Origin: Marivirga sericea
GTDB taxonomy: Bacteria > Bacteroidota > Bacteroidia > Cytophagales > Cyclobacteriaceae
Direction of reading: 5' to 3'
Length of the DNA: 64,000 nucleotides
Assembly: GCF_900177665.1 (NCBI RefSeq)
Contig: NZ_FXAW01000005.1
Location: 372,001-436,000, forward strand
Position 1 is the first letter of the stretch, and every line of letters starts with the position of its first letter. The position numbers were made by a program, and so were the translations under genes. Shown here in pieces: positions 1 to 64,000 of the stretch. The notes under the pieces were generated by a model that saw only the letters and a program-made list of their open reading frames with translations, was not told the DNA's origin and did not search any database.

Positions 1-308
1 TTGCCATACTGTTTATTCCTTACAGCAGCAGTTTTGCAGTTTTAGCGGGACTATCAGCTATTTTAGGATTGGGGACTGCCTTGGTTTACCCTACTTTTTT
101 ATCGACTATTGCACAGGCCACCAGTCCGCAGCAAAGAGCTGAAAGTATAGGGACATTCAGGCTTTGGAGAGATTTAGGCTATGCTTTTGGCGCTGTAATT
201 TCTGGAATTACTGCTGATTTATTTGGGGTAGATTATGCTATTTTATTGATTGCAGGTTTGACTATTATATCTTCCCTTATTATCAAATTTAGAATGCCTG
301 CAAAATAA
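1..308 (+). CDS. MFS transporter, C-terminal end only (5' truncated by window)
   Basis: The reading frame is open from base 3 to the TAA at 306-308, so this is the last ~101 codons of a longer gene that starts outside the window. It encodes alternating hydrophobic stretches typical of the last membrane helices of a major facilitator superfamily permease. There is a Gly-rich helix (AGLSAILGLGTALVYP), a short loop with charged residues (QQRAES), then a helix ending in FRMPAK. The pattern GxxxDLGYAFGAVxxG fits the helix 10/11 region of MFS drug or sugar efflux proteins. The substrate cannot be told from this fragment. It converges on the dab operon and shares a terminator with it. Confidence 0.7.
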   Translation, partial: AILFIPYSSSFAVLAGLSAILGLGTALVYPTFLSTIAQATSPQQRAESIGTFRLWRDLGYAFGAVISGITADLFGVDYAILLIAGLTIISSLIIKFRMPAK

Positions 309-331
309 GTGATGGCCTTAAATATAAAATA

Positions 332-354
332 GCATCTTGACCGAATCAAGATGC
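332..354. terminator. Bidirectional terminator between MFS gene and dabA
   Basis: A perfect 9-bp stem (GCATCTTGA at 332-340, TCAAGATGC at 346-354) closes a 5-nt loop. On the minus strand the stem is followed by a T-rich run (complement of 321-331), so it should end the dab transcript well. On the plus strand the tail is less T-rich. Confidence 0.75.
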
Positions 355-378
355 CATTTCCCCTTCAGGCAATTTGAA

Positions 379-2916
379 TTAAACTAACTCTTCAATCAAT
401 TTTTCATTTCGCTCAAAAATCCCTTCCTCCACATTCAACTTTTTCCACTTTAATTCTCCATCATATATATCAGTGACCTCTCCTTCATCATTCATAGCCA
501 TTAAAAAAATCCAGCGATTATCGCAAAGTTCTCGCACTGAATCATGCTTTTCCAACATCTGTATCATGGCTTCTTTTGGTGCATTAATTACTACACTTAA
601 TCTTAATGGTTCGTGTTGATAGTTTACCCCGTCATATATGGATTGCATCGGTAATCCTGATCTTAAATCTCCTGCAAACCCTTCCAATACTCCCACTCCT
701 GAGGTCACATTATGCAATGTCTTATTACCTGACCCAAAATGTTTGTTATCTACTGTTGAAGCATAATATTGTAGGTTTATCCAACTGGTTACAATCATAG
801 GTGCAGTCATGATTGCCTCTAAAACTGCAAATCCTTTATCATCTTTCCAATTATAAGAATGCAAGAAGGAGCGTCCCTCTAAATTCAACCCACGGGTAAT
901 GGTTCGCGGGGCCACCACAAACGAAGAACAACCTGCAAGTCCCCATTCCGGTCTAATCTGCGACCAATCATTGCTTCTTGACCGAACAAAAGAATCAATA
1001 TCCCCATCACCTTCCATACTCATTCTCAAAACTCTTTCTGCCCGTGCGGATTTACCAGCCTGACGAATTCTTTGCTTGATGTTTTCTAAATCTTCTTGAT
1101 GAGAATCAGGAACTAAATCTGTATTGAAGAGTGATACTTCATCCGTAGTGGTGTCATGCAAACAAGCAAGAAAATAAGTTGTATCTGGAATAAAAATGTT
1201 ATCTATTGCCAACTGCCTCCTTACTTCTTTATCATTTAATATAACGGAAGCTACTTTTGCATTAGCTTCTCCTGATTGTCCTGCGCAGGCTCCACAATCC
1301 AATCCGGAAGCATGTGGATTATTTACTGAAGTGGATCCATGTCCAACAATCATGATCATGCGAGCAAAATTATTCGTTAAGGACATAGCTTGCAATGCTC
1401 CTTTAGCCATATTCACTCGATCGGCCAAGGGAATTCCCGTGATCTGTCCCCCATTCTGACGACTTTCAATGTCAACAGATAAATTTTCAATTTCCTTTTT
1501 ACTTAGCCCATTGTGTTGTGGATGTGGAACGGGTCTTGTAATCCCGAATGAATCCGTAAAAAGTTTAGGAAGTAATGAGAGACCAACAGGGCTCACAAAA
1601 CCAAACGAAGTTATAGCGCTAGATTTGAAAGATTTCCAAGCAAAACTGAAAGCCCTGTTAAGCTTTCTTCTTAAAATCACTTTTTCGTTTTGGTTCTGAT
1701 CATCTATCTTTTCTAACACCTTATATCCTGAAGGTATTAAAGCCGGGCATTGATCGTATCCATCATCATGTCCAACTTTCACAAAATTGATTGGAAAGCC
1801 AAAGAAGCCAGCAAACCCTAAGGTTTCGAATTCTGGTGCTACCGACTCCAAATTCCTGCGGTACACTTCCGAACGAACATCAATACAGAAAACTGCTTGA
1901 ACTTTACACTTTATATTTTCTTGATTAGATTGAACTTTTACTTTAAATTTTCCGGTTAATTTTCTTTGAGCAGATAAATCATAGGCTTCTTGCAAAATAA
2001 GTAAATCTGAAATTGCCGAATTGCTACCTTCAGAAAAACCCTTTTTGATCATCTCCTCTTTTGCAATCTTCCACTGACTTTCCAACACTGGATTTTTCAA
2101 AGCATTGAAAATTCCATATTCCCAACACACCAAAATAGACAAAAACTCACTTACCAATTCCTCTTCTCTTCCATATCTATTGCTATCCCAATCGAAATGA
2201 GCAATATAGGAAGACCAACCCCCGACTCTTAGAAGTAAACTATGCAGGTAAATAGGAAGTGCTTCTTCATCGAGACCCAAACTATCGATTGCGATTTTCG
2301 CGGCCTCGGTAGGATTATCAGGTAATTCAGTGATCAACTGATGAAATCCCTTAAGACCCATTAAAGAAGGTGACCTGTTCGTTTCAGCTTCTATTTTCCA
2401 TGCAGAAAACAAACTTAACTGATGCTTATCTTTTTTCCATTGGCTTTGAGCCTGATCAAAATAAGATGATGCCCATGATGAGATACAATCAAGCATAAAA
2501 TCCGGCCAGTTGGCCGAGCTAATTTTCCTTGCTACCTCTGCAACCGTATTAACTTTAGGAGTCTTTACTTTTTCAAAATCCTTCGATTTTAAATCCCTGA
2601 TAAAAGAAGGAGCATCATCATACTCAATTGTCTTATTCTTTGCTAATACTATTTCTATGTCCTCTAGCAATAATTTGTTTTCTTGAATTGCTTTTAGATA
2701 GTAATCTCGTGGCATGGTCGTCTGAATGCCCGCCTGAAAAGACAATTGCCGGGCAATTGATTCAAAAGAATGCCCACTAAGCCCCAAGTATGGATTAACT
2801 GCTACAAAATTCTCCAATGGCCAGAGAGGAGCAATTTTCTTTGCAGCAGTATGTAAAGCCTGGGCCATTTTTTCATTAGTAAAAATTATTTCAGAAGTAT
2901 TGATACTATTTGACAT
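379..2916 (-). CDS. dabA: Inorganic carbon transporter subunit DabA (DUF2309)
   Basis: DabA is the cytoplasmic, zinc-binding, beta-carbonic-anhydrase-like subunit of the DAB system. It is proposed to hydrate CO2 vectorially to bicarbonate, energised by the membrane partner DabB. The 845-residue protein has the family length. It shows the expected metal site: C344 and D346 in the FCIDVRSE motif, then H526 (VGHGS) and C541 (LDCGACAG), with the same 15-residue His-Cys spacing known for the characterised protein. I start at the ATG at 2914-2916; a TTG two codons upstream is in frame but less likely. It is the last gene of the operon, 59 nt after dabB. The family assignment is firm; activity in this organism is inferred. 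Confidence 0.93.
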   Translation of the reverse strand: MSNSINTSEIIFTNEKMAQALHTAAKKIAPLWPLENFVAVNPYLGLSGHSFESIARQLSFQAGIQTTMPRDYYLKAIQENKLLLEDIEIVLAKNKTIEYDDAPSFIRDLKSKDFEKVKTPKVNTVAEVARKISSANWPDFMLDCISSWASSYFDQAQSQWKKDKHQLSLFSAWKIEAETNRSPSLMGLKGFHQLITELPDNPTEAAKIAIDSLGLDEEALPIYLHSLLLRVGGWSSYIAHFDWDSNRYGREEELVSEFLSILVCWEYGIFNALKNPVLESQWKIAKEEMIKKGFSEGSNSAISDLLILQEAYDLSAQRKLTGKFKVKVQSNQENIKCKVQAVFCIDVRSEVYRRNLESVAPEFETLGFAGFFGFPINFVKVGHDDGYDQCPALIPSGYKVLEKIDDQNQNEKVILRRKLNRAFSFAWKSFKSSAITSFGFVSPVGLSLLPKLFTDSFGITRPVPHPQHNGLSKKEIENLSVDIESRQNGGQITGIPLADRVNMAKGALQAMSLTNNFARMIMIVGHGSTSVNNPHASGLDCGACAGQSGEANAKVASVILNDKEVRRQLAIDNIFIPDTTYFLACLHDTTTDEVSLFNTDLVPDSHQEDLENIKQRIRQAGKSARAERVLRMSMEGDGDIDSFVRSRSNDWSQIRPEWGLAGCSSFVVAPRTITRGLNLEGRSFLHSYNWKDDKGFAVLEAIMTAPMIVTSWINLQYYASTVDNKHFGSGNKTLHNVTSGVGVLEGFAGDLRSGLPMQSIYDGVNYQHEPLRLSVVINAPKEAMIQMLEKHDSVRELCDNRWIFLMAMNDEGEVTDIYDGELKWKKLNVEEGIFERNEKLIEELV

Positions 2917-2975
2917 TATCAATTGTTTTTTTACACAAAATTTGATTGCAATAAATATTTAGTAAATAACTTACC

Positions 2976-4583
2976 CTAATCATATCTCTTTATTAGATCG
3001 GACTCTTCTTTAGAAGTCTTGACATATAAAGCACCCACTAGACGATCAAATAGCACATTAGCATATAACCCATTCCGAAAATGGATTGACCACCTTTGCC
3101 AGATATCTTTATTCTTAAGCATAGGAGCAAAGATTTGAATGAGGACCAATCCTCCAAAAATAATCAGCCAAAAGAAGAGCAAAATAGTAACTGCGGTAGA
3201 TGGCTGGCTAATAGCAGGTATTTGAGATTTCAAAATAGTGCCCATTAGCGTTTCGAGACTAAAAAACGCTAAAGCAACGAGAGTGGCCATTGCTACCACC
3301 CTTGAAATCAACTTTCTTCCTGCGGAAGAATCAAAAGCAGTACCTATCAATAAAGATAAGCCCATTACTATTATGCAGCTAATAACCAGCAGTGACAATT
3401 CTTCAATGGGATTGACTCCCCAGAGATATGCCAAGCCACTAAAAATTGTAAAAGCCAAAATAATACTTATGATTAGAACAATCGGATTAGCCGTTCTCTT
3501 TGGTAAAGAAATTTTTGATGCTTTCTTAACATCTATAAAGCTTCCTGATGAAAGAAAAGCATGTGCTTTATAAAAAGAATGAGCAACCAAATGCAACATA
3601 GCTGCGGCGTATATTCCAAACCCACATAGCAGCAAACTAAAACCCATGTGCGAGATACTGGAATAGCCCAAGGCTGTTTTAACGGAAGACTGCGTCATGT
3701 AAGCAATCGAACCAAAAATAGCTGTGAATCCTCCGAACACGATCAACAAAATGGGTGCAGAAGTTGACTCCATCATGACAAATGACATTCTGGCTACTAA
3801 AAATGGCCCAGCATTCAATAGACCAGCATGCAACAAGGCAGAAACAGGTGTTGGAGTCTCCATTACTTCTACTAGCCATGCATGGGTGGGAAACAAGGCT
3901 GATTTCAAGATGGCCGCAAGAGCAATAAGTGCTGCAGCGATTTCGATAGAGGGATCTAAAGCATTAGGGCTACTTTTAAGCCCGGAGAATATTTCTTGCA
4001 AATTACCTGTTCCAAAGTGATTATATAATAGAACTATTGCTCCTAATAAAAATAAATCGCTCAATCGAGCAGCTATGAACTTCTTCCTAGCAGCTAATTT
4101 AGATCTTCGTCTTCCCGAATAGAATAAGAGCAGTCGATGCAAAGATATGCTTGTTAAAACCCAGGCTATCCATAGCATTCCTAAATTGCCTGCAAGCACT
4201 AATAATTGTACCGAGGCAATAGTAGCAGCAAGTCTTCCTATAAAGACTCCTTGTCTATTGTCTCCATCCATATAGTTAAAACTAAACCTCATCACTATAA
4301 AACTGATCAGATTAATCATACTGAAAATCAGCACGCTTAGTGAATCCAGTCTAATTGAAAATCCCAGATTATTAAAATCATAACTTTGGCTTTCCAACAA
4401 ACCAAATTGATAAACAATCACAACACTGATTAAGGCTACTATTATGGCCAAATAACTGGAAATTCGACTCACTCGAATCAAGTTATGGGGCCTTAAACCA
4501 CGGATAAACCAAGATAAGATAGCGATAACCACGAATAACAAGGGAGAAACTAAAACCGATATTGTAAATAGATCTGTGGTCAT
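2976..4583 (-). CDS. dabB: DAB carbon-uptake membrane subunit DabB (NuoL-like proton channel)
   Basis: A 535-residue polytopic membrane protein of the proton-conducting transporter family (NADH:quinone oxidoreductase subunit 5/MrpA-like, PF00361). The core has many hydrophobic helices and the conserved pattern LFPTHAWLVEVMETPTPVSA, with buried Lys, His and Glu residues that carry protons in this family. Next to a DUF2309 gene and far from any nuo genes, it is best read as DabB. It would couple cation or proton entry to DabA-driven CO2 hydration. The ATG at 4581-4583 lies 10 nt downstream of the preceding small gene, so the genes are cotranscribed. Automated pipelines often label this protein NADH dehydrogenase subunit L. 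Confidence 0.9.
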   Translation of the reverse strand: MTTDLFTISVLVSPLLFVVIAILSWFIRGLRPHNLIRVSRISSYLAIIVALISVVIVYQFGLLESQSYDFNNLGFSIRLDSLSVLIFSMINLISFIVMRFSFNYMDGDNRQGVFIGRLAATIASVQLLVLAGNLGMLWIAWVLTSISLHRLLLFYSGRRRSKLAARKKFIAARLSDLFLLGAIVLLYNHFGTGNLQEIFSGLKSSPNALDPSIEIAAALIALAAILKSALFPTHAWLVEVMETPTPVSALLHAGLLNAGPFLVARMSFVMMESTSAPILLIVFGGFTAIFGSIAYMTQSSVKTALGYSSISHMGFSLLLCGFGIYAAAMLHLVAHSFYKAHAFLSSGSFIDVKKASKISLPKRTANPIVLIISIILAFTIFSGLAYLWGVNPIEELSLLVISCIIVMGLSLLIGTAFDSSAGRKLISRVVAMATLVALAFFSLETLMGTILKSQIPAISQPSTAVTILLFFWLIIFGGLVLIQIFAPMLKNKDIWQRWSIHFRNGLYANVLFDRLVGALYVKTSKEESDLIKRYD

Positions 4584-4593
4584 TTTAACAGTA

Positions 4594-4881
4594 TTATTTT
4601 AATTCGAGAGTTATAGTTGAATTGATTTTTACCGTTTTACCAGCTGCTTTAGCAGCATCAATGATAGCTAACATCTTTTCTCTACTTTCTTTCAATTCTT
4701 CAATTCGCTTTATTGAGTTTTCATCGACTTTGCCAAGTCTTTCTTTAGAACTAAAATCCTTTAAATTGTGAAAATTGATTTTTTGAATTATCAGGTTTGA
4801 AACAATTTCTCGCGCATCTTCTGCAGAATATTCGCCTCTTACTAAAGCTTCAGTTTGCTTATTCACTAATACTTGTTCCAT
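4594..4881 (-). CDS. Small helical protein, first gene of the dab operon
   Basis: A 95-residue soluble protein from the ATG at 4879-4881 (a TTG four codons earlier is also in frame). It has no signal peptide, no membrane helix and no cysteine. It is rich in Glu, Lys and Ala and predicted mostly helical, with charged segments around EYSAEDAREIV and KRIEELKESREKML. I do not recognise a family. Only 10 nt separate it from dabB, and it lies directly behind the divergent regulator, so it is likely coregulated. A role as assembly or regulatory partner of DabA/DabB is inference from position only. Confidence 0.75.
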   Translation of the reverse strand: MEQVLVNKQTEALVRGEYSAEDAREIVSNLIIQKINFHNLKDFSSKERLGKVDENSIKRIEELKESREKMLAIIDAAKAAGKTVKINSTITLELK

Positions 4882-4987
4882 AATAAATGACAATGTTTAA
4901 TGTTTTTAAAATTTATTTCTACAAATTTGCGAAACATTATTCATATATTTTTATTTATATGTTTTATACAAATCATAAACTATTATT
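4882..4987. promoter_or_regulatory. Divergent control region between dab operon and its LysR regulator
   Basis: This 106-nt, extremely AT-rich gap separates two divergent starts, the usual place for a LysR operator that controls both the regulator and its target operon. It contains stretches such as TTTATATG and TTTTATACAAA, but I could not single out a convincing operator or a pair of promoters, so the call rests on gene arrangement. Confidence 0.4.
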
Positions 4988-5884
4988 ATGAACTATACTA
5001 TACATCAATTAAAGATATTTCTGAAAGTGGTACAGCACGAGAGCATTACAAAAGCATCCGTAGAACTTTTTATGTCACAACCAGCTGTTTCTATCCAACT
5101 AAAAAACTTTCAAGATCAATTCGATATATCCTTATATGAAATTGTAAACAGAAGATTGCATGTCACTGATTTCGGGAAAGAAATAGCCTTGATTGCAGAA
5201 AGAGTAATAGAAGAACTAAATAATATCAATTACAAAACAGAAGCCTACAATGGCATGCTGACAGGAAAACTTAAAATATCCTGTGCTTCTACTGGCAAAT
5301 ACGTTGTTCCATTTTTTCTTGAAGGATTCTTATCGAAAAATTCTGGTATAGATTTACTTCTAGATGTCACCAACAAAAGTAAAGTGATTCAAAGTTTGAA
5401 AGACAATGAAATAGATTTTGCCTTAGTCAGTGTATTACCTGATTTACTAGACGTTGAAGAAGAACTGTTAATAGATAATAAATTATACCTGATAAGCAAT
5501 CAAGAGAGTCATAGTGAATTAAAGCCACTCATCTATAGAGAAGAAGGATCAGCTACAAGAAGTGCCATGGAACATTACTATGGAACTCACAATTCCAACT
5601 ATCGTAAGAAACTAGAATTGACATCAAATGAAGCTGTAAAGCAAGCTGTTATCGCAGGATTAGGTAATTCTATAATGCCACTAATTGGCATAAAAAATGA
5701 ATTGCTAGATAAGCAATTGTTTATTTTACCTTCAAAGGATTTACCTGTAAAAACAAAATGGAGATTAATTTGGCTTAAGGGCAAAAGAATGTCTCCAGTT
5801 TCCCAAGCGTACTTAGACTTTATCAGGTTAAATAAAAATGAAATTCTCGATCAGAACTTTAAATGGTATCAGAACTTTAAGTAA
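4988..5884 (+). CDS. LysR-type transcriptional regulator (CbbR/CysB-like)
   Basis: A 298-residue LysR regulator. Residues ~1-60 form the winged helix-turn-helix with the signature ASVELFMSQPAVSIQLKNFQ. Residues ~90-290 form the periplasmic-binding-like effector domain. It is transcribed away from the dab operon across a 106-nt gap, so control of carbon uptake, analogous to CbbR/CcmR control of CO2-responsive genes, is a reasonable inference. The 3' end carries a 12-bp direct repeat (5851-5862 and 5869-5880) that encodes QNFK twice, which looks like a small tandem duplication lengthening the C-terminus. The ATG at 4988 gives the standard N-terminus of the family. Confidence 0.88.
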   Translation: MNYTIHQLKIFLKVVQHESITKASVELFMSQPAVSIQLKNFQDQFDISLYEIVNRRLHVTDFGKEIALIAERVIEELNNINYKTEAYNGMLTGKLKISCASTGKYVVPFFLEGFLSKNSGIDLLLDVTNKSKVIQSLKDNEIDFALVSVLPDLLDVEEELLIDNKLYLISNQESHSELKPLIYREEGSATRSAMEHYYGTHNSNYRKKLELTSNEAVKQAVIAGLGNSIMPLIGIKNELLDKQLFILPSKDLPVKTKWRLIWLKGKRMSPVSQAYLDFIRLNKNEILDQNFKWYQNFK

Positions 5885-5895
5885 ATGATTTCTAC

Positions 5896-6219
5896 TCATT
5901 TTAAACCTTTAATCCCATTGTTTTTTAACAATTCCGAATTAAGCTGATTCGCATTTGTAATCGTAGTATTCAACCCACCTTGCTGCCAGTAAAAAAGATT
6001 AGGCTGCAGGCCAATGATGACCATGACCGATCATAGCCAGCATTCTTAATTGATGAATTTTAGTATGTTCTAAATCACTATAAAGAACCCATCTATTTAA
6101 TTCATCAGAACTTCTCTTTGAATAGTAGCTGAAATAGAGGGAATCGATCAGTCCCTAACTTTTAATCCAAATGATCCGATTCTTAGAGAAACTGCGATGA
6201 TAAAACTAAATGCTATCAT
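5896..6219 (-). pseudogene. Frameshifted remnant of a ~108-codon gene of unknown function
   Basis: Reading the minus strand from the ATG at 6217-6219, the first frame gives a hydrophobic start (MIAFSFIIAVSLRIGSFGLK) and stops early. A different frame then reads smoothly through SDELNRWVLYSDLEHTKIH and LRMLAMIGHGHHWPAA. The original frame resumes with PNLFYWQQGGLNTTITNANQ and ends KNNGIKGLK at the TGA at 5896-5898. The pieces join with two compensating indels (near 6155 and near 6000), so start and stop are in the same frame, 108 codons apart. The pieces read as protein-like, and the end lies 11 nt from the convergent LysR gene. It could be a decayed small membrane-anchored protein, or an intact gene with two sequence errors. 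I do not recognise the family. Confidence 0.55.
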
Positions 6220-6269
6220 AAGCTTAATAATTAGTATATTCTTTACAACTAAATATAACTAGTATTTCC

Positions 6270-6300
6270 TTGGCTTGTGAAAAGCTTTTCTCTACATTTG
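6270..6300 (+). promoter_or_regulatory. Bacteroidota-type promoter of the B12 uptake operon
   Basis: TTG at 6270-6272, a 20-nt spacer and TACATTTG at 6293-6300 match the -33 TTTG/-7 TAnnTTTG consensus of Bacteroidota sigma factor. Transcription would start a few bases downstream, exactly where the first strand of the riboswitch begins at 6307. Confidence 0.7.
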
Positions 6301-6306
6301 CATACG

Positions 6307-6520
6307 AATTATGGTTTCTGTTGGAAAACATTCCTTCAGGATTAAAAGGGAATTCGGTGCTTGGTTTTGATTTTTGAAACTAATATTCCGAAACTGTCCC
6401 CGCAACTGTAAGTCCAATTTTTTATTGAATTGCATTACCCTTGCCACTGACCGCTAGCTAGCGGTTGGGAAGGCCGCAACTTCAAAGGACGAGTCAGGAG
6501 ACCTGCCATAACCTATAATT
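6307..6520 (+). promoter_or_regulatory. Cobalamin (B12) riboswitch upstream of btuB
   Basis: All landmarks of the adenosylcobalamin-class aptamer are present in order. There is a closing P1 helix (6307-6316 with 6510-6520, one bulge), the GGGAATTCGGTG and TTCCGAAACTGTCCCCGC segment (6348-6402), ACTGTAAG, TTGCCACTG, GGGAAGGCCGC, and the B12 box AGTCAGGAGACCTGCC at 6492-6507. A 16-bp perfect palindrome, ACCGCTAGCTAGCGGT at 6450-6465, forms an extra peripheral hairpin. No strong U-tailed terminator follows before the btuB start at 6618, so control is probably by hiding the ribosome site, though a weak hairpin at 6526-6545 could take part. Binding of B12 should lower btuB expression. Confidence 0.95.
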
Positions 6521-6617
6521 ATTTTCGACTTTCGGGTGAAAGGTCAGGAATGTACGAAAGCTATAAGCTAACTTTTTTACATCTGATTTTGACCGTGGTC
6601 GCATTAAACTATATTTT

Positions 6618-8507
6618 ATGCGATTAGGTATCTTATTTTTATTGTTATTTTTCGGATACGAAATAGTAGCGCAAAACTCACAAGATAGTATTCCTGTCTT
6701 GAAAGAAGTATCTGTGTCTGGTAATTTTGAAAAACAATTTCTGCCAGGAAATAATATCATATTGCCCAAAGCTAAAACCCTTGACTTTTATAGTGGCGAA
6801 AACATTAGCAGCGTTTTATCCCAAAATAGCAGTATCTATTTCAAAGAATACGGGAATGGAATGCTCACTACCATTGCATTCCGTGGTACTAGCGCAAGCC
6901 AGACTGCAGTACTTTGGAATAATTTCAATATCAACAGTTTTACCTTAGGGCAAACTGATTTTTCATTAATTCCCGTTGAAGCCATTTCAGAAATCTCAGT
7001 TATCCCTGGAAGTGGAAGTAGCATGGGTGGTAATGGCGCTTTTGGAGGGGCTGTTCTTTTAGAAAACCCATTGCAGTTTAAATCAGGTCATCAGTTGTCA
7101 TTCGGTCAACAAATTGGAAGCTTTGGACAACTCAATAGTACTTTATCCGCGCATGGAAGTAATGGAGACTGGGCATACAGCAGCAAACTGTATTGGGGAC
7201 GAGCAGAAAATGATTTTGAGATTCTACAAACGGGTGATAAACAGAATAATGCAAGCTTTGACAGATGGGGTATCAATCAAAACATTGGATATAAAATTAG
7301 TCCTAATAATACGTTGAAATTAGCCGTTTGGTACAACGATAATTTTAGAGAAATACAACCTCCTATTGGCTCCAACAGAGATATAAATGAACAGTCAGAC
7401 TATAATTTGAGAACTCATCTAAATTATGAGAGAACTGAAGAGAAGAGTCATTTGAATATTGGAACGGGCTATTTTATTGACGAAATGGATTACAGATTAA
7501 ATCAAGCTGTTTCTTACTTTATAGTAAATCGATGGGAAAGCTTTGCCGATTTTAAATATCATTTCTCAAGCAAACATCAAGTACAATTGTCTACACGCCA
7601 CAATCATATAAAAGCTAAAAATCAGAGTTATGAATTTGGTAGTGCTCAAGAAGAGCGCTACAGTGTCCGTGCTTTATTCAAAGGAGAAATCTTTATGGAC
7701 ATTGACTATGCATTTCATTTAAGACAGCAAATTGTGCCAGGAGTAACAATTCCAATTTCTCCTTATATTGGTATATCCACTCCTTTCTTTAAGACGACAA
7801 ATCACCAATTAAACCTGAAAGTAAATACCTCCTACAATTACCGTTTGCCGACTTTGAACGATAGATTTTGGAATGAAGCAGGAAGACCCAATCTTAATTC
7901 AGAGACTTCTTGGAATAAAGAAGCTTCCTTATCCTCTCAACATCGGTGGAATGATATAAAATCAATGTTCTCTATAACTGCCTATCATAATCAAGTAGAT
8001 AATTGGATTCAATGGATTCCAGACAATAACAGTCAATGGAGGCCAAGAAATATTAAAAAGGTGCTGGCACGAGGAATTGAAACAAGTGCATCTGTTGAGT
8101 TTCCTGTAGCATCAGAATTGAAATTTGAAGCCAACGGACAATACAGCTACACAAAATCAACAGTGCAGGAAAGTGAGGGAAATCAAAATGAAATTGGTAA
8201 ACAATTGATTTATACGCCCCTTCACAAAGCTAACGCTTCCGCTTCCATTATTTGGAAAGAATTTTCAATAGATGTTTTTCAACAGCGAACTGGAAAAGTT
8301 TTTACAACCAATAGTAATTCAGAAGTATTTGCTTTACAACCCTTTTTCCTAACTGATCTGGGATTGAATTGGAAATCCAATCTATGGCACCTATCTGCTA
8401 AAGCTCAAAATCTATTCAATCAAGAATACTCCCTCTACTCAGGCTATGCTATGCCCGGTAGAAATTATCAATTAACAATTCAATATAAAATAAATTTCAA
8501 AAAATGA
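6618..8507 (+). CDS. btuB: TonB-dependent outer membrane receptor for cobalamin (BtuB-like)
   Basis: A 629-residue outer membrane receptor. A signal peptide (MRLGILFLLLFFGYEIVAQ) precedes a plug domain (~residues 30-150, with SVLSQNSSIYFKEYG and the IRG-like AFRGTSASQ segment). A 22-strand type barrel follows, ending in a family-typical C-terminal strand (YQLTIQYKINFKK). The B12 riboswitch directly upstream identifies the substrate as cobalamin or a related corrinoid. The length matches BtuB rather than the long SusC-type receptors. The next gene overlaps its stop by 4 nt (ATGA), so the two are translationally coupled. The energy source would be TonB-ExbBD, encoded elsewhere. Confidence 0.93.
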   Translation: MRLGILFLLLFFGYEIVAQNSQDSIPVLKEVSVSGNFEKQFLPGNNIILPKAKTLDFYSGENISSVLSQNSSIYFKEYGNGMLTTIAFRGTSASQTAVLWNNFNINSFTLGQTDFSLIPVEAISEISVIPGSGSSMGGNGAFGGAVLLENPLQFKSGHQLSFGQQIGSFGQLNSTLSAHGSNGDWAYSSKLYWGRAENDFEILQTGDKQNNASFDRWGINQNIGYKISPNNTLKLAVWYNDNFREIQPPIGSNRDINEQSDYNLRTHLNYERTEEKSHLNIGTGYFIDEMDYRLNQAVSYFIVNRWESFADFKYHFSSKHQVQLSTRHNHIKAKNQSYEFGSAQEERYSVRALFKGEIFMDIDYAFHLRQQIVPGVTIPISPYIGISTPFFKTTNHQLNLKVNTSYNYRLPTLNDRFWNEAGRPNLNSETSWNKEASLSSQHRWNDIKSMFSITAYHNQVDNWIQWIPDNNSQWRPRNIKKVLARGIETSASVEFPVASELKFEANGQYSYTKSTVQESEGNQNEIGKQLIYTPLHKANASASIIWKEFSIDVFQQRTGKVFTTNSNSEVFALQPFFLTDLGLNWKSNLWHLSAKAQNLFNQEYSLYSGYAMPGRNYQLTIQYKINFKK

Positions 8508-9616
8508 TCAACTTTAATTTAGCAAAAAATTCAGCTTATTTAATACTATGCTTACTTCTGATTTTTACTGCATGTAAAGAAGATGAGGTAACCCCAGACG
8601 ATGAAGCTGAAATCGTAGAATCAGACAGTTTAGTATTAATAACAACTAATATATTGATTTTTCATGAAGGTGGTTTTCAGGCAAATAATGCCACAATTGG
8701 CTCTTATAATCCTATAACTCAGGAATACCAATCTACTTCATTTCGAGATGAGAATGGTAGCTTTATAGGAGACGTTCAGCAAAGTGTACTTTCAAACAAT
8801 GGTATTTTCTACAGTGTTTTAAATGGTAGCAATGCAATAAAAGTGCTGGATTCAGCATCCCTCTCTCTTTCAGTCACTATAGAAGATGAAGCAATAGATA
8901 AGCCTAGAAATATTGCAGTTGCAGGAGACAAAGCATATTTAAGCAACTGGGGGCCTTACAATGATAATTTTGGTTTGTCAGATAGTCGAATCTTGACTAT
9001 TGACTTAAATAACAATTCAGTCACAGGTTCGATTGATACTCAGGAAGGTTTAGAGGATGTCCAAATTATAGGCAATACATTACTTGCAACCAGATTCTTC
9101 TTTGGAAGCTACCAGCATTTGACCTTTATTAATTTAGATAATAATGAAATACTAAATGATATTGAATTACCTGCTGGCCCTGAAGAAATCTTAATGGATG
9201 CTTCAGGCAATGCATGGGTAGTGTGCAATAGCGGTGCATTACTAAAAATTGATATTGAAAACACCTCTATAGCCGAAACGGTGGAACTAGGTGGTGAAAT
9301 TTATGGAGATGCAGATATTTATGAAAATGCTATCTATTTCCTTCAGAATAACGAAGTCAAAGCTTATAATTTATCATCTGGCTCAATCACTTCTATTGCT
9401 ACCACGAAAGCAATACAAACTCCTTATGCATTTGCAGTAGACCCTGTAAGCGGAGCTATATACATAGGAGACGGTGTTGACTTTAGTGATGGTGGAACTG
9501 TTCTAATTTACTCTCGTGACGGGGATTTGATTAATGAATTTGTATCAGGCATTCTTCCGACTCAATTTGTTTTTGAAACTGAACTTCAGGTTTTTGAAGA
9601 AGAAGAAGAAGACTAA
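8504..9616 (+). CDS. BtuG-like surface beta-propeller lipoprotein (YncE/DUF5074 family)
   Basis: A 370-residue lipoprotein with a lipobox-type signal (LLLIFTAC, then acidic residues, consistent with export to the surface). It has a YncE-like seven-bladed beta-propeller of repeated turns such as VAGDKAYLSNWGPYND, IIGNTLLATRFF and MDASGNAWVVCNSG. The start overlaps the btuB stop (ATGA). In Bacteroides, BtuG proteins of this fold and position bind B12 very tightly and lid the BtuB channel. By architecture and riboswitch control this is the probable counterpart. Sequence identity to BtuG cannot be judged here. The very acidic C-terminal tail (EEEEED) is unusual. Confidence 0.8.
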   Translation: MINFNLAKNSAYLILCLLLIFTACKEDEVTPDDEAEIVESDSLVLITTNILIFHEGGFQANNATIGSYNPITQEYQSTSFRDENGSFIGDVQQSVLSNNGIFYSVLNGSNAIKVLDSASLSLSVTIEDEAIDKPRNIAVAGDKAYLSNWGPYNDNFGLSDSRILTIDLNNNSVTGSIDTQEGLEDVQIIGNTLLATRFFFGSYQHLTFINLDNNEILNDIELPAGPEEILMDASGNAWVVCNSGALLKIDIENTSIAETVELGGEIYGDADIYENAIYFLQNNEVKAYNLSSGSITSIATTKAIQTPYAFAVDPVSGAIYIGDGVDFSDGGTVLIYSRDGDLINEFVSGILPTQFVFETELQVFEEEEED

Positions 9617-9679
9617 ACCAACAAGTCAATAAAGATGGTGCTAAATCTATTCAACCATAGTTTTTGATATTCCAGAAAT

Positions 9680-10060
9680 ATGAAAACAGACAAAAAACAA
9701 AATGCAATAACCAAAGTAACTAAGGCTATTTTTCCAAATACAACGAACCATTATGATACGCTTTTTGGAGGAACGGCTTTACAATGGATGGACGAGGTGG
9801 CTTTTATTACAGCCACCCGTTACTCCAGACAGAAAATGGTGACAGTCAGTAGTGATAAAATTGACTTTAATAAAGCCATACCCGCAGGAACTATAGTTGA
9901 AATGATTGGACAAATCGAAAAAGTAGGAAATACCAGTTTGGAAGTGCGTGTGGATGTATTTACAGAAGAAATGTACTCAAACAATAGGGAAAAGTCTATT
10001 TCAGGAAATTTCACCATGGTGGCCATAGATGAGAACAAAAAACCTATCTCGATCATATGA
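9680..10060 (+). CDS. Acyl-CoA thioesterase, hotdog fold (YciA/ACOT family)
   Basis: A 126-residue cytosolic thioesterase of the 4HBT/YciA group. It shows the hallmark N-terminal pattern FPNTTNHYDTLFGGTALQWMDE, in which the Asn and Asp of the hot-dog helix line the active site. A second segment, VTVSSDKIDFNKAIPAG, is typical of this family. It would hydrolyse acyl-CoA to free acid and CoA; chain-length preference cannot be read from sequence. The stop overlaps the start of the following DUF5522 gene (ATGA), so the two are coupled. It lies 63 nt after the btuG-like gene and may or may not belong to the B12 transcript. Confidence 0.85.
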   Translation: MKTDKKQNAITKVTKAIFPNTTNHYDTLFGGTALQWMDEVAFITATRYSRQKMVTVSSDKIDFNKAIPAGTIVEMIGQIEKVGNTSLEVRVDVFTEEMYSNNREKSISGNFTMVAIDENKKPISII

Positions 10061-10215
10061 AAAGAGGAAATATTAAGATAGAAGAGGAAGACTTTTATAT
10101 GGAAAACGGATTTTTCGTTTTCACTGAAAAATATCATCTCAAAAGAGGCTACTGCTGTGGTAATAGATGCCGCCACTGCCCTTACAATTTTAAAAATGTG
10201 AAATCAAAAAAATAA
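10057..10215 (+). CDS. DUF5522-family small Cys-rich protein
   Basis: A 52-residue protein read from the ATG at 10057-10059, which overlaps the thioesterase stop, to the TAA at 10213-10215. The C-terminal half carries the family motif KRGYCCGNRCRHCPYNFKNV, with four cysteines and a histidine suited to binding a metal or an Fe-S cluster. DUF5522 proteins are short and widespread in Bacteroidota, and their function is not known to me. The coupling to a thioesterase is the only context. It is easy to miss because it is below usual length cut-offs. Confidence 0.8.
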   Translation: MKRGNIKIEEEDFYMENGFFVFTEKYHLKRGYCCGNRCRHCPYNFKNVKSKK

Positions 10216-10268
10216 GGAAAACATTAATATAATTTTTTACTTTCGTAGCAACCTAACTGAACATAAAA

Positions 10269-11258
10269 TTGAAAAACAAGACTACGAATTGTCTTAATTG
10301 CGGTGAAAATTTGGACACTGAACAAAACTATTGCCCTAATTGCGGACAAGAGAATTCGGATAAAAAGCTACCCTTAGGTGCTTTTCTGAAGGATTTCTTT
10401 TCTAATTACCTAAGTATTGATACTGTTATTGTTAAAACCATCAACCCCTTTATATTTCGACCCGGGAAGCTGACTAAAGCTTTTAATGATGGTAAAAGGA
10501 GACGTTATATTAATCCCATAAGGCTGTACTTAGTCTTTTCTCTCTTTTATTTTTTTATGATCAGCCTTACTGTTCCGAAAGATTTTATTGATGACAGTAT
10601 TCGCACCATAATAAATCAAAAAGCAGTTCTAGATTCGGTCGAAGTTGGTAAATTAGATAGCGCAGGTATAAATACTATAATAGCCTCAGCACAACTACCA
10701 AAAGACTCGGTAGAAACAAATAATAAAGAAGATCGATGGGCTACTTTAAAATATTGGGCAAATGACGACAATTTAAGTGATAATGAATTTCAAGAAAATC
10801 TAGAAAATGTAGGTGGGGATCTAGCAAGTATTATCGACATTTCCATCATAAGGGGATTCATAAAAAATTCATCCTTTTTTACCTATCAAGCAATCAAGAA
10901 TCTTCCGCTAATGATGTTCTTCTTTCTGCCCATTTTTGCACTTATTCTTAAATTACTATTTTTTAAGAAGCAGTATTATGTGGAGCATCTGATACATGGT
11001 CTGCATTTACACTCATTTGCATATTTTATTTATGGATTAGTAATTTTATTAGTCAGTTTATTCACAATTAGTGAAGGATGGGTGATATTTTTAAGTTTTT
11101 TATGGGTAAGCTCTTATACGCTTTTCTCGATTAAAAGACTTTATGGAAATAGTTGGCTGAAATCAATTTTGAAATTCTTTGTTTTAGGATTTGTTTATTT
11201 CTCCCTGCTCCTTTTCGGTACTCTTTTTGAACTATATATTTCATTGCTGACATTATAA
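10269..11258 (+). CDS. DUF3667 membrane protein with N-terminal zinc ribbon
   Basis: A 329-residue protein. The N-terminus is a zinc ribbon with two CxxC pairs (CLNCG at ~8-12 and CPNCG at ~22-26). A conserved segment RPGKLTKAFNDGKRRRYINPIRLYLVFS follows (given here only as the DUF3667 landmark, residues ~69-96). Several membrane helices occupy the C-terminal half (~210-329). The start is a TTG at 10269-10271; no ATG is available in frame that would keep the zinc ribbon. The function is unknown. It ends one base before the next gene (TAATATG), so the two are cotranscribed. Confidence 0.8.
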   Translation: MKNKTTNCLNCGENLDTEQNYCPNCGQENSDKKLPLGAFLKDFFSNYLSIDTVIVKTINPFIFRPGKLTKAFNDGKRRRYINPIRLYLVFSLFYFFMISLTVPKDFIDDSIRTIINQKAVLDSVEVGKLDSAGINTIIASAQLPKDSVETNNKEDRWATLKYWANDDNLSDNEFQENLENVGGDLASIIDISIIRGFIKNSSFFTYQAIKNLPLMMFFFLPIFALILKLLFFKKQYYVEHLIHGLHLHSFAYFIYGLVILLVSLFTISEGWVIFLSFLWVSSYTLFSIKRLYGNSWLKSILKFFVLGFVYFSLLLFGTLFELYISLLTL

Positions 11259-11259
11259 T

Positions 11260-11967
11260 ATGAAACAAAAAATAGCAATTAGCTGGAGTGGAGGAAAAGA
11301 TGCTTGTCTTGCTCTCCACTACTTGTTAAAATCTCAAGAATATGTGGTTGACCACTTGCATACAGTCATTGGTGAAGAAACCAATAGAGTAGGAATGCAT
11401 GGTATCAAAAAAGAACTAATAGAAGCTCAAGCTACCGCAATCAACATCCCGCTAAAAATCAATTACTTACCATCTGATAAAAGCAATATATCTTATGAAA
11501 AGGTGATGCTTGACTATGCTTTATATTGCAAATCGAAAGGTATTAACATCATTGCATTTGGAGATATCTTTCTTGAAGAATTACGAAATTACCGGGAGGA
11601 GAAAATGGCTGAAGTAGGTATGAAATGCATTTTTCCTCTATGGAAAAAGCCCACAAAGGAGGTAATTAAAGAATTTCTAAATTTAGGTTATCAAACCAAG
11701 CTTTGTGCCGCTGATGCTTCAAAAATAAGTAAGGATATTGTAGGAAAAACTATTACTCAAGATTTTCTTCAAGATTTCCCCAAAGATGTCGACCCGTGTG
11801 GTGAAAATGGTGAATTTCACACTTTTGTTTACAATGGACCACTATTCCAAAATCCAATAGATGTCCATTTAAAATCAATTCAATCTCAATTCTACGAATA
11901 TCAAATTGAAAAAGAGGGTGAAACAAAAGCAATAAAAAGTGAATTTTACTTTGCTAATTTTGAATAA
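11260..11967 (+). CDS. PP-loop ATPase of the diphthine-ammonia ligase (Dph6/MJ0570) family
   Basis: A 235-residue cytosolic ATP pyrophosphatase. The N-terminal PP-loop SWSGGKDACLALHYL (residues ~8-22) binds ATP for adenylation. Motifs FGDIFLEELRNYREE and CAADASKIS, and the GENGEFHTFVYNGP segment near 185, are those of the Dph6/MJ0570 family. Eukaryotic Dph6 amidates diphthine on elongation factor 2, but bacteria lack that substrate, so the real bacterial substrate is open. It sits in a stretch with B12 uptake and meaB. A link to corrinoid salvage, for example amidation or removal of an amide, is speculation. Confidence 0.8.
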   Translation: MKQKIAISWSGGKDACLALHYLLKSQEYVVDHLHTVIGEETNRVGMHGIKKELIEAQATAINIPLKINYLPSDKSNISYEKVMLDYALYCKSKGINIIAFGDIFLEELRNYREEKMAEVGMKCIFPLWKKPTKEVIKEFLNLGYQTKLCAADASKISKDIVGKTITQDFLQDFPKDVDPCGENGEFHTFVYNGPLFQNPIDVHLKSIQSQFYEYQIEKEGETKAIKSEFYFANFE

Positions 11968-12010
11968 AAGCAATTCGGCTAATGCCTAAGCACTGCCGAC
12001 TTAGCTTAAT

Positions 12011-14215
12011 CTATTTTTTGATTATCTTCTTAACGGCTCTCTCCCCTTTCACATTAGTTAAAATAAGGAAATAAATGCCCTCATTCCATTTAGCCATTTT
12101 TATAGATGTTTCATTTTGAAGCGTATTAAGATCATACATTTTTCTTCCGTCAGCAGATATGATACTTATGTTTTGCACGCTTTCGGGAGTATCAAAACGG
12201 ATATTCAATTCTTCTTGAACTGGATTTGGATAAATTTTTACTACTGCATCCAAAATATTACCATTACTAAGTACTGCTTCATCAATTGTGAATGTTGCAG
12301 TTCTCTCTCCGCAATCATTAAACGCCGTTAATCTAACCTCATGAGGCCCCTCACTATCATAGGTGTGTACTGGGTTTTTGTCAGTTACTATCGGTGACCC
12401 ATCCCCAAAATCCCACTCAAACTCAGAAGAATTTCTGGTCATATTAATGAATGATATTTCACCTTCTTCAACTGAGACTGTAAAATCAACAAAAGGCAAA
12501 CACTGTGATAAATTAACACTATATACAAATTCAGATGAGCCACAGTCATTTGATGCAGTAAGTCTAACCTCATAAGTTCCTGAATTCATTTCATAAGTAT
12601 GAACAGGATTGGGCTCCGTAGATATTTCTGATCCATCTCCAAAGTCCCACTCAAACGACTGCCCCCCTAATGTAGAATTTTCAAATTGGGCCACTAATTG
12701 ATTTATAGAAGCGGAAAAATTCACACTTGGTAAGCCATCTACTTCATTAGATAAATAAGTAATTATTGTTTCACCATTTTCCAACTCCATTTTACATCTA
12801 AACCTCATTTCCTCTAATCCTTCAAGTGCAGGATTAATTGTCAGCTCAGCAGTATTCACGCCTGAGTAGTTACTGTCATCAGAGAGGTCTTCGGGTGAGC
12901 CATTATTGATTGTTTGCCATTGATAATTAGTGGCTGTGAACCCATTTGCAATTCCTACACTTAGAACAGCTTCATCACCACAAGAAGTAAAAACTGGATG
13001 CTGTGTGATAATTTGCTCTATGTTTGGCTTTACGAGAAATAGACCATTATTAATATCACTAATAGCAACAACTCCGCTTTCGAAATATGGATAATTACTC
13101 CAAGATCCATTAAAAGAAGTATTATCACCTTGAGCATAGGTGTCAAAATATGCCACCTCTCTCAAATCTCCTTTACTGACTCTACTACCATCTAGAATAA
13201 TCAAGCCATTAGTATAATTAGACTGATAAATCAGATTTCCCTTAGTGTATAAATTATGATCAATGGCGACACGCTCTGAAAAGTATTGATTAATTAAAAT
13301 TGGATTATCCAAATTGCGAACATCCCAAATGAGGGTTCGGGTGTTTTCAACCGAATTCCCTTCATCTAATTCATCGTTCGATATAAAAAATTGTTGATCT
13401 TCGGTTAACCATCCCTGATGGGAATATGCCGATTGAGGATATCCTTTCTTAGCTATCAGTTGTGTAGTCTCTTTGTCCTGAACATTTGCAATGGTCACAG
13501 TATTTTCATTTGCATTGAAGCATATTTCTTGCCCTTGATAATCTTCGTCAGGACCGCTGTAAATAACGCACTGTGCGTCATGCGTATATCCATCTGCATC
13601 AAAACATCCAGCAAATACTGGATTCTTTGGATCTTGGATGTTCACTATATGTAAACCTCCAGAGCCACATCCGTTTCCTGCACCTCTCGCCCCCACAATG
13701 TAAGCAAAGCCGGTTTCTTCATTTATTACAACATTATGTGCACTTGAAACTCCTGTATAAACAGCATCAGCAGTAAATTGCTCATCTGGATTATTTACTG
13801 TCCTCAACCTGCTCAAATCAAAAACTTGCATCCCATGGCCTGTGTTATTATCGGCTACTACAAAAGCATGGTTTTTATAGACTTTAATATCTCTCCACGA
13901 ACTAGCATTTCCGGTTTGACTCGGCAGTCTTCCTTTAATTACAGGTGAAACAGGATTACTTATATCAACAAAAACAACGCCATTCGTTTGTCCCATTAGC
14001 ACATATTCTTTTCCTCCAGAGGGGTCAGTCCAACCCCATATATCATTACCTTGCACACCTGACACTCCAGATAGGACACCGTTATCTAGGCTTGACAATA
14101 AATCAATCTGATTACATGGATAACCACTGGCTGTTCCGTCTTCACATGGAGTCTGAGCCGAAACAAAACTATATATTGAAAGAAAACAAATGAGGATTAT
14201 ATACTTTTTAGTCAT
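12011..14215 (-). CDS. Secreted choice-of-anchor-B protein: LVIVD beta-propeller, two PKD domains, T9SS tail
   Basis: A 734-residue secreted protein. A signal peptide (MTKKYIILICFLSIYSFVSA) is followed by LVIVD-type propeller repeats (~40-400), e.g. VFVDISNPVSPVIKGRLP and GGLHIVNIQDPKNPVFAG. An Ig-like stretch comes next, then two PKD domains (~500-650) each with the FEWDFGDGS signature. The type A T9SS sorting tail starts at VKIYPNPVQEELNIRF and ends KKIIKK. It would be exported by Sec, then by the type IX system, and anchored or released at the surface. The family is common in marine Bacteroidota; the ligand is unknown. The gene is convergent with the PP-loop ATPase gene and lies 6 nt downstream of meaB, with which it may be cotranscribed. 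Confidence 0.88.
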   Translation of the reverse strand: MTKKYIILICFLSIYSFVSAQTPCEDGTASGYPCNQIDLLSSLDNGVLSGVSGVQGNDIWGWTDPSGGKEYVLMGQTNGVVFVDISNPVSPVIKGRLPSQTGNASSWRDIKVYKNHAFVVADNNTGHGMQVFDLSRLRTVNNPDEQFTADAVYTGVSSAHNVVINEETGFAYIVGARGAGNGCGSGGLHIVNIQDPKNPVFAGCFDADGYTHDAQCVIYSGPDEDYQGQEICFNANENTVTIANVQDKETTQLIAKKGYPQSAYSHQGWLTEDQQFFISNDELDEGNSVENTRTLIWDVRNLDNPILINQYFSERVAIDHNLYTKGNLIYQSNYTNGLIILDGSRVSKGDLREVAYFDTYAQGDNTSFNGSWSNYPYFESGVVAISDINNGLFLVKPNIEQIITQHPVFTSCGDEAVLSVGIANGFTATNYQWQTINNGSPEDLSDDSNYSGVNTAELTINPALEGLEEMRFRCKMELENGETIITYLSNEVDGLPSVNFSASINQLVAQFENSTLGGQSFEWDFGDGSEISTEPNPVHTYEMNSGTYEVRLTASNDCGSSEFVYSVNLSQCLPFVDFTVSVEEGEISFINMTRNSSEFEWDFGDGSPIVTDKNPVHTYDSEGPHEVRLTAFNDCGERTATFTIDEAVLSNGNILDAVVKIYPNPVQEELNIRFDTPESVQNISIISADGRKMYDLNTLQNETSIKMAKWNEGIYFLILTNVKGERAVKKIIKK

Positions 14216-14221
14216 GATAGT

Positions 14222-15217
14222 TTATTTAAAATAATGGTTTAGAAGGGTTCTTGCTGCCTGTACTGAATGTTTATTTCCTTTTCTTACTAGATCCTCAAAT
14301 TTGGCTAATTTTTCTATAATTTCAGGACTTTTGTAGAAGTTTTGTTTTAAATAATAATGTATCGTTTGATGCATCCAATGAATTGCTTGCTCTTTTCTAT
14401 TTTGATCAAAATAACCAGATTCATTTTGTTGAATATTAAATTCAGTCAAAAGATCTAAAATGGATGGGAGTCCATCATCATTTAAAGCAGAACAAGTTTT
14501 AACTTTTGGAAGCCATCCATTTTCATTAGCTGGAAATAAATGCAATGCATTTTCATATTCACTTTTTGCCCTATTAGCATTTTTAACATTATCTCCATCT
14601 GCTTTATTAATGGCAATTGCATCCGCCATTTCCATAATTCCTTTTTTAATCCCCTGAAGTTCATCTCCGGCACCGGCTAGCATTAGTAGCAAAAAGAAAT
14701 CTACCATGTTTTTTACGGCTGTCTCTGATTGCCCAACACCTACTGTTTCAATCAAAATGTAATCATATCCCGCGGCTTCACAAAGCAACATGGTCTCCCG
14801 TGTTTTTTGAGCTACCCCACCCAAGGCATCTCCAGACGGAGATGGCCTTATAAATGCCTGTGAGGATCTGCTTAGCTTTTCCATTCTCGTCTTATCTCCT
14901 AAAATACTCCCGCCCGTTTTTTGACTAGAAGGATCTACCGTTAGTACAGCTAGTTTTTTATCGCTATCGATTATATGCCTGCCAAAAGCTTCAATAAAGG
15001 TACTTTTACCAACTCCTGGAACTCCTGTAATTCCAATACGGAAGGAATTTCCAGTATATTGATATACCTGATCAATTAGTTTTGCAGCCAATTCATTATC
15101 GCTATCTAAAGTACTTTCTACTAAAGTAATCGCCCTACTTAAGCCCACTCTATCCCCGGAAAGAACTCCTGATTTATACTCCTCTAATGATAATCTACTT
15201 CTTCTTTTCAAGCTCAT
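14222..15217 (-). CDS. meaB: Methylmalonyl-CoA mutase-associated GTPase MeaB
   Basis: A 331-residue G3E-family GTPase. It has a P-loop GVPGVGKS (residues 65-72), the VDPSSQKTGGSILGDKTRM segment, a Walker B region ILIETVGVGQSE and the base-binding INKADGDN motif (NKxD). MeaB gates B12 loading onto methylmalonyl-CoA mutase and protects that enzyme from inactivation during propionate and methylmalonyl-CoA metabolism. The mutase genes are not in the window. Its position close to the riboswitch-controlled B12 uptake genes makes functional sense. It starts at ATG 15215-15217, divergent from the CHASE2 gene. Confidence 0.93.
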   Translation of the reverse strand: MSLKRRSRLSLEEYKSGVLSGDRVGLSRAITLVESTLDSDNELAAKLIDQVYQYTGNSFRIGITGVPGVGKSTFIEAFGRHIIDSDKKLAVLTVDPSSQKTGGSILGDKTRMEKLSRSSQAFIRPSPSGDALGGVAQKTRETMLLCEAAGYDYILIETVGVGQSETAVKNMVDFFLLLMLAGAGDELQGIKKGIMEMADAIAINKADGDNVKNANRAKSEYENALHLFPANENGWLPKVKTCSALNDDGLPSILDLLTEFNIQQNESGYFDQNRKEQAIHWMHQTIHYYLKQNFYKSPEIIEKLAKFEDLVRKGNKHSVQAARTLLNHYFK

Positions 15218-15278
15218 TTGAATTTAAACCCAAAAGTTAAGATGCAAAATCACTAAAATACAATTTTTTTGCATATAA

Positions 15279-15309
15279 TTGTTAAATTCAATAAAATATC
15301 ATAATTTTA
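15279..15309 (+). promoter_or_regulatory. Probable promoter of the CHASE2 gene
   Basis: TTG at 15279-15281, a 20-nt spacer and TAATTTTA at 15302-15309 fit the TTTG/TAnnTTTG promoter type with one mismatch at the last base. The position 37 nt before the ATG is sensible. Confidence 0.4.
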
Positions 15310-15345
15310 CTATTCAGATAAAAAATTTAACTATTTTAATATAGT

Positions 15346-16620
15346 ATGAATTTAAAATTTTTACAAAATCGATGGTTTGATTCCTTACTTGCTACAATAT
15401 TTATATTTGCAGTTATTAGAGGACTTTCTTCCTTTCTAGGGATTTTTGACGCCATCGATCCTGTAGGAGAAGCACTAGAAGATGTTGAATTTACTGATGT
15501 AGTTTATTCAAATTTAAGAGAAGCCCCTCCTGCAGACGAAAACATTGTATTAGTTAACATAGGGAGATTACCTCGTAGAGCCATTGCGCAACAAATTGAA
15601 ATTATTGCTAAATACAATCCCAAGGTAATAGGGTTAGATACTATGTTTCCATATGCCAAGAGCCCAGAAGAGGATAGTGCGCTAGCAAACGCACTCTTAA
15701 AGGTTGATAATTTGGTAATGGCTTCAAAATTATTAAAGCTCAACGAAGAAAAAGGTACTTTCGATTCCATGCGGATGTCAGCACCAAAATTTAGACCTAA
15801 CGCTGATTTTGCTTTTGCTAATTTAATAACCGGTGAAGGTATCGAACAAGAAGATGTAAAAACATGCCGATCAATACCACCTACGCTCCCTTACAAAGAT
15901 ACAACGCAAATGGCTTTTGCGGTTAGATTAGCTCACTACTATGCTCCTGAAAAGGTGCAAATCCTGTTAGATCGAAATAACGAAACTGAAATCATTAATT
16001 ACAAAGGAAATTCATTGGGCTCACTTTCTAATTTCGCGACCACTTTTTTCGCCTTAGATTGGTACGATGTATTGGATGAAAATTTTGTTCCGGAAATGAT
16101 AGAAGGTAAAATTGTAATATTTGGCTTTTTAGGTGACCAATTTGGAGATAGATACAATGTAGAAGATAAATATTATACTCCTTTGAACCAAAATTATGCA
16201 GGAAGGGGTGAACCTGATATGTACGGGGCTGTAATTCATGCTAATATTATTTCAATGATAATGGATGAGGACTACGTCTACAAAATTAATGAAACAACGC
16301 AGTTTATTATAGCATTCATACTATGCTACATAAACGTATTTTTGTTCATGTGGGTATATTATGCTCTTAAAAACTGGTATGATGGGATTACTAAAGTGGC
16401 TCAACTATTGGAGTTACTGTTAATCATAGTTGTTATCATTTATAGTTACCATCTTTTCAATTGGAATTTAGAATTAACACTAGCAATGGGAGCAGTAGCG
16501 GCAGTAGGTGACTCCTTAGAGGTTTATAATGGAGTAATTAAAAACATGTTCACTAAAGAAGGTAGAAAAGAACTATTTAGTGTTGAAAAAAGAGAAACAG
16601 ACAAAATAGAAATCAATTAA
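15346..16620 (+). CDS. CHASE2-domain membrane protein without an output domain
   Basis: A 424-residue protein. An N-terminal membrane helix (~15-35) is followed by a CHASE2-type extracytoplasmic sensor domain (~50-310), with motifs such as NIVLVNIGRLPRRAIAQQIE, IGLDTMFPYAKSPEEDSAL and GAVIHANIISMIMDED. Two or three closing membrane helices follow (~320-400). CHASE2 usually feeds a cyclase, kinase or phosphatase domain, but here only a short cytoplasmic tail follows, so the output must be another protein or none. The next gene starts 11 nt later and encodes a secreted FecR-like protein; the two are probably partners. The signal sensed is unknown. Confidence 0.85.
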   Translation: MNLKFLQNRWFDSLLATIFIFAVIRGLSSFLGIFDAIDPVGEALEDVEFTDVVYSNLREAPPADENIVLVNIGRLPRRAIAQQIEIIAKYNPKVIGLDTMFPYAKSPEEDSALANALLKVDNLVMASKLLKLNEEKGTFDSMRMSAPKFRPNADFAFANLITGEGIEQEDVKTCRSIPPTLPYKDTTQMAFAVRLAHYYAPEKVQILLDRNNETEIINYKGNSLGSLSNFATTFFALDWYDVLDENFVPEMIEGKIVIFGFLGDQFGDRYNVEDKYYTPLNQNYAGRGEPDMYGAVIHANIISMIMDEDYVYKINETTQFIIAFILCYINVFLFMWVYYALKNWYDGITKVAQLLELLLIIVVIIYSYHLFNWNLELTLAMGAVAAVGDSLEVYNGVIKNMFTKEGRKELFSVEKRETDKIEIN

Positions 16621-16630
16621 ATCAATTATT

Positions 16631-17557
16631 ATGAAATCGTTTATCAAAATTTTAGTTGTAGCATTGTGGCTAGGTAACTATGCAGCAAATGCCCAAAGTT
16701 ATGTATTTAAAGTACTGGCAAACAAAGGAGATAATTCAGTGAAGATTGAAGGTGCGGATTGGACTAAACTTAAAACAGGTCAGTCATTGAATTCAGGTGA
16801 TGAATTAAAATTATCAGAAGAAGCTTACTTAGGCTTAATGCATAATTCAGGTAAAACGCTTGAAGTTAAAACGGCTGGTTCTCACACGGTATCAGGTTTA
16901 GCAGCAAACCTCAAAAGCAAAAACACTAGTGTTGCCAGTAAATATGCTGATTTTGTTATGAACAGGATGAGTGATGATGAAGGTAGCGCGGATTACAGAA
17001 AAAGTTTAGGCGCAACTGGAGCAGTTGACAGGGCATTGGCAAGTGGCGCATCTATCAAAATAATGGCTCTAAGCTCTAGTGAGATAATTAATGATGAGGT
17101 TATTCTAAGGTGGAATGAACCTAAACAAGAAGGCGAAGAAGAAGCACTAACATATGAAGTGACTTTCAGTAATTTATTTGACGAGACAATTGCCACTGAA
17201 ACGGTAGACAACACTTCCTATCTATTAGATAGAAGTAAAAAACCATTCGCAGGCGAAAACTTCATCAAAGTGAAAGTTCAAGTTAAAGGAGAAGACCTGA
17301 AATCTGATGATTATGCTATTACCATTAAGCCTGAAGAAGAAACCGCAGAAATAAAAGAAACACTGGAGCAATTAAAAAGCGAAATAGAAGGAGAATCTGC
17401 TATGGATAAATTAGTGATGGCTGCTTTCTATGAAGACAATGACTTACTATTAGATGCATTAACTGCTTATGAGCAAGCTATCCAGAAAGCACCAAATGTT
17501 CCGGTTTTTGAAAAAGCCTATGAAGATTTCTTAATCAGAAATGGATTCACTAATTGA
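16631..17557 (+). CDS. Secreted FecR-like domain protein paired with CHASE2
   Basis: A 308-residue protein with a signal peptide (MKSFIKILVVALWLGNYAANA). It has a FecR-like beta domain at ~25-95 (NKGDNSVKIEGADWTKLKTG followed by SGDELKLSEEAYLGLMH). A fibronectin-like stretch at ~150-235 contains EVILRWNEP. A helical, TPR-like end follows (ALTAYEQAIQKAPNVP). It is likely periplasmic or surface-exposed. It is cotranscribed with the CHASE2 gene, and a strong terminator follows. In Bacteroidota, CHASE2 plus FecR pairs occur next to each other, which suggests a two-protein sensor; the function is not established to my knowledge. Confidence 0.7.
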   Translation: MKSFIKILVVALWLGNYAANAQSYVFKVLANKGDNSVKIEGADWTKLKTGQSLNSGDELKLSEEAYLGLMHNSGKTLEVKTAGSHTVSGLAANLKSKNTSVASKYADFVMNRMSDDEGSADYRKSLGATGAVDRALASGASIKIMALSSSEIINDEVILRWNEPKQEGEEEALTYEVTFSNLFDETIATETVDNTSYLLDRSKKPFAGENFIKVKVQVKGEDLKSDDYAITIKPEEETAEIKETLEQLKSEIEGESAMDKLVMAAFYEDNDLLLDALTAYEQAIQKAPNVPVFEKAYEDFLIRNGFTN

Positions 17558-17583
17558 TCATTAAGACCAAAACTAAACTAAAG

Positions 17584-17613
17584 AAGGAAGCCTGAAAAGT
17601 GCTTCCTTTTTTT
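17584..17613 (+). terminator. Terminator of the CHASE2/FecR-like operon
   Basis: An 8-bp stem (AAGGAAGC at 17584-17591 with GCTTCCTT at 17601-17608) and a T run to 17613. It overlaps the stop codon of the convergent crp-family gene and can also serve that transcript. Confidence 0.8.
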
Positions 17614-18292
17614 ATGCCAACAATTCCATATCTCTAATGAGAATCTTCCTTCTGTCAAAATTGATGATGTTCTTCTCTCTCAGTTCATTGAGGATAGTGG
17701 TTACAGTTTGCCGAGAAGTACCAGTTAAGGCCGCAATATCTTTATGGGTTAAATGGCTTGGTATCATCATTTCAAAACCAATTTTCTTACCCTTTTCATT
17801 AGCTTCATCTCGTAGAAATTCTACAATCCTGGTGCGGGCATCTTTGAAAACCAAAGATTCAAGTCTTCTTTCCGTTTTTCTTAAGCGCAAACCAATCAGT
17901 TTCATCATTTTAAAACTCAAGGGCTTATTATTAGCCATAAGAGTTTTCATATCTCCTAAAGTCATTGGGCATACGATTGTTTCGCTGTCCATAGCTTGTG
18001 CAAAATCTAATCGTTTATCCTCGCCAGTCAAGGCTAATTCACCAAAAATCTCTCCCTTGCTCAATATCGCTTTCACCGATTCTTTTCCGTCTTCCAAATA
18101 AGATCCAATTTTAACCCTCCCTTCCGCAATCATGTAGATATAGTGAGAAGCTTCCTCAGGAAAATAAACAAACTCATCCTTTTTGAACTTAGTCATAGGA
18201 TGGTCATCTTCAATACCCTTAATTTTGTGAGGGCAAAGAATGTTAAATAAATCAACATTTTCAAAATACCAAAGTTGAGTTGGTTCTGACAT
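17612..18292 (-). CDS. Crp/Fnr-family transcriptional regulator
   Basis: A 226-residue regulator. Residues ~25-140 form the cyclic-nucleotide-binding jelly roll (EGRVKIGSYLEDGKESVKAI followed by LSKGEIFGELALTGE). Residues ~150-225 form the winged helix with the Crp-type recognition helix (THKDIAALTGTSRQTVTTIL). It lacks the N-terminal cysteine cluster of Fnr, so it is not an oxygen sensor of that type. The phosphate-binding Arg of a true cAMP pocket is not obvious, so the ligand is open. It is divergent from the hemJ-SCO1-cytochrome c cluster across 137 nt. Control of respiratory genes is possible but inferred. Confidence 0.9.
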   Translation of the reverse strand: MSEPTQLWYFENVDLFNILCPHKIKGIEDDHPMTKFKKDEFVYFPEEASHYIYMIAEGRVKIGSYLEDGKESVKAILSKGEIFGELALTGEDKRLDFAQAMDSETIVCPMTLGDMKTLMANNKPLSFKMMKLIGLRLRKTERRLESLVFKDARTRIVEFLRDEANEKGKKIGFEMMIPSHLTHKDIAALTGTSRQTVTTILNELREKNIINFDRRKILIRDMELLA

Positions 18293-18429
18293 TTTCCTTA
18301 TAATAAAGTATTATGCTTTCTGTTACTATTTACAATTTTATACTTTACGGAACTAAACAATAATAAGTTCATAATTATTACTTTTGCATAAGCAAAAAAC
18401 AATTTCTTTATAAATCGAATTAGCGAAAC

Positions 18430-18960
18430 ATGTATCTATACATTAAATCCTTGCATATTATATTTGTAGTCACATGGTTTGCAGGATTATTTTATATCGT
18501 AAGACTTTTTATTTACCAAACAGAAGCTCTCCAAAAAACCGAACCTGAAAGAGGAATTCTTCATGCTCAGCTTAGTAAGATGTCTCGACTATTATGGAAT
18601 GTCATTACATGGCCTTCTGCGATCATAACTTTGGTACTTGCTACATCTTTATTGGTTTTACAACCAGCCTGGTTAAAACAGCCATTTATGCATATCAAGT
18701 TAAGCTTTGTCTTTTTACTTTACCTTTATCACTTTTCTTGTCACTACATTTACAAAAAACTGCAAAAAGGTGAAATCAAATACAGCTCCACACAGTTAAG
18801 AATTTGGAATGAAGTTGCAACTCTTTTTTTAGTAGCCGTTGTATTTCTAATAGTACTTAAAAATGAATTAGACTGGATTTGGGGAACCGTTGGTTTCATA
18901 GGATTTGGACTACTACTAATGGTAGCCATCAAAATCTATAAAGCCATTAGAGAAAAATAG
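18430..18960 (+). CDS. hemJ: Protoporphyrinogen IX oxidase HemJ (UPF0093/CopD-like)
   Basis: A 176-residue protein with four or five membrane helices and the HemJ signature. A conserved His lies in the first helix (LHIIFVVTWFAG, H9), a nearby Arg is R25, and HIKL carries K90. HemJ oxidises protoporphyrinogen IX to protoporphyrin IX, the penultimate step of heme biosynthesis, and itself holds a heme. The length matches the family, whereas copper-resistance CopD proteins are longer. It heads a cluster with SCO1 and a cytochrome c lipoprotein, consistent with supply of heme and copper to the respiratory chain. Confidence 0.85.
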   Translation: MYLYIKSLHIIFVVTWFAGLFYIVRLFIYQTEALQKTEPERGILHAQLSKMSRLLWNVITWPSAIITLVLATSLLVLQPAWLKQPFMHIKLSFVFLLYLYHFSCHYIYKKLQKGEIKYSSTQLRIWNEVATLFLVAVVFLIVLKNELDWIWGTVGFIGFGLLLMVAIKIYKAIREK

Positions 18961-18984
18961 AAATCACAATTCGTAAATAATGAT

Positions 18985-19647
18985 ATGAGCAATTTAAAAT
19001 CAACTTTCCTTTTCACTTTAATCACTCTAACACTGGCCGCCTGTGGATTAGAGAATCAAAAAAATAAAAAAGCAGAATTCCCTATTTTGGGTCGAAAGCA
19101 GTACGTGGAAAAGATTGTGGATGGAAAAACAGTAACTGACACTGTTGACCATAGAATTCCTGACTACAAACTTGTTAATCAAGATAGTAACTGGGTTACA
19201 CCAGAAACTTTTGAAGGACAAGTATATGTGGCAGATTTCTTCTTCACCTCTTGCCCCACCATTTGCCCTACCATGAAAAAGCAAATGCTAAGAGTATATG
19301 AGTCATATAAAGATAATGATGAGGTTGCAATTATCTCCCACACCATTGACCCAGAATATGATACTGTTGCTCTATTAAGAGATTTTGCGGCAAAATTGGA
19401 TGTAAAAACTCCAAAGTGGCACTTCGTTACTGGAGAAAAAGAAGCGATTTATGAATTAGGACAGAAGGGCTATATGGTAACAGCCATGGAAGACGAAAAT
19501 GAAGTAGGCGGTTTCCTTCATAGTGGTGCATTTGTCTTAGTAGATAAAGAAAGAAAAATAAGAGGCGTTTACGATGGAACTCGAGCAGAGGAAGTAGATA
19601 AATTAATTACTGATATTGAACTACTTTTGCAAACCTATGAAGAATAA
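18985..19647 (+). CDS. SCO1/SenC/PrrC-family copper chaperone lipoprotein
   Basis: A 220-residue thioredoxin-fold lipoprotein. The signal ends at a lipobox-type cysteine (LTLAAC, C20). The copper-binding motif CPTICP (C90, C94) and a distal conserved His in GGFLHSGAF (H179) complete the site used for CuA delivery to cytochrome c oxidase. It is likely anchored at the periplasmic face. The coding end overlaps the start of the cytochrome c gene by 11 nt, so expression is coupled. A role in oxidase maturation is established for the family; no oxidase genes are in this window. Confidence 0.92.
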   Translation: MSNLKSTFLFTLITLTLAACGLENQKNKKAEFPILGRKQYVEKIVDGKTVTDTVDHRIPDYKLVNQDSNWVTPETFEGQVYVADFFFTSCPTICPTMKKQMLRVYESYKDNDEVAIISHTIDPEYDTVALLRDFAAKLDVKTPKWHFVTGEKEAIYELGQKGYMVTAMEDENEVGGFLHSGAFVLVDKERKIRGVYDGTRAEEVDKLITDIELLLQTYEE

Positions 19648-20098
19648 GAAGTTCCTCTATTCAATTTTCCTCATCAGTATTATACTTTTTTCATGCGGCA
19701 GTTACGAAGAATTTAAGAACGCTGCCACAGAGAATTACTCAGATGAAAAAATGCAAAAGTATGCAAAGTACATGATTCAGGGAAAGCAACTTTACACTAC
19801 CCATTGTAGTAATTGTCATCAAGAAAATGGGGACGGTTTGGGAAAGCTATTCCCCCCTCTAGCAAAAGCAGATTATATGCTTGCCGATGTACCAAGAAGC
19901 ATTTGTACAATAAAAAACGGATTAAAAGGCGAAATTGAGGTGAATGGAAAAACCTACAATCAGGCAATGCCGTCATTGAATAGATTAACAAATTTAGAAA
20001 TAGCTGAAATTTCTACTTACATCTACAACAGTTGGGGCAATGAAAAAGGCATGATTGAGTTAGAAACAGTTGAAGAATCACTTTTCAGTTGTCAGTAA
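19637..20098 (+). CDS. Monoheme cytochrome c lipoprotein
   Basis: A 153-residue class I cytochrome c. The ATG at 19637 gives a proper lipoprotein signal (SIILFSCGS, C20); a TTG further upstream would add seven residues before it and is not needed. The heme motif is CSNCH (C57, C60, H61), followed by the family segment ENGDGLGKLFPPLAKADY. The axial Met is probably in QAMPSLNRL. It is membrane-tethered on the periplasmic side and may donate electrons to a terminal oxidase. It overlaps the SCO1 gene in another frame. Confidence 0.9.
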   Translation: MKNKKFLYSIFLISIILFSCGSYEEFKNAATENYSDEKMQKYAKYMIQGKQLYTTHCSNCHQENGDGLGKLFPPLAKADYMLADVPRSICTIKNGLKGEIEVNGKTYNQAMPSLNRLTNLEIAEISTYIYNSWGNEKGMIELETVEESLFSCQ

Positions 20099-20101
20099 TT
20101 A

Positions 20102-20494
20102 TTATTTTAAAAATTCCTCTGCCTCAGCAATACTTTTGTTCATTTCTCTGCTAACCTCGGAAATAGCCGCCTTTTGACTGTTAAGATATTCTATTTTTTC
20201 ATCCTCAGTCATGTCTTCCATTCTAGGATCATAATTCCTCATCCAATTCATCATTGCTTTATCCGATTCTTCTAAAGCTATTATCAAATCCTGAATAATA
20301 TCGCTTGCATCAGCAGAATCTTGCTTATTTTTTAGCGATTTTTTCAATTTCATGATATCGTCCATTTTAGGCATTACTTCATCATGAATGGCAATAGTTT
20401 CAGATTTTAATTCTTCAACTTCCTTTTCTTTTGATTCACAACTTAAAGCAATTATAGCAAACAAAAATAAAGTGACTCTCGATAAAATTCTCAT
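20102..20494 (-). CDS. Small helical lipoprotein of unknown function
   Basis: A 130-residue lipoprotein. The signal ends at FAIIALSCESKEK, with acidic and basic residues after the cysteine. The mature part is almost entirely charged helix (KEVEELKSETIAIHDEVMPK, then KIEYLNSQKAAISEVSREMN) and probably coiled coil. It lies 3 nt from the convergent cytochrome c stop. Such lipoproteins are found next to SCO1/cytochrome c clusters in some Bacteroidota, but I cannot assign a function. Confidence 0.75.
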   Translation of the reverse strand: MRILSRVTLFLFAIIALSCESKEKEVEELKSETIAIHDEVMPKMDDIMKLKKSLKNKQDSADASDIIQDLIIALEESDKAMMNWMRNYDPRMEDMTEDEKIEYLNSQKAAISEVSREMNKSIAEAEEFLK

Positions 20495-20557
20495 GTTAAA
20501 TGATCTATGATTTAAAGCAAAAACGAAAAGAAATTAAGGAAGTTTTGTGAATCTCGT

Positions 20558-21172
20558 TTAAGGTAGTGACTTATAGAAAATTGTTTTATTTTCCTCTGAG
20601 CTATAGATATAGCAATTCGCAAACTTATATAAGTAACTACAAACAGCTAAATCTTTCATAGCGTAAAGCGCATGAAAAAAGGAAAGAGATAGTAGGCCAA
20701 ACAACCATATACCGTTAGTAAAAAAAGCTAATATAAAAGGCAGAATGGAGAAAATTAAAAATGTGATAATACAGATCAAGTAATAATTTCTTTTACTTAA
20801 AACGAAATCATTAGCTTGAATATTGAAACGAAATAGATTCCAATTCCAGTTGAATTTAATGGAACTCGCTCCGTAGACCTTAAAACAAAGCGCCTGCAAT
20901 AATTCATGCAAAACAGGGCTTATCAATAGAGAGAATAGCAAGCCACCTGTTAACCCAACAATCCACAGCCGGTGATCAATAGCTATCAATTCATTACTAA
21001 AGAAAATATAGATAAAGCCGACAAAGCCTGCTAATAGATAAGACCAATATAGTTTAGTAATAAGATTATTCCTTCGAATGAAAGTGGTGATAAATAAAAG
21101 CCAATCAGCACTATCTATGATGGATAGCACATTTTTATAATTGCTTTTATTTTTCAATAGTTCAGGACTCAT
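20558..21172 (-). CDS. DUF3267-type putative membrane zinc peptidase
   Basis: A 204-residue protein from the ATG at 21170-21172 (a GTG two codons upstream is in frame). It has four to five membrane helices and a zincin-like motif at the end of helix two (VLHELLQALCFKVYG, i.e. HExxxA). DUF3267 proteins resemble site-2-type membrane metalloproteases. The usual second-His HExxH is not met here because the second histidine is replaced by Gln, so catalysis is uncertain. It lies between recA and a small lipoprotein gene, with no obvious partner. Confidence 0.65.
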   Translation of the reverse strand: MSPELLKNKSNYKNVLSIIDSADWLLFITTFIRRNNLITKLYWSYLLAGFVGFIYIFFSNELIAIDHRLWIVGLTGGLLFSLLISPVLHELLQALCFKVYGASSIKFNWNWNLFRFNIQANDFVLSKRNYYLICIITFLIFSILPFILAFFTNGIWLFGLLSLSFFHALYAMKDLAVCSYLYKFANCYIYSSEENKTIFYKSLP

Positions 21173-21255
21173 TCTCACATAAATATACGTGAAAATAAAG
21201 CTGAAGATTAATAGTTCGTATTAAGCTTTAGTGAATTTTAGATGTAGGTGGATAC

Positions 21256-21287
21256 AAAAAAAGCAGCTATTCTTTAGTAGCTGCTTT
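21256..21287 (-). terminator. recA terminator
   Basis: A 10-bp stem (AAAGCAGCTA at 21260-21269 with TAGCTGCTTT at 21278-21287) is followed on the minus strand by a run of T (complement of 21256-21262). It sits 18 nt after the recA stop. Confidence 0.85.
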
Positions 21288-21304
21288 CCCTCCCTATTCA
21301 TTGA

Positions 21305-22336
21305 CTATTTTTTGGCTTTTTCAGCCTTCCCTTCCAAATCTTCACCATTTATCTTAGCTCTAATTTTAGTTTCTAATTCTTCCATTAATTCCGGGTTATC
21401 TAAAATTAACGTTTTAACAGAATCTCTTCCTTGTCCGAGCTTATTATCCATATAAGAGAACCAAGAGCCTGCCTTCTTAATCACTTCCAATTCAACACCT
21501 AAGTCGATGATTTCCCCAACTTTCGAAATCCCTTCTCCATACATGATATCGAATTCAACTACTTTGAAAGGTGGAGCCATCTTATTTTTCACAACCTTAA
21601 CTTTCACTCGGTTTCCGGTGATATTATCAGGGCCTTCTTTTATGCTTCCAATCCTTCTGATATCTAAACGAACAGATGCATAAAATTTTAAAGCGTTCCC
21701 TCCGGTCGTGGTTTCAGGATTTCCAAACATCACCCCAATTTTCTCTCTCAATTGGTTGATGAAAATGCATGAACAACCAGTCTTGCTTATAGCACCAGTT
21801 AGTTTCCTAAGTGCTTGAGACATTAATCGGGCTTGAAGACCCATTTTACTATCTCCCATTTCACCTTCCAGCTCTCCTTTCGGAACCAAAGCAGCCACAG
21901 AATCTATCACTACAATATCTAAAGCCCCTGAACGAATTAAGTGCTCTGCTATTTCCAAAGCCTGCTCTCCACTGTCGGGCTGAGATATCAATAAATTTTC
22001 TGTGTCTATTCCTAACTTCTCAGCATAAGCTTTATCAAAAGCATGTTCAGCATCTATTATTGCAGCCATTCCACCAGCTTTTTGAGCTTCAGCAATACAA
22101 TGCATTGCCAAAGTCGTTTTACCAGATGATTCTGGCCCATAAACTTCAATTACTCTTCCTCGTGGAATACCTCCAGTTCCCAACGCAATATCTAATCCTA
22201 AAGAACCTGTGTGAATGGAGGGAACATCCACTACCTTTTCATCACTCAACTTCATTACAGAACCTTTCCCGTAAGTTTTGTCCAGTTTATCAATAGTTAG
22301 TTGTAATGCTTTTAATTTTTCGCTTTTTTCGCTCAT
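21305..22336 (-). CDS. recA: Recombinase A
   Basis: A 343-residue RecA, full length. The Walker A is GPESSGKTT (67-75) and Walker B is [16 protein letters not shown]1 and L2 loop regions are present ([37 protein letters not shown]), and the C-terminal domain is acidic and lysine-rich. RecA forms filaments on single-stranded DNA, drives strand exchange and triggers LexA-type self-cleavage. It is a single-gene unit with its own terminator. I did not find a clear SOS box in the 103-nt upstream gap, which fits the patchy LexA distribution in Bacteroidota. Confidence 0.98.
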
Positions 22337-22439
22337 CTTTAATAATTTGTATAGGGCTTATTTGTAAATTGCTGCATCGAATTTAGCAGGAAAAGAAACA
22401 ATTGCCAAATGCTTTAGCCTTGCTTTATAACTTAATTTT

Positions 22440-23570
22440 ATGCAATTCAAAATTATTTGTGTTTCCATCATTTTTTTAGTCTTTTTTACTAATGCACTGG
22501 TGGCTCAATTAGACAATACTGGCTTCGAACAGCCCATCAATAAAGACAGTACGATAGATGACCCTTTTAGCTTTTCTTTAAGGGTTTTGTCTTTCAATAA
22601 GAATAATGAATACTTCAATGAAATCGTAAAGGGTTATACCTTATTTGGTACAAGATTTATTCCTAGCATTGGATACCAATTGCATGAACAAGTAAATATT
22701 CAAGCAGGTATATTTTTACAAAAAGATTTTGGGAATAATAACCTCACCTATTCTATTCCTTATTTCAGTATTTTATACGATTGGAATGACAGTCAATTAA
22801 TTTTCGGAAACTATAATGGTTCTATCCATCACCGAATGTTAGAGCCTTTAGAAGACTTTGAAAGGCTATTAGTTGATACTCCGGAAAATGGTTTGCAATA
22901 CTTATACAACACAGAGAAAATTTTCTTTGATGCCTGGATCAATTGGGAAAAGATGATTTATCAGGACTCTCCTTTCAAAGAGGAAGTGTCAGGAGGATTA
23001 GTGGCCAGCTATGACATCATTAAAAAAAACGGAAACGAAATGAGTCTTCATTACCAATTCAAGGGGTACCATCGGGCAGGGCAGATCGACAATGTGGAAG
23101 GTTCTCCTCTTGTGACACGCTTCAATAATGCAGTTGGAGCATCTTACCATAAAAAGTTAAATTCGAGCTTTGTAGAAGGACATAAGTGGGAAGGTTACTT
23201 CCTGCACTATATTGATAATAGTTTCGATTATATTTTACCTTACACACAAGGGTACGGCTATTACCTCAACGGTACTCTTGAAACTAAAATTGGAGATTTC
23301 ATGATGAGTTACTGGCAAGGAGATCATTTTTACTCATATAAAGGCGGTAGATTATATCAATCCTACAGCACTGATCCCAATTCTAGATTTTTTGAAGATG
23401 AACGAAAACTCCTCATTCTAAGAGTTATGAATGAATTTCACATCGGGGAGTCTTCCACACTACTACTAAGGTTTGAGCCCTACTGGGATTTTAACAATAA
23501 GATATTCGAATTCTCTCATGCAGTATACTTTAATATTTTTAAAACCCTTCCAATAAGAAAAAATAATTGA
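22440..23570 (+). CDS. Predicted outer membrane beta-barrel protein, unknown family
   Basis: A 376-residue protein with a signal peptide (MQFKIICVSIIFLVFFTNALVA). The rest is rich in aromatic residues and alternates in a beta-barrel fashion (e.g. PYFSILYDWNDSQLIFGNYN, YGYYLNGTLETKIGDFMMSY), ending in a strand with FNIFKTLPI. It resembles porin-like proteins but I do not recognise a family. Its stop overlaps the start of the aminopeptidase gene (TTGA), so both are coupled and may work at the envelope together. Confidence 0.7.
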   Translation: MQFKIICVSIIFLVFFTNALVAQLDNTGFEQPINKDSTIDDPFSFSLRVLSFNKNNEYFNEIVKGYTLFGTRFIPSIGYQLHEQVNIQAGIFLQKDFGNNNLTYSIPYFSILYDWNDSQLIFGNYNGSIHHRMLEPLEDFERLLVDTPENGLQYLYNTEKIFFDAWINWEKMIYQDSPFKEEVSGGLVASYDIIKKNGNEMSLHYQFKGYHRAGQIDNVEGSPLVTRFNNAVGASYHKKLNSSFVEGHKWEGYFLHYIDNSFDYILPYTQGYGYYLNGTLETKIGDFMMSYWQGDHFYSYKGGRLYQSYSTDPNSRFFEDERKLLILRVMNEFHIGESSTLLLRFEPYWDFNNKIFEFSHAVYFNIFKTLPIRKNN

Positions 23571-24601
23571 AATCTATTTTCCGCAAAATACTACTCCTCG
23601 CTTTAACTGTAATCACTATTTTCGTTGTTTTAAAATGGGATTTAATTCGATATGGCTGGCAACAAGCTAAAGGTCAATTAGCCATCATGTATAATGCTGA
23701 GCCTTTGAGTGCTTATTTGAAAAATCCAACCTACCCTGATTCTTTGAAGGCCAAAATAGCATTAGTAAAATCTGTGAAGTCTTTTGCAAAATCTGAATTA
23801 GGGTTTTCTTCTGAGGAACAATACGAAAAAATGTATGACCAAGAAGGGAAAGAATTGATGTGGGTAGTCACAGCCGCTTATCCCTATAGTCTTGAAAACT
23901 ATGAATGGAAATTTCCTGTTTTAGGAAAAGTAAGCTATAAAGGATTTTTCATTGAAAGGGAGGCTATCAAACTACAGCAAGATTTGAAAGACAAAGGATT
24001 TGACGTTCGACTTAGAACGGCAAGTGCTTGGTCGACTTTAGGTTGGCTAAATGATCCTCTTTTAAGTAATGTACTACAATACAACGAAGGCAGATTAGCT
24101 GAATTAATCCTCCATGAGCTCACGCATGATGAAATATTCATAAAAGACAGTGTGGACTTCAATGAAAATTTAGCTTCTTTCTTTGGTCAAGAATTTACCA
24201 AAATGTATTTCGAGCAGCGATCTGAAACAGCTAGTGAATATTATCAGAAATATTTAATACAGCTTAACGACCGTCATACCATTACTGAATTTGTGAGAAA
24301 TTACTTACCAAAATTTGATAGCCTGTATCACCAAATAGAACACTTTAACACTACAGAAAAAGAAAATCAGAAGTACTATTTTATAGAAAAGTTTAAAAGT
24401 GATCTTCAAAATCAAAAATTTAAAAGTTCGAAATTTGATGCGCTACTTGATAATGAAATGAAGATTAATAATGCTTATTTGCTTTCATACAAACGATATT
24501 CAGGTCATCAGCAATTACTTGAAATGGAATTAGAAGAGCAATTTAATGGCGACATATTAAAAATGTTGGAATTTTATCAAAAGAACTTCAATTCTTTATA
24601 A
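23567..24601 (+). CDS. Predicted zinc aminopeptidase (PF10023 family)
   Basis: A 344-residue protein with one N-terminal membrane anchor (LLLALTVITIFVVLKWDLI). A gluzincin-type active site is seen: HELTH (H184, H188 by count from the TTG start) and a downstream Glu in NENLASFFGQEF. This matches the predicted aminopeptidase family found in proteobacteria and Bacteroidota. It should face the periplasm. The start is a TTG overlapping the previous stop, and no later ATG keeps the membrane anchor. The substrate is unknown. Confidence 0.8.
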   Translation: MKSIFRKILLLALTVITIFVVLKWDLIRYGWQQAKGQLAIMYNAEPLSAYLKNPTYPDSLKAKIALVKSVKSFAKSELGFSSEEQYEKMYDQEGKELMWVVTAAYPYSLENYEWKFPVLGKVSYKGFFIEREAIKLQQDLKDKGFDVRLRTASAWSTLGWLNDPLLSNVLQYNEGRLAELILHELTHDEIFIKDSVDFNENLASFFGQEFTKMYFEQRSETASEYYQKYLIQLNDRHTITEFVRNYLPKFDSLYHQIEHFNTTEKENQKYYFIEKFKSDLQNQKFKSSKFDALLDNEMKINNAYLLSYKRYSGHQQLLEMELEEQFNGDILKMLEFYQKNFNSL

Positions 24602-24712
24602 CAGATGTATCCTTAAGTTTAATTAGATATTAAGAAATTGTTATTACCATTTTAATAGCTTAATTTATAAATATTTTTATCGAATTTAGCCTAAAACAAA
24701 ACATACTTAACC

Positions 24713-25402
24713 ATGGGAAACAAGCAAAGCCATAAGGTGCTTGTCGTTGATGATGAATCAGACATTCTAGAGCTTTTGGAATATAACCTCACTAAAGAAG
24801 GCTATGAGGTAAAAACGGCTCAAGACGGAAAAACGGCAGTTGAAAAAGCACAAAAGTTTCAACCTCACCTGATCCTGCTTGATATCATGATGCCTAATCA
24901 AGATGGTGTAGAAACTTGTCGTCAACTAAGGGAAAATCCTGAATCGGCCAATGCATTTATTATTTTCCTTACGGCTCGTTCAGAAGAATACTCAGAAGTG
25001 GCGGCTTTTGAAAATGGCGCTGATGATTATATCACTAAACCGATTAAACCTCGCGCTTTAATGAGTCGCATTAACGCCTACTTTAGGCGCGATATAAAAA
25101 AGCAGAAAGACAGTAATAAAATCACTATTGGGAATTTGACGATCGACAGAACCAGCTACACAGTAACTGTTGATGGAAAACAAGTTTCATTACCTAAAAA
25201 AGAATTTGAATTGTTGTATTTCCTGGCACAAAATCCTAATAAAGTTTTCAACAGAGATGACCTTTTACAAAACATTTGGGGCTCGGATGTATATGTACTA
25301 GCAAGAACCGTGGATGTTCATGTCCGGAAAGTAAGAGAAAAAGTAGGCGATGGCTACATTTCTACTGTTAAAGGTGTGGGTTATAAATTTGATATGGAAT
25401 AG
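24713..25402 (+). CDS. OmpR/PhoB-type response regulator
   Basis: A 229-residue regulator. The receiver domain at 5-120 has the acidic pair DD at 13-14, the phospho-acceptor D57 in LLDIMMPN, T87 and K109 in ITKPIKPR. The winged-helix DNA-binding domain at ~130-228 includes LPKKEFELLYFLAQNPNKVF and TVDVHVRKVREKVGD. It is followed 8 nt later by a histidine kinase gene, so the two make a classical pair. It is related to PhoB/RprY-type regulators; the regulon is not shown by the sequence. Confidence 0.93.
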   Translation: MGNKQSHKVLVVDDESDILELLEYNLTKEGYEVKTAQDGKTAVEKAQKFQPHLILLDIMMPNQDGVETCRQLRENPESANAFIIFLTARSEEYSEVAAFENGADDYITKPIKPRALMSRINAYFRRDIKKQKDSNKITIGNLTIDRTSYTVTVDGKQVSLPKKEFELLYFLAQNPNKVFNRDDLLQNIWGSDVYVLARTVDVHVRKVREKVGDGYISTVKGVGYKFDME

Positions 25403-25410
25403 AAGAATCT

Positions 25411-26496
25411 ATGCTTTTTAATTCCAGAGGAGTTTCTGTTTTATTAGCTATTTCAATAGCCATTGTCACAACTGCTTTCCTAAGCTTACTGGAAGGTATT
25501 GGGACCACAGCACTTATCTTAACCTTTATTTTGTCCGCTTCTTCAGCCTATCTGCTCATCAGTATAGTCTTAGAATTTCTCTTTTTTAAAGAAATAAATA
25601 AACTCTATGAAGTCTTTAACAAACTAGGCGAAAAAAATTACTCATTCGTTAACGACATAGAAACTCAAAAATCTTTCAACCCTTTACGAAAAATTAATCA
25701 AGAAATTTTCAGTTACGCGGCCAATAAACAACAAGAAATTGATGAGTTGAAAAGAATGGCTACCTATAGGCGTGAGTTTCTGGCAGATGTTTCTCATGAA
25801 TTAAAAACCCCGATTTTTGCTGCGCAAGGTTTTGTTTATACGCTTATTGATGGAGCAGTTAAAGACAAAAAAGTAAGAGGGAAATTCTTAAAAAAAGCTG
25901 CCAAAAGCTTAGATGGATTAGAAATGTTAGTCAATGACTTACTAACCCTGTCTCATATAGAAGCAGGTGAAATAACTATGCACTTTGAAGAACTTGATTT
26001 ACTTGCTTTAGTTGAAGATGTTTTTGATCAATTTGAGGGGAAAACCGACAAAAAGAATATGAATCTTCAATTTGACAAGGTTTATGATGCTCCAATCAAT
26101 GTAATTGCAGATTACCAACGAATTTATCAAGTTATTGTAAATTTGATATCCAATGCCATAAAATATTCCGATGAAAATACCGAAATTGTAGTCGGATTTG
26201 AAGTAACCGAAAAAGATGTGACAATAGCCATACAAGATCATGGTGCAGGAATTTCACCAGAACACATCAAAAGGATATTTGAAAGATTTTACCGAATCGA
26301 TAAAAGTAGGTCGAAAGAAAGAGGTGGGACAGGCCTGGGACTGGCTATTGTAAAGCATATTATAGAGGCACATGGCTCGTCCGTTTCGGTTACAAGCACG
26401 GTAGGAAAAGGCTCTTTATTTAGCTTCAAGCTTCCAGCAAAAAAAATCCCGGAACCTTATGTGCCTCAAGTAGATGAGGAAGAAGAGGCAGAGTAG
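25411..26496 (+). CDS. Sensor histidine kinase (PhoR/RprX-like) partnered with the upstream regulator
   Basis: A 361-residue kinase with two close N-terminal membrane helices (~8-28, ~33-58) and almost no periplasmic domain. A linker precedes the HisKA domain with phospho-accepting H129 (FLADVSHELKTPIF). The HATPase domain carries an N box (NLISNAIKYSDE), a G1 box (IQDHGAGIS), an F box (ERFYRIDKSRS) and a G2 box (GTGLGLAIV). The short loop between the helices suggests it senses membrane state or is controlled by a partner. The C-terminus is acidic (EEEEAE). Confidence 0.93.
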   Translation: MLFNSRGVSVLLAISIAIVTTAFLSLLEGIGTTALILTFILSASSAYLLISIVLEFLFFKEINKLYEVFNKLGEKNYSFVNDIETQKSFNPLRKINQEIFSYAANKQQEIDELKRMATYRREFLADVSHELKTPIFAAQGFVYTLIDGAVKDKKVRGKFLKKAAKSLDGLEMLVNDLLTLSHIEAGEITMHFEELDLLALVEDVFDQFEGKTDKKNMNLQFDKVYDAPINVIADYQRIYQVIVNLISNAIKYSDENTEIVVGFEVTEKDVTIAIQDHGAGISPEHIKRIFERFYRIDKSRSKERGGTGLGLAIVKHIIEAHGSSVSVTSTVGKGSLFSFKLPAKKIPEPYVPQVDEEEEAE

Positions 26497-26514
26497 ATTA
26501 ATATTAAATTTAAA

Positions 26515-27228
26515 ATGTATTACAAATCAATTAAACCTCTGATCATAGAAGAATCAGAAGACTACATTTTCATCAACAAACCACCGTTCGTTTCTACCTT
26601 GGCAGATAGAAACGACTCAGTAACCATCTTGTCATTAGTTAAAAAGTATAATGACGATTATCAAATCTGTCACCGACTGGATAAGGAAACCTCAGGAGTG
26701 CTCTTGGTGGCAAAAAATCCTGAGGCTTATAGAAATGCATCCATGCAGTTTGAGCACCGGCAAGTGGAAAAAATCTACAATGCTATTGTTGATGGTTTAC
26801 ATCAATTTAAGGATGAAGAGGTGAATTTACCATTACACACAACTGCTTCAGGCTATGTTAAAATTTCTCACCGACAAGGAAAAGCTGCCAAAACTATTTT
26901 TAATACGGTGGAAACCTTCAAAAAGCATTCATTGATCGCATGCAAACCCGAAACAGGCAGAATGCATCAAATTAGAGTTCATTTAGCATCATTAAATGCC
27001 TCTATTACTGGTGATGAAACTTATGGAGGGCAATCATTATATTTATCCTCCTTTAAAAAGAATTTTATTATTGGGAAACAAAAGGAAGAACAACCTCTTA
27101 TAAAAAGATTTGCATTGCATGCGGTCAGTATATGTTTAACTGATGTAAAAGGTCAAATTATTTCAGTTGAGGCTCCTTATCCCAAGGATATTGAAGTAGC
27201 ATTAAAGCAATTGAGGAAAAATACTTAA
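26515..27228 (+). CDS. RluA-family RNA pseudouridine synthase
   Basis: A 237-residue pseudouridine synthase with the catalytic Asp in the RluA motif HRLDKETSGVLLVAK, preceded by FINKPPFVSTLADR and followed by KPETGRMHQIRVHL. It isomerises uridine in rRNA or tRNA. There is no S4 domain, so it belongs to the RluA/TruC-like short group; the target nucleotide cannot be assigned. It follows the histidine kinase gene by 18 nt and may be cotranscribed with it. Confidence 0.9.
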   Translation: MYYKSIKPLIIEESEDYIFINKPPFVSTLADRNDSVTILSLVKKYNDDYQICHRLDKETSGVLLVAKNPEAYRNASMQFEHRQVEKIYNAIVDGLHQFKDEEVNLPLHTTASGYVKISHRQGKAAKTIFNTVETFKKHSLIACKPETGRMHQIRVHLASLNASITGDETYGGQSLYLSSFKKNFIIGKQKEEQPLIKRFALHAVSICLTDVKGQIISVEAPYPKDIEVALKQLRKNT

Positions 27229-27237
27229 CGCTTATTT

Positions 27238-28854
27238 CTACTTCTGTTCCATTTCTAAGTGAATTGCAGTCGTTTTTGCCTCGTCAATAATAGGGTTTGG
27301 GTACTGATTGATCTCTAATATCCTAATAGCATTCCTAGTTTTCAATTTTCCACTTTTTAACTTGTAATCAAAGTCTACGTAATCGCCATTAATTACTTCA
27401 CTAAAATGGTAGAGGTTATACTCATCTTTCAATAAATCAGTCAGTTCTATGTCATGAGTAGAAACAAATACTACATTATTATTTCGAGCTAGGTAAGAAA
27501 GCACTGCCTTACCGGCTGAAATTCGTTCAATGGTATTGGTTCCCTTAAAAATTTCGTCAAGTAGAAATAGATAAGAATTATCGCGCTCTGAACAATTAAT
27601 AATTTCCTTTATAGTAGATACCTCTTCAAAATAATAGCTTTTATCATTCATCAAGTCGTCACTGATCCTAATAGCTGAACTCAATCTCATTTTTGGTAAG
27701 GAAAATTTGCTAGCAAAACTGGTATTCAATGAAATCGAAGTAATCAAATTAATTCCAATAGATCTAATGAACGTAGTTTTACCGGACATATTAGAACCAG
27801 TTAATAGTACAGATTTACCATGGGTGTCAATATCGTTTTCTACACAATTTTCAATAAGGGGGTGATAAATACCAGTCGCTTGCAGTCCTGTTTTAGCTTC
27901 CGTGAAATTTGGTATGCAAAATTTATCAGCGCCTGAGCGTAGGGATGCAATAGAATAAAGCATATCAACTCTTCCTAATGCATTAAATAAATGTATAATA
28001 TGATCTTGATTACTATCTATCTTTTTTAAAGCCCTGAAAAACAAAATAGGCTCTAACAGCAATAGTATTTTTATTATTTCAACACTTCCCCAAACCAAAT
28101 TACTAGCATCTCCTTGTAATTTATTTTCCATTTGAAATAGGGCAAAATGCTTTTTCAATTTACCTAAAGTGGAAATAGACTGCTCTACTTCAATCTCATT
28201 GAATATAGTGTGGTCAGCTGCGTGCAGATTTTTTACAACAGAATGCAGTTTTAATAACTCTGGCAGGGATGAGATATAATGTTGCTGATTATTCTTATTT
28301 CTATAGTGGATCCCCATGTTAACTATCACTAAAATGGGGATCAGGTAGACCATAACATTAGAAAAAAGTAAACTAATGATGGAAAGAAAAGAGAAAATTG
28401 ATAAAAAAGGCAAAAATTGATACCATGATGGCGCTTTGATAATTTTATCCTGAAATAATTTGGAAATATAAAATGCCTCAGTGCTATTCAGTCTTGAAAG
28501 CTGTTTTTCCAAACTTGCCCTCAAGTTTTCATCTGCGCTAATTCTTTTGATAAGGTTCTCATCTTCAGCATCAATTTGATTAACTACATCAATTAACCTC
28601 AAACGACTGTATAAGGACTGCTGTCCTACTTTAGATTTGGTTCTGTCTAAATACATGAATAGCTCATCAAAATCTAGATCATTGCAAACCTTATCGGTTA
28701 TAACATGCGATGAATCTGATCTATGAGCCTTTTGGAAATATTCTGAAATCCAGCTAAACAGAAAAACTTCATTTTTTAAATCACCGAACTTTTGGACTTT
28801 CTCCTTTTTAGAAAACTTACGATTAAATAATTTCAAAAAAATAGATCTATACAT
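27238..28854 (-). CDS. Membrane-anchored MutS-family ATPase
   Basis: A 538-residue protein starting at the ATG 28852-28854 (a TTG three codons earlier is in frame). The N-terminal half contains a MutS core-like helical region interrupted by two membrane helices (~145-185, FLSIFSFLSIISLLFSNVMV). The C-terminal half is a MutS ATPase domain with Walker A GSNMSGKTTFIR, Walker B FLLDEIFKGTNTIERI and VSTHDIEL. It lacks the mismatch-binding domain, so it is not a repair MutS. Such anchored MutS-like proteins are frequent in Bacteroidota and of unknown function. Confidence 0.88.
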   Translation of the reverse strand: MYRSIFLKLFNRKFSKKEKVQKFGDLKNEVFLFSWISEYFQKAHRSDSSHVITDKVCNDLDFDELFMYLDRTKSKVGQQSLYSRLRLIDVVNQIDAEDENLIKRISADENLRASLEKQLSRLNSTEAFYISKLFQDKIIKAPSWYQFLPFLSIFSFLSIISLLFSNVMVYLIPILVIVNMGIHYRNKNNQQHYISSLPELLKLHSVVKNLHAADHTIFNEIEVEQSISTLGKLKKHFALFQMENKLQGDASNLVWGSVEIIKILLLLEPILFFRALKKIDSNQDHIIHLFNALGRVDMLYSIASLRSGADKFCIPNFTEAKTGLQATGIYHPLIENCVENDIDTHGKSVLLTGSNMSGKTTFIRSIGINLITSISLNTSFASKFSLPKMRLSSAIRISDDLMNDKSYYFEEVSTIKEIINCSERDNSYLFLLDEIFKGTNTIERISAGKAVLSYLARNNNVVFVSTHDIELTDLLKDEYNLYHFSEVINGDYVDFDYKLKSGKLKTRNAIRILEINQYPNPIIDEAKTTAIHLEMEQK

Positions 28855-28888
28855 GAACCGCAAGATGGTTTAAATTTTTAAAACCAGC

Positions 28889-30076
28889 TTATAAAATCTC
28901 CAGTAATTGGGCTCTAGTGATTTTTTGCAAGTAAATTCTTTCAAATCTTCCTGCCAAGAATGTTGTTCCTGCAATTGCAATTCCACCATCCTCGAGTTCA
29001 ATTATGCTTGAAAGGGTAAATGGGTTTAAGGTGCCCAAATAGTAAGTAGCTTCTAATTGACCAGAGTTTATATCATAAAAGTAGAGTACTACTTGTCTAC
29101 CTTCTGTCTCGGAGGCAATTATTACTAGCTCTCTGTTAATGCCATTGAATGGTATAATTCTACAAACCGCCTTTTCTGCTATTTCAGGAATATTTCTATC
29201 AAATAGATTGACTGAAGAACTAATATTGTTCAAGGGCAAAGTTGTTTTCGCATTCATAAAGTGGTCAGAAAACTGATAGCCGACAATTGTAAAATCTGAG
29301 GCTGCCGTTGAGTAGGCCGCTTTTAAACCTGCGTCACTTCCCTGGCCTTGTAAAACGCCAGTAGGATCGTCCCCAAAATTAGTAAATACCATGGATAAGG
29401 TATAGTTATAAAATCCATTAAAATAGTATCGGTTGCCAGCTGTCTGTCCACAGAAAAATGGTAATCTGGCACTTCTCTTGGTAAAATGATTGACAATCGC
29501 ATCCTGTACATCACTTCCAGGGCCTATGGAATATCTAGCTTGTTGTAATATACGTCCTTCGCGACTTACCTCAGTCAAAATCGTATTCAATCCGTCAGGA
29601 TCATAAGAAAGGAGCAATAAATTATTGTTTGCCGTCACGTTTGCAGCAAGCGGATACGAAGCAGTAGTATTCAATGCGATGGTATTCAGCGTACTATCTT
29701 CAGATATTACGGCAAGATAGGGCCTTAGTGAATTTCTATCCATACAGAAAAAATACAAAGAAGTACCCACCTTCAACAATGATTTAGTGGGGGCAACAAA
29801 GTTATCCTCCAATTGCTGCTCATTCACGAAATCCCCAATTGAATCCGTCACCACTAGATTAATGCCTGAAAAATCACTGGATGTAAGTCTTCTCTCTGAT
29901 AAAACAAAAAAATTATCACCGCTCTGGTGAAGCCCTACAGGACTATAGGAAGCATTATAATTTGCATCATCATAGATTTTTAAAAATGATTGCTGCTCAA
30001 GGGATAATTCATCACTTTCACAAGAAAAAATGAAAAATGAGGTGATAAGACCAAGTACTATTAAACTGTTTTTCAT
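28889..30076 (-). CDS. Lipoprotein with beta-propeller-like repeats
   Basis: A 395-residue lipoprotein (signal ending FFIFSCESDEL). The mature part consists of repeated beta segments such as SGDNFFVLSERRL, VGTSLYFFCMDRNS and LEDGGIAIAGTTFLAGRFER. These suggest a propeller of poorly conserved blades. The start overlaps the end of the PorT-like gene by 4 nt (ATGA), placing it as the last gene of the DUF1800-DUF1501 operon. It is probably outer-membrane attached. I do not recognise the family. Confidence 0.7.
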   Translation of the reverse strand: MKNSLIVLGLITSFFIFSCESDELSLEQQSFLKIYDDANYNASYSPVGLHQSGDNFFVLSERRLTSSDFSGINLVVTDSIGDFVNEQQLEDNFVAPTKSLLKVGTSLYFFCMDRNSLRPYLAVISEDSTLNTIALNTTASYPLAANVTANNNLLLLSYDPDGLNTILTEVSREGRILQQARYSIGPGSDVQDAIVNHFTKRSARLPFFCGQTAGNRYYFNGFYNYTLSMVFTNFGDDPTGVLQGQGSDAGLKAAYSTAASDFTIVGYQFSDHFMNAKTTLPLNNISSSVNLFDRNIPEIAEKAVCRIIPFNGINRELVIIASETEGRQVVLYFYDINSGQLEATYYLGTLNPFTLSSIIELEDGGIAIAGTTFLAGRFERIYLQKITRAQLLEIL

Positions 30077-30942
30077 AATGCTTTAAACTGGCTGTCAATG
30101 AATCGGAGAGGGAAAACAAAACTTAAAGATGCGCTATAATTTTGCAGGCTATAATCGTCTTGCACTTCTCCAAAAGATGAAAAAGTGTTTTCATCAAAGC
30201 GAGTCTCACTATTTACGATAGATTGAAAACTGTGTCGGTATTGCACATCTATGATGGATCTTATGTTCCAAAAATCAAAACTTACCCCAACGCCACCGAG
30301 TACTCCCCAATTATTTTTAATTTCTTCCTTATTATTGAGCTTAATATTTGCTCTTTGAAATTCTACTGGCTGACCAGAAGCATAATCCGTCTCAAAAATC
30401 TGCACCTCTTTATTTGCATCAAATGCAATGGAATAAAAAGCACCTGCCATCACAAAAGGTCGAATTTTATCTCCTATTATATCATATTTTACTGCTACGG
30501 GCAATTCGAGAAAAGTAATACTTTGCCTGACATTATAGCTGGTTTCATATTGATCTCTTTCTGTTTCTCCTGACCAGGCTAATTCACTGCTATAATTGAT
30601 GTTATTTCTGAAAAAAGTCGGAAAGCTCATGATAGAAAAGCCTTTATGATAAAAGGTCACATCCAAGCCAATATGAAAAGCTGGATTCACAAAATTCTCA
30701 TATTCTTTTTCTAGGTCTTCATTGTCATAATTTATTGGGTTTAGGCCAGAATAGCTTTGGATCAGTGTCGTTTGACTGAAGTTTGTTCCACCCCTCAAAC
30801 CCAACCACCACTGGGTGTTGAGGAATTCCTGCGCTTGAGAAGCAGGCGTACTTGGCTTTTTTCTTCTTTGAGCTAATCCATCAAAGACTGTGAAAAATAG
30901 AAAAAATATCAATACAATTGGAAAAAATTTAGCTCCAGGCAT
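30073..30942 (-). CDS. PorT-like outer membrane beta-barrel protein
   Basis: A 289-residue protein. I start at the ATG 30940-30942, four bases after the DUF1501 stop, because it gives a normal signal peptide (FFPIVLIFFLFFTVFDGLAQ). An ATG eleven codons upstream would overlap DUF1501. The mature part matches the PorT/OMP_b-brl_2 type: WWLGLRGGTNFSQ near the start, PVAVKYDIIGDKIRPFVMAG, then GVLGGVGVSFDFWNIRSIID and a final strand SASLSFVFPL. Proteins of this fold sit in the outer membrane. A direct role in type IX secretion is possible but not shown. Confidence 0.78.
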   Translation of the reverse strand: MPGAKFFPIVLIFFLFFTVFDGLAQRRKKPSTPASQAQEFLNTQWWLGLRGGTNFSQTTLIQSYSGLNPINYDNEDLEKEYENFVNPAFHIGLDVTFYHKGFSIMSFPTFFRNNINYSSELAWSGETERDQYETSYNVRQSITFLELPVAVKYDIIGDKIRPFVMAGAFYSIAFDANKEVQIFETDYASGQPVEFQRANIKLNNKEEIKNNWGVLGGVGVSFDFWNIRSIIDVQYRHSFQSIVNSETRFDENTFSSFGEVQDDYSLQNYSASLSFVFPLRFIDSQFKAL

Positions 30943-30946
30943 AAAA

Positions 30947-32647
30947 TCAGTTTTTGATAAGTTTTTTAGTGTCATTGATATTTTTTGCGTTTACTCTTAT
31001 TGTATAAATACCAGATTTCAAACCAGATACATCTAACTGAATATCGTTACTACCTTGAAGAAGTCCCTTATTAAGCACCCCAATTGACTGCCCATTTACA
31101 CCAAGAATCTCAATTCTTACTTTACCTGGCTCATTACTTTGAATTCGTAAGTTAGTTTGATCTCCAGCAGGGTTTGGAAAAGGATTATCAACCTTAAAAT
31201 GCTTTCCTAACCAGGAATTAGTACCAGTTATGCTGTTTGAAATCATTTCAACATCAGGCAAAGGATTGCCATTTTCATCCGTTGCATTGAAGAAATCCTT
31301 AAAGAAAATATCATCATTAATACTTTGTTGATCAACCCCCAGCCATTCATGCAAAATGCTTGCATAGAGTTGACGGTAATCAAACTGCAAATCAATATTA
31401 TTCTTATTCAAATCAGGATTGGTTCCGAACACTCCGGGATTTACCCTGTTTCCAAATACCATCACCGAGCCACCTTTCCCGTGATCTGTTCCATAACTTC
31501 CATTGGAAGGTATTCGCCTTCCAAATTCGCTCATACTGATAGTAAGCACCTTGTCTTCCATTCCTCTTGCTTTCAAGTCAGCATGAAATGCTTTCATAGC
31601 AGCAGAAATATGGTACATTTTAGTGGCGTGCACTCCCATGGTAGTATTAGTACTTTCTACTTGTCCGGCATGGTTATCAAAACCACCCATTTTCACTAGA
31701 AATACTTTAGTTTTGATACCTCCTCCCAATAGTCGAGAAACTAACTTTAACTGACCGCTCAATGGATTCCTTAAACTGCCAGAAGGGGCATTAAATGGAT
31801 AGATTTCCGGATATTCAACTGAACTTTCATTTGAAGATTGATAAATCTCCTGCAATCTTTTGATGTAAGTTTCTGACTTATCTTCCAAGCCTAATATCCA
31901 GTCCATTTCCTTTTTGTAGGGAGAACCATTTAAGTGCTCAGGCGGAAGACCCCTTGGGTCAACGCCCTGATCAGCAAAACCTTCTAAGTTTTCTATTTGA
32001 TTCAACAACTGTCCTGGGCTATTCCCTAATGAAATAGATGTAGGAATATTACCTTCCTGATGAAATAACAGAGAAGTGTCATTTCCCATTTCCAAAGCCA
32101 AAGGGTCAGGCATGGCCGTATTAGGAAAATCATCAGGGTAGGCAGAGGGTGCATAAACCTGGTTTAAATATCTTCCAATCCATCCTGACGAATAATAATC
32201 GTCATAATCGCCCCCCATAAACCAAATATCACGACCTCTGAAGTGTGACCCATTATTTTTAGGATATGACACTCCCTGATACATTGCAGCTTGTCCCCTA
32301 TCGTACATGCTTTTGAAATCAATCATATCAGGATGGAGCCCTACCTGGTCAGGTGCAGCCAAAGTACTGTCTAGCGGAATTAATGTTCTGTTACCACTTT
32401 TGTAAGGGATGGCAATATTTGCCCTTCTGTTGTAATATAGGTCATAATTTTCGATAGGAATGAAACTATTAATGCTATCGTTGCCACCATGCAACTGAAG
32501 TATGACTAATACCTTATCATTGTCACTTTTTGGTAATAGATTTTTAAGCGGCTGATGAGAGGATAAAAGACGCAAAGGGATTCCTTGAAAGGCAATAGGT
32601 GCGCCAGCTGCAAACCCTAGTTGTTTTAAAAATTTTCTTCTATTCAT
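30947..32647 (-). CDS. DUF1501 protein with twin-arginine-like signal and T9SS sorting tail
   Basis: A 566-residue protein of the DUF1501 (sulfatase-like) family. The N-terminus is MNRRKFLKQLGFAAGAPIAF, a twin-arginine-type signal. Family motifs include LVILQLHGGNDSINSFIP, FDNHAGQVES and SEFGRRIPSNGSYGTDHGKG. The C-terminus is a type IX sorting domain (FPNPAGDQTNLRI to DTKKLIKN). The combination of a Tat-like signal and a T9SS tail suggests export as a folded protein followed by surface display. It is paired with DUF1800, as in many bacteria, 3 nt downstream of it. Function unknown. Confidence 0.9.
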   Translation of the reverse strand: MNRRKFLKQLGFAAGAPIAFQGIPLRLLSSHQPLKNLLPKSDNDKVLVILQLHGGNDSINSFIPIENYDLYYNRRANIAIPYKSGNRTLIPLDSTLAAPDQVGLHPDMIDFKSMYDRGQAAMYQGVSYPKNNGSHFRGRDIWFMGGDYDDYYSSGWIGRYLNQVYAPSAYPDDFPNTAMPDPLALEMGNDTSLLFHQEGNIPTSISLGNSPGQLLNQIENLEGFADQGVDPRGLPPEHLNGSPYKKEMDWILGLEDKSETYIKRLQEIYQSSNESSVEYPEIYPFNAPSGSLRNPLSGQLKLVSRLLGGGIKTKVFLVKMGGFDNHAGQVESTNTTMGVHATKMYHISAAMKAFHADLKARGMEDKVLTISMSEFGRRIPSNGSYGTDHGKGGSVMVFGNRVNPGVFGTNPDLNKNNIDLQFDYRQLYASILHEWLGVDQQSINDDIFFKDFFNATDENGNPLPDVEMISNSITGTNSWLGKHFKVDNPFPNPAGDQTNLRIQSNEPGKVRIEILGVNGQSIGVLNKGLLQGSNDIQLDVSGLKSGIYTIRVNAKNINDTKKLIKN

Positions 32648-32650
32648 AGC

Positions 32651-34399
32651 CTACATCAATTGATATTCAGGTGATTGCAAAATAGCATTAAAAAGATCTT
32701 GTAATTGTCTTTCTACGGTTTCTCTGTCTACTCCTTGTGTCCAGCGAAAAGCCCAAGCTTCTTCAGGATTTTCATCTATTTGAAAAGTTTTTAAAAATGC
32801 ATCTAGGAAATAATTCAATCTTTCTTCAGTCAAAGGACTGGTATCAGGGTTTTGAAAACCTAAGTTATCCGTCAGCGCCAAAAATTGATTCGCAATTTCA
32901 ATTACCAAATCTTTCGCATTCGAGGCCGTATTATTGTTAACATATTTTTCGACATATTCTATTGGGGTGCTTACTTGAACTGCCATTCCTTCCATATTGG
33001 CACTACTGACGCTTTGTACATAAGCATATCTTTGCGTTAAATAAGAAGTAGTTATCCAACCACGATGATAAATGGGGAATTGATGATATGCCAAATAACC
33101 AGCTACTTCGAATGGCTCGTAAAAATTCAAGCCCATATCCCCCATTTTCCCCAACCAATCATTTGTGATTTCATAAAATGCATCGGGGTTCAAAAGATAA
33201 TCTGGCAATTGCAATTCTACACTTCTTGCATGACCGATTATTAAATCCAATGGACTTTTTATGATGCTTCCGAAATTATCATCTGAAATACCATCGGCTC
33301 CTTCATAGAATTCCCGACTACTGAATAAAGCTTGTAAAACAGCCTGCAAACTAAAATCTTGTTCTACAAAGACGGAAGCCATATCTTTAATTACTCCATT
33401 TTGAATTTCTTCCGTTATTTCATGGTAAACGAAAAAGCGATAAATCTTCCTACAGATATGAATTGCAGTTTCCTCTTGCTGAAAAATAACATCAATGAAT
33501 TGTTTAATTTCATCTAGCGCGCTTTCATAGGTTGCTTCTCCATTCAACAATAATTCGGGGTTTGGAGTAATTATAGCATTATTGAAGCGAAAACTTAATT
33601 GTTTACTGTTGTTATCATGCTGAGCAGCTGTTAATCCATTTCCTTTGGCAATTCCCGTTGGCAGTGCAGTTTGTTCATCTATAAAACTAAAAGTGGGATC
33701 CACGTTGAACCCTGACAAAATCCTTGCGCCTTCTTGGACATCCTGTTCAGTAAAAGTGCCATAATCCCCAACGGCATTATCGCCTTTATCCGTTCCTTCC
33801 AAGCCACGTCCTACAGAATATAATTCTAGCAATTCCCTAGCATAATTCTCATTCGGACTACCCTTGACGTTTAACCTACCATCTAAAAACTGCAACATGG
33901 CATTATCTACAGAGGCTTTCTTGACCAAATCTTTGAAGCTCAAATCTTCTTCCAAAAACTGGTCAAAGGCAAATTGTCTGAAAAGTTGATTTTGAAAGTA
34001 TAAAGCTCTACTGTTACCTACAACCGAGCGTTTTGTAGTGAAATGCGTATGTAAAAAATAAACAACTCTTTCTTTGAAAACATAGGCCAGCTTTTGCTCA
34101 TCTGCTACATTTGGGCCAAGAAATTGACCAAGCTGCCAACCTAAAAAGTAGCGTTCCAATTCAAATCCTTCACTGTTGGCGTCTGTCGTACCCGACAGCA
34201 TCCACTCTTGACCCGTTGCTGGATCTATTGGCGGCTGGGGCACTGGAATGTCTGGAACAAACAGTCTGTCAAATGCCTCCTGAGGTGTGAGCTGAGAAAA
34301 TTCTTGAACCAAATCCGGAGTTGCACCAAATATAGTTCTTCTCAAAAGATGAGAAGCTCTTTGATTTCCTAAAGGCTCATTTAGTGGAGTTAGTGGCAT
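32651..34399 (-). CDS. DUF1800 family protein
   Basis: A 582-residue protein with the DUF1800 start RASHLLRRTIFGATPD. Other family signatures are KERVVYFLHTHFTTKRS, NENYARELLELYSVGRG and FSSREFYEG. No Sec signal is obvious; the protein begins directly with the domain. DUF1800/DUF1501 pairs are very common in Bacteroidota, Planctomycetota and Proteobacteria, with unknown activity, possibly oxidation or surface assembly. It is the first gene of a four-gene minus-strand operon with gaps of at most 4 nt or overlap, except 28889 downstream. Confidence 0.9.
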   Translation of the reverse strand: MPLTPLNEPLGNQRASHLLRRTIFGATPDLVQEFSQLTPQEAFDRLFVPDIPVPQPPIDPATGQEWMLSGTTDANSEGFELERYFLGWQLGQFLGPNVADEQKLAYVFKERVVYFLHTHFTTKRSVVGNSRALYFQNQLFRQFAFDQFLEEDLSFKDLVKKASVDNAMLQFLDGRLNVKGSPNENYARELLELYSVGRGLEGTDKGDNAVGDYGTFTEQDVQEGARILSGFNVDPTFSFIDEQTALPTGIAKGNGLTAAQHDNNSKQLSFRFNNAIITPNPELLLNGEATYESALDEIKQFIDVIFQQEETAIHICRKIYRFFVYHEITEEIQNGVIKDMASVFVEQDFSLQAVLQALFSSREFYEGADGISDDNFGSIIKSPLDLIIGHARSVELQLPDYLLNPDAFYEITNDWLGKMGDMGLNFYEPFEVAGYLAYHQFPIYHRGWITTSYLTQRYAYVQSVSSANMEGMAVQVSTPIEYVEKYVNNNTASNAKDLVIEIANQFLALTDNLGFQNPDTSPLTEERLNYFLDAFLKTFQIDENPEEAWAFRWTQGVDRETVERQLQDLFNAILQSPEYQLM

Positions 34400-34526
34400 A
34401 ATATTCGATTACTTCAATATCAAAAATATAAAAAAAAATCTTCACAAATAATTTTATCGAACATTTTCATCGATTAGTCGAACGAACATGGGCCTTAAGG
34501 GAGTAAGTTTTAGGTAACAATTGTAA

Positions 34527-34569
34527 CTAACGATCTCCTTTCTTTTACATTATACACTTTAATCGTTAG
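34527..34569. promoter_or_regulatory. 8-bp inverted repeat upstream of the metal-binding cluster, possible operator
   Basis: CTAACGAT at 34527-34534 and ATCGTTAG at 34562-34569 form a perfect inverted repeat with a 27-nt spacing, within the 232-nt gap between divergent units. The extended half-site TTAATCGTTAG recurs at 58667-58677, upstream of another gene. A regulator-binding role is a guess. Confidence 0.3.
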
Positions 34570-34596
34570 CATCAGACGAACTATTTTTTAATATGA

Positions 34597-34626
34597 TTGA
34601 TTAAAGATCAAAATACACTACTTTTG
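34597..34626 (+). promoter_or_regulatory. Promoter of the MauG/MbnP cluster
   Basis: TTG at 34597-34599, a 19-nt spacer and TACTTTTG at 34619-34626 match the Bacteroidota promoter well. It is only 5 nt from the GTG at 34632, so the transcript would be leaderless or nearly so, or translation would start later. Confidence 0.55.
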
Positions 34627-34631
34627 TAATT

Positions 34632-35009
34632 GTGAAGCAAAAAGTCATCACTATAGCGCTACTACTATTTTTTCTTTGCCATACTTTCATGTTCATGGTC
34701 ATCAGGCTTAATTTTGAAGTAAATAGAGATAGACTAGCGGAATTGTTTTGTGTAAACCAAGACAAACCGATGACTATGTGTTATGGGAGTTGTTATTTAA
34801 ATGATCAATTGAAGAAAGAAGCTGAAAAAAAGAGTTCTGAAAAAAATACCATGTCAGAGCAAATCCAGCTAGACAAGAGCCCTAAGACGCTCAGCATAAA
34901 AGAGTTTAACGCTGATATTCCTACACAGCACTCTTATCCTCAGTATTCGAATATCTATAAGTTCTTATTTGAATTTGACATTACGCATCCTCCCTGTCTA
35001 ATAGCTTAA
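34632..35009 (+). CDS. Small secreted or membrane-anchored Cys-motif protein
   Basis: A 125-residue protein from a GTG start. An N-terminal hydrophobic helix (IALLLFFLCHTFMFMVIRL) acts as signal or anchor. A cysteine motif follows, CVNQDKPMTMCYGSCYLNDQL (C40, C50, C54; listed as its key pattern, not as a family name). A charged linker precedes a short C-terminus ending HPPCLIA. Small proteins with this C-x9-C-x3-C-Y-L pattern occur next to metal-related outer membrane genes in Bacteroidota. Metal binding is plausible but unproven. It leads the cluster with the di-heme peroxidases and MbnP proteins, 44 nt before the first. Confidence 0.65.
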   Translation: MKQKVITIALLLFFLCHTFMFMVIRLNFEVNRDRLAELFCVNQDKPMTMCYGSCYLNDQLKKEAEKKSSEKNTMSEQIQLDKSPKTLSIKEFNADIPTQHSYPQYSNIYKFLFEFDITHPPCLIA

Positions 35010-35053
35010 ATCTTATCGAACCCAAGTTTTAACTATTACACAATAATCGAAAA

Positions 35054-36157
35054 ATGAAAAGTAGAATTCTATCTCTACTTTCCCTCTTTCCCTTGTTAAT
35101 AGCTTGCAATCCTGAAGAATATTCTCCTGTTGTAAAAGATGGATATGAAATAAACCCACCTGTTTATTTTGGGGACTATCAGGAACGTATCCCTAATGAC
35201 AATCCAATTACTAAAAATGGATTTGCCCTAGGAAGAAAGCTATTTTATGAAACAGCTTTATCTGCGGATAATAGCATTTCTTGCGGAACATGCCATCAAC
35301 AGGAATTGGCATTTACTGACGGAAAAGCGGTAAGCGAAGGAGTTGAAGGAAAGCTAGGAAAAGTAAGCGCCATGTCACTAAGCAATTTGCTATGGACAGA
35401 GAATTTCACCTGGACTGGTAAATTTAATCGTTTGACAGATCAATCGCTTGATCCCATAAAAAATCCAGTGGAGATGCATTTACCTTTGGAGCAAGCAGTA
35501 GAAAAGCTTGAAGAGCAAGGATATGCTACAGACTTTCAAAAAGCATTTGGTTCTTATGAAATCACTGTTGAAAGAATTGGGAAAGCACTTGCTCAGTTTC
35601 AACGTGCATTGATATCGTCTGACTCTAGATATGATCAATATTTGAGAGGCGAAATTCAAGCCTCTCCAGCCGAATTAAATGGGATGAACCTTTTTTTCAC
35701 TCATCCAATACCGGGCCAATTGAGAGGAGCGAATTGTGGCGATTGCCATTTGGGGCCACTTACTTCTGGGGATATTGATGAATTTCAAGGATTCCATAAC
35801 AATGGATTGGATACAGATGAAACTATGGATAGTGGCTTAATGAGTGTTACGGGTAAGCCTGAAGATAAAGGGCGTTTCAAAGCCCCTACGCTCAGAAATA
35901 TAGCTGTAACAGCACCATATATGCATGACGGAAGATTCAAAACTTTAAAAGAAGTCATGGACCATTACAATTCAGGAATCAAGAACAGCAAAACATTAGA
36001 CATTCTGATTATTGAAGGCAGCAATGAGCCCGTAGGTGTTCATGATGAAATTAGGCTGCACTTGACCGAAAAAGAAAAAGAAGATGTAATCGCTTTTTTA
36101 CACATGCTTACGGATGAATCTTTTTTAAACAACCCAAAATTTTCTAACCCTCACTAA
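35054..36157 (+). CDS. Di-heme cytochrome c peroxidase / MauG-MbnH family lipoprotein (copy 1)
   Basis: A 367-residue lipoprotein (LLIACN, C18). It has two c-type hemes: CGTCH (C77, C80, H81) followed by the family's AFTDG, and CGDCH (C228, C231, H232). The distal signature TLRNIAVTAPYMHDGRF carries M288 and H289. It belongs to the bacterial di-heme peroxidase/MauG superfamily. Because MbnP-type genes follow immediately, the closest functional model is MbnH, which oxidises a tryptophan in MbnP to kynurenine. A plain hydrogen peroxide reductase is the alternative. Confidence 0.9.
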   Translation: MKSRILSLLSLFPLLIACNPEEYSPVVKDGYEINPPVYFGDYQERIPNDNPITKNGFALGRKLFYETALSADNSISCGTCHQQELAFTDGKAVSEGVEGKLGKVSAMSLSNLLWTENFTWTGKFNRLTDQSLDPIKNPVEMHLPLEQAVEKLEEQGYATDFQKAFGSYEITVERIGKALAQFQRALISSDSRYDQYLRGEIQASPAELNGMNLFFTHPIPGQLRGANCGDCHLGPLTSGDIDEFQGFHNNGLDTDETMDSGLMSVTGKPEDKGRFKAPTLRNIAVTAPYMHDGRFKTLKEVMDHYNSGIKNSKTLDILIIEGSNEPVGVHDEIRLHLTEKEKEDVIAFLHMLTDESFLNNPKFSNPH

Positions 36158-36201
36158 ATCGAGGATTCGAAATGATAATTTTTAAAGACTGAAGAAATAA
36201 A

Positions 36202-36945
36202 ATGAGAACAATAAAAAATAAATTTATGTATGCCTCAACTCTGGTTTTGGCGTTGTCAGTCACTTCTTGTAATGACACAAAGGAACTCGATAAAGGCACC
36301 TTAATAATTCAATTTGAGAATCTTTTGGATGGAGAAGCCTTGAAATTTGAAGGGACTAGATACAATAGAGATCAAGTTGATTTTCAGATAGCGGTATTAA
36401 AATACTATATCTCTAATGTGAAATTTTTGGATGAAACTGGTCAGGTTATCTATACTGAAGAAGAAAGCTACCATTTATTGGAAGAAACAGCCTCAAGAAA
36501 AGACTTGGCTATTGAACTGACAGAATTAGAAGTGCAAGAGGTTTCCAGCATAGAGTTTTCTATAGGAATTGATCCTGAGAAAAATTTAAGCCTAGATAAC
36601 ACGGGAGACCTAGACCCAAGCAATGAAATGGCCTGGAATTGGGATACAGGCTATAAATTCCTACTTATGGAAGGTGAAATATTCGAGTCTGAAGGAACAA
36701 GGAAAGGAATGGTTTATCACATTGGCGGAAACGAAAATTATAAAACAATAAAAAAAGAAGTTAACACCAAAATTAAAGCAGGTACAACAACTACGATAGA
36801 AATCAAGGCAGAAGTTCTATCTCTGTTCGATGCTCCACACTATATCAATATAAATGAAGTAAATGTGGCAATGGGCGGAGAAAACGCAAGTAAAATAGCT
36901 GAGAATTATGCTAACAATTTCTTTTCAATTAATACTCCAAATTGA
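36202..36945 (+). CDS. MbnP-family surface lipoprotein (copy 1)
   Basis: A 247-residue lipoprotein (signal ending LSVTSC, C23). The MbnP-like domain has VLKYYISNVKF, an IEFSIGID core, and the key segment AWNWDTGYKFLLMEG (W145, W147, Y151). A conserved His follows in VYHIGGN (H173). In methanotroph MbnP a tryptophan oxidised to kynurenine by MbnH helps bind copper. Here both Trp of the WxW motif are candidates, so oxidation by the neighbouring MauG-type enzyme is inferred. It starts 44 nt after the first peroxidase gene. Confidence 0.85.
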   Translation: MRTIKNKFMYASTLVLALSVTSCNDTKELDKGTLIIQFENLLDGEALKFEGTRYNRDQVDFQIAVLKYYISNVKFLDETGQVIYTEEESYHLLEETASRKDLAIELTELEVQEVSSIEFSIGIDPEKNLSLDNTGDLDPSNEMAWNWDTGYKFLLMEGEIFESEGTRKGMVYHIGGNENYKTIKKEVNTKIKAGTTTTIEIKAEVLSLFDAPHYININEVNVAMGGENASKIAENYANNFFSINTPN

Positions 36946-36969
36946 TTTTAAAAATTAAAAAATAATAAA

Positions 36970-37725
36970 ATGAAAAATCTATATATTCTATTAACAGCAA
37001 GCATCCTCATGTTTTCTTGTAATGACGACATGGACGAAAACATCATCCAAGAGGATGTATCGTTTAAGTTCCACTTTCATCCTACTGTTGGTAGGGAGGA
37101 ATTTTCCACAGATCAAGCTTACAGCATTAACAATCACGAAGTAATTTTTTCCACAGTGTCATTTTACGTTTCTAACTTATCCTTGCAACACAAGGAGGGA
37201 CAAGAAGTAACACTTGATAATGCTACTGAAGAGAAAGATGATGATTTGTTCCTATTGGTTTCTGCTGACAAAATGATTTATGAAGGCGTTACGGTTCCTG
37301 GCGGGGAATATAGCAATTTATCTTTCCAAATTGGGGTGGATACGGTTGTGAATAAAACAATAGAACCCTCTGCTTGGCCTTCCGATCATGCATTGTCTGA
37401 GGATTACCCTGGCTTTGCCTACTGGAGCTGGAATTCAGGCTACAAATTTATTGTAGCTGAAGGAACCATTGATGGCGAAGCCTTCAAATATCATATTGGG
37501 ACTAATGCTCTTATCAAGGATATTAATTTATCAGAAGGTTTTATGCTATTGGAAGATGGAAACGAAATCATGATTACCTATGACATTGCGGAGTTTTTCT
37601 CCGGCATCGATTTAAGTAATCCTGAAAACCTAGTCAATATGACTTTTGGTGACCCAGTGCTAGCCGCTAAGATTGCCGATAATGTAGGTAATTCAGTAAA
37701 AATAATGAATGGCCATAGCATGTAA
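36970..37725 (+). CDS. MbnP-family surface lipoprotein (copy 2)
   Basis: A 251-residue lipoprotein (LMFSCND, C17), divergent from copy 1 but with the same landmarks: VSFYVSNLSL, FQIGVD, YWSWNSGYKFIVAEG (W152, W154, Y158) and KYHIGTN (H175). It has additional N-terminal histidines (FKFHFHP, H35 and H37) not seen in copy 1, which could add a metal ligand set. It is 24 nt after copy 1. The pair probably arose by duplication, and each may pair with one of the two MauG-type enzymes. Confidence 0.85.
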   Translation: MKNLYILLTASILMFSCNDDMDENIIQEDVSFKFHFHPTVGREEFSTDQAYSINNHEVIFSTVSFYVSNLSLQHKEGQEVTLDNATEEKDDDLFLLVSADKMIYEGVTVPGGEYSNLSFQIGVDTVVNKTIEPSAWPSDHALSEDYPGFAYWSWNSGYKFIVAEGTIDGEAFKYHIGTNALIKDINLSEGFMLLEDGNEIMITYDIAEFFSGIDLSNPENLVNMTFGDPVLAAKIADNVGNSVKIMNGHSM

Positions 37726-37781
37726 TTACCAGAAGAATCAGAACAAAGGATTTTACTTATAAATCTTTTTTCTAGCAAAAT

Positions 37782-37858
37782 GGCGCACAAATAATCAATC
37801 TTAAGTCATTCGACTGTTGTACCTGATTTAGCACTACTTAAGAACGTATTTGTGCGCC
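37782..37858. repeat. Nested inverted repeat between MbnP2 and peroxidase 2
   Basis: A perfect 12-bp inverted repeat (GGCGCACAAATA at 37782-37793, TATTTGTGCGCC at 37847-37858) encloses a second 7-bp one (CTTAAGT at 37800-37806, ACTTAAG at 37836-37842) around a 29-nt loop. The outer arms are GC-rich in an AT-rich region. No T run follows on either strand, so it is not a typical terminator. It splits the cluster and may be an RNA structure that tunes expression of the second peroxidase, a processing site, or a small mobile palindrome. Confidence 0.75.
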
Positions 37859-37886
37859 TCTCACAATCTTTTATCAACTATGAGAT

Positions 37887-38930
37887 ATGCTAAAAATACA
37901 TAAAAATTATATTTTCTCTTTATTACTCATACTTGGATTTACTATTGGAGGGTGTAACGAGAAAGAAATAATCCCACAGTACACAATAGAGGTTCCTGAT
38001 AACTTGGGTGGATATTTACCACAAAACGGGAGAAACAAATTTACTGAAAAAGGAGTCTTGCTTGGAGAGAAAATCTTCTTTGATCAGCGATTTTCCTCCA
38101 ATGGAAAGGTCTCTTGTGCAACTTGCCATGAGCCTGAAAGAGCATTTACTGATGGTTTGGCATTATCTAATTTAGGAGTTTCAGGAAAGGCTTTAAACCG
38201 AAATTCACCTACTCTCGCAAATGTTGCTTGGGCAGTTGGTCTATTTTGGGATGGAGGAGCACTTAATTTGGAATCTTTAAGCTTCGGCCCACTGACGCAT
38301 GTTGATGAAATGAATAATGATTTGGATAGCTTGGTAGACTGGCTGTCAAATGATCCTGAATACTCCCCTTTGTTTTTAGAGGCCTTTCCAGCTTTAGGCG
38401 TTTCTTCAGCTTCAATTTCCAGAGCGTTGGCACAATTTCAACGAACTTTGATCTCAGCAAATTCAAAGTATGACCAATATACGCGAACTGATGAAAATAT
38501 ATTTTCAGCAGCAGAAAAAAGGGGGCTTCAATTGTTTACCCAGCATTGCAGTAGTTGCCATGAAACCGATCACTTGACAGATTTCGACTACCATAATAAT
38601 GGACTTGATTCCGAGTTCAATGATACTTCCTTAGAAGAGGTTTTTATGGGCCGTTACAGAATAAGCCGAGACGAGCGCGACATTGGAAAATATAAGACCC
38701 CGACCTTAAGAAATATCGCATTAACAGCGCCCTATATGCACGATGGAAGATTTCCAACCTTAGAAAGTGTCCTAATTCATTATGCAAAAGGGGTTCAAGA
38801 TTCCGAAACTCTATCCCCAATCTTAAAGGACGGTGAGCAGCTCGGAATCAAATTGAGCCCCAAAGAGCAAAGTGAAATTATTGAATTTCTACATACTTTA
38901 ACTGACGAAGAATTTATAAATAATTATTGA
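37887..38930 (+). CDS. Di-heme cytochrome c peroxidase / MauG-MbnH family lipoprotein (copy 2)
   Basis: A 347-residue lipoprotein (TIGGCNEK, C23). The first heme site is CATCH (C77, C80, H81), and is followed by the AFTDG segment. The second is CSSCH (C221, C224, H225). The distal site is TLRNIALTAPYMHDGRF. It is clearly a paralogue of copy 1 but with different loops, for example a GLFWDGGALNLESL region typical of MauG-like proteins near the first heme. The next gene starts 2 nt after its stop, so they are coupled. Confidence 0.9.
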   Translation: MLKIHKNYIFSLLLILGFTIGGCNEKEIIPQYTIEVPDNLGGYLPQNGRNKFTEKGVLLGEKIFFDQRFSSNGKVSCATCHEPERAFTDGLALSNLGVSGKALNRNSPTLANVAWAVGLFWDGGALNLESLSFGPLTHVDEMNNDLDSLVDWLSNDPEYSPLFLEAFPALGVSSASISRALAQFQRTLISANSKYDQYTRTDENIFSAAEKRGLQLFTQHCSSCHETDHLTDFDYHNNGLDSEFNDTSLEEVFMGRYRISRDERDIGKYKTPTLRNIALTAPYMHDGRFPTLESVLIHYAKGVQDSETLSPILKDGEQLGIKLSPKEQSEIIEFLHTLTDEEFINNY

Positions 38931-38931
38931 A

Positions 38932-39903
38932 ATGAATAAAAAAATAATCCTGCTAGTTGTCCTTACAAGCTTGCAAAGCAAATTATTGGCATGTGATGTT
39001 TGCAATATATTTGAATTTAAGACTGTAGACCAAAAAAATTATATAGGGGTCTTCTATCATTATATGTCTTTCAATGGCTATGACCATCTCAACCAACCAC
39101 ACCAATTATTTTCAAAATCTCCACAAATGCATGAGTTGGATGGCTCAAACCTATTCTTTGAAAAAAAGCAACAAGACTTTGAGAAATATTCAACCTTCGC
39201 ATTAAGAGCTAATATAAATCTATTTAAGAATTTTAGATTGAACGTATTGCTGCCATATGAACATACAGTGGTCTACTACAATAAAGTATGGTCTACTTTA
39301 GACCCTGTTTCGGATACCACCATGTTATTATCTGGATTGGGGGATGCTATCGTGGGAATAGACAAAAACATAAGATTCAAAACTGATCAATTCACCCACT
39401 ATCTAATCCCGGGGCTTAGCTTGAAGTTACCCACAGGGATTACCAATATAAAAGATAACGCAGACGAGGTATTTGATCCGGAAATACAGCCTGGGACAGG
39501 AAGCCTCGATGTGCTATTGAAGCTTAATTACACTTTGACTAATGGAAAATGGGGTGTGTTTTCTGCAACAAATTATAAAATAAACAGCACTCATAACGGC
39601 TATAGATTTGCCAACAGCTTTAATTTTCAATCTGATATTTTCTTAATCTTAGGTAATCCTAAAAAACAATTTATACCTCAAGCAGGCTTATACTTGGAAA
39701 GAGCTGGCAATAACCTAGACAATGGTAATATTATAGATTTCACTGGAGGCAGTACTGTATTTTTCGATAGTGGTATGGAATTGCGACTAAACAATTCTAT
39801 TAGTTTCCAATTTTCAGCTCAACTACCCATTTACGATCAAAGAAACAACACCCAAATTGGCAATGCGGGTAGATTAAATGTAGGCCTGATAAAGATGATT
39901 TAG
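38932..39903 (+). CDS. Outer membrane beta-barrel transporter-like protein with CxxC start
   Basis: A 323-residue protein. A signal peptide is followed directly by LLACDVCNIFEF, placing a CxxC at the mature N-terminus, where it could hold a metal. The rest alternates as barrel strands (FRLNVLLPYEHTVVYY, GLSLKLPTGITNI, SISFQFSAQLPIYD) and resembles phenol-degradation MetA-like or transporter-annotated barrels. As the last gene of the MauG/MbnP cluster it could export or import the metal bound by MbnP. That is inference. Confidence 0.72.
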   Translation: MNKKIILLVVLTSLQSKLLACDVCNIFEFKTVDQKNYIGVFYHYMSFNGYDHLNQPHQLFSKSPQMHELDGSNLFFEKKQQDFEKYSTFALRANINLFKNFRLNVLLPYEHTVVYYNKVWSTLDPVSDTTMLLSGLGDAIVGIDKNIRFKTDQFTHYLIPGLSLKLPTGITNIKDNADEVFDPEIQPGTGSLDVLLKLNYTLTNGKWGVFSATNYKINSTHNGYRFANSFNFQSDIFLILGNPKKQFIPQAGLYLERAGNNLDNGNIIDFTGGSTVFFDSGMELRLNNSISFQFSAQLPIYDQRNNTQIGNAGRLNVGLIKMI

Positions 39904-39934
39904 GATATTAAAACAAATAGCCCACCAAGTATTT

Positions 39935-39983
39935 GAAAAAAAGAGGGCATTTAGTAAGGAAAATATCTTACAAAATGCCCTCT
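39935..39983. terminator. Bidirectional terminator between the metal cluster and icd
   Basis: AGAGGGCATTT at 39942-39952 pairs with AAATGCCCTCT at 39973-39983, with a further partly paired TAAG/CTTA inside. On the minus strand a T run (complement of 39935-39941) follows, ending the icd transcript. Confidence 0.88.
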
Positions 39984-39989
39984 AATCAA

Positions 39990-42254
<2,265 letters not shown>

Positions 42255-42401
42255 TCAATAAGTAACGGTCATTCGAAAGCCTTGTTCCAAAATTCAGGAC
42301 GCGAAATTAAATAAAAGTAGGTCGATATAAAATTATTTCTTGAAGCATCCACTCCACGGAACAAACAATATCAGAAACAAGCAGTTCCTCAAAAAAAGAA
42401 T

Positions 42402-42488
42402 ATGGAATTTGTTATTGCCGGAGGTACTGTTTTAATTGCTATTGGAGTGGTCTACTTTTCACTCAAAAGAATCTTTCGTGACTCTTAG
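42402..42488 (+). CDS. Possible 28-residue single-helix membrane protein
   Basis: An ORF from the ATG at 42402 to TAG at 42486-42488 encodes one hydrophobic helix (VIAGGTVLIAIGVVYFSL) with a positive C-terminal end (KRIFRDS). That gives a plausible positive-inside membrane microprotein. The upstream purine run (AAAAAAAGAA) could help initiation. It lies in the 348-nt gap between divergent icd and convergent panB; the remainder of that gap holds nothing I can name. Length alone allows chance. Confidence 0.35.
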   Translation: MEFVIAGGTVLIAIGVVYFSLKRIFRDS

Positions 42489-42569
42489 TAGTGCAGAATC
42501 CTGAAGACAGAAAAGCACTCTTTGTACTTTTCAAGACACTAGTGAAGTTATATTTACTCAGAAATAAAT

Positions 42570-43388
42570 TTAGTACATTTCATCTTCGTTTGGGAAGTCC
42601 ACATTTTTCACATCTCCTACATATTTTCCGATTGCTTCCGTGATGATTGTATCAAGACGAGCATAGTGCCGTAAAAATCTTGGTTTGAATTCGGTAGTAA
42701 TACCCAATAAATCATGAAGGACTAAAACCTGTCCGTCCACATAAGGCCCGGCACCAATTCCGATGATCGGAATATTTACTTCCTCAGCTACTCTTTTAGC
42801 TAGTTCTGCTGGTATTTTTTCGAGCACGATACTGAAACAGCCGCACTCTTCTAGTATTTTAGCATCCTCAATTAATTTTTCAGCTTCTGCCTCCTCTTTG
42901 GCCCTAACAGTATAAGTACCGAATTTATAAATGGATTGAGGGGTCAAACCTAAATGTCCCATAACTGGAATTCCTGCACTTAAAATTCTTTTGATAGATT
43001 CTTGAATCTCAGCTCCACCTTCCATTTTTACTGCATGACCACCTGACTCTTTCATAATACGAATAGAAGAACGCAAAGCCTCTGAAGAATTCCCTTGATA
43101 AGAACCGAATGGAATATCTACCACTACAAGTGCTCTTTCAACAGCTCTTACTACAGCAGAAGCATGATAAATCATTTGGTCCAGCGTAATAGGTAAAGTA
43201 GTTTCATGTCCGGCCATAACGTTGGAAGCCGAATCACCGACTAAAATAACATCTACACCAGCAGCGTCCACTAATTTTGCCATAGAGAAGTCATACGCAG
43301 TTAACATTGAAATTTTTTCATTGCGGTTTTTCATTTCCTGCAATTGGTGCGTAGTGATTTTTTTTAAAGGCTTCTTATGAACTGACAT
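42570..43388 (-). CDS. panB: 3-methyl-2-oxobutanoate hydroxymethyltransferase
   Basis: A 272-residue TIM-barrel enzyme of pantothenate (vitamin B5/coenzyme A) biosynthesis. It transfers a hydroxymethyl group from methylene-tetrahydrofolate to 2-oxoisovalerate, giving ketopantoate. Motifs are [61 protein letters not shown] and [18 protein letters not shown]. Metal-binding Asp and Glu residues are in place. It lies 9 nt downstream of the histidine kinase gene and may be read through with it. Confidence 0.96.
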
Positions 43389-43397
43389 TTAACTATT

Positions 43398-44924
43398 TTA
43401 TTTATAATTCTCTATGTTATAACTATTTGGAATAATAATGGTAAATTTTGTCCCCTCTCCTTCTTCAGATTGGACATCAAGTTTAGCATCTAATTTTTTA
43501 ATGACATTTTTAACGATATACATTCCTAAACCACTTCCTTCACTGTTTTCAGAGGCTCGATAAAACATATCAAAAATTTTCTCTAATTTATCGTGGGGAA
43601 TACCTTCTCCATTATCTTCTATTATAATCTTCGCCTCTTCAGCCGAAGTTTGAATATCAATATTAATATAAGAAAATTCAACATCTAAATTTTTCCTATA
43701 CTTTATAGAATTTGAAATCAGATTATTTAAGATGATACGAATTTTGGTCAGATCTGAATGAAATGGATACCATTGAATTATCTTGGTCCGAATTTCAAGG
43801 TTCTTGGTGGTGTAAACATGATGAAAATTGGTAATACTGTTATTAACTTCCACCATGAAATTAATTGGGACAGCTTCAGGCTCTTCCATTCTATTATCGC
43901 GGGACATAGCTAATAAATCAACTACGAATTTATCTAACCTGTTAATACTTCCAGTAATCATCTCAATAATTTTCCGAATTTCGGAAGGCCTACTTTCAGT
44001 TTTCAGAATCTCTATTAAGCCCATTAAGGACCTTAAAGGAGAACGAATGTCATGTGACGCATGGTACACAAAATTATCTAACTCAAAATTTAATCGCTGT
44101 AGCTCTATCAAATTCTCTTTAAACTCGCTGATATCCCTGAAAATAATATCATAATATGCTTGATCATTGGACTCAACTTCTATTGCTGATATTGAGACCC
44201 AGGTCTCTGACTCATCCCAACGCTCAAATTTAGCTTCAAACTCCTCAATTGAATCCTTATTATTCAGTTGCCCTAAGAATTTTTTGACATCATCTCTTTC
44301 TTTGAAAGGATCAGTCATTTTCATATAACGTTTCTTTTCAGGGAGGGCTAATATATTAAGTCCTTTCTGATTGATTTCTACTACTTCTAAATCAGATTTC
44401 TTTACTCTCATGATTCCGATCAGGGAATTCTGAAAAAAGTTCTTATACTTTTCTTCGCTAGATTTAATGATTTCATCACTTTCTCTTTTTTCAGTAATAT
44501 CCCGATGAGAACCTGAAACCCTTATAGGCTCACCTTTTTCATTAACTGTAAGCTTTGCTGTAGATCTTACCCAAATATAATGACCGTCTTTATGTTTAAG
44601 CCTAAATTGAATATTGTACTCCGCTCTCTCCCCTCTAATAAACTCATTTAAAGCATTTACTGCAAAATTTCTATCTTCAGGATGCATCAATTTTTCCCAA
44701 AGCTCAAAATATTCCTCGAATTCTTCCGGGTCATATCCTAACATGGAAATCCAAGGGGGCGAAATAAAAACCTCTTCAGTTACGAGATTCCGATCCCACA
44801 AACCTTCATTTGCTCCAGCTGCAGCATATTGATACTGCGCTAGCCTTTTTTCAACTGCTTCGAGATCTTGTTTTAATTGAAGATTTTCCTTTTCCAAAGA
44901 GATATTTGATTTACTTTTATTCAT
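43398..44924 (-). CDS. PAS-domain sensor histidine kinase, soluble
   Basis: A 508-residue kinase without membrane helices. An N-terminal coiled coil precedes a PAS_3 domain at ~35-150 (GLWDRNLVTEEVFISPPW, MLGYDPEEF), then a second, weaker PAS at ~165-275. HisKA carries the phospho-accepting His in YHASHDIRSPLRSLMG. HATPase has NNLISNSIKY, DNGEGIPHDKLEKIF and GSGLGMYIV. It probably senses a cytosolic cue by its PAS domains. No response regulator is adjacent, so it is an orphan kinase. Light- or redox-sensing cofactors cannot be inferred. Confidence 0.9.
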   Translation of the reverse strand: MNKSKSNISLEKENLQLKQDLEAVEKRLAQYQYAAAGANEGLWDRNLVTEEVFISPPWISMLGYDPEEFEEYFELWEKLMHPEDRNFAVNALNEFIRGERAEYNIQFRLKHKDGHYIWVRSTAKLTVNEKGEPIRVSGSHRDITEKRESDEIIKSSEEKYKNFFQNSLIGIMRVKKSDLEVVEINQKGLNILALPEKKRYMKMTDPFKERDDVKKFLGQLNNKDSIEEFEAKFERWDESETWVSISAIEVESNDQAYYDIIFRDISEFKENLIELQRLNFELDNFVYHASHDIRSPLRSLMGLIEILKTESRPSEIRKIIEMITGSINRLDKFVVDLLAMSRDNRMEEPEAVPINFMVEVNNSITNFHHVYTTKNLEIRTKIIQWYPFHSDLTKIRIILNNLISNSIKYRKNLDVEFSYINIDIQTSAEEAKIIIEDNGEGIPHDKLEKIFDMFYRASENSEGSGLGMYIVKNVIKKLDAKLDVQSEEGEGTKFTIIIPNSYNIENYK

Positions 44925-45083
44925 GCAAAGTTCTTAGCTTCATGAAATATTCGCTTTAAAGATAAAACAATCTTAATTGAAGCCTATTTTTAATAATCCC
45001 ATAAATTGAGAAAAACCTTTTTAAGGAGCAATCAAAATCAAATCAATTCGATAACATGGCCTATTTGTTCGAGAAAAAAGCAG

Positions 45084-45938
45084 TTATTTATGCTTCCTGA
45101 TTTGCTCTATCCGATTTTTAAACCAAACATTAAGAATTACACCTAACAATATTAAGAAAATTCCAGAAAAAACTATCCAATTATAAGATTCATCGAAAAA
45201 CACATATCCGTAGCCCAACGCATACACAATGGTTAAATACTTTAAACTCGCTACTTTTGATAAATCTTCAGCCTGATAAGACATGGTCATAAAATACTGT
45301 GCAAATTGCGTCAAAACACCTATTGCAAGCAATATGAGCCATTCGTTTCCGACCGGCATTTCCCAATTAAAAACAGAATAAAGTCCTGTGAGTGGAGTGG
45401 TTACCAAGGGAAAATAAAAGACAATCACCAGTGGATGCTCTGTCATTTTGATTTTCCTGATGATATTATAAGCCAAACCAGCAAAGATAGAAGCACTAAT
45501 TCCGATTATGAACATCCGGATGGAAATCCTAGGATCAAAACCTTGGATAATTATTAAACCTACAAATGCCATAACATAAAAAATCCACTGCTTAGGATGC
45601 ACTCTCTCTTTTACAATGAAAATTCCTAAGATAGATGTGAAAATGGGAGAAAGGAATTGCATCGTCACAGCAGAACCTAACGGTATATTTTGCAGTGTGT
45701 AGAAGTACATCGTCAAGGCCACTGCTCCCACGGCACCTCTAGCCACTAACAGTTTTTTATTATTCCCTAAGACGGGAACTCCTATTGATTTTAAATAAAC
45801 AAAACTCATGACGAAAGAAATGAGTGATCGGAAAAACACTATTTCCACAGCAGGAATATTGGGCAACATTTTCACAAAAACGTTCATTGTTGCAAAGAGA
45901 AACCCTGCTATAAGCATATAAAGAATACCTTTATTCAT
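45084..45938 (-). CDS. EamA/DMT-family exporter
   Basis: A 284-residue membrane protein with ten predicted helices in two EamA repeats. The first has FVKMLPNIPAVEIVFFRSLISF and LTMYFYTLQNIPLGSA. The second has IIRKIKMTEHPLVIVFYFPL and KYLTIVYALGYGYVFFDES. The family exports metabolites such as amino acids, nucleosides or S-adenosylmethionine; the substrate is open. It stands alone, facing a short hypothetical gene. Confidence 0.88.
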   Translation of the reverse strand: MNKGILYMLIAGFLFATMNVFVKMLPNIPAVEIVFFRSLISFVMSFVYLKSIGVPVLGNNKKLLVARGAVGAVALTMYFYTLQNIPLGSAVTMQFLSPIFTSILGIFIVKERVHPKQWIFYVMAFVGLIIIQGFDPRISIRMFIIGISASIFAGLAYNIIRKIKMTEHPLVIVFYFPLVTTPLTGLYSVFNWEMPVGNEWLILLAIGVLTQFAQYFMTMSYQAEDLSKVASLKYLTIVYALGYGYVFFDESYNWIVFSGIFLILLGVILNVWFKNRIEQIRKHK

Positions 45939-46018
45939 AATAAAACTTAAGCATGCAAAGCTAAAAGCTTATTGTGAAAAGGGGCAACAATACTCGTAAA
46001 TAATGAAAAATAATAAAT

Positions 46019-46327
46019 TTATAGTTGATGAAACCAATAATAAATGATTTCATTAAAAACTGAGTAAACTCCTGTTCTAGACTTCAATCTAAAATTCTCT
46101 TTTCCGGAATTCTGTTTACTACTTTTAACAATAACTAATGATTTACGGCTTGAGTCGGATACTTCATTGCTTGAATTTTCAATCTGCTTTATAAAGCCCA
46201 CTTTCTTTTCAATCAAAGATGAGCTAGTGTCGACATTTTTATCATTTAATGACTGCGGCACAAGCAACTTGGTACTCCAAGATATGAGCAAGCATAACAA
46301 AAAGAATCTCTTCCAGAAAGGCTTCAT
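46019..46327 (-). CDS. Small hypothetical protein with N-terminal signal or anchor
   Basis: A 102-residue protein starting MKPFWKRFFLLCLLISWSTK, a hydrophobic signal or anchor. A Ser/Lys/Asn-rich tail follows, without recognisable motifs. Codon use is like the surroundings. It has no obvious partner; the neighbours are an EamA exporter and a divergent acetyltransferase. It may be real or spurious. Confidence 0.45.
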   Translation of the reverse strand: MKPFWKRFFLLCLLISWSTKLLVPQSLNDKNVDTSSSLIEKKVGFIKQIENSSNEVSDSSRKSLVIVKSSKQNSGKENFRLKSRTGVYSVFNEIIYYWFHQL

Positions 46328-46488
46328 TTACTAGTCTTTTATATAGCTACAAAAGCAAGATACCGCTCTAAGCAAAAAAGTTGCATTTAAGCCTATGAGA
46401 TTTCCTTTAAACAAAATTTCTTATAGCATTTTTAAAAATTTTCAGTTATAGCTTTTAAATTGAAACTTTGAAAAATAATTGAAAGCAA

Positions 46489-46776
46489 ATGGAAAAGGAA
46501 ATACGATTTCTATCATCAGAAAATAAAGGGAAAGCATATCTTGGGGATATAAATTCACCCGATGCACAAATGACATTTTCAATTACACCCAACTCTCTGT
46601 GGATTATTGATCATACAGAGGTGGATGAAAGCCTAAAAGGTCAAGGGATAGGTAAAGAACTATTGCTTGAAATTGTAGAAAAAGCTAGAAATTCAAAAAT
46701 TGAAATTTTGCCTTTATGCCCCTATGCAAAACATGCTTTTGAAAAAGATGAAAGCATTCAGGATGTTCTAAAGTAG
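46489..46776 (+). CDS. GNAT-like N-acetyltransferase, short YidJ type
   Basis: A 95-residue single-domain protein of the short GNAT (YidJ/GCN5-related, PF14542) group. It has the acetyl-CoA-binding motif VDESLKGQGIGKELLLEIVE at ~44-63 (QGxGK-type loop) and the closing LPLCPYAKHAFEKD that carries the conserved Cys and Tyr. The acceptor substrate is unknown. It is monocistronic and convergent with topA. Confidence 0.85.
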   Translation: MEKEIRFLSSENKGKAYLGDINSPDAQMTFSITPNSLWIIDHTEVDESLKGQGIGKELLLEIVEKARNSKIEILPLCPYAKHAFEKDESIQDVLK

Positions 46777-46788
46777 AAAAAATAGCCT

Positions 46789-46820
46789 ATGAAAATAAAA
46801 GAACCTGATTACTCAGGCTC
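46789..46820 (-). terminator. topA terminator
   Basis: On the minus strand GAGCCTGA-GTAA-TCAGGTTC forms an 8-bp stem with one G-U pair (46801-46820), followed by TTTTATTTT. It lies just past the topA stop. Confidence 0.82.
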
Positions 46821-46829
46821 CTATATTCA

Positions 46830-49187
46830 TTATTTCTTCTTGCTCGCTTTCTTTTTAGGAGCTGCTTTTCTGCCGCCTTTTTTATTAGGTGTCTTCTCAG
46901 CTAATTCCACGCATTCCTGATAGGTCAAATCTGTTGGCTCCGTATCTTTAGGGATTTTGACATTCTTTTTGCCAAATTTGATATAAGGTCCCCATCGTCC
47001 ATTCAAAACTTGTACATCAGGATCCTCATCAAAGCTCTTGATGAATTTCTCTCTATCTGCTTTACGCTTTTCTTCGATTAGCTCAATTGCTCTATCAGCG
47101 GTGATATCTAAGGGATCTTCACCCTTTGGAATGCTGACAAACTTACCATCATGACGAACATAAGGACCAAATCGACCGATAGCTGCTACCATCTTCTGAT
47201 CTTCATATTCTCCTAAATCTCGAGGTAGCTTGAAAAGTTCCATCGCATCATCGAGTGTAATGCTTTCAATAAACTGGCCCTTACGCAGGCTAGCGAATTT
47301 CGGCTTCTCTGCCTCTTCGTCTTCTTTATCAGGTGTTTCTCCTAATTGCACTAAAGGTCCGAATTTCCCTAAACGAACAATTACTTTTTTACCTGTTTTT
47401 GGATCTACACCTAACTCTCGGCCAGTGTTGACATCTTTCCTTTCTATGCTTTCTGCTTCATCAACTTTTTCATGAAACTCACCATAAAATTTCTTGATCA
47501 TATTGTTCCAGATCTTCTCGCCCTTCGCAATTTCATCAAATTCTTGTTCCACTTTAGCCGTGAAGTTATAGTCCGTAACATTAGGAAAATGCTCCACTAA
47601 GAAATCATTCACAACCATCGCCAGATTGCTTGGGAATAATTTATTCTTTTCTGTTCCGGTTATTTCAGTTTTCTCAGAACGATTAATTTTTCCATTCTCT
47701 AAGACCATCTCCACATAGTTCCGATCTTTTCCGTCACGGAATTCCTTATTGACATAGCCTCTTTTTTGAACAGTAGAAATAGTAGGCGCGTAAGTAGAAG
47801 GTCGACCAATACCCATTTCCTCAAGTTTCTTCACCAGAGTGGCTTCATTGTATCGAGCGGGCGCTCTAGTAAATCCTTCTCTGGATTGCATTCTTCTCAG
47901 ATCCAAACTTTGGCCTACTTGCAATGGAGGTAGCATTCCCTTAGTCACATTGCTCTCCCCTTCTTCCTCATCATCTGTAGATTCAATGTATACTTTTAGG
48001 AATCCTTCAAATTTCACAACCTCACCACTTGCACTTAAAGTTTCATCGGTATTCGATATATCGATGCTTACATTAGTCTTCTCGATTTGAGCATCTGACA
48101 TTTGAGAAGCAATAGCTCTCTTCCAGATTAAATCATACAATCTTTGTTCATTATAATCGCTGCTCGCTTCTCTTGTAGAAAAGTTTGTAGGTCTAATGGC
48201 TTCGTGAGCTTCCTGTGCACCAGCTGATTTTGTTTTAAAAGTACGTGTGTGGGCATAATCAGCACCATACTCAGATTTAATTTCCCTCGCAGCACCATCT
48301 TTAGCTTCATCGGATAAGTTCAAGGAATCTGTTCTCATGTAGGAAATCTTACCTGCCTCGTATAACCGCTGCGCTAGAGTCATAGTTTGGGAAACAGAAA
48401 ATCCAAGCTTTCTAGAGGCCTCTTGCTGCAGAGTGGAAGTAGTAAAGGGAGGTGCAGGAGTTTTCTTTCCAGGCTTTTTCTCTAATTTACCTATAGAAAA
48501 CTCAGCATCTAGGCATTTCTCTAAAAAAGCCATGGCTTCTGCTTCCGTTTTATATCGACCTGGGAGCTCCGCTTTTAATTCTTTGCCTTCTACATTAAAA
48601 AAGGCCTGTACTTTATAAAAGGACTCAGGTTTAAACTTTTCAATTTCTCTTTCCCTTTCTACCACTATTCTTACAGCAACAGACTGCACTCTACCCGCAG
48701 AAAGTCCTGTTTTGATTTTTTTCCATAAAATTGGAGAAAGTTCAAAACCCACCAATCGATCTAAAATTCTTCTGGCCTGCTGCGCATTCACTAAATCTAT
48801 ATCAATGCCTTTAGGAGAATTAATTGCATTTTGAATAGCTGATTTTGTAATCTCCCTAAAAACAATTCTTTTGGTTCTGGCATCGTCTAAGTTCAAAGCT
48901 TCTTTTAAGTGCCATGAAATAGCTTCTCCTTCGCGGTCATCATCAGTTGCGAGATAGATCATTTCTGCCAACTTCGCTTCCTTTATTAATGCCTTTATTA
49001 CTTCTTTTTTATCCTTAGATACTTCGTAAGTAGGTTTAAAATCGTTTTCTATGTCGATGGCATTATTTCCTTTTGGTAAATCACGAACATGGCCGTAGCT
49101 CGAAAGCACCTTATAGTCTTTCCCTAAATAACCTTCAATAGTTTTGGCTTTCGCAGGTGACTCCACTATCACTAAATTTTTCGACAT
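46830..49187 (-). CDS. topA: DNA topoisomerase I
   Basis: A 785-residue type IA topoisomerase. The Toprim domain has E9 (VIVESPAKAKTIEGYLG) and the DxDxE-like TDDDREGEA (D82, D84). The active-site Tyr is Y283 in KISYMRTDSLNLS. The C-terminal part, after ~580, has several Topo_C repeats (e.g. GKKVIVRLGKFGPLVQLG, GRFGPYVRHDGKFVSIPKG, GRWGPYIKFGKKN) in place of zinc fingers. A Lys-rich tail (KAAPKKKASKKK) completes it. It relaxes negative supercoils. It stands alone, with a terminator just past its stop. The assignment is secure. Confidence 0.97.
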   Translation of the reverse strand: MSKNLVIVESPAKAKTIEGYLGKDYKVLSSYGHVRDLPKGNNAIDIENDFKPTYEVSKDKKEVIKALIKEAKLAEMIYLATDDDREGEAISWHLKEALNLDDARTKRIVFREITKSAIQNAINSPKGIDIDLVNAQQARRILDRLVGFELSPILWKKIKTGLSAGRVQSVAVRIVVEREREIEKFKPESFYKVQAFFNVEGKELKAELPGRYKTEAEAMAFLEKCLDAEFSIGKLEKKPGKKTPAPPFTTSTLQQEASRKLGFSVSQTMTLAQRLYEAGKISYMRTDSLNLSDEAKDGAAREIKSEYGADYAHTRTFKTKSAGAQEAHEAIRPTNFSTREASSDYNEQRLYDLIWKRAIASQMSDAQIEKTNVSIDISNTDETLSASGEVVKFEGFLKVYIESTDDEEEGESNVTKGMLPPLQVGQSLDLRRMQSREGFTRAPARYNEATLVKKLEEMGIGRPSTYAPTISTVQKRGYVNKEFRDGKDRNYVEMVLENGKINRSEKTEITGTEKNKLFPSNLAMVVNDFLVEHFPNVTDYNFTAKVEQEFDEIAKGEKIWNNMIKKFYGEFHEKVDEAESIERKDVNTGRELGVDPKTGKKVIVRLGKFGPLVQLGETPDKEDEEAEKPKFASLRKGQFIESITLDDAMELFKLPRDLGEYEDQKMVAAIGRFGPYVRHDGKFVSIPKGEDPLDITADRAIELIEEKRKADREKFIKSFDEDPDVQVLNGRWGPYIKFGKKNVKIPKDTEPTDLTYQECVELAEKTPNKKGGRKAAPKKKASKKK

Positions 49188-49268
49188 ATCTATTGGCTTA
49201 TTTTAATTTGAAATTCAAATATCATTATTTTTTTTTAGAAAAAAAGAATTTAGGTTTTTAGTCGTTTA

Positions 49269-49300
49269 TTGAGATAGTTTAACGAATGTTCCTAATTTTA
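49269..49300 (+). promoter_or_regulatory. Probable promoter of sixA and the ureohydrolase gene
   Basis: TTG at 49269-49271, a 21-nt spacer and TAATTTTA at 49293-49300 fit the Bacteroidota promoter with a mismatch at the last base, 24 nt before the ATG. Confidence 0.4.
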
Positions 49301-49323
49301 CTATCAAACAGCTAATCAATCAA

Positions 49324-49821
49324 ATGGTTAAAGATCTTTATTTAATTCGCCATGGCGAGGCAGAAGAACCAAATGCCGGCTTAAAAGATGTGGAACGCCA
49401 ATTAACCGCTAAGGGTTTGCAGGATGCCTCAAAAGTGGGCATATACCTAAAGCAAAAGGAGTTTCACCCAGATATTATGTTGCATAGCATTGCTGAAAGG
49501 ACTACTGAGACCATGAACAGGATAAACGAGCAGCTTGGAGTCAAGCCCGACCATATTGAAGCTTCTGAAGATATCTATGAGGCTTCAGCAAGGATCATGT
49601 TGCGAGTGATTTCCGAAATTCCTGCAGAAATGCGTTCTGCTGTGGTGATTTGCCATAATCCATCTATTACCTATCTTTCTGAATATATAACAGGTGCAGA
49701 GGTAGGCTATGTGGAGCCGGCAGGCATCGTACATATCCAGATTCCTTTTTCCTCTTGGTCAGAGGTATCGGAAAAAAATTGTGACTTAATAGAATACATT
49801 AGACCAGAAGATATTCAATAA
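49324..49821 (+). CDS. sixA: SixA-type phosphohistidine phosphatase
   Basis: A 165-residue histidine phosphatase of the phosphoglycerate mutase-like superfamily. The catalytic RHG is in LIRHGEAEEPN (H10), and the second active-site His is in VVICHNPSITYLSE. The family removes phosphate from phosphohistidine in Hpt domains and phosphotransferase proteins. The target here is not known. It is followed 6 nt later by the ureohydrolase gene, so they form an operon. Confidence 0.88.
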   Translation: MVKDLYLIRHGEAEEPNAGLKDVERQLTAKGLQDASKVGIYLKQKEFHPDIMLHSIAERTTETMNRINEQLGVKPDHIEASEDIYEASARIMLRVISEIPAEMRSAVVICHNPSITYLSEYITGAEVGYVEPAGIVHIQIPFSSWSEVSEKNCDLIEYIRPEDIQ

Positions 49822-49827
49822 TAATTT

Positions 49828-50901
49828 ATGACAAAGAAACAGGAAATTATTAACGCCTTTGATCCAAATGGTTTGGGTAATGTAGAGCATATTTTTGCTC
49901 TTCCCTTTGATGAAAAAACTGCAGATTTAATTTTAATTCCAGTGCCATGGGAGGTAACAGTTTCTTACGAAGCAGGTACTGCTCAAGGGCCTCAACATAT
50001 CTTGGAAGCCTCCACTCAAGTGGACTTATATCAGAAAGACATTATTGATGCTTGGAAAATGGGAATTAAGATGCTCCCTCTTAATCAAGATTTATTAACC
50101 AAAAGCAATAAACACCGAATTTTGGCTGAGGAATATATCAGCTTATTGGAAGCAGGGGAGGAAAAAACTGAAAAGGGCACCAGCATATTGCAGGAAGTCA
50201 ACTCAGTTTGCGCTGAAATGGTAGAATGGGTGAAATCAGAATCTCTAAAACAACTTAATAAACATAAGCTACTAGGATTGGTTGGCGGTGACCATAGTAC
50301 TCCGCTAGGGGCAGTACAAGCTCTAGCTACTCAACATGAGTCATTTGGAGTATTGCAAATTGATGCTCATATGGATTTTAGAAAAGCTTATGAAAATTTC
50401 GAATATTCTCATGCCTCTATTTCCTATAATATGCTACAGACTGTCCCTCAAATTGAAAAAATGGTGCAAGTAGGCATTAGAGATTTTTGCGAAGAAGAAA
50501 TTAAATTTGCTGAAAAGCAGGGTGAAAGAGTGAGTGTCTTCTATGATGACGATATAAAAGTGGGCATGTTTGAAGGTGAATCATGGACGATAATTTGTGA
50601 TAGAATCATTAAAGAACTGCCTAGTGAAGTGTATATCACCTTTGATATTGATGGCTTGAGACCAGAATTGTGTCCCAATACTGGCACTCCAGTGCCTGGC
50701 GGCCTAAGCTATTCAGAGATCATTTATTTATTGACCAGACTCGTGAAAAACGGTAAGAAAATTATTGGTTTTGACTTAAACGAAGTAGCTCCAGGAGAAA
50801 ATACCGATTGGAATGGAAATGTGGGAGCTCGAATTTTGTATAGACTTTGCAATTTAATGGGCGTTTCTCAGGGGAAATTGGAGTGGGATGAGCGTTTTTA
50901 A
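49828..50901 (+). CDS. Ureohydrolase: probable formimidoylglutamase / arginase-family enzyme
   Basis: A 357-residue enzyme of the arginase/agmatinase/formiminoglutamase family. The two-manganese site is fully visible: H156 in GGDHSTPLG, D179, H181 and D183 in QIDAHMDFR, and D273 and D275 in TFDIDGLRPE. It hydrolyses a guanidino or formimino group to give urea or formamide. Bacteroidota proteins of this length are commonly named formimidoylglutamase (histidine degradation), but no hut genes are adjacent, so arginase or agmatinase activity is not excluded. Confidence 0.85.
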   Translation: MTKKQEIINAFDPNGLGNVEHIFALPFDEKTADLILIPVPWEVTVSYEAGTAQGPQHILEASTQVDLYQKDIIDAWKMGIKMLPLNQDLLTKSNKHRILAEEYISLLEAGEEKTEKGTSILQEVNSVCAEMVEWVKSESLKQLNKHKLLGLVGGDHSTPLGAVQALATQHESFGVLQIDAHMDFRKAYENFEYSHASISYNMLQTVPQIEKMVQVGIRDFCEEEIKFAEKQGERVSVFYDDDIKVGMFEGESWTIICDRIIKELPSEVYITFDIDGLRPELCPNTGTPVPGGLSYSEIIYLLTRLVKNGKKIIGFDLNEVAPGENTDWNGNVGARILYRLCNLMGVSQGKLEWDERF

Positions 50902-50966
50902 AATAAACGTAAAAAAATAACTTTTTTTTAAGCCCCAGATGCTTTTCTGTTTGAAGTATTAAAACC

Positions 50967-52946
50967 CTAAACCCTAAACCCGATCACCAACATATCATCA
51001 GTTTGCTGCATCTCACCTTGCCATCTTTTCATCTCCAGTTCAAGGCTCTTGCCTTGTTCAGGCAGGCTTTTATTTGAAATGCTTTCTAAAAGTGATTTAA
51101 ATCTTTTCCGTAAATACTTTTTCTGCGTTTTAATTCCAAACTGATCTGGAAAACCATCGGAACTTAAATAGAAGGTTTGGTTTTTCTCAAATTCAATTTC
51201 CTGAAAAGTGAATTTCTTATCAGGACTATTAAAATACTCCCCTACTGTAAAATTATTACCTTTAAACTCTTTTAATTCATTATCCTCTACAACATAAAGC
51301 GGTCTTTTAGCTCCTGAAAAAGTAACTAACTGTCGTTCATAATCGATTTTACACAGCGCCACATCCATGCTGTGATTCGATCTTGTCACTTCTTTTTGCT
51401 TCAAAATATCCATCACTTTTATGTCCAGTTTAGCCAATATTTTATGTGGCTCAATTTCGTGTTCTTCATTTACGATTTGGTTCATTGTTGCATTGGCGAT
51501 CACTGTCATAAATGCACCTGCCACACCATGTCCTGTGCAATCAATTAAAGCTAAAATATCGCATCCATTCTGACGAGAGTACCAATAAAAGTCACCGCTC
51601 ACAATATCTTTCGGTTTATAATATACAAAAGAGGAAGGAATATTTTCTTTGAAACTATTCTTGTTCATGATACCATCCTGGATACTCTTGGCATATTCGA
51701 TGGAATCGGTAATATTTTGATTCCAGCTTTCCAATTTCATTTTTTGGATCTCAATTGCTTGTTTGCTTTTAAGAATTTCTTCGTTCTGATATTCCAGCAA
51801 AGTCTTCGCTTTGCGATTTTGTTTGAATTTTTGAAAAGAGATAATAGCCAAAGACAATAATAAAATTGAAAAACCGAACGCACCATAAGTAAAGAGTTGA
51901 CTATTTTGATATTGCAAATCCTTAATCTCTGACTCCTTTCTCAATAAAGCAATCTCTTTTTCCTTTTGCTCTAATTCAATACTTTTTTCGAGTTCAGCAA
52001 TTGCTCTTCTAGATTTTTCATTGAATAAACTATCGTTCATTATATGATACTGATTCATATACATATACGAATTTTTCAAATCTTCCAAATGAATATAAAC
52101 CTCAGCAAGAGTACTGAAGGCATCTAATAATATGGGCTTTGCATTTATTGAATTTGCAATGTCAACAGCATCTAAAGCTGCATTTTTTGCAGCCATATGA
52201 CTCCCTCTCGCATTATGAAGTCTAGCAATTTTGACGAGCGCAGCTGAAACTCCAAATTTATTGTCAGCAGCTTCCTCTTTCTTCAGCGATTTATTGAAGT
52301 AATAGAGTGCACTGTCATAAGCTTGACGATTGAAGTAAATTTTTCCAATATTACTATAGGGGTCAAATAATGATGATTGCGAAGGGTTTTGCTCGTAAAT
52401 TCTTAGAACTCGCCTGTAGTAGTCCTCGGCTTCGAACTCTTGGCCTTGATCTAGATAAATATTACCAATGTTATTGAGAATCCTAAGTAATCGAGGAACG
52501 TCCTTCAACTTTTCAAATATCTCTTTGGCATCCGTATAATAATCTAAAGCCCTCTCAAAATCTTCGTTGATTGAATAGATGTTTCCGATATTACTTAAAG
52601 ATTTCCCTATCCCTTCCTGATTACGCAAAGAATCGTAAAGATTAAAAGATATTTTGTAGTAATTAAGCGCCTTATCGTAATCACCTTTTTGTTTGTAGTA
52701 AACTCCAAGATTATTGTTTGCTGTAGCTTCTCCTTGTAGAAAATTAATCCTCTTAGAAATTTCTAAAGCAGTATTCGCATACTCAAAACTTTTTGCAGGT
52801 TGGCTTTTGTACTGAATTCTAAATAAGGCATTTAACCTCATAACTTCAGTGCTATCTATTGTATCCCCTTTTCTTTGTGAAAAAGAGTCGAAGGCAACAG
52901 TAAAAACAACGATAAGCACTAAAAAAAATGACTTTTTTGCAATCAT
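50967..52946 (-). CDS. TPR sensor protein with SpoIIE-type phosphatase domain (1)
   Basis: A 659-residue protein. I start at the ATG 52944-52946, which gives a signal peptide (FFLVLIVVFTVAFDSFSQ); an upstream TTG adds only poor sequence. Residues ~45-320 hold about six TPR repeats (ATANNNLGVYYKQKGDYDKA type) in the periplasm. A coiled coil and a membrane helix follow (~360-380, GAFGFSILLLSLAIISF). A cytosolic PP2C/SpoIIE domain is at ~455-659 (VYYKPKDIVSGDFYWYS, IDCTGHGVAGAFM, SDGFPDQFG). It would dephosphorylate an anti-anti-sigma-like protein in response to an envelope signal. It has a sister at 58693. Confidence 0.9.
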   Translation of the reverse strand: MIAKKSFFLVLIVVFTVAFDSFSQRKGDTIDSTEVMRLNALFRIQYKSQPAKSFEYANTALEISKRINFLQGEATANNNLGVYYKQKGDYDKALNYYKISFNLYDSLRNQEGIGKSLSNIGNIYSINEDFERALDYYTDAKEIFEKLKDVPRLLRILNNIGNIYLDQGQEFEAEDYYRRVLRIYEQNPSQSSLFDPYSNIGKIYFNRQAYDSALYYFNKSLKKEEAADNKFGVSAALVKIARLHNARGSHMAAKNAALDAVDIANSINAKPILLDAFSTLAEVYIHLEDLKNSYMYMNQYHIMNDSLFNEKSRRAIAELEKSIELEQKEKEIALLRKESEIKDLQYQNSQLFTYGAFGFSILLLSLAIISFQKFKQNRKAKTLLEYQNEEILKSKQAIEIQKMKLESWNQNITDSIEYAKSIQDGIMNKNSFKENIPSSFVYYKPKDIVSGDFYWYSRQNGCDILALIDCTGHGVAGAFMTVIANATMNQIVNEEHEIEPHKILAKLDIKVMDILKQKEVTRSNHSMDVALCKIDYERQLVTFSGAKRPLYVVEDNELKEFKGNNFTVGEYFNSPDKKFTFQEIEFEKNQTFYLSSDGFPDQFGIKTQKKYLRKRFKSLLESISNKSLPEQGKSLELEMKRWQGEMQQTDDMLVIGFRV

Positions 52947-53128
52947 ACTAAATCTATATCTTGCTAAGATGCTATAAATATTTGAAAAAGTAATATTCAA
53001 AACTGCTATATTTATTTAGAATACATACAATTTGATCATTAATTTATTTCATTTTTACTAGAGTATCATTACAACCAATCTAATGCTACATGTGTCATTA
53101 ATTCGAACTAATAAATTTCATAAATGCA

Positions 53129-53671
53129 ATGAAAGCACCTCTACTAAAACTATTAATACTTTCAAGTCTTTGCTTTAGCTTACTTGCTTGTGAGCCTTGG
53201 GAAAGAGTTCCTGATTTTGACGTTGAGCAAGTTGAAGGATACAGGCCAATTTATGCTACCGAAAGTGAGAAACAAATAAAAACTTTGCCTGCCCAAGAGA
53301 TTGACGACCCTGGTAAGATTTATGTCATCAATGACTATTTGCTACTAGTTGACCGACTAAAAGGCATTCATGTTTTCGATAATAAAAATCCTGAAAATCC
53401 TCAAAACATTGGTTTCATTCAAATTACCGGGAGCAACGATGTAGCTGTACGAGATAATATTTTGTATGCAGATCAAGCTACTGATTTGTTAGCTATTGAT
53501 ATTAGCAATCCCGAAAATGTTAAAATAGCTTCTCGGGTTAAGGGTGTTTTTCCATTTGGTATTCAATACCCTCAACAGCAAGGGGTGTATTTTGAATGTC
53601 CTGATCCCGAAAAAGGCTTAGTTATAGCTTGGGAACTAACCACCTTACAATCTCCAAAATGCTACCGTTAA
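53129..53671 (+). CDS. LVIVD-repeat lipoprotein, short
   Basis: A 180-residue lipoprotein (signal ending FSLLACEPW). It has LVIVD-like repeats (YVINDYLLLVDRLKGIHVFD, DLLAIDISNPENVKIASRV) that normally make propeller blades; there are too few for a whole propeller. The gene is followed 25 nt later by a longer LVIVD lipoprotein and then a barrel protein, so the three probably form an operon and an outer membrane complex. The conserved family PDFD near the start is typical of such lipoproteins. Confidence 0.75.
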   Translation: MKAPLLKLLILSSLCFSLLACEPWERVPDFDVEQVEGYRPIYATESEKQIKTLPAQEIDDPGKIYVINDYLLLVDRLKGIHVFDNKNPENPQNIGFIQITGSNDVAVRDNILYADQATDLLAIDISNPENVKIASRVKGVFPFGIQYPQQQGVYFECPDPEKGLVIAWELTTLQSPKCYR

Positions 53672-53696
53672 TTTCATTAAAAACTATCCTTGCACC

Positions 53697-54470
53697 ATGA
53701 AAAATTTAAAATTATACCCAGTCTTAATACTTTTTACTGCCTTAGTACTTTCGGTCCTGACTTCATGCTCAAGCGACTCAGAATTTGATGGCTCTGGAGA
53801 AGGTAAAGGAGGATCAATGGCTAGATTCACCTTTCTAAAAGGCTATTTATACGTAGTTGATCAAAGCACCTTAAAGACTTTTGACATCAGTAATCCTGAA
53901 AATCCAAATCTTCTGGGAACTGAGAATGTAGGAGACGGTGTAGAAACCATTTTTCCATACGAAAATTATTTGTTCTTAGGTACTCAGTGGGGAATGAAGA
54001 TCTATTCTGTTGAAGATGACCCAATCCCAAATTTTCTATCGGACTTTGAACATTCATTTTCTTGCGATCCAGTGGTAGTATCAAACAGTATAGCATATGT
54101 TACCTTAAGAAGTGGAACTACTTGTCAAACGGGAGAGAATCGAATGGAAGTGGTTGATGTCTCAGATTTACGAAACCCGCGCCTCCTGAATACTATCCCC
54201 ATGGAAAATCCTCATGGTTTATCGGTTAGTGATACTGTACTTTTTGTTTGCGAAGGTGATTTTGGTTTTAAAGTCTTCAATATTAAAGATCGATCAAATC
54301 CTGAATTGATATCGCACTATGATAGTATTCCAAGCTACGATGTGATTACTAATTATGGAAGGAAAGAATTAATTATCACAGGTAGAAACGGAATATTTCA
54401 ATACGATTATCAAGATCCTTATCAATTAAAAGAATTAAGTCAAATTTTAAGTACTCAGGGTAATGAATAA
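53697..54470 (+). CDS. LVIVD-repeat lipoprotein
   Basis: A 257-residue lipoprotein (signal ending LTSCSSDSE, with a Gly-rich stretch after it). LVIVD blades are YLYVVDQSTLKTFDISNPEN, KIYSVEDDPIPNF, RMEVVDVSDLRNPRLLNT and GFKVFNIKDRSNPELIS. It overlaps the next gene by 8 nt. It resembles the upstream lipoprotein, suggesting duplication or that the two together make one propeller-like assembly. Confidence 0.8.
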   Translation: MKNLKLYPVLILFTALVLSVLTSCSSDSEFDGSGEGKGGSMARFTFLKGYLYVVDQSTLKTFDISNPENPNLLGTENVGDGVETIFPYENYLFLGTQWGMKIYSVEDDPIPNFLSDFEHSFSCDPVVVSNSIAYVTLRSGTTCQTGENRMEVVDVSDLRNPRLLNTIPMENPHGLSVSDTVLFVCEGDFGFKVFNIKDRSNPELISHYDSIPSYDVITNYGRKELIITGRNGIFQYDYQDPYQLKELSQILSTQGNE

Positions 54471-55173
54471 AGCTTTACTTATTATCTCAATGGGATGTAT
54501 TAGTTTTGTTTGCTTCGCTCAAGAAAATCACTCCACTAAAGATAGTATTGTCAATGATTATAAACCATTATTACTATCATATATTTCATTAAGCTCTAAT
54601 TTCGAAAGTTATAATTCGTTTGATTTAGGTTTGATGAGCTCCCTTGGAGCAAGAACTGCTATTGGAGGAGAATTGGGCTACATTTACAACCTGCAGGGTC
54701 TAAATCAAAGAATAGAAGATAATTGGTATACAGACGTGTATGGCATCAAAGCATATTTTTACTATCGCTATTTTTTTCAAATTGATGAAAACTATCCCTA
54801 CCATTCTAAAACTTTTATAGATATAGAGCCACAATTTTATTGGACAAGTTTTAAAGCTGAAAGAATTGCCGGTTATGCTTGTAATGATCAATTTGGAGAT
54901 TGTGAATATTACCGGTTTTATGATTCCAGAGTTAATAGAATTGTGCCTGGCTTGAATATCAAGTTTGGCAAAGTCTATGATTACGACCCATTTTATATCA
55001 CGCTTTTCCTAGGTTTAGGATATAGATATATTCAGGAATATTCTGAAATGAATGAGAAGTCCGTGCTACCAGAAAAAATTTTTGATCGGAAAGGAGACCT
55101 TAGCGATCTACAAACTGGAGGAGTAATAAAACTAAGATTGGGCTTGCAACTAGCCTACAATCTTTGGAAGTAA
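54463..55173 (+). CDS. Outer membrane barrel partner of the LVIVD lipoproteins
   Basis: A 236-residue protein with a signal peptide (ALLIISMGCISFVCFA). A small barrel-like body rich in aromatics and Gly follows (GARTAIGGELGYIYNLQG, YFYYRYFFQID, GLNIKFGKVYDYDPF) and ends in a strand GLQLAYNLWK. It is most like 8- to 10-stranded outer membrane proteins of unknown function. It starts inside the previous gene, so it is translationally coupled. A terminator follows at 55184. Confidence 0.7.
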   Translation: MNKALLIISMGCISFVCFAQENHSTKDSIVNDYKPLLLSYISLSSNFESYNSFDLGLMSSLGARTAIGGELGYIYNLQGLNQRIEDNWYTDVYGIKAYFYYRYFFQIDENYPYHSKTFIDIEPQFYWTSFKAERIAGYACNDQFGDCEYYRFYDSRVNRIVPGLNIKFGKVYDYDPFYITLFLGLGYRYIQEYSEMNEKSVLPEKIFDRKGDLSDLQTGGVIKLRLGLQLAYNLWK

Positions 55174-55183
55174 CTATTTAAAC

Positions 55184-55210
55184 AAAAAAAGCTTGCCTAT
55201 CGGCAAGCTT
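55184..55210. terminator. Bidirectional terminator between barrel gene and proA
   Basis: AAGCTTGCC-TATC-GGCAAGCTT is a 9-bp stem with a 4-nt loop (55189-55210), preceded on the plus strand by an A run (55184-55190). On the minus strand this gives a T run after the stem, ending proA. Confidence 0.88.
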
Positions 55211-55233
55211 CTATTGTTAGAAAAATTGTTTGA

Positions 55234-56433
55234 CTATTTTCTTATTTGTCCATTTCCCAGAACATAGTATTTATTAGTCACTAATTGTTTTAAGCCTAAT
55301 GGACCTCTATGGTGTAGCTTATCAGTACTAATCGCTAACTCTGCTCCTACTCCCATTTGACCCCCATCTGTGAATCGGGTTGAAGCATTATGATAGACAG
55401 CCGCACTGTCAATTTGCTCCATAAATTTCTCAGCATCGGCCTGTGTCTCAGTTAAAATAATATTAGAGTGGCCCCCAGAATACGTATTGATGAAATCAAT
55501 AGCGTCATCTAAGCCATTCACTGAAGTCATAGCTGCCTTCATCGCTAAGAATTCTTCATACCAAACATCCTCATCCTCTATTTTATCATTCGTCTCCAAT
55601 TGACCAATGACTTTTCCGCTAGCTACAATTTGAACTCCTTTATCAGTCAAAGCCTTCTCGATGGCTTTCAAAGTTTCTTCAAACTTAGGATGATTTTCAT
55701 CTACCAAAATTTTATCCAAAGCATTACAACCAGAAATTTTATCAGTTTTAGCATTGACCAGCACTGGAATAACTTTATCCATATCAGCATCTGGTGCCAC
55801 ATATGCAAAATTATTTCCTCTACCACTTACAAGAACAGCACACTTTGCATGCTCTTTAACGAATCCAATCAATTTTTCGCCTCCTCGAGGTACGATTAAA
55901 TCTAGTGGTTGATCAGGATTTCTTAAGAATTCCTGTGTAGTAGGTCTGTCCATTTTCAGATATTGAATCCAGCTTTCCGCTAGCCCATTATCTTGCAATG
56001 ATTTGTGCCAACATTTCACAAGCTCTTCATTACTGTGATGAGCCTCTTTCCCTCCTTTTAGCAAAATTTTATTATTAGCTTTAAAAGCTAATACAGCTGC
56101 TTCGATTGTTACATCTGGTCGAGACTCATAGATAATCATGATTGTCCCAAATGGAGCTGCTTTATTAGTTATTTTCAGACCGTTTTCAAGCGTATCTTCA
56201 CTAATAACTGTTCCTACAGGATCGTCTTGATCTTTCACTTCCTGAACCGCTCTGATCATGTCATCAACTTTTGCTGAATCTACCACCAAACGGTCGTACA
56301 GTGCTTGGTCATCCCTGTCAAATGCATCTAAATCTCTTTTATTAGCATCTATGATAGCATCTCTTTGTTTGTCAAGATTATCTATCATCGATTGTAAAAC
56401 TGCATTTTTGATTTCTGTATTTAAAAGCTTCAT
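55234..56433 (-). CDS. proA: Gamma-glutamyl phosphate reductase
   Basis: A 399-residue aldehyde dehydrogenase-family enzyme, the second step of proline synthesis. It reduces glutamyl-5-phosphate to glutamate-5-semialdehyde with NADPH. Motifs include IYESRPDVTIEAAVLAFKA, LILKGGKEAHHSN-type segment (residues ~118-130, NKILLKGGKEAHHSN), SGCNALDKILVD carrying the catalytic Cys, and TRFTDGGQMGVGAELAIS. It is the last gene of the proC-proB-proA operon, 48 nt after proB. Confidence 0.96.
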   Translation of the reverse strand: MKLLNTEIKNAVLQSMIDNLDKQRDAIIDANKRDLDAFDRDDQALYDRLVVDSAKVDDMIRAVQEVKDQDDPVGTVISEDTLENGLKITNKAAPFGTIMIIYESRPDVTIEAAVLAFKANNKILLKGGKEAHHSNEELVKCWHKSLQDNGLAESWIQYLKMDRPTTQEFLRNPDQPLDLIVPRGGEKLIGFVKEHAKCAVLVSGRGNNFAYVAPDADMDKVIPVLVNAKTDKISGCNALDKILVDENHPKFEETLKAIEKALTDKGVQIVASGKVIGQLETNDKIEDEDVWYEEFLAMKAAMTSVNGLDDAIDFINTYSGGHSNIILTETQADAEKFMEQIDSAAVYHNASTRFTDGGQMGVGAELAISTDKLHHRGPLGLKQLVTNKYYVLGNGQIRK

Positions 56434-56481
56434 AAAAGCGTAAAAATTTTAGTTAAAAATAATTTACTAGGAGCATAAGGA

Positions 56482-57279
56482 TTATGATTCATCTTCTTTA
56501 TAAATCCTTGTTCCGACATCTTTACCATGAACAATGTCAATTATTACATCCTCACGTTTACCGTTAGCAATGTAAGTAACGATATCTTTCGATGCGGCAC
56601 CTTTTGCTACATTGATCTTGGATTCCATTCCTCCACGACCCTCTCCTTCTTTTTTATCGGATTCTTGGATAAATTGTTCCACTTCCTGATCAGTAGTTAC
56701 GCTTTTAATCACATTAGAATCGTCATGATCCGGGTGTCCATCGAAAATTCCATCTGTATCCGTTAGTAAAATTAATGCGTCAGCGTTTACTAATTCTGCC
56801 ACTAAACTTGCTAACTCATCATTATCAGAGAACATAGACATTGATAAAGAAACTGCATCATCTTCATTGGCTATTGGAATAATTCCTTGACCTAATAAAC
56901 CTTCATAGCAGTTTATCATATTGTCCCTATGTCTACCGAAATCGAAATCTCTTTTAGTAGCTAACACTTGAGCACATCTCATACCATAATCATGGAAAAT
57001 ACTGTAGTAATGACGCATCATCCTTGGCTGCCCAACAGCAGAATAGACCTGCCTCCTTTGTGCTGCATTATCGATAGTGTCAATTTTATTATCGTCCAAA
57101 ACTTCCTTACCAGCTATCACGGATCCTGATGAAATAAGAACTGTCATCACATCCTCTTCGTAAAGACGCGCCACCTGATCCACTATTCTTTTCAAGATCG
57201 GAACCACAATGCGATTATCCTTATTGGTCATCACATTCGTTCCGATTTTTACTACTATTCTTTTCTTATCGTTTTTCAC
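56482..57279 (-). CDS. proB: Glutamate 5-kinase, short form without PUA domain
   Basis: A 265-residue kinase of the amino acid kinase fold that phosphorylates glutamate to start proline synthesis. Motifs are RIVVKIGTNVMTN, VLISSGSVIAGKEVLDD, ANEDDAVSL and ALILLTDTDGIFDGHPD, plus GGMESKINVAKGAASKD. It lacks the C-terminal PUA domain found in E. coli ProB, which is a known short variant. The start is a GTG at 57277-57279. Feedback inhibition by proline is not readable here. Confidence 0.93.
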   Translation of the reverse strand: MKNDKKRIVVKIGTNVMTNKDNRIVVPILKRIVDQVARLYEEDVMTVLISSGSVIAGKEVLDDNKIDTIDNAAQRRQVYSAVGQPRMMRHYYSIFHDYGMRCAQVLATKRDFDFGRHRDNMINCYEGLLGQGIIPIANEDDAVSLSMSMFSDNDELASLVAELVNADALILLTDTDGIFDGHPDHDDSNVIKSVTTDQEVEQFIQESDKKEGEGRGGMESKINVAKGAASKDIVTYIANGKREDVIIDIVHGKDVGTRIYKEDES

Positions 57280-57292
57280 AATACAATTTTAT

Positions 57293-58099
57293 TTATGATT
57301 CTTTACCTAATTCTACAGCTCTATTAAATGCTGCATAGGCTGCATCTTCAATTAATTGCTTGATGTTATTATCTTCCATAGAATCTAAAGCAGCCCGGGT
57401 AGTTCCTCCTTTTGAGGCAACTCTTTTCATCCATCCTTCAGGACTTAAATCAGATTTGTTGAATAATTCCACAGCTCCTTCGAAGGTTGTCCCAACTAAT
57501 ACTTTGGAATCATGAGCAGAAAACCCCATTTTTTTTGCTGCTTCCATCATTGAATGCATGAAATAGAATACATAAGCAGGACCACTTCCTGATATACCTG
57601 TAGAAGCATCCACATCATTTTCTGTATCTAACCTCACAGATCGGCCTGTAGTATCCAATAAATTTTCAACAGTGGATAGCTCTAATCTTGAAACCTCATC
57701 AGAAGCAGTAAAAGACGTTAATCCCTTCCCAACTTGAGCAGGAAGATTAGGCATTGCTCTCACGACCTTTGTAATTCCCAAACCATCTTTCATACTTTGA
57801 ATGGTTACACCGGCCATGATTGAAATTACAATCTGATCCGGAGACATCATAGGCTTTAGTTCTTCAAATAACTCATCAGTGTGATAAGGTTTTACGGCAA
57901 TGAATATAATATCAGCTTTTGGAAGGCAATCTGAGAGATTAGTAAAAACATCAAAACGGCTGATTTTCTTTAGTTCCTCTGTTTTTTCAGGGCTGGTATC
58001 TGATATCATTAAATTGTGATTAGACAGAAATTCAGATTTCACTAAGGCTTTCGCATAAGCTAAGCCCATATTTCCAGCTCCTATTACAAGTACTTTCAT
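57293..58099 (-). CDS. proC: Pyrroline-5-carboxylate reductase
   Basis: A 268-residue Rossmann-fold reductase catalysing the last step of proline synthesis. It has the N-terminal nucleotide-binding GAGNMGLAYAKALVKS, VRAMPNLPAQVGKG and the family signature SGSGPAYVFYFMHSM. The closing helix has GGTTRAALDSMEDN. It is the first gene of the proC-proB-proA operon, 13 nt before proB. Confidence 0.95.
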   Translation of the reverse strand: MKVLVIGAGNMGLAYAKALVKSEFLSNHNLMISDTSPEKTEELKKISRFDVFTNLSDCLPKADIIFIAVKPYHTDELFEELKPMMSPDQIVISIMAGVTIQSMKDGLGITKVVRAMPNLPAQVGKGLTSFTASDEVSRLELSTVENLLDTTGRSVRLDTENDVDASTGISGSGPAYVFYFMHSMMEAAKKMGFSAHDSKVLVGTTFEGAVELFNKSDLSPEGWMKRVASKGGTTRAALDSMEDNNIKQLIEDAAYAAFNRAVELGKES

Positions 58100-58692
58100 G
58101 TGTAGTATTTTTGTTTATTAAATATAATTAATTAATTCCTAACGTCCTTCTCTCTATGCAAGCATTGTGCATCTAAACCCAATCTCATTGGAAAACTAGT
58201 GATTTTATAAAAAAAAGTAATACCTATAAACCTCATTATCAATTTGTTAAACTACCAAACTTGCTTGAATCAAATTAAATTAAACCTAAATTTAGTATTT
58301 TGAATTCTTGCGCCATATAGTCGGAAAGCTGCAATAATGACAGACTATTTGGCATTGATCAAGAAATGGCATGCAGGTCATCACACCATTACAACTCTAC
58401 TATACTGCATTAAAAATTTTTAAATCAATTCCCTTCATATGTTATTTTTACTTTGTCTTAAAGCCTTTTTTTAAGATATTTTTAAATACACAAACCCTAA
58501 CCATAACATTAAAAGCTGAATGTTACTACCGAGTTCCAATTCTGAGTATCAATTAATATAAAAAATAGTGTTGGTCTTTGCATCAATCATTACTTTGGTT
58601 AAAAACTAGCTAAGTCTAGCACAGGAAGGACTTAGCTACTACTAAGTCCATTTAAATAAAATTGCATTAATCGTTAGAACCATTGATTTATT
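58100..58692. other. 593-nt noncoding gap with hairpins before the TPR-SpoIIE gene
   Basis: No gene was recognised on either strand. The gap holds the proC promoter region and the leader of the next gene. Two hairpins are seen: GCCATATAGTC (near 58312) with GACTATTTGGC (near 58342), one mismatch; and a perfect 10-bp stem TAGCTAAGTC at 58607-58616 with GACTTAGCTA at 58629-58638. A further direct copy of CTAAGTC follows at 58642-58648. TTAATCGTTAG lies at 58667-58677, 16 nt before the GTG start. Confidence 0.5.
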
Positions 58693-60807
58693 GTGAAACG
58701 AATTGATAAATTGCATTTGATTTTATTGATAATCCTGCTGAAAGTGCATAAGATATTTATTGTTTTCTTTATATTTTTCTCGCTACCGTCTGTTGGTCAA
58801 TCTATAAAAGACTTGGAGGAAGAACTGCTTAAGACTAATTCCGATTCTCAACGAATGAGGCTCTACTATGAGTTAAGTTCAAAATATCAATTAAACGACA
58901 ATGAGCAAGCCATTTCTTATGCAGAACAACTGCTAAAATTAGCCAACCAAAAAAAGGATACTCATAATATTGTCTATGGAAAAGCGATGATTGCTTACTC
59001 GTATTACAATTTAGGAGCACTGGACAGAGCCTTGAAAATTTATTTAGAAGCTAATAATCTAGCTGTAGCATTCGAAAACGAAGAATTAAAGGATTATATA
59101 ATAACCCATCTTGCCCTTACCTATGATGAAATGGGTAATTATTCTAAAGCACGAGAATACTACAACTATAATATTCAATATGCGAAAGAAAACCAATTGC
59201 CACAGGATCAGATGATAGGTCTTTTGAATATTGCTGATATGTTCGTTCGAATGAAAGAATATGATTCTGCTGAGTATTACGCCAAAAAAGCGGTTAAATT
59301 TGACGATCAAAGCGATGAAAATGTCAAATCTATTGCGTACATAAATTACGGAGTAGCACTAGAAAGGAATAATAATTTTGACAAAGCTTTAATATATCTA
59401 CTAAGAGGATTAGAGATTCAATATACCTCAGACCCCGATTTTGCAGCTATCAGTGAGGCTTACCTCACAATCTCTCATATCTACTATAAGAAACAGCAAT
59501 TTCAAAACGCATTACAATTTGCAGATTCATCCATCATCAATTCAAAAAAATCCGAATCAAACTATTATTTAAGGAAGGGATATAAATTAAGAAGCAACAT
59601 TCAAAAAGCACTAGGAAATAATACCAGAGCATATGAGGACTTGAAAAAATTCGTTGAAACCAACGATAAAATCTACAGCGAAGAAACAACTGAAAAATTT
59701 CTTGAATTGCAGGAGCTATATGAAGCTAAGCAGCGAGAAGCTGAAATAAATCTTCTCAAACACCAAAGGGAAGTAAGTAAAGACTCCATTACCAAAAAAA
59801 ATATTATCATTATAGGCTCTTTAATCATACTATTGCTGCTAGCTCTATTTTTAGTTGTGTATATCAGCAGAAACCGCTTAAAACAAAAAGCATTGACTCT
59901 GCTGAATTCCCAAAACCAAGAAATAGAAGAAAGAAATCTTCAATTAGGCGAAATGACAGAAGAGCTCAAAAGTCAAAAAGAGGAAATAGAATCACACCGA
60001 GATCAATTATCAGATGCATACGAGATTTTGGAAAAGAGGAATAAAGATGTAACTGACAGTATAAATTATGCTCAGAAAATCCAAAATTCTTTACTACCTA
60101 ATCTCAGCACTATCAAAGAGGCACTGCCAGATTCATTTGTCTTTTATAAAGCAAGAGATATTGTAAGTGGAGATTTTTACTGGTTTCATCAAAAAAAATC
60201 GGATAATAAAGACATTAATTTTTTAGCTTCTATAGACTGCACAGGGCACGGAGTACCGGGAGCATTCATGAGTATGATAGCAGATGCTCTATTATCTCAA
60301 ATAATAATAGAACTAGATTACAGTCAGCCTGCCGAAATTTTAAGTGAAATGGACAGACGTCTAAGAATCATGCTAAAACAGGATAAGAAATATAGTAATG
60401 ATGGAATGGAAATTGGGCTCTGTGCAATTCAGCAGGAAAAAATTATTTTTGCAGGCGCAGGACACCGTCTAGTCTATTTTCAAAATAATGAATTGAAGGT
60501 GATAAAAGGCAATCGCTTCTCAATAGGTGAAAATTACATCGTACAGGATAAAATGGAATTTGAAGACCATATAATCTCTACAAAAGAGCCTTTAATGCTA
60601 TATTTGTTTTCTGATGGTATTCAAGATCAATTTGGTGGGCCAAACGATAAAAAATATGGCATTAAACGGCTAAGAAACTATTTAGCAGCAATCCATAACG
60701 AACCTGCGCATCAGCAACAAATCCACATAGAAACCATAGTGAAAAATTGGAAAGGCACTAGAGAGCAAGTTGATGATATGCTTTTAATAGGTTTCCGATC
60801 GCACTAG
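58693..60807 (+). CDS. TPR sensor protein with SpoIIE-type phosphatase domain (2)
   Basis: A 704-residue protein from a GTG start, since no better ATG precedes the signal region (KIFIVFFIFFSLPSVGQ). It shows TPR repeats at ~45-340 (e.g. HLALTYDEMGNYSKAREYYN), a membrane helix at ~375-395 (IIIIGSLIILLLLALFLVVY) and a coiled coil at ~400-455. A SpoIIE/PP2C domain follows at ~470-704 (FVFYKARDIVSGDFYWFHQ, IDCTGHGVPGAFMSMIADAL, SDGIQDQFGGPND). The layout is the same as at 50967-52946, so the two are paralogues. It is convergent with alanine dehydrogenase and overlaps its stop by 4 nt. Confidence 0.9.
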   Translation: MKRIDKLHLILLIILLKVHKIFIVFFIFFSLPSVGQSIKDLEEELLKTNSDSQRMRLYYELSSKYQLNDNEQAISYAEQLLKLANQKKDTHNIVYGKAMIAYSYYNLGALDRALKIYLEANNLAVAFENEELKDYIITHLALTYDEMGNYSKAREYYNYNIQYAKENQLPQDQMIGLLNIADMFVRMKEYDSAEYYAKKAVKFDDQSDENVKSIAYINYGVALERNNNFDKALIYLLRGLEIQYTSDPDFAAISEAYLTISHIYYKKQQFQNALQFADSSIINSKKSESNYYLRKGYKLRSNIQKALGNNTRAYEDLKKFVETNDKIYSEETTEKFLELQELYEAKQREAEINLLKHQREVSKDSITKKNIIIIGSLIILLLLALFLVVYISRNRLKQKALTLLNSQNQEIEERNLQLGEMTEELKSQKEEIESHRDQLSDAYEILEKRNKDVTDSINYAQKIQNSLLPNLSTIKEALPDSFVFYKARDIVSGDFYWFHQKKSDNKDINFLASIDCTGHGVPGAFMSMIADALLSQIIIELDYSQPAEILSEMDRRLRIMLKQDKKYSNDGMEIGLCAIQQEKIIFAGAGHRLVYFQNNELKVIKGNRFSIGENYIVQDKMEFEDHIISTKEPLMLYLFSDGIQDQFGGPNDKKYGIKRLRNYLAAIHNEPAHQQQIHIETIVKNWKGTREQVDDMLLIGFRSH

Positions 60808-62033
60808 AATCTTGCAGCCATTAATAAACTCAACTCCTTATATTTTAAATTAAACTTTTTAGCTAAATGCATATTAGTTAGGCTTCCTTTATAAGTATAA
60901 ACACCTTTCATAAACCAAGAATGACTAAATATCATTTCTTCGATTCCACCTGAATCACCGGCCTGTAGCAACATAGGTGTTAAAATATTACTAACGGCAT
61001 TACTAGCAGTTCTTGAAACTCTTGAAGCAATATTAGGCACGCAGTAATGAATAACGTCAAATTTTTTAAAGGTAGGCTCATCGTGAGATGTGACCTCCGA
61101 TGTTTCAACACAACCACCTTGATCAATACTGACGTCAATAATCACAGCGTTTTTACGCATATTCATCACCATTTCCTCAGTAACTATACATCTATTTCGA
61201 CCTTTTTCGGCTCTTATCGCACAGATTAAAACATCTGCTTCCATAAGAGAGTCACTCAGCATCACAGTGTCTAAGGTGCTCGTGTGTACGGGCTGACCTA
61301 AAGCATGCTTAATTCTTCGCAGTTTGTAAATGTGATTATCGTAAATCTCAATATTAGCTCCTAAACCTAATGCTGCTCTTGCAGCATATTCACCAACAGT
61401 ACCTGCTCCGAGAATGACCACTTTTGTTGGCCTAACACCAGTTATTCCTCCTAAAATAATTCCCTTACCGCCACTCAGGTTACTTAATAATTCGGTAGCT
61501 ATCTGAATGGCCGAAATGCCGGCAATTTCACTCATGGCACGCACCACAGGCATTCCACCTACCTTATCTTCTATTAATTCAATACCAATTGCATTGATTC
61601 TCTTCTCGTTTAAATACTGGAAGTATTCTTTGTTCAGCTGCCCAAACTGTAAGGCAGAAATCAAAAAACTACCGGGTTTGAACATCTCAATTTCCTCCTT
61701 AACTGGAGGTTCTATCTTTACTACTAATTGTGCTTCAAAGGCTTCCTTTGCGGAGTAAACAATTTTTGCTCCCGCATCGCTATATTCATTATCTGTAAAG
61801 TTACTGCTCAAACCCATCCCGCTTTCTACTATCACTTCATGACCATTATTGGATAATAGTGCTACTGCTCCTGGCGTTAAGGGAACTCTCTTTTCTTGAA
61901 GGGAAATCTCATTAGGAACACCGATTTGCATAGCATTTTTCCCTCTTTCTACTGCTAACAATTCCTCTTGAGGATATAAGGCACTTTTTCTTGCCAGAAC
62001 GTCAAATCCTTTTCTTGAAACTTCCTTAGCCAT
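60804..62033 (-). CDS. ald: Alanine dehydrogenase (AlaDH/PNT family)
   Basis: A 409-residue enzyme. Residues ~37-170 form the AlaDH/PNT N-domain (IGVPNEISLQEKRVPLTPGA, ESGMGLSSNF, LVVKIEPPV). Residues ~185-340 form the NAD-binding domain (VVILGAGTVGEYAARAALGL, then IDVSIDQGGCVETSE). It interconverts alanine with pyruvate plus ammonia. An N-terminal extension of ~36 residues relative to the usual family start is present, as often seen in Bacteroidota. The stop of the upstream tsaE overlaps its start by 8 nt, so the two are cotranscribed. Confidence 0.9.
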   Translation of the reverse strand: MAKEVSRKGFDVLARKSALYPQEELLAVERGKNAMQIGVPNEISLQEKRVPLTPGAVALLSNNGHEVIVESGMGLSSNFTDNEYSDAGAKIVYSAKEAFEAQLVVKIEPPVKEEIEMFKPGSFLISALQFGQLNKEYFQYLNEKRINAIGIELIEDKVGGMPVVRAMSEIAGISAIQIATELLSNLSGGKGIILGGITGVRPTKVVILGAGTVGEYAARAALGLGANIEIYDNHIYKLRRIKHALGQPVHTSTLDTVMLSDSLMEADVLICAIRAEKGRNRCIVTEEMVMNMRKNAVIIDVSIDQGGCVETSEVTSHDEPTFKKFDVIHYCVPNIASRVSRTASNAVSNILTPMLLQAGDSGGIEEMIFSHSWFMKGVYTYKGSLTNMHLAKKFNLKYKELSLLMAARF

Positions 62034-62475
62034 GCTTACTTATTTTAAAATTCCTTTTTGTCTGTTGATCGGAAAGTTGAATATCAATCAGTAAAAAGCG
62101 ATCAGGGATTAGAGATGGAATCAATTCAGGCCACTCTATTAAGCAAAGTTTATCTGAATAAAAATAATCCTCTACTCCTATTTCAAATGCTTCCTGCTCA
62201 TTTTCAATTCTATAGAAGTCAAAATGATATAGCAGACCTTCTTTAGCTGACAAATATTCATTCACCAGGCCAAAAGTCGGACTACTTACATGATCATCCA
62301 CTTTTAAGTAATCACAAAGATGACTAATAAAAGTGGTCTTGCCCCCACCCATTTCAGCTTTAAATAGCCAAATTTTATAACTTTTTCCAAAAGCATATAT
62401 ATCCTCCACCGTAAGAGGTAAGTCTCGCAAATCTACTTCCGAAAATGATATGCTTTCAGAGATTTCACTTTCCAT
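62026..62475 (-). CDS. tsaE: tRNA threonylcarbamoyladenosine synthesis ATPase TsaE
   Basis: A 149-residue P-loop ATPase, needed with TsaB, TsaC and TsaD to make t6A at position 37 of ANN-decoding tRNAs. It has Walker A EMGGGKTTFISHL, the VSSPTFGLVNEY motif, YHFDFYRIENEQEAFEIG and the Trp-containing LIEWPELIPSLIP. It overlaps porX by 11 nt upstream and alanine dehydrogenase by 8 nt downstream, giving a tight three-gene run. Confidence 0.95.
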   Translation of the reverse strand: MESEISESISFSEVDLRDLPLTVEDIYAFGKSYKIWLFKAEMGGGKTTFISHLCDYLKVDDHVSSPTFGLVNEYLSAKEGLLYHFDFYRIENEQEAFEIGVEDYFYSDKLCLIEWPELIPSLIPDRFLLIDIQLSDQQTKRNFKISKHG

Positions 62476-64000
62476 CCTTCGAAGTTAATGAAATAATGGG
62501 AATTATCATTTCTTCCATTGAAACTCCTCCATGCTGAAAGGTATCTTTAAAGTAATTTACGTAATAGTTATAGTTGTTTGGATAAGCAAAAAAGCTCTCA
62601 CCTTTGGTGAAAACATAGGATGTACTCACATTGATTTTTGGTAAATGGAAACGTTCTGGTTTTGGTGCCTCCAAAACATCATTACTATTCTTATAACCAA
62701 GATTTTTTCCCTGCTTGTATCTCAAATTGCTGTTAACATTTCTATCTCCCACAATTTTAAATGGCTTTTTTACCCTGATGGTACCATGATCAGTAGTAAT
62801 GACTACTTTCGCTTTTTTCGTGGAAATTCTCTTTAGCAAATCAAGTAGCGGGGAATGTAAAAACCAGCTTTTGGTCAATGAACGATAAGCTGATTCATCA
62901 GGTGCTAATTCTCTAATCATTTTCATATCTGTTCTAGCATGAGACAGCATATCTACGAAATTGTATACCAAAACATTCAAATCATGATCCATCATAGCAG
63001 AAACATGCTCCAACACCTGCTTCCCTTGATTCACATTCACAATTTTATTGTAAGTGAATTTCCCCTCTATATTCTTTCTTTTAAGCTGACGCTCTAAAAA
63101 TTTATCCTCAAAATTATTTTTACCTTCGTCATCATCTTCCGTTACCCACAAATCAGGATGTTTTTTTGCCATTTCATCAGGCATTAAACCTGAAAAAATA
63201 GAATTTCGGGCATATGCTGTTGTGGTGGGGAGAATGGAATAGTAATTATCCTCTTCTTCTATGTTGAAATATTTTAGAATTTCAGGCTCAATCAATTTCC
63301 ATTGATCAAATCGTAAATTATCTATGACAATAAAAAAGACAGGCTCTTCTCCCATTTTCGGAAAAACCTTTTCTGCCATCAATTGATGACTCAACAAGGG
63401 AGCTTCATCTTGATAATCATTCAACCATCCCTCATAGTTGTCATCTATAAATTTCGCGAAATTAGAATTAGCTTCTACATGCTGCATAGAAAGCACTTCT
63501 GACATACTCTGGTCATCTGTTTGATCTATCTCTAAATCCCAAAAAACGAGCTTTTTGTACATTTCCGCCCATTCCGCATGATCCATCACATCTCCAAAAG
63601 CCATGCTTATATTTCGAAAATCCTGCTGGTAGCTTTGGTTAGTTTTTTCAGATACCAATCGCTGGTTATCCAAAATCTTTTTAACTGAAAGTAAAATTTG
63701 ATTAGGATTGAGAGGCTTGATTAAATAATCAGCGATTTTCGAACCAATTGCTTCTTCCATTATGTATTCTTCTTCGCTTTTGGTAATCATCACAACAGGA
63801 AGATTGGGATTATGTCCTTTAATTAGGCTCAAGGTCTCTAGGCCTGTCATACCAGGCATGTTTTCGTCTAGAAATACGATATCAAATTTCTGTTCTTTAC
63901 ATAAATCTACTGCCTCAGAACCATTATTTACTGGAGTAATTTGATAACCTTTGTTTTCTAGAAAAATAATATGGGGTTTTAGCAGATCAATTTCGTCATC
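62465..64000 (-). CDS. porX: PorX: response regulator with PglZ-type phosphatase domain (truncated by window)
   Basis: The minus-strand frame stays open to base 64000, so only the first few residues are missing. The receiver domain begins DDEIDLLKPHIIFLENKG, with the phospho-Asp in IVFLDENMPGMTG and the switch Thr and Lys in MITKSEEE and LIKPLNP. The C-terminal PglZ/alkaline phosphatase-like domain has VIDNLRFDQW, TTTAYARNSIFSG (catalytic Thr) and ITTDHGTIRV (metal-binding DHG). PorX, with the histidine kinase PorY, controls type IX secretion genes through sigma factor SigP and cleaves oligonucleotides in studied species. It fits the T9SS-tailed proteins seen at 12011 and 30947. Confidence 0.92.
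   Translation of the reverse strand, partial: DDEIDLLKPHIIFLENKGYQITPVNNGSEAVDLCKEQKFDIVFLDENMPGMTGLETLSLIKGHNPNLPVVMITKSEEEYIMEEAIGSKIADYLIKPLNPNQILLSVKKILDNQRLVSEKTNQSYQQDFRNISMAFGDVMDHAEWAEMYKKLVFWDLEIDQTDDQSMSEVLSMQHVEANSNFAKFIDDNYEGWLNDYQDEAPLLSHQLMAEKVFPKMGEEPVFFIVIDNLRFDQWKLIEPEILKYFNIEEEDNYYSILPTTTAYARNSIFSGLMPDEMAKKHPDLWVTEDDDEGKNNFEDKFLERQLKRKNIEGKFTYNKIVNVNQGKQVLEHVSAMMDHDLNVLVYNFVDMLSHARTDMKMIRELAPDESAYRSLTKSWFLHSPLLDLLKRISTKKAKVVITTDHGTIRVKKPFKIVGDRNVNSNLRYKQGKNLGYKNSNDVLEAPKPERFHLPKINVSTSYVFTKGESFFAYPNNYNYYVNYFKDTFQHGGVSMEEMIIPIISLTSKDGK

Follow-up and report, generated by a model that had tools for sequence, protein, structure and literature searches.

BicP, a small non-PII protein encoded beside DAB and SbtA genes, probably controls or assists bicarbonate supply in heterotrophic bacteria

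Results

We find that a small gene at the head of a DAB operon in Marivirga sericea belongs to a protein family, BicP (our own label), whose members are strongly linked by gene neighbourhood to genes of inorganic carbon (Ci) supply, and we propose for BicP a probable shared role as a controller or helper of bicarbonate supply in bacteria that do not depend on CO2 fixation. The operon lies in the window, by which we mean the whole 64,000-nucleotide stretch of DNA that was analysed, and runs on its minus strand from position 4881 down to 379 in the order small gene, dabB, dabA. The small gene (4594-4881, 95 aa, ATG at 4881) ends 10 nt before the dabB ATG (gap 4584-4593), as originally predicted. 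The dabB gene (2976-4583, 535 aa; PF00361, E 2.8e-43) encodes the transmembrane, proton-channel-like subunit, and dabA (379-2916, 845 aa; PF10070, E 1.1e-254) encodes the beta-carbonic-anhydrase-like subunit. The available text of the DAB2 study (PMC13144422) names C351, D353, R355, H524 and C539 as zinc-site residues; in an alignment of the window DabA with DabA2 from the DAB2 complex structure (PDB 9rd0, E 4.1e-167), these correspond to C344, D346, R348, H526 and C541. Both features that mark a DAB/DAC complex are present, namely a DabA with its zinc site (PF10070 and the five aligned residues) and a DabB encoded by the neighbouring gene (PF00361), and the earlier claim of a dabB-dabA pair with all zinc ligands holds. 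Across the whole genome there is no gene for a RuBisCO large subunit, one for PEP carboxylase and two for beta-carbonic anhydrases, which fits the likely heterotroph that had been predicted. Because RuBisCO is absent and PEP carboxylase is present, it is plausible that the bicarbonate feeds anaplerotic and biosynthetic carboxylations.

The small gene has the substitution pattern of a genuine coding sequence, since in four congeneric genomes the third codon positions diverge most (33-48%, versus 8-26% at first and second positions). Its product matches nothing in Pfam above the cut-off and nothing at all in NCBIfam. Pfam, NCBIfam and PDB profile searches, whether started from the protein or from alignments of 13 or 28 family members, returned scattered matches that are unrelated to one another. 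The lowest E value among these was for the mobilization protein MbpA of NCBIfam (E 0.00062, with 5 of 28 members matching at E up to 1), and a single BicP member matched DUF7809 (E 0.0013); neighbouring genes back neither candidate. None of these matches is convincing. An AlphaFold2 model built from the 28-member alignment (mean pLDDT 91.9, pTM 0.74) predicts a strand at residues 8-18, helices at 20-49 and 54-79, and a second strand at 84-93, so the earlier description of a helical protein captured the two long helices and left out the two beta-strands that flank them. Residues K34, H38 and R59 are invariant across the 28 members, and no membrane-like stretch was found in the small protein (the highest 19-residue Kyte-Doolittle mean is 0.62). 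A Foldseek search with the model gave no match at E <= 0.001; the best rows from VIA-align 2, a method in which the absence of a match proves nothing, were helical hairpins of unrelated proteins (Z 7.3-8.7) and functionally uninformative. On the predicted model, BicP is a soluble strand-helix-helix-strand hairpin of a previously undescribed family; in the open-licence literature on DabA/DabB, SbtA/SbtB and MpsAB we found no published description of it by title or abstract.

What genes does BicP accompany? A second member in the same genome, 35% identical to the first, ends 6 nt before a gene for SbtA (PF05982, E 3e-112). Two transporter types whose proteins are unrelated therefore share one small family, even inside one genome. 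We collected BicP loci using the BicP sequence alone, blind to neighbours, and found the family in at least 14 of 59 genomes in a search of relatives and in at least 30 of 395 genomes of the phylum; the GTDB genome collection gave 26 loci. Once duplicates had been removed, the gene neighbourhoods of 70 loci were compared, 69 of which carry a called BicP. Removed before this count were L098, L112 and L115 (their genomes being represented already by L025, L070 and L067), the short duplicates L001-L017 and L033-L062, and L117, where an overlapping ORF masks the small gene; the near-copies L109/L110, L102/L104/L111 and L075/L076, the degenerate L093 and the weak L031 (E 0.005) were retained. Neighbours were identified by Pfam on representatives and by BLAST to those representatives for the remainder. 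Within 5 kb of BicP we find LysR at 52 loci, SbtA at 33, isocitrate dehydrogenase (IDH) at 21, DAB at 18, DUF6671 at 14, Sua5 at 11, a carbonic anhydrase or Pro_CA-related ORF at 7 and SulP at 2, many of the 69 loci being near-copies. DAB or SbtA is present at 51 of the 69 loci, and DAB, SbtA or IDH at 66, whereas a random place in a 4.7-Mb genome would by simple arithmetic fall within 5 kb of one DAB and one SbtA locus with a chance of about 0.5%. At 60 of the 69 loci BicP belongs to one run of same-strand genes together with DAB, SbtA or IDH, and at none are DAB and SbtA both within 5 kb. The three loci that have none of these partners in range are L026, where BicP adjoins genes whose ORFs read as molybdenum-cofactor-like, and L103 and L105, which have LysR alone. 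Several IDH-linked loci have no Ci transporter nearby, and a shorter BicP type of about 80 aa follows IDH, at times in tandem with the 95-aa type. Sua5 uses bicarbonate, and together with the beta-carbonic anhydrase, the Pro_CA-related ORF and the SulP permease it makes a neighbourhood that fits bicarbonate chemistry. A model of DUF6671 (pLDDT 72) gave one Foldseek match below 0.001, to YjjX, which was discarded because the superposition was poor.

In a tree of 89 BicP members, each labelled from its whole fetched region with the priority DAB > SbtA > IDH, the labels are clustered: DAB changes 7 times (16.6 when shuffled) and SbtA 20 times (29.7 when shuffled). The starred branches, in an alignment of 100 columns with little resolution, force at least one change for DAB and at least four each for SbtA and IDH. 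Some switching of partners between SbtA and IDH is thereby supported, while repeated switching to DAB is only suggested.

Divergent from the operon on the plus strand is a gene for a CbbR-like, LysR-type regulator (4988-5884, 298 aa), which the original prediction did not mention. It has both LysR-type domains above cut-off (PF00126, HTH_1, 53.4 bits against 26.6; PF03466, LysR_substrate, 99.1 bits against 28), and among NCBIfam entries it comes closest to CbbR (NF045990), at 148 bits and so below the cut-off of 450 for membership in that family. Comparison of 71 distinct intergenic regions between LysR and its target genes revealed two candidate regulatory elements. One is a dyad-like stretch, CATA-N9-TATG, that in the window covers the LysR start codon (4974-4990), the codon supplying part of one half-site; it is a likely LysR recognition site by prediction and occurs in 37 of the 71 regions, compared with 0.35 expected from shuffles. 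The other is a conserved A/T-rich element (4940-4962, minus strand; consensus AAATATAAATAAAAATTTATGAA), predicted to be the likely LysR operator. Its 15-nt form, AAATATAAATAAAAA, is found with up to three mismatches in 51 of the 71 regions against 21.9 expected, and 45 of these 51 copies begin at one fixed distance, exactly 25 nt, from the LysR start. We give this fixed position more weight than the raw count, because the stretch is rich in A/T and the 71 regions, coming from related genomes, are not independent. Sorted by first target gene, the element is present before BicP in 24 of 30 regions, DabB in 3 of 3, IDH in 15 of 25, carbonic anhydrase in 1 of 2, SbtA in 0 of 2 and other ORFs in 8 of 9. 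Because a fixed-position element is common to operons with different cargo, the comparison points to one orthologous LysR regulon that would span them. In the M. sericea genome the consensus (up to three mismatches) is found in the LysR intergenic region and at two further places. The first of these runs across the start of what reads as a PII-like gene, the second is close to that of a methyltransferase gene, and we regard both as chance matches. The SbtA-linked paralog (L018) has no LysR within 5 kb, and its operon contains neither the A/T element nor the dyad, even in relaxed form.

Is BicP conserved with DAB? DabA was found in 30 of the 395 genomes of the phylum (31 matches), and 30 places were examined, the fragment in G199 being left out. 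BicP lies within 5 kb at 10 of these; they include one with a divergent copy only (G434), one where BicP lies beyond DUF6671 and Sua5 (G316) and one with a degenerate copy (G253). At the other 20 it is absent, and a BicP profile run over these 20 regions of 12 kb gave a best E of 0.71. In half of the 20 the order is reversed, DabA preceding DabB, often with SulP nearby. Among the other ten are LysR-dabB-dabA operons that lack BicP (G133 and G168, from the family of the window genome), and it follows that BicP is not necessary for DAB as such. The original prediction had named absence from other Bacteroidota dab operons as the finding that would count against an accessory role, and the answer is divided, with absence at 20 places and presence at 10. 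What stands of the proposed subunit or regulator conserved with dab is that the small gene does recur in Bacteroidota dab operons; an exclusive tie to dab does not stand, as SbtA is the commoner neighbour (33 versus 18 of 69 loci) and IDH is a neighbour too. Absence from 20 of 30 DabA loci disfavours an obligate DAB subunit and favours a general control or helper protein of Ci supply.

Similarly, SbtA occurs with and without BicP. SbtA is present in 90 of the 395 genomes of the phylum, and we sampled 95 copies (places G439:C11, G278:C1, G194:C8 and G345:C93 being left out), scoring PII-like genes within 800 nt and BicP within 5 kb. PII-like genes alone accompany 59 copies, BicP alone 14, both 1 and neither 21, for totals of 60 and 15; the two are rarely together (Fisher P 1.3e-6, lineage kinship ignored). 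As PII-like genes and BicP follow lineages, we repeated the count inside the class of the window genome, where 82 of 325 genomes have SbtA. Among 40 of the approximately 73 SbtA places there that lie outside the first sample (contig ends and part of the others omitted), 12 have BicP, 9 have a PII-like gene, none has both and 19 have neither (P 0.025 for no overlap). The exclusion trend holds weakly inside the class, and the counts are not independent because both kinds of gene are unevenly spread over lineages. The SbtB and PII labels were assigned first by eye and then tested against Pfam, where 9 of 10 tested PII-like proteins gave a P-II match, the exception being a 97-aa ORF after SbtA (L254). 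For one PII-like type the closest PDB entries are the Thermus-type hypothetical protein TTHA0516 and then SbtB, and for another a P-II protein and then SbtB. The SbtA copies with neither gene (21 of 95 and 19 of 40), like the LysR-dabB-dabA operons without BicP, indicate that BicP is dispensable in some lineages.

Discussion

How does the window operon compare with known systems? It resembles DAB/DAC systems such as DAB2 of Halothiobacillus neapolitanus in its DabA and DabB families and in the zinc-site residues, and it differs from DAB2 by the extra small protein at its head. DAB1 has a small third protein, hneap_0908, but the available text of PMC13144422 describes it as transmembrane, whereas BicP has no such hydrophobic stretch. 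Likewise, staphylococcal MpsABC is a DAB-type system in a heterotroph with an adjacent hypothetical protein; MpsC, however, lies downstream and, according to the available text of PMC8552792, does not function as part of its operon, while BicP heads the one in the window. The window LysR shares its divergent orientation with CbbR/NdhR-type regulators, and CbbR is its best match, yet its score falls short of that family's cut-off, its genome lacks RuBisCO, and its orthologs stand divergent not only to Ci uptake operons but also to IDH. Finally, SbtA-SbtB pairs a Na+/bicarbonate symporter with a PII-like regulator. Here too a gene of roughly 100 codons is found near a Ci transporter, as BicP is (51 of 69 loci), and BicP and the PII-like gene are rarely found at one SbtA. 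According to the available text of PMC10117731, SbtB has a PII fold, regulates SbtA and was reported to lower SbtA activity when both were expressed in E. coli. BicP, in contrast, is predicted to form a two-strand hairpin and not the ferredoxin-like fold of PII (the SbtB fold as given in that text); it usually precedes the transporter gene where SbtB follows it, and it also accompanies DAB and IDH. An SbtB-type profile made from the PII-like genes beside SbtA gave a best E of 0.062 against 75 BicP sequences, and 0.9 for the window protein.

We tentatively favour, at a shade under an even chance, the reading that BicP is soluble and serves Ci supply in heterotrophic Bacteroidota as a control or adaptor protein, with a role like that of SbtB but without being a PII protein. 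That BicP adjoins Ci transporters and is rare where PII-like genes are present suggests equivalent work, and that its partners are unrelated disfavours a partner-specific structural part. Isocitrate dehydrogenase yields CO2 and 2-oxoglutarate, and the linkage of BicP to this enzyme suggests carbon status as the signal. By analogy with CbbR and NdhR, a shortage of Ci (CO2/HCO3-) would lead the CbbR-like LysR to turn the operon on. DAB2 is proposed, in the available text of PMC13144422, to hydrate CO2 in a process driven by the membrane potential, and by homology DabA and DabB would import carbon in the same way. BicP would then act on the uptake system or relay carbon status to it, much as SbtB does with SbtA. 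We infer its biochemical mechanism: through direct binding and a ligand, BicP would act on whichever Ci system or carbon enzyme shares its operon, and it may activate, inhibit or assemble that partner. In this genome one copy is paired with DAB and the second with SbtA.

The loci where BicP accompanies IDH and no Ci transporter do not fit a pure transporter regulator, and they are the starting point of a rival reading, which we consider unlikely: BicP would be a metabolic-status protein centred on IDH and its products 2-oxoglutarate and CO2, modulating the enzyme or sensing its product, and transporter operons would carry BicP copies so that uptake follows the IDH signal. IDH lies within 5 kb at 21 of 69 loci, several of them without a Ci transporter; the type of about 80 aa is found after IDH, in some cases paired in tandem with the 95-aa type; and IDH is the gene divergent from LysR in 25 of 71 intergenic regions. 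In cyanobacteria, moreover, 2-oxoglutarate signals high CO2 to transcription factors, NdhR above all (available text of PMC10117731). Against this, 48 of the 69 loci, and the window operon itself, have no IDH in range. The same co-occurrence with soluble IDH, and the transporter-less loci, weigh against BicP as a factor that assembles or stabilises membrane-bound Ci transporters, as do the many DAB and SbtA loci that lack it; a small soluble helical hairpin, often encoded first in its run and common to two different transporters, would suit such a factor, but we judge it quite unlikely.

A further candidate partner is the regulator. LysR is the most frequent of the counted neighbours (52 of 69 loci, often divergent), as expected if BicP bound LysR and relayed a carbon signal to transcription. 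Yet LysR is missing from the 5 kb around 17 loci, among them the SbtA-linked paralog in M. sericea (L018), and LysR precedes DAB without BicP at L126 and L129, making this a distinctly improbable role. Very improbable, in our view, is the DAB-specific third subunit suggested by the original prediction. Its appeal lies in the 10 nt between BicP and dabB and in the order LysR, small gene, dabB, dabA, which is repeated in related genomes; against it stand the greater frequency of SbtA beside BicP and the 20 of 30 DabA loci without BicP.

Control of bicarbonate supply in heterotrophs is little known, and the literature that we found on control of Ci uptake concerns mostly cyanobacteria and chemoautotrophs. 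BicP offers a handle on this control, being a repeated neighbour of DAB, SbtA, carbonic anhydrase, Sua5 and IDH that seldom occurs where SbtA already has a PII-like partner. It could also matter for the engineering of bicarbonate uptake; such transporters are reportedly discussed in work on bicarbonate uptake in plant chloroplasts (PMC8438413). More broadly, we consider it possible, if clearly short of an even chance, that BicP is an undescribed, non-PII carbon-status family serving as a common control module for several unrelated Ci uptake systems (DAB, SbtA and perhaps SulP) as well as for IDH, under one CbbR-like LysR operator in heterotrophic Bacteroidota. If this is true, it would reveal a bicarbonate-homeostasis regulon outside the autotrophs.

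Gene neighborhoods of BicP, SbtA and DabA

Among the fetched genomic loci (L numbers), BicP, our label for the 95-residue small-protein family, is repeatedly found in a Bacteroidota cluster of varying completeness with the order LysR / isocitrate dehydrogenase (IDH)–BicP–DUF6671–Sua5–(carbonic anhydrase or amidohydrolase)–SbtA, present whole or in part in L106, L108, L112-L114, L245, L253, L255 and others. In L071, L109, L110, L116, L242, L246 and L251, an 80-aa type and a 95-aa type of BicP gene lie near each other, and IDH precedes most of these pairs. Outside Bacteroidota, a Pyrinomonadaceae (Acidobacteriota) MAG carries a BicP gene and an SbtA gene ~1.3 kb apart (L100), reflecting either transfer or a binning error.

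In Bacteroidota, SbtA commonly lies no more than 800 nt from a PII-like (SbtB-type) gene (60 of 95 SbtA copies; L140-L176 and others). The DabA-DabB-SulP clusters of L131-L133, L136 and L138, in which DabA leads and the small gene is absent, are a different DAB type, adjoining a SulP permease.

Four BicP loci contain mutually similar ORFs of 164-186 aa (L082:6318-6875, L088:6456-7016, L091:6307-6855 and L099:7124-7618). These may be diverged beta-carbonic anhydrases, since one of them, the L099 member, matches Pro_CA, at 27.4 bits barely above the 25.7-bit cut-off. Finally, genes situated between LysR and BicP at L032:6465-6758, L167:5802-6086, L092:6377-6625, L096:5781-6026 and L106:5793-6008 code for small proteins (71-97 aa) that contain hydrophobic stretches; judged by eye, such a protein is a possible membrane partner.
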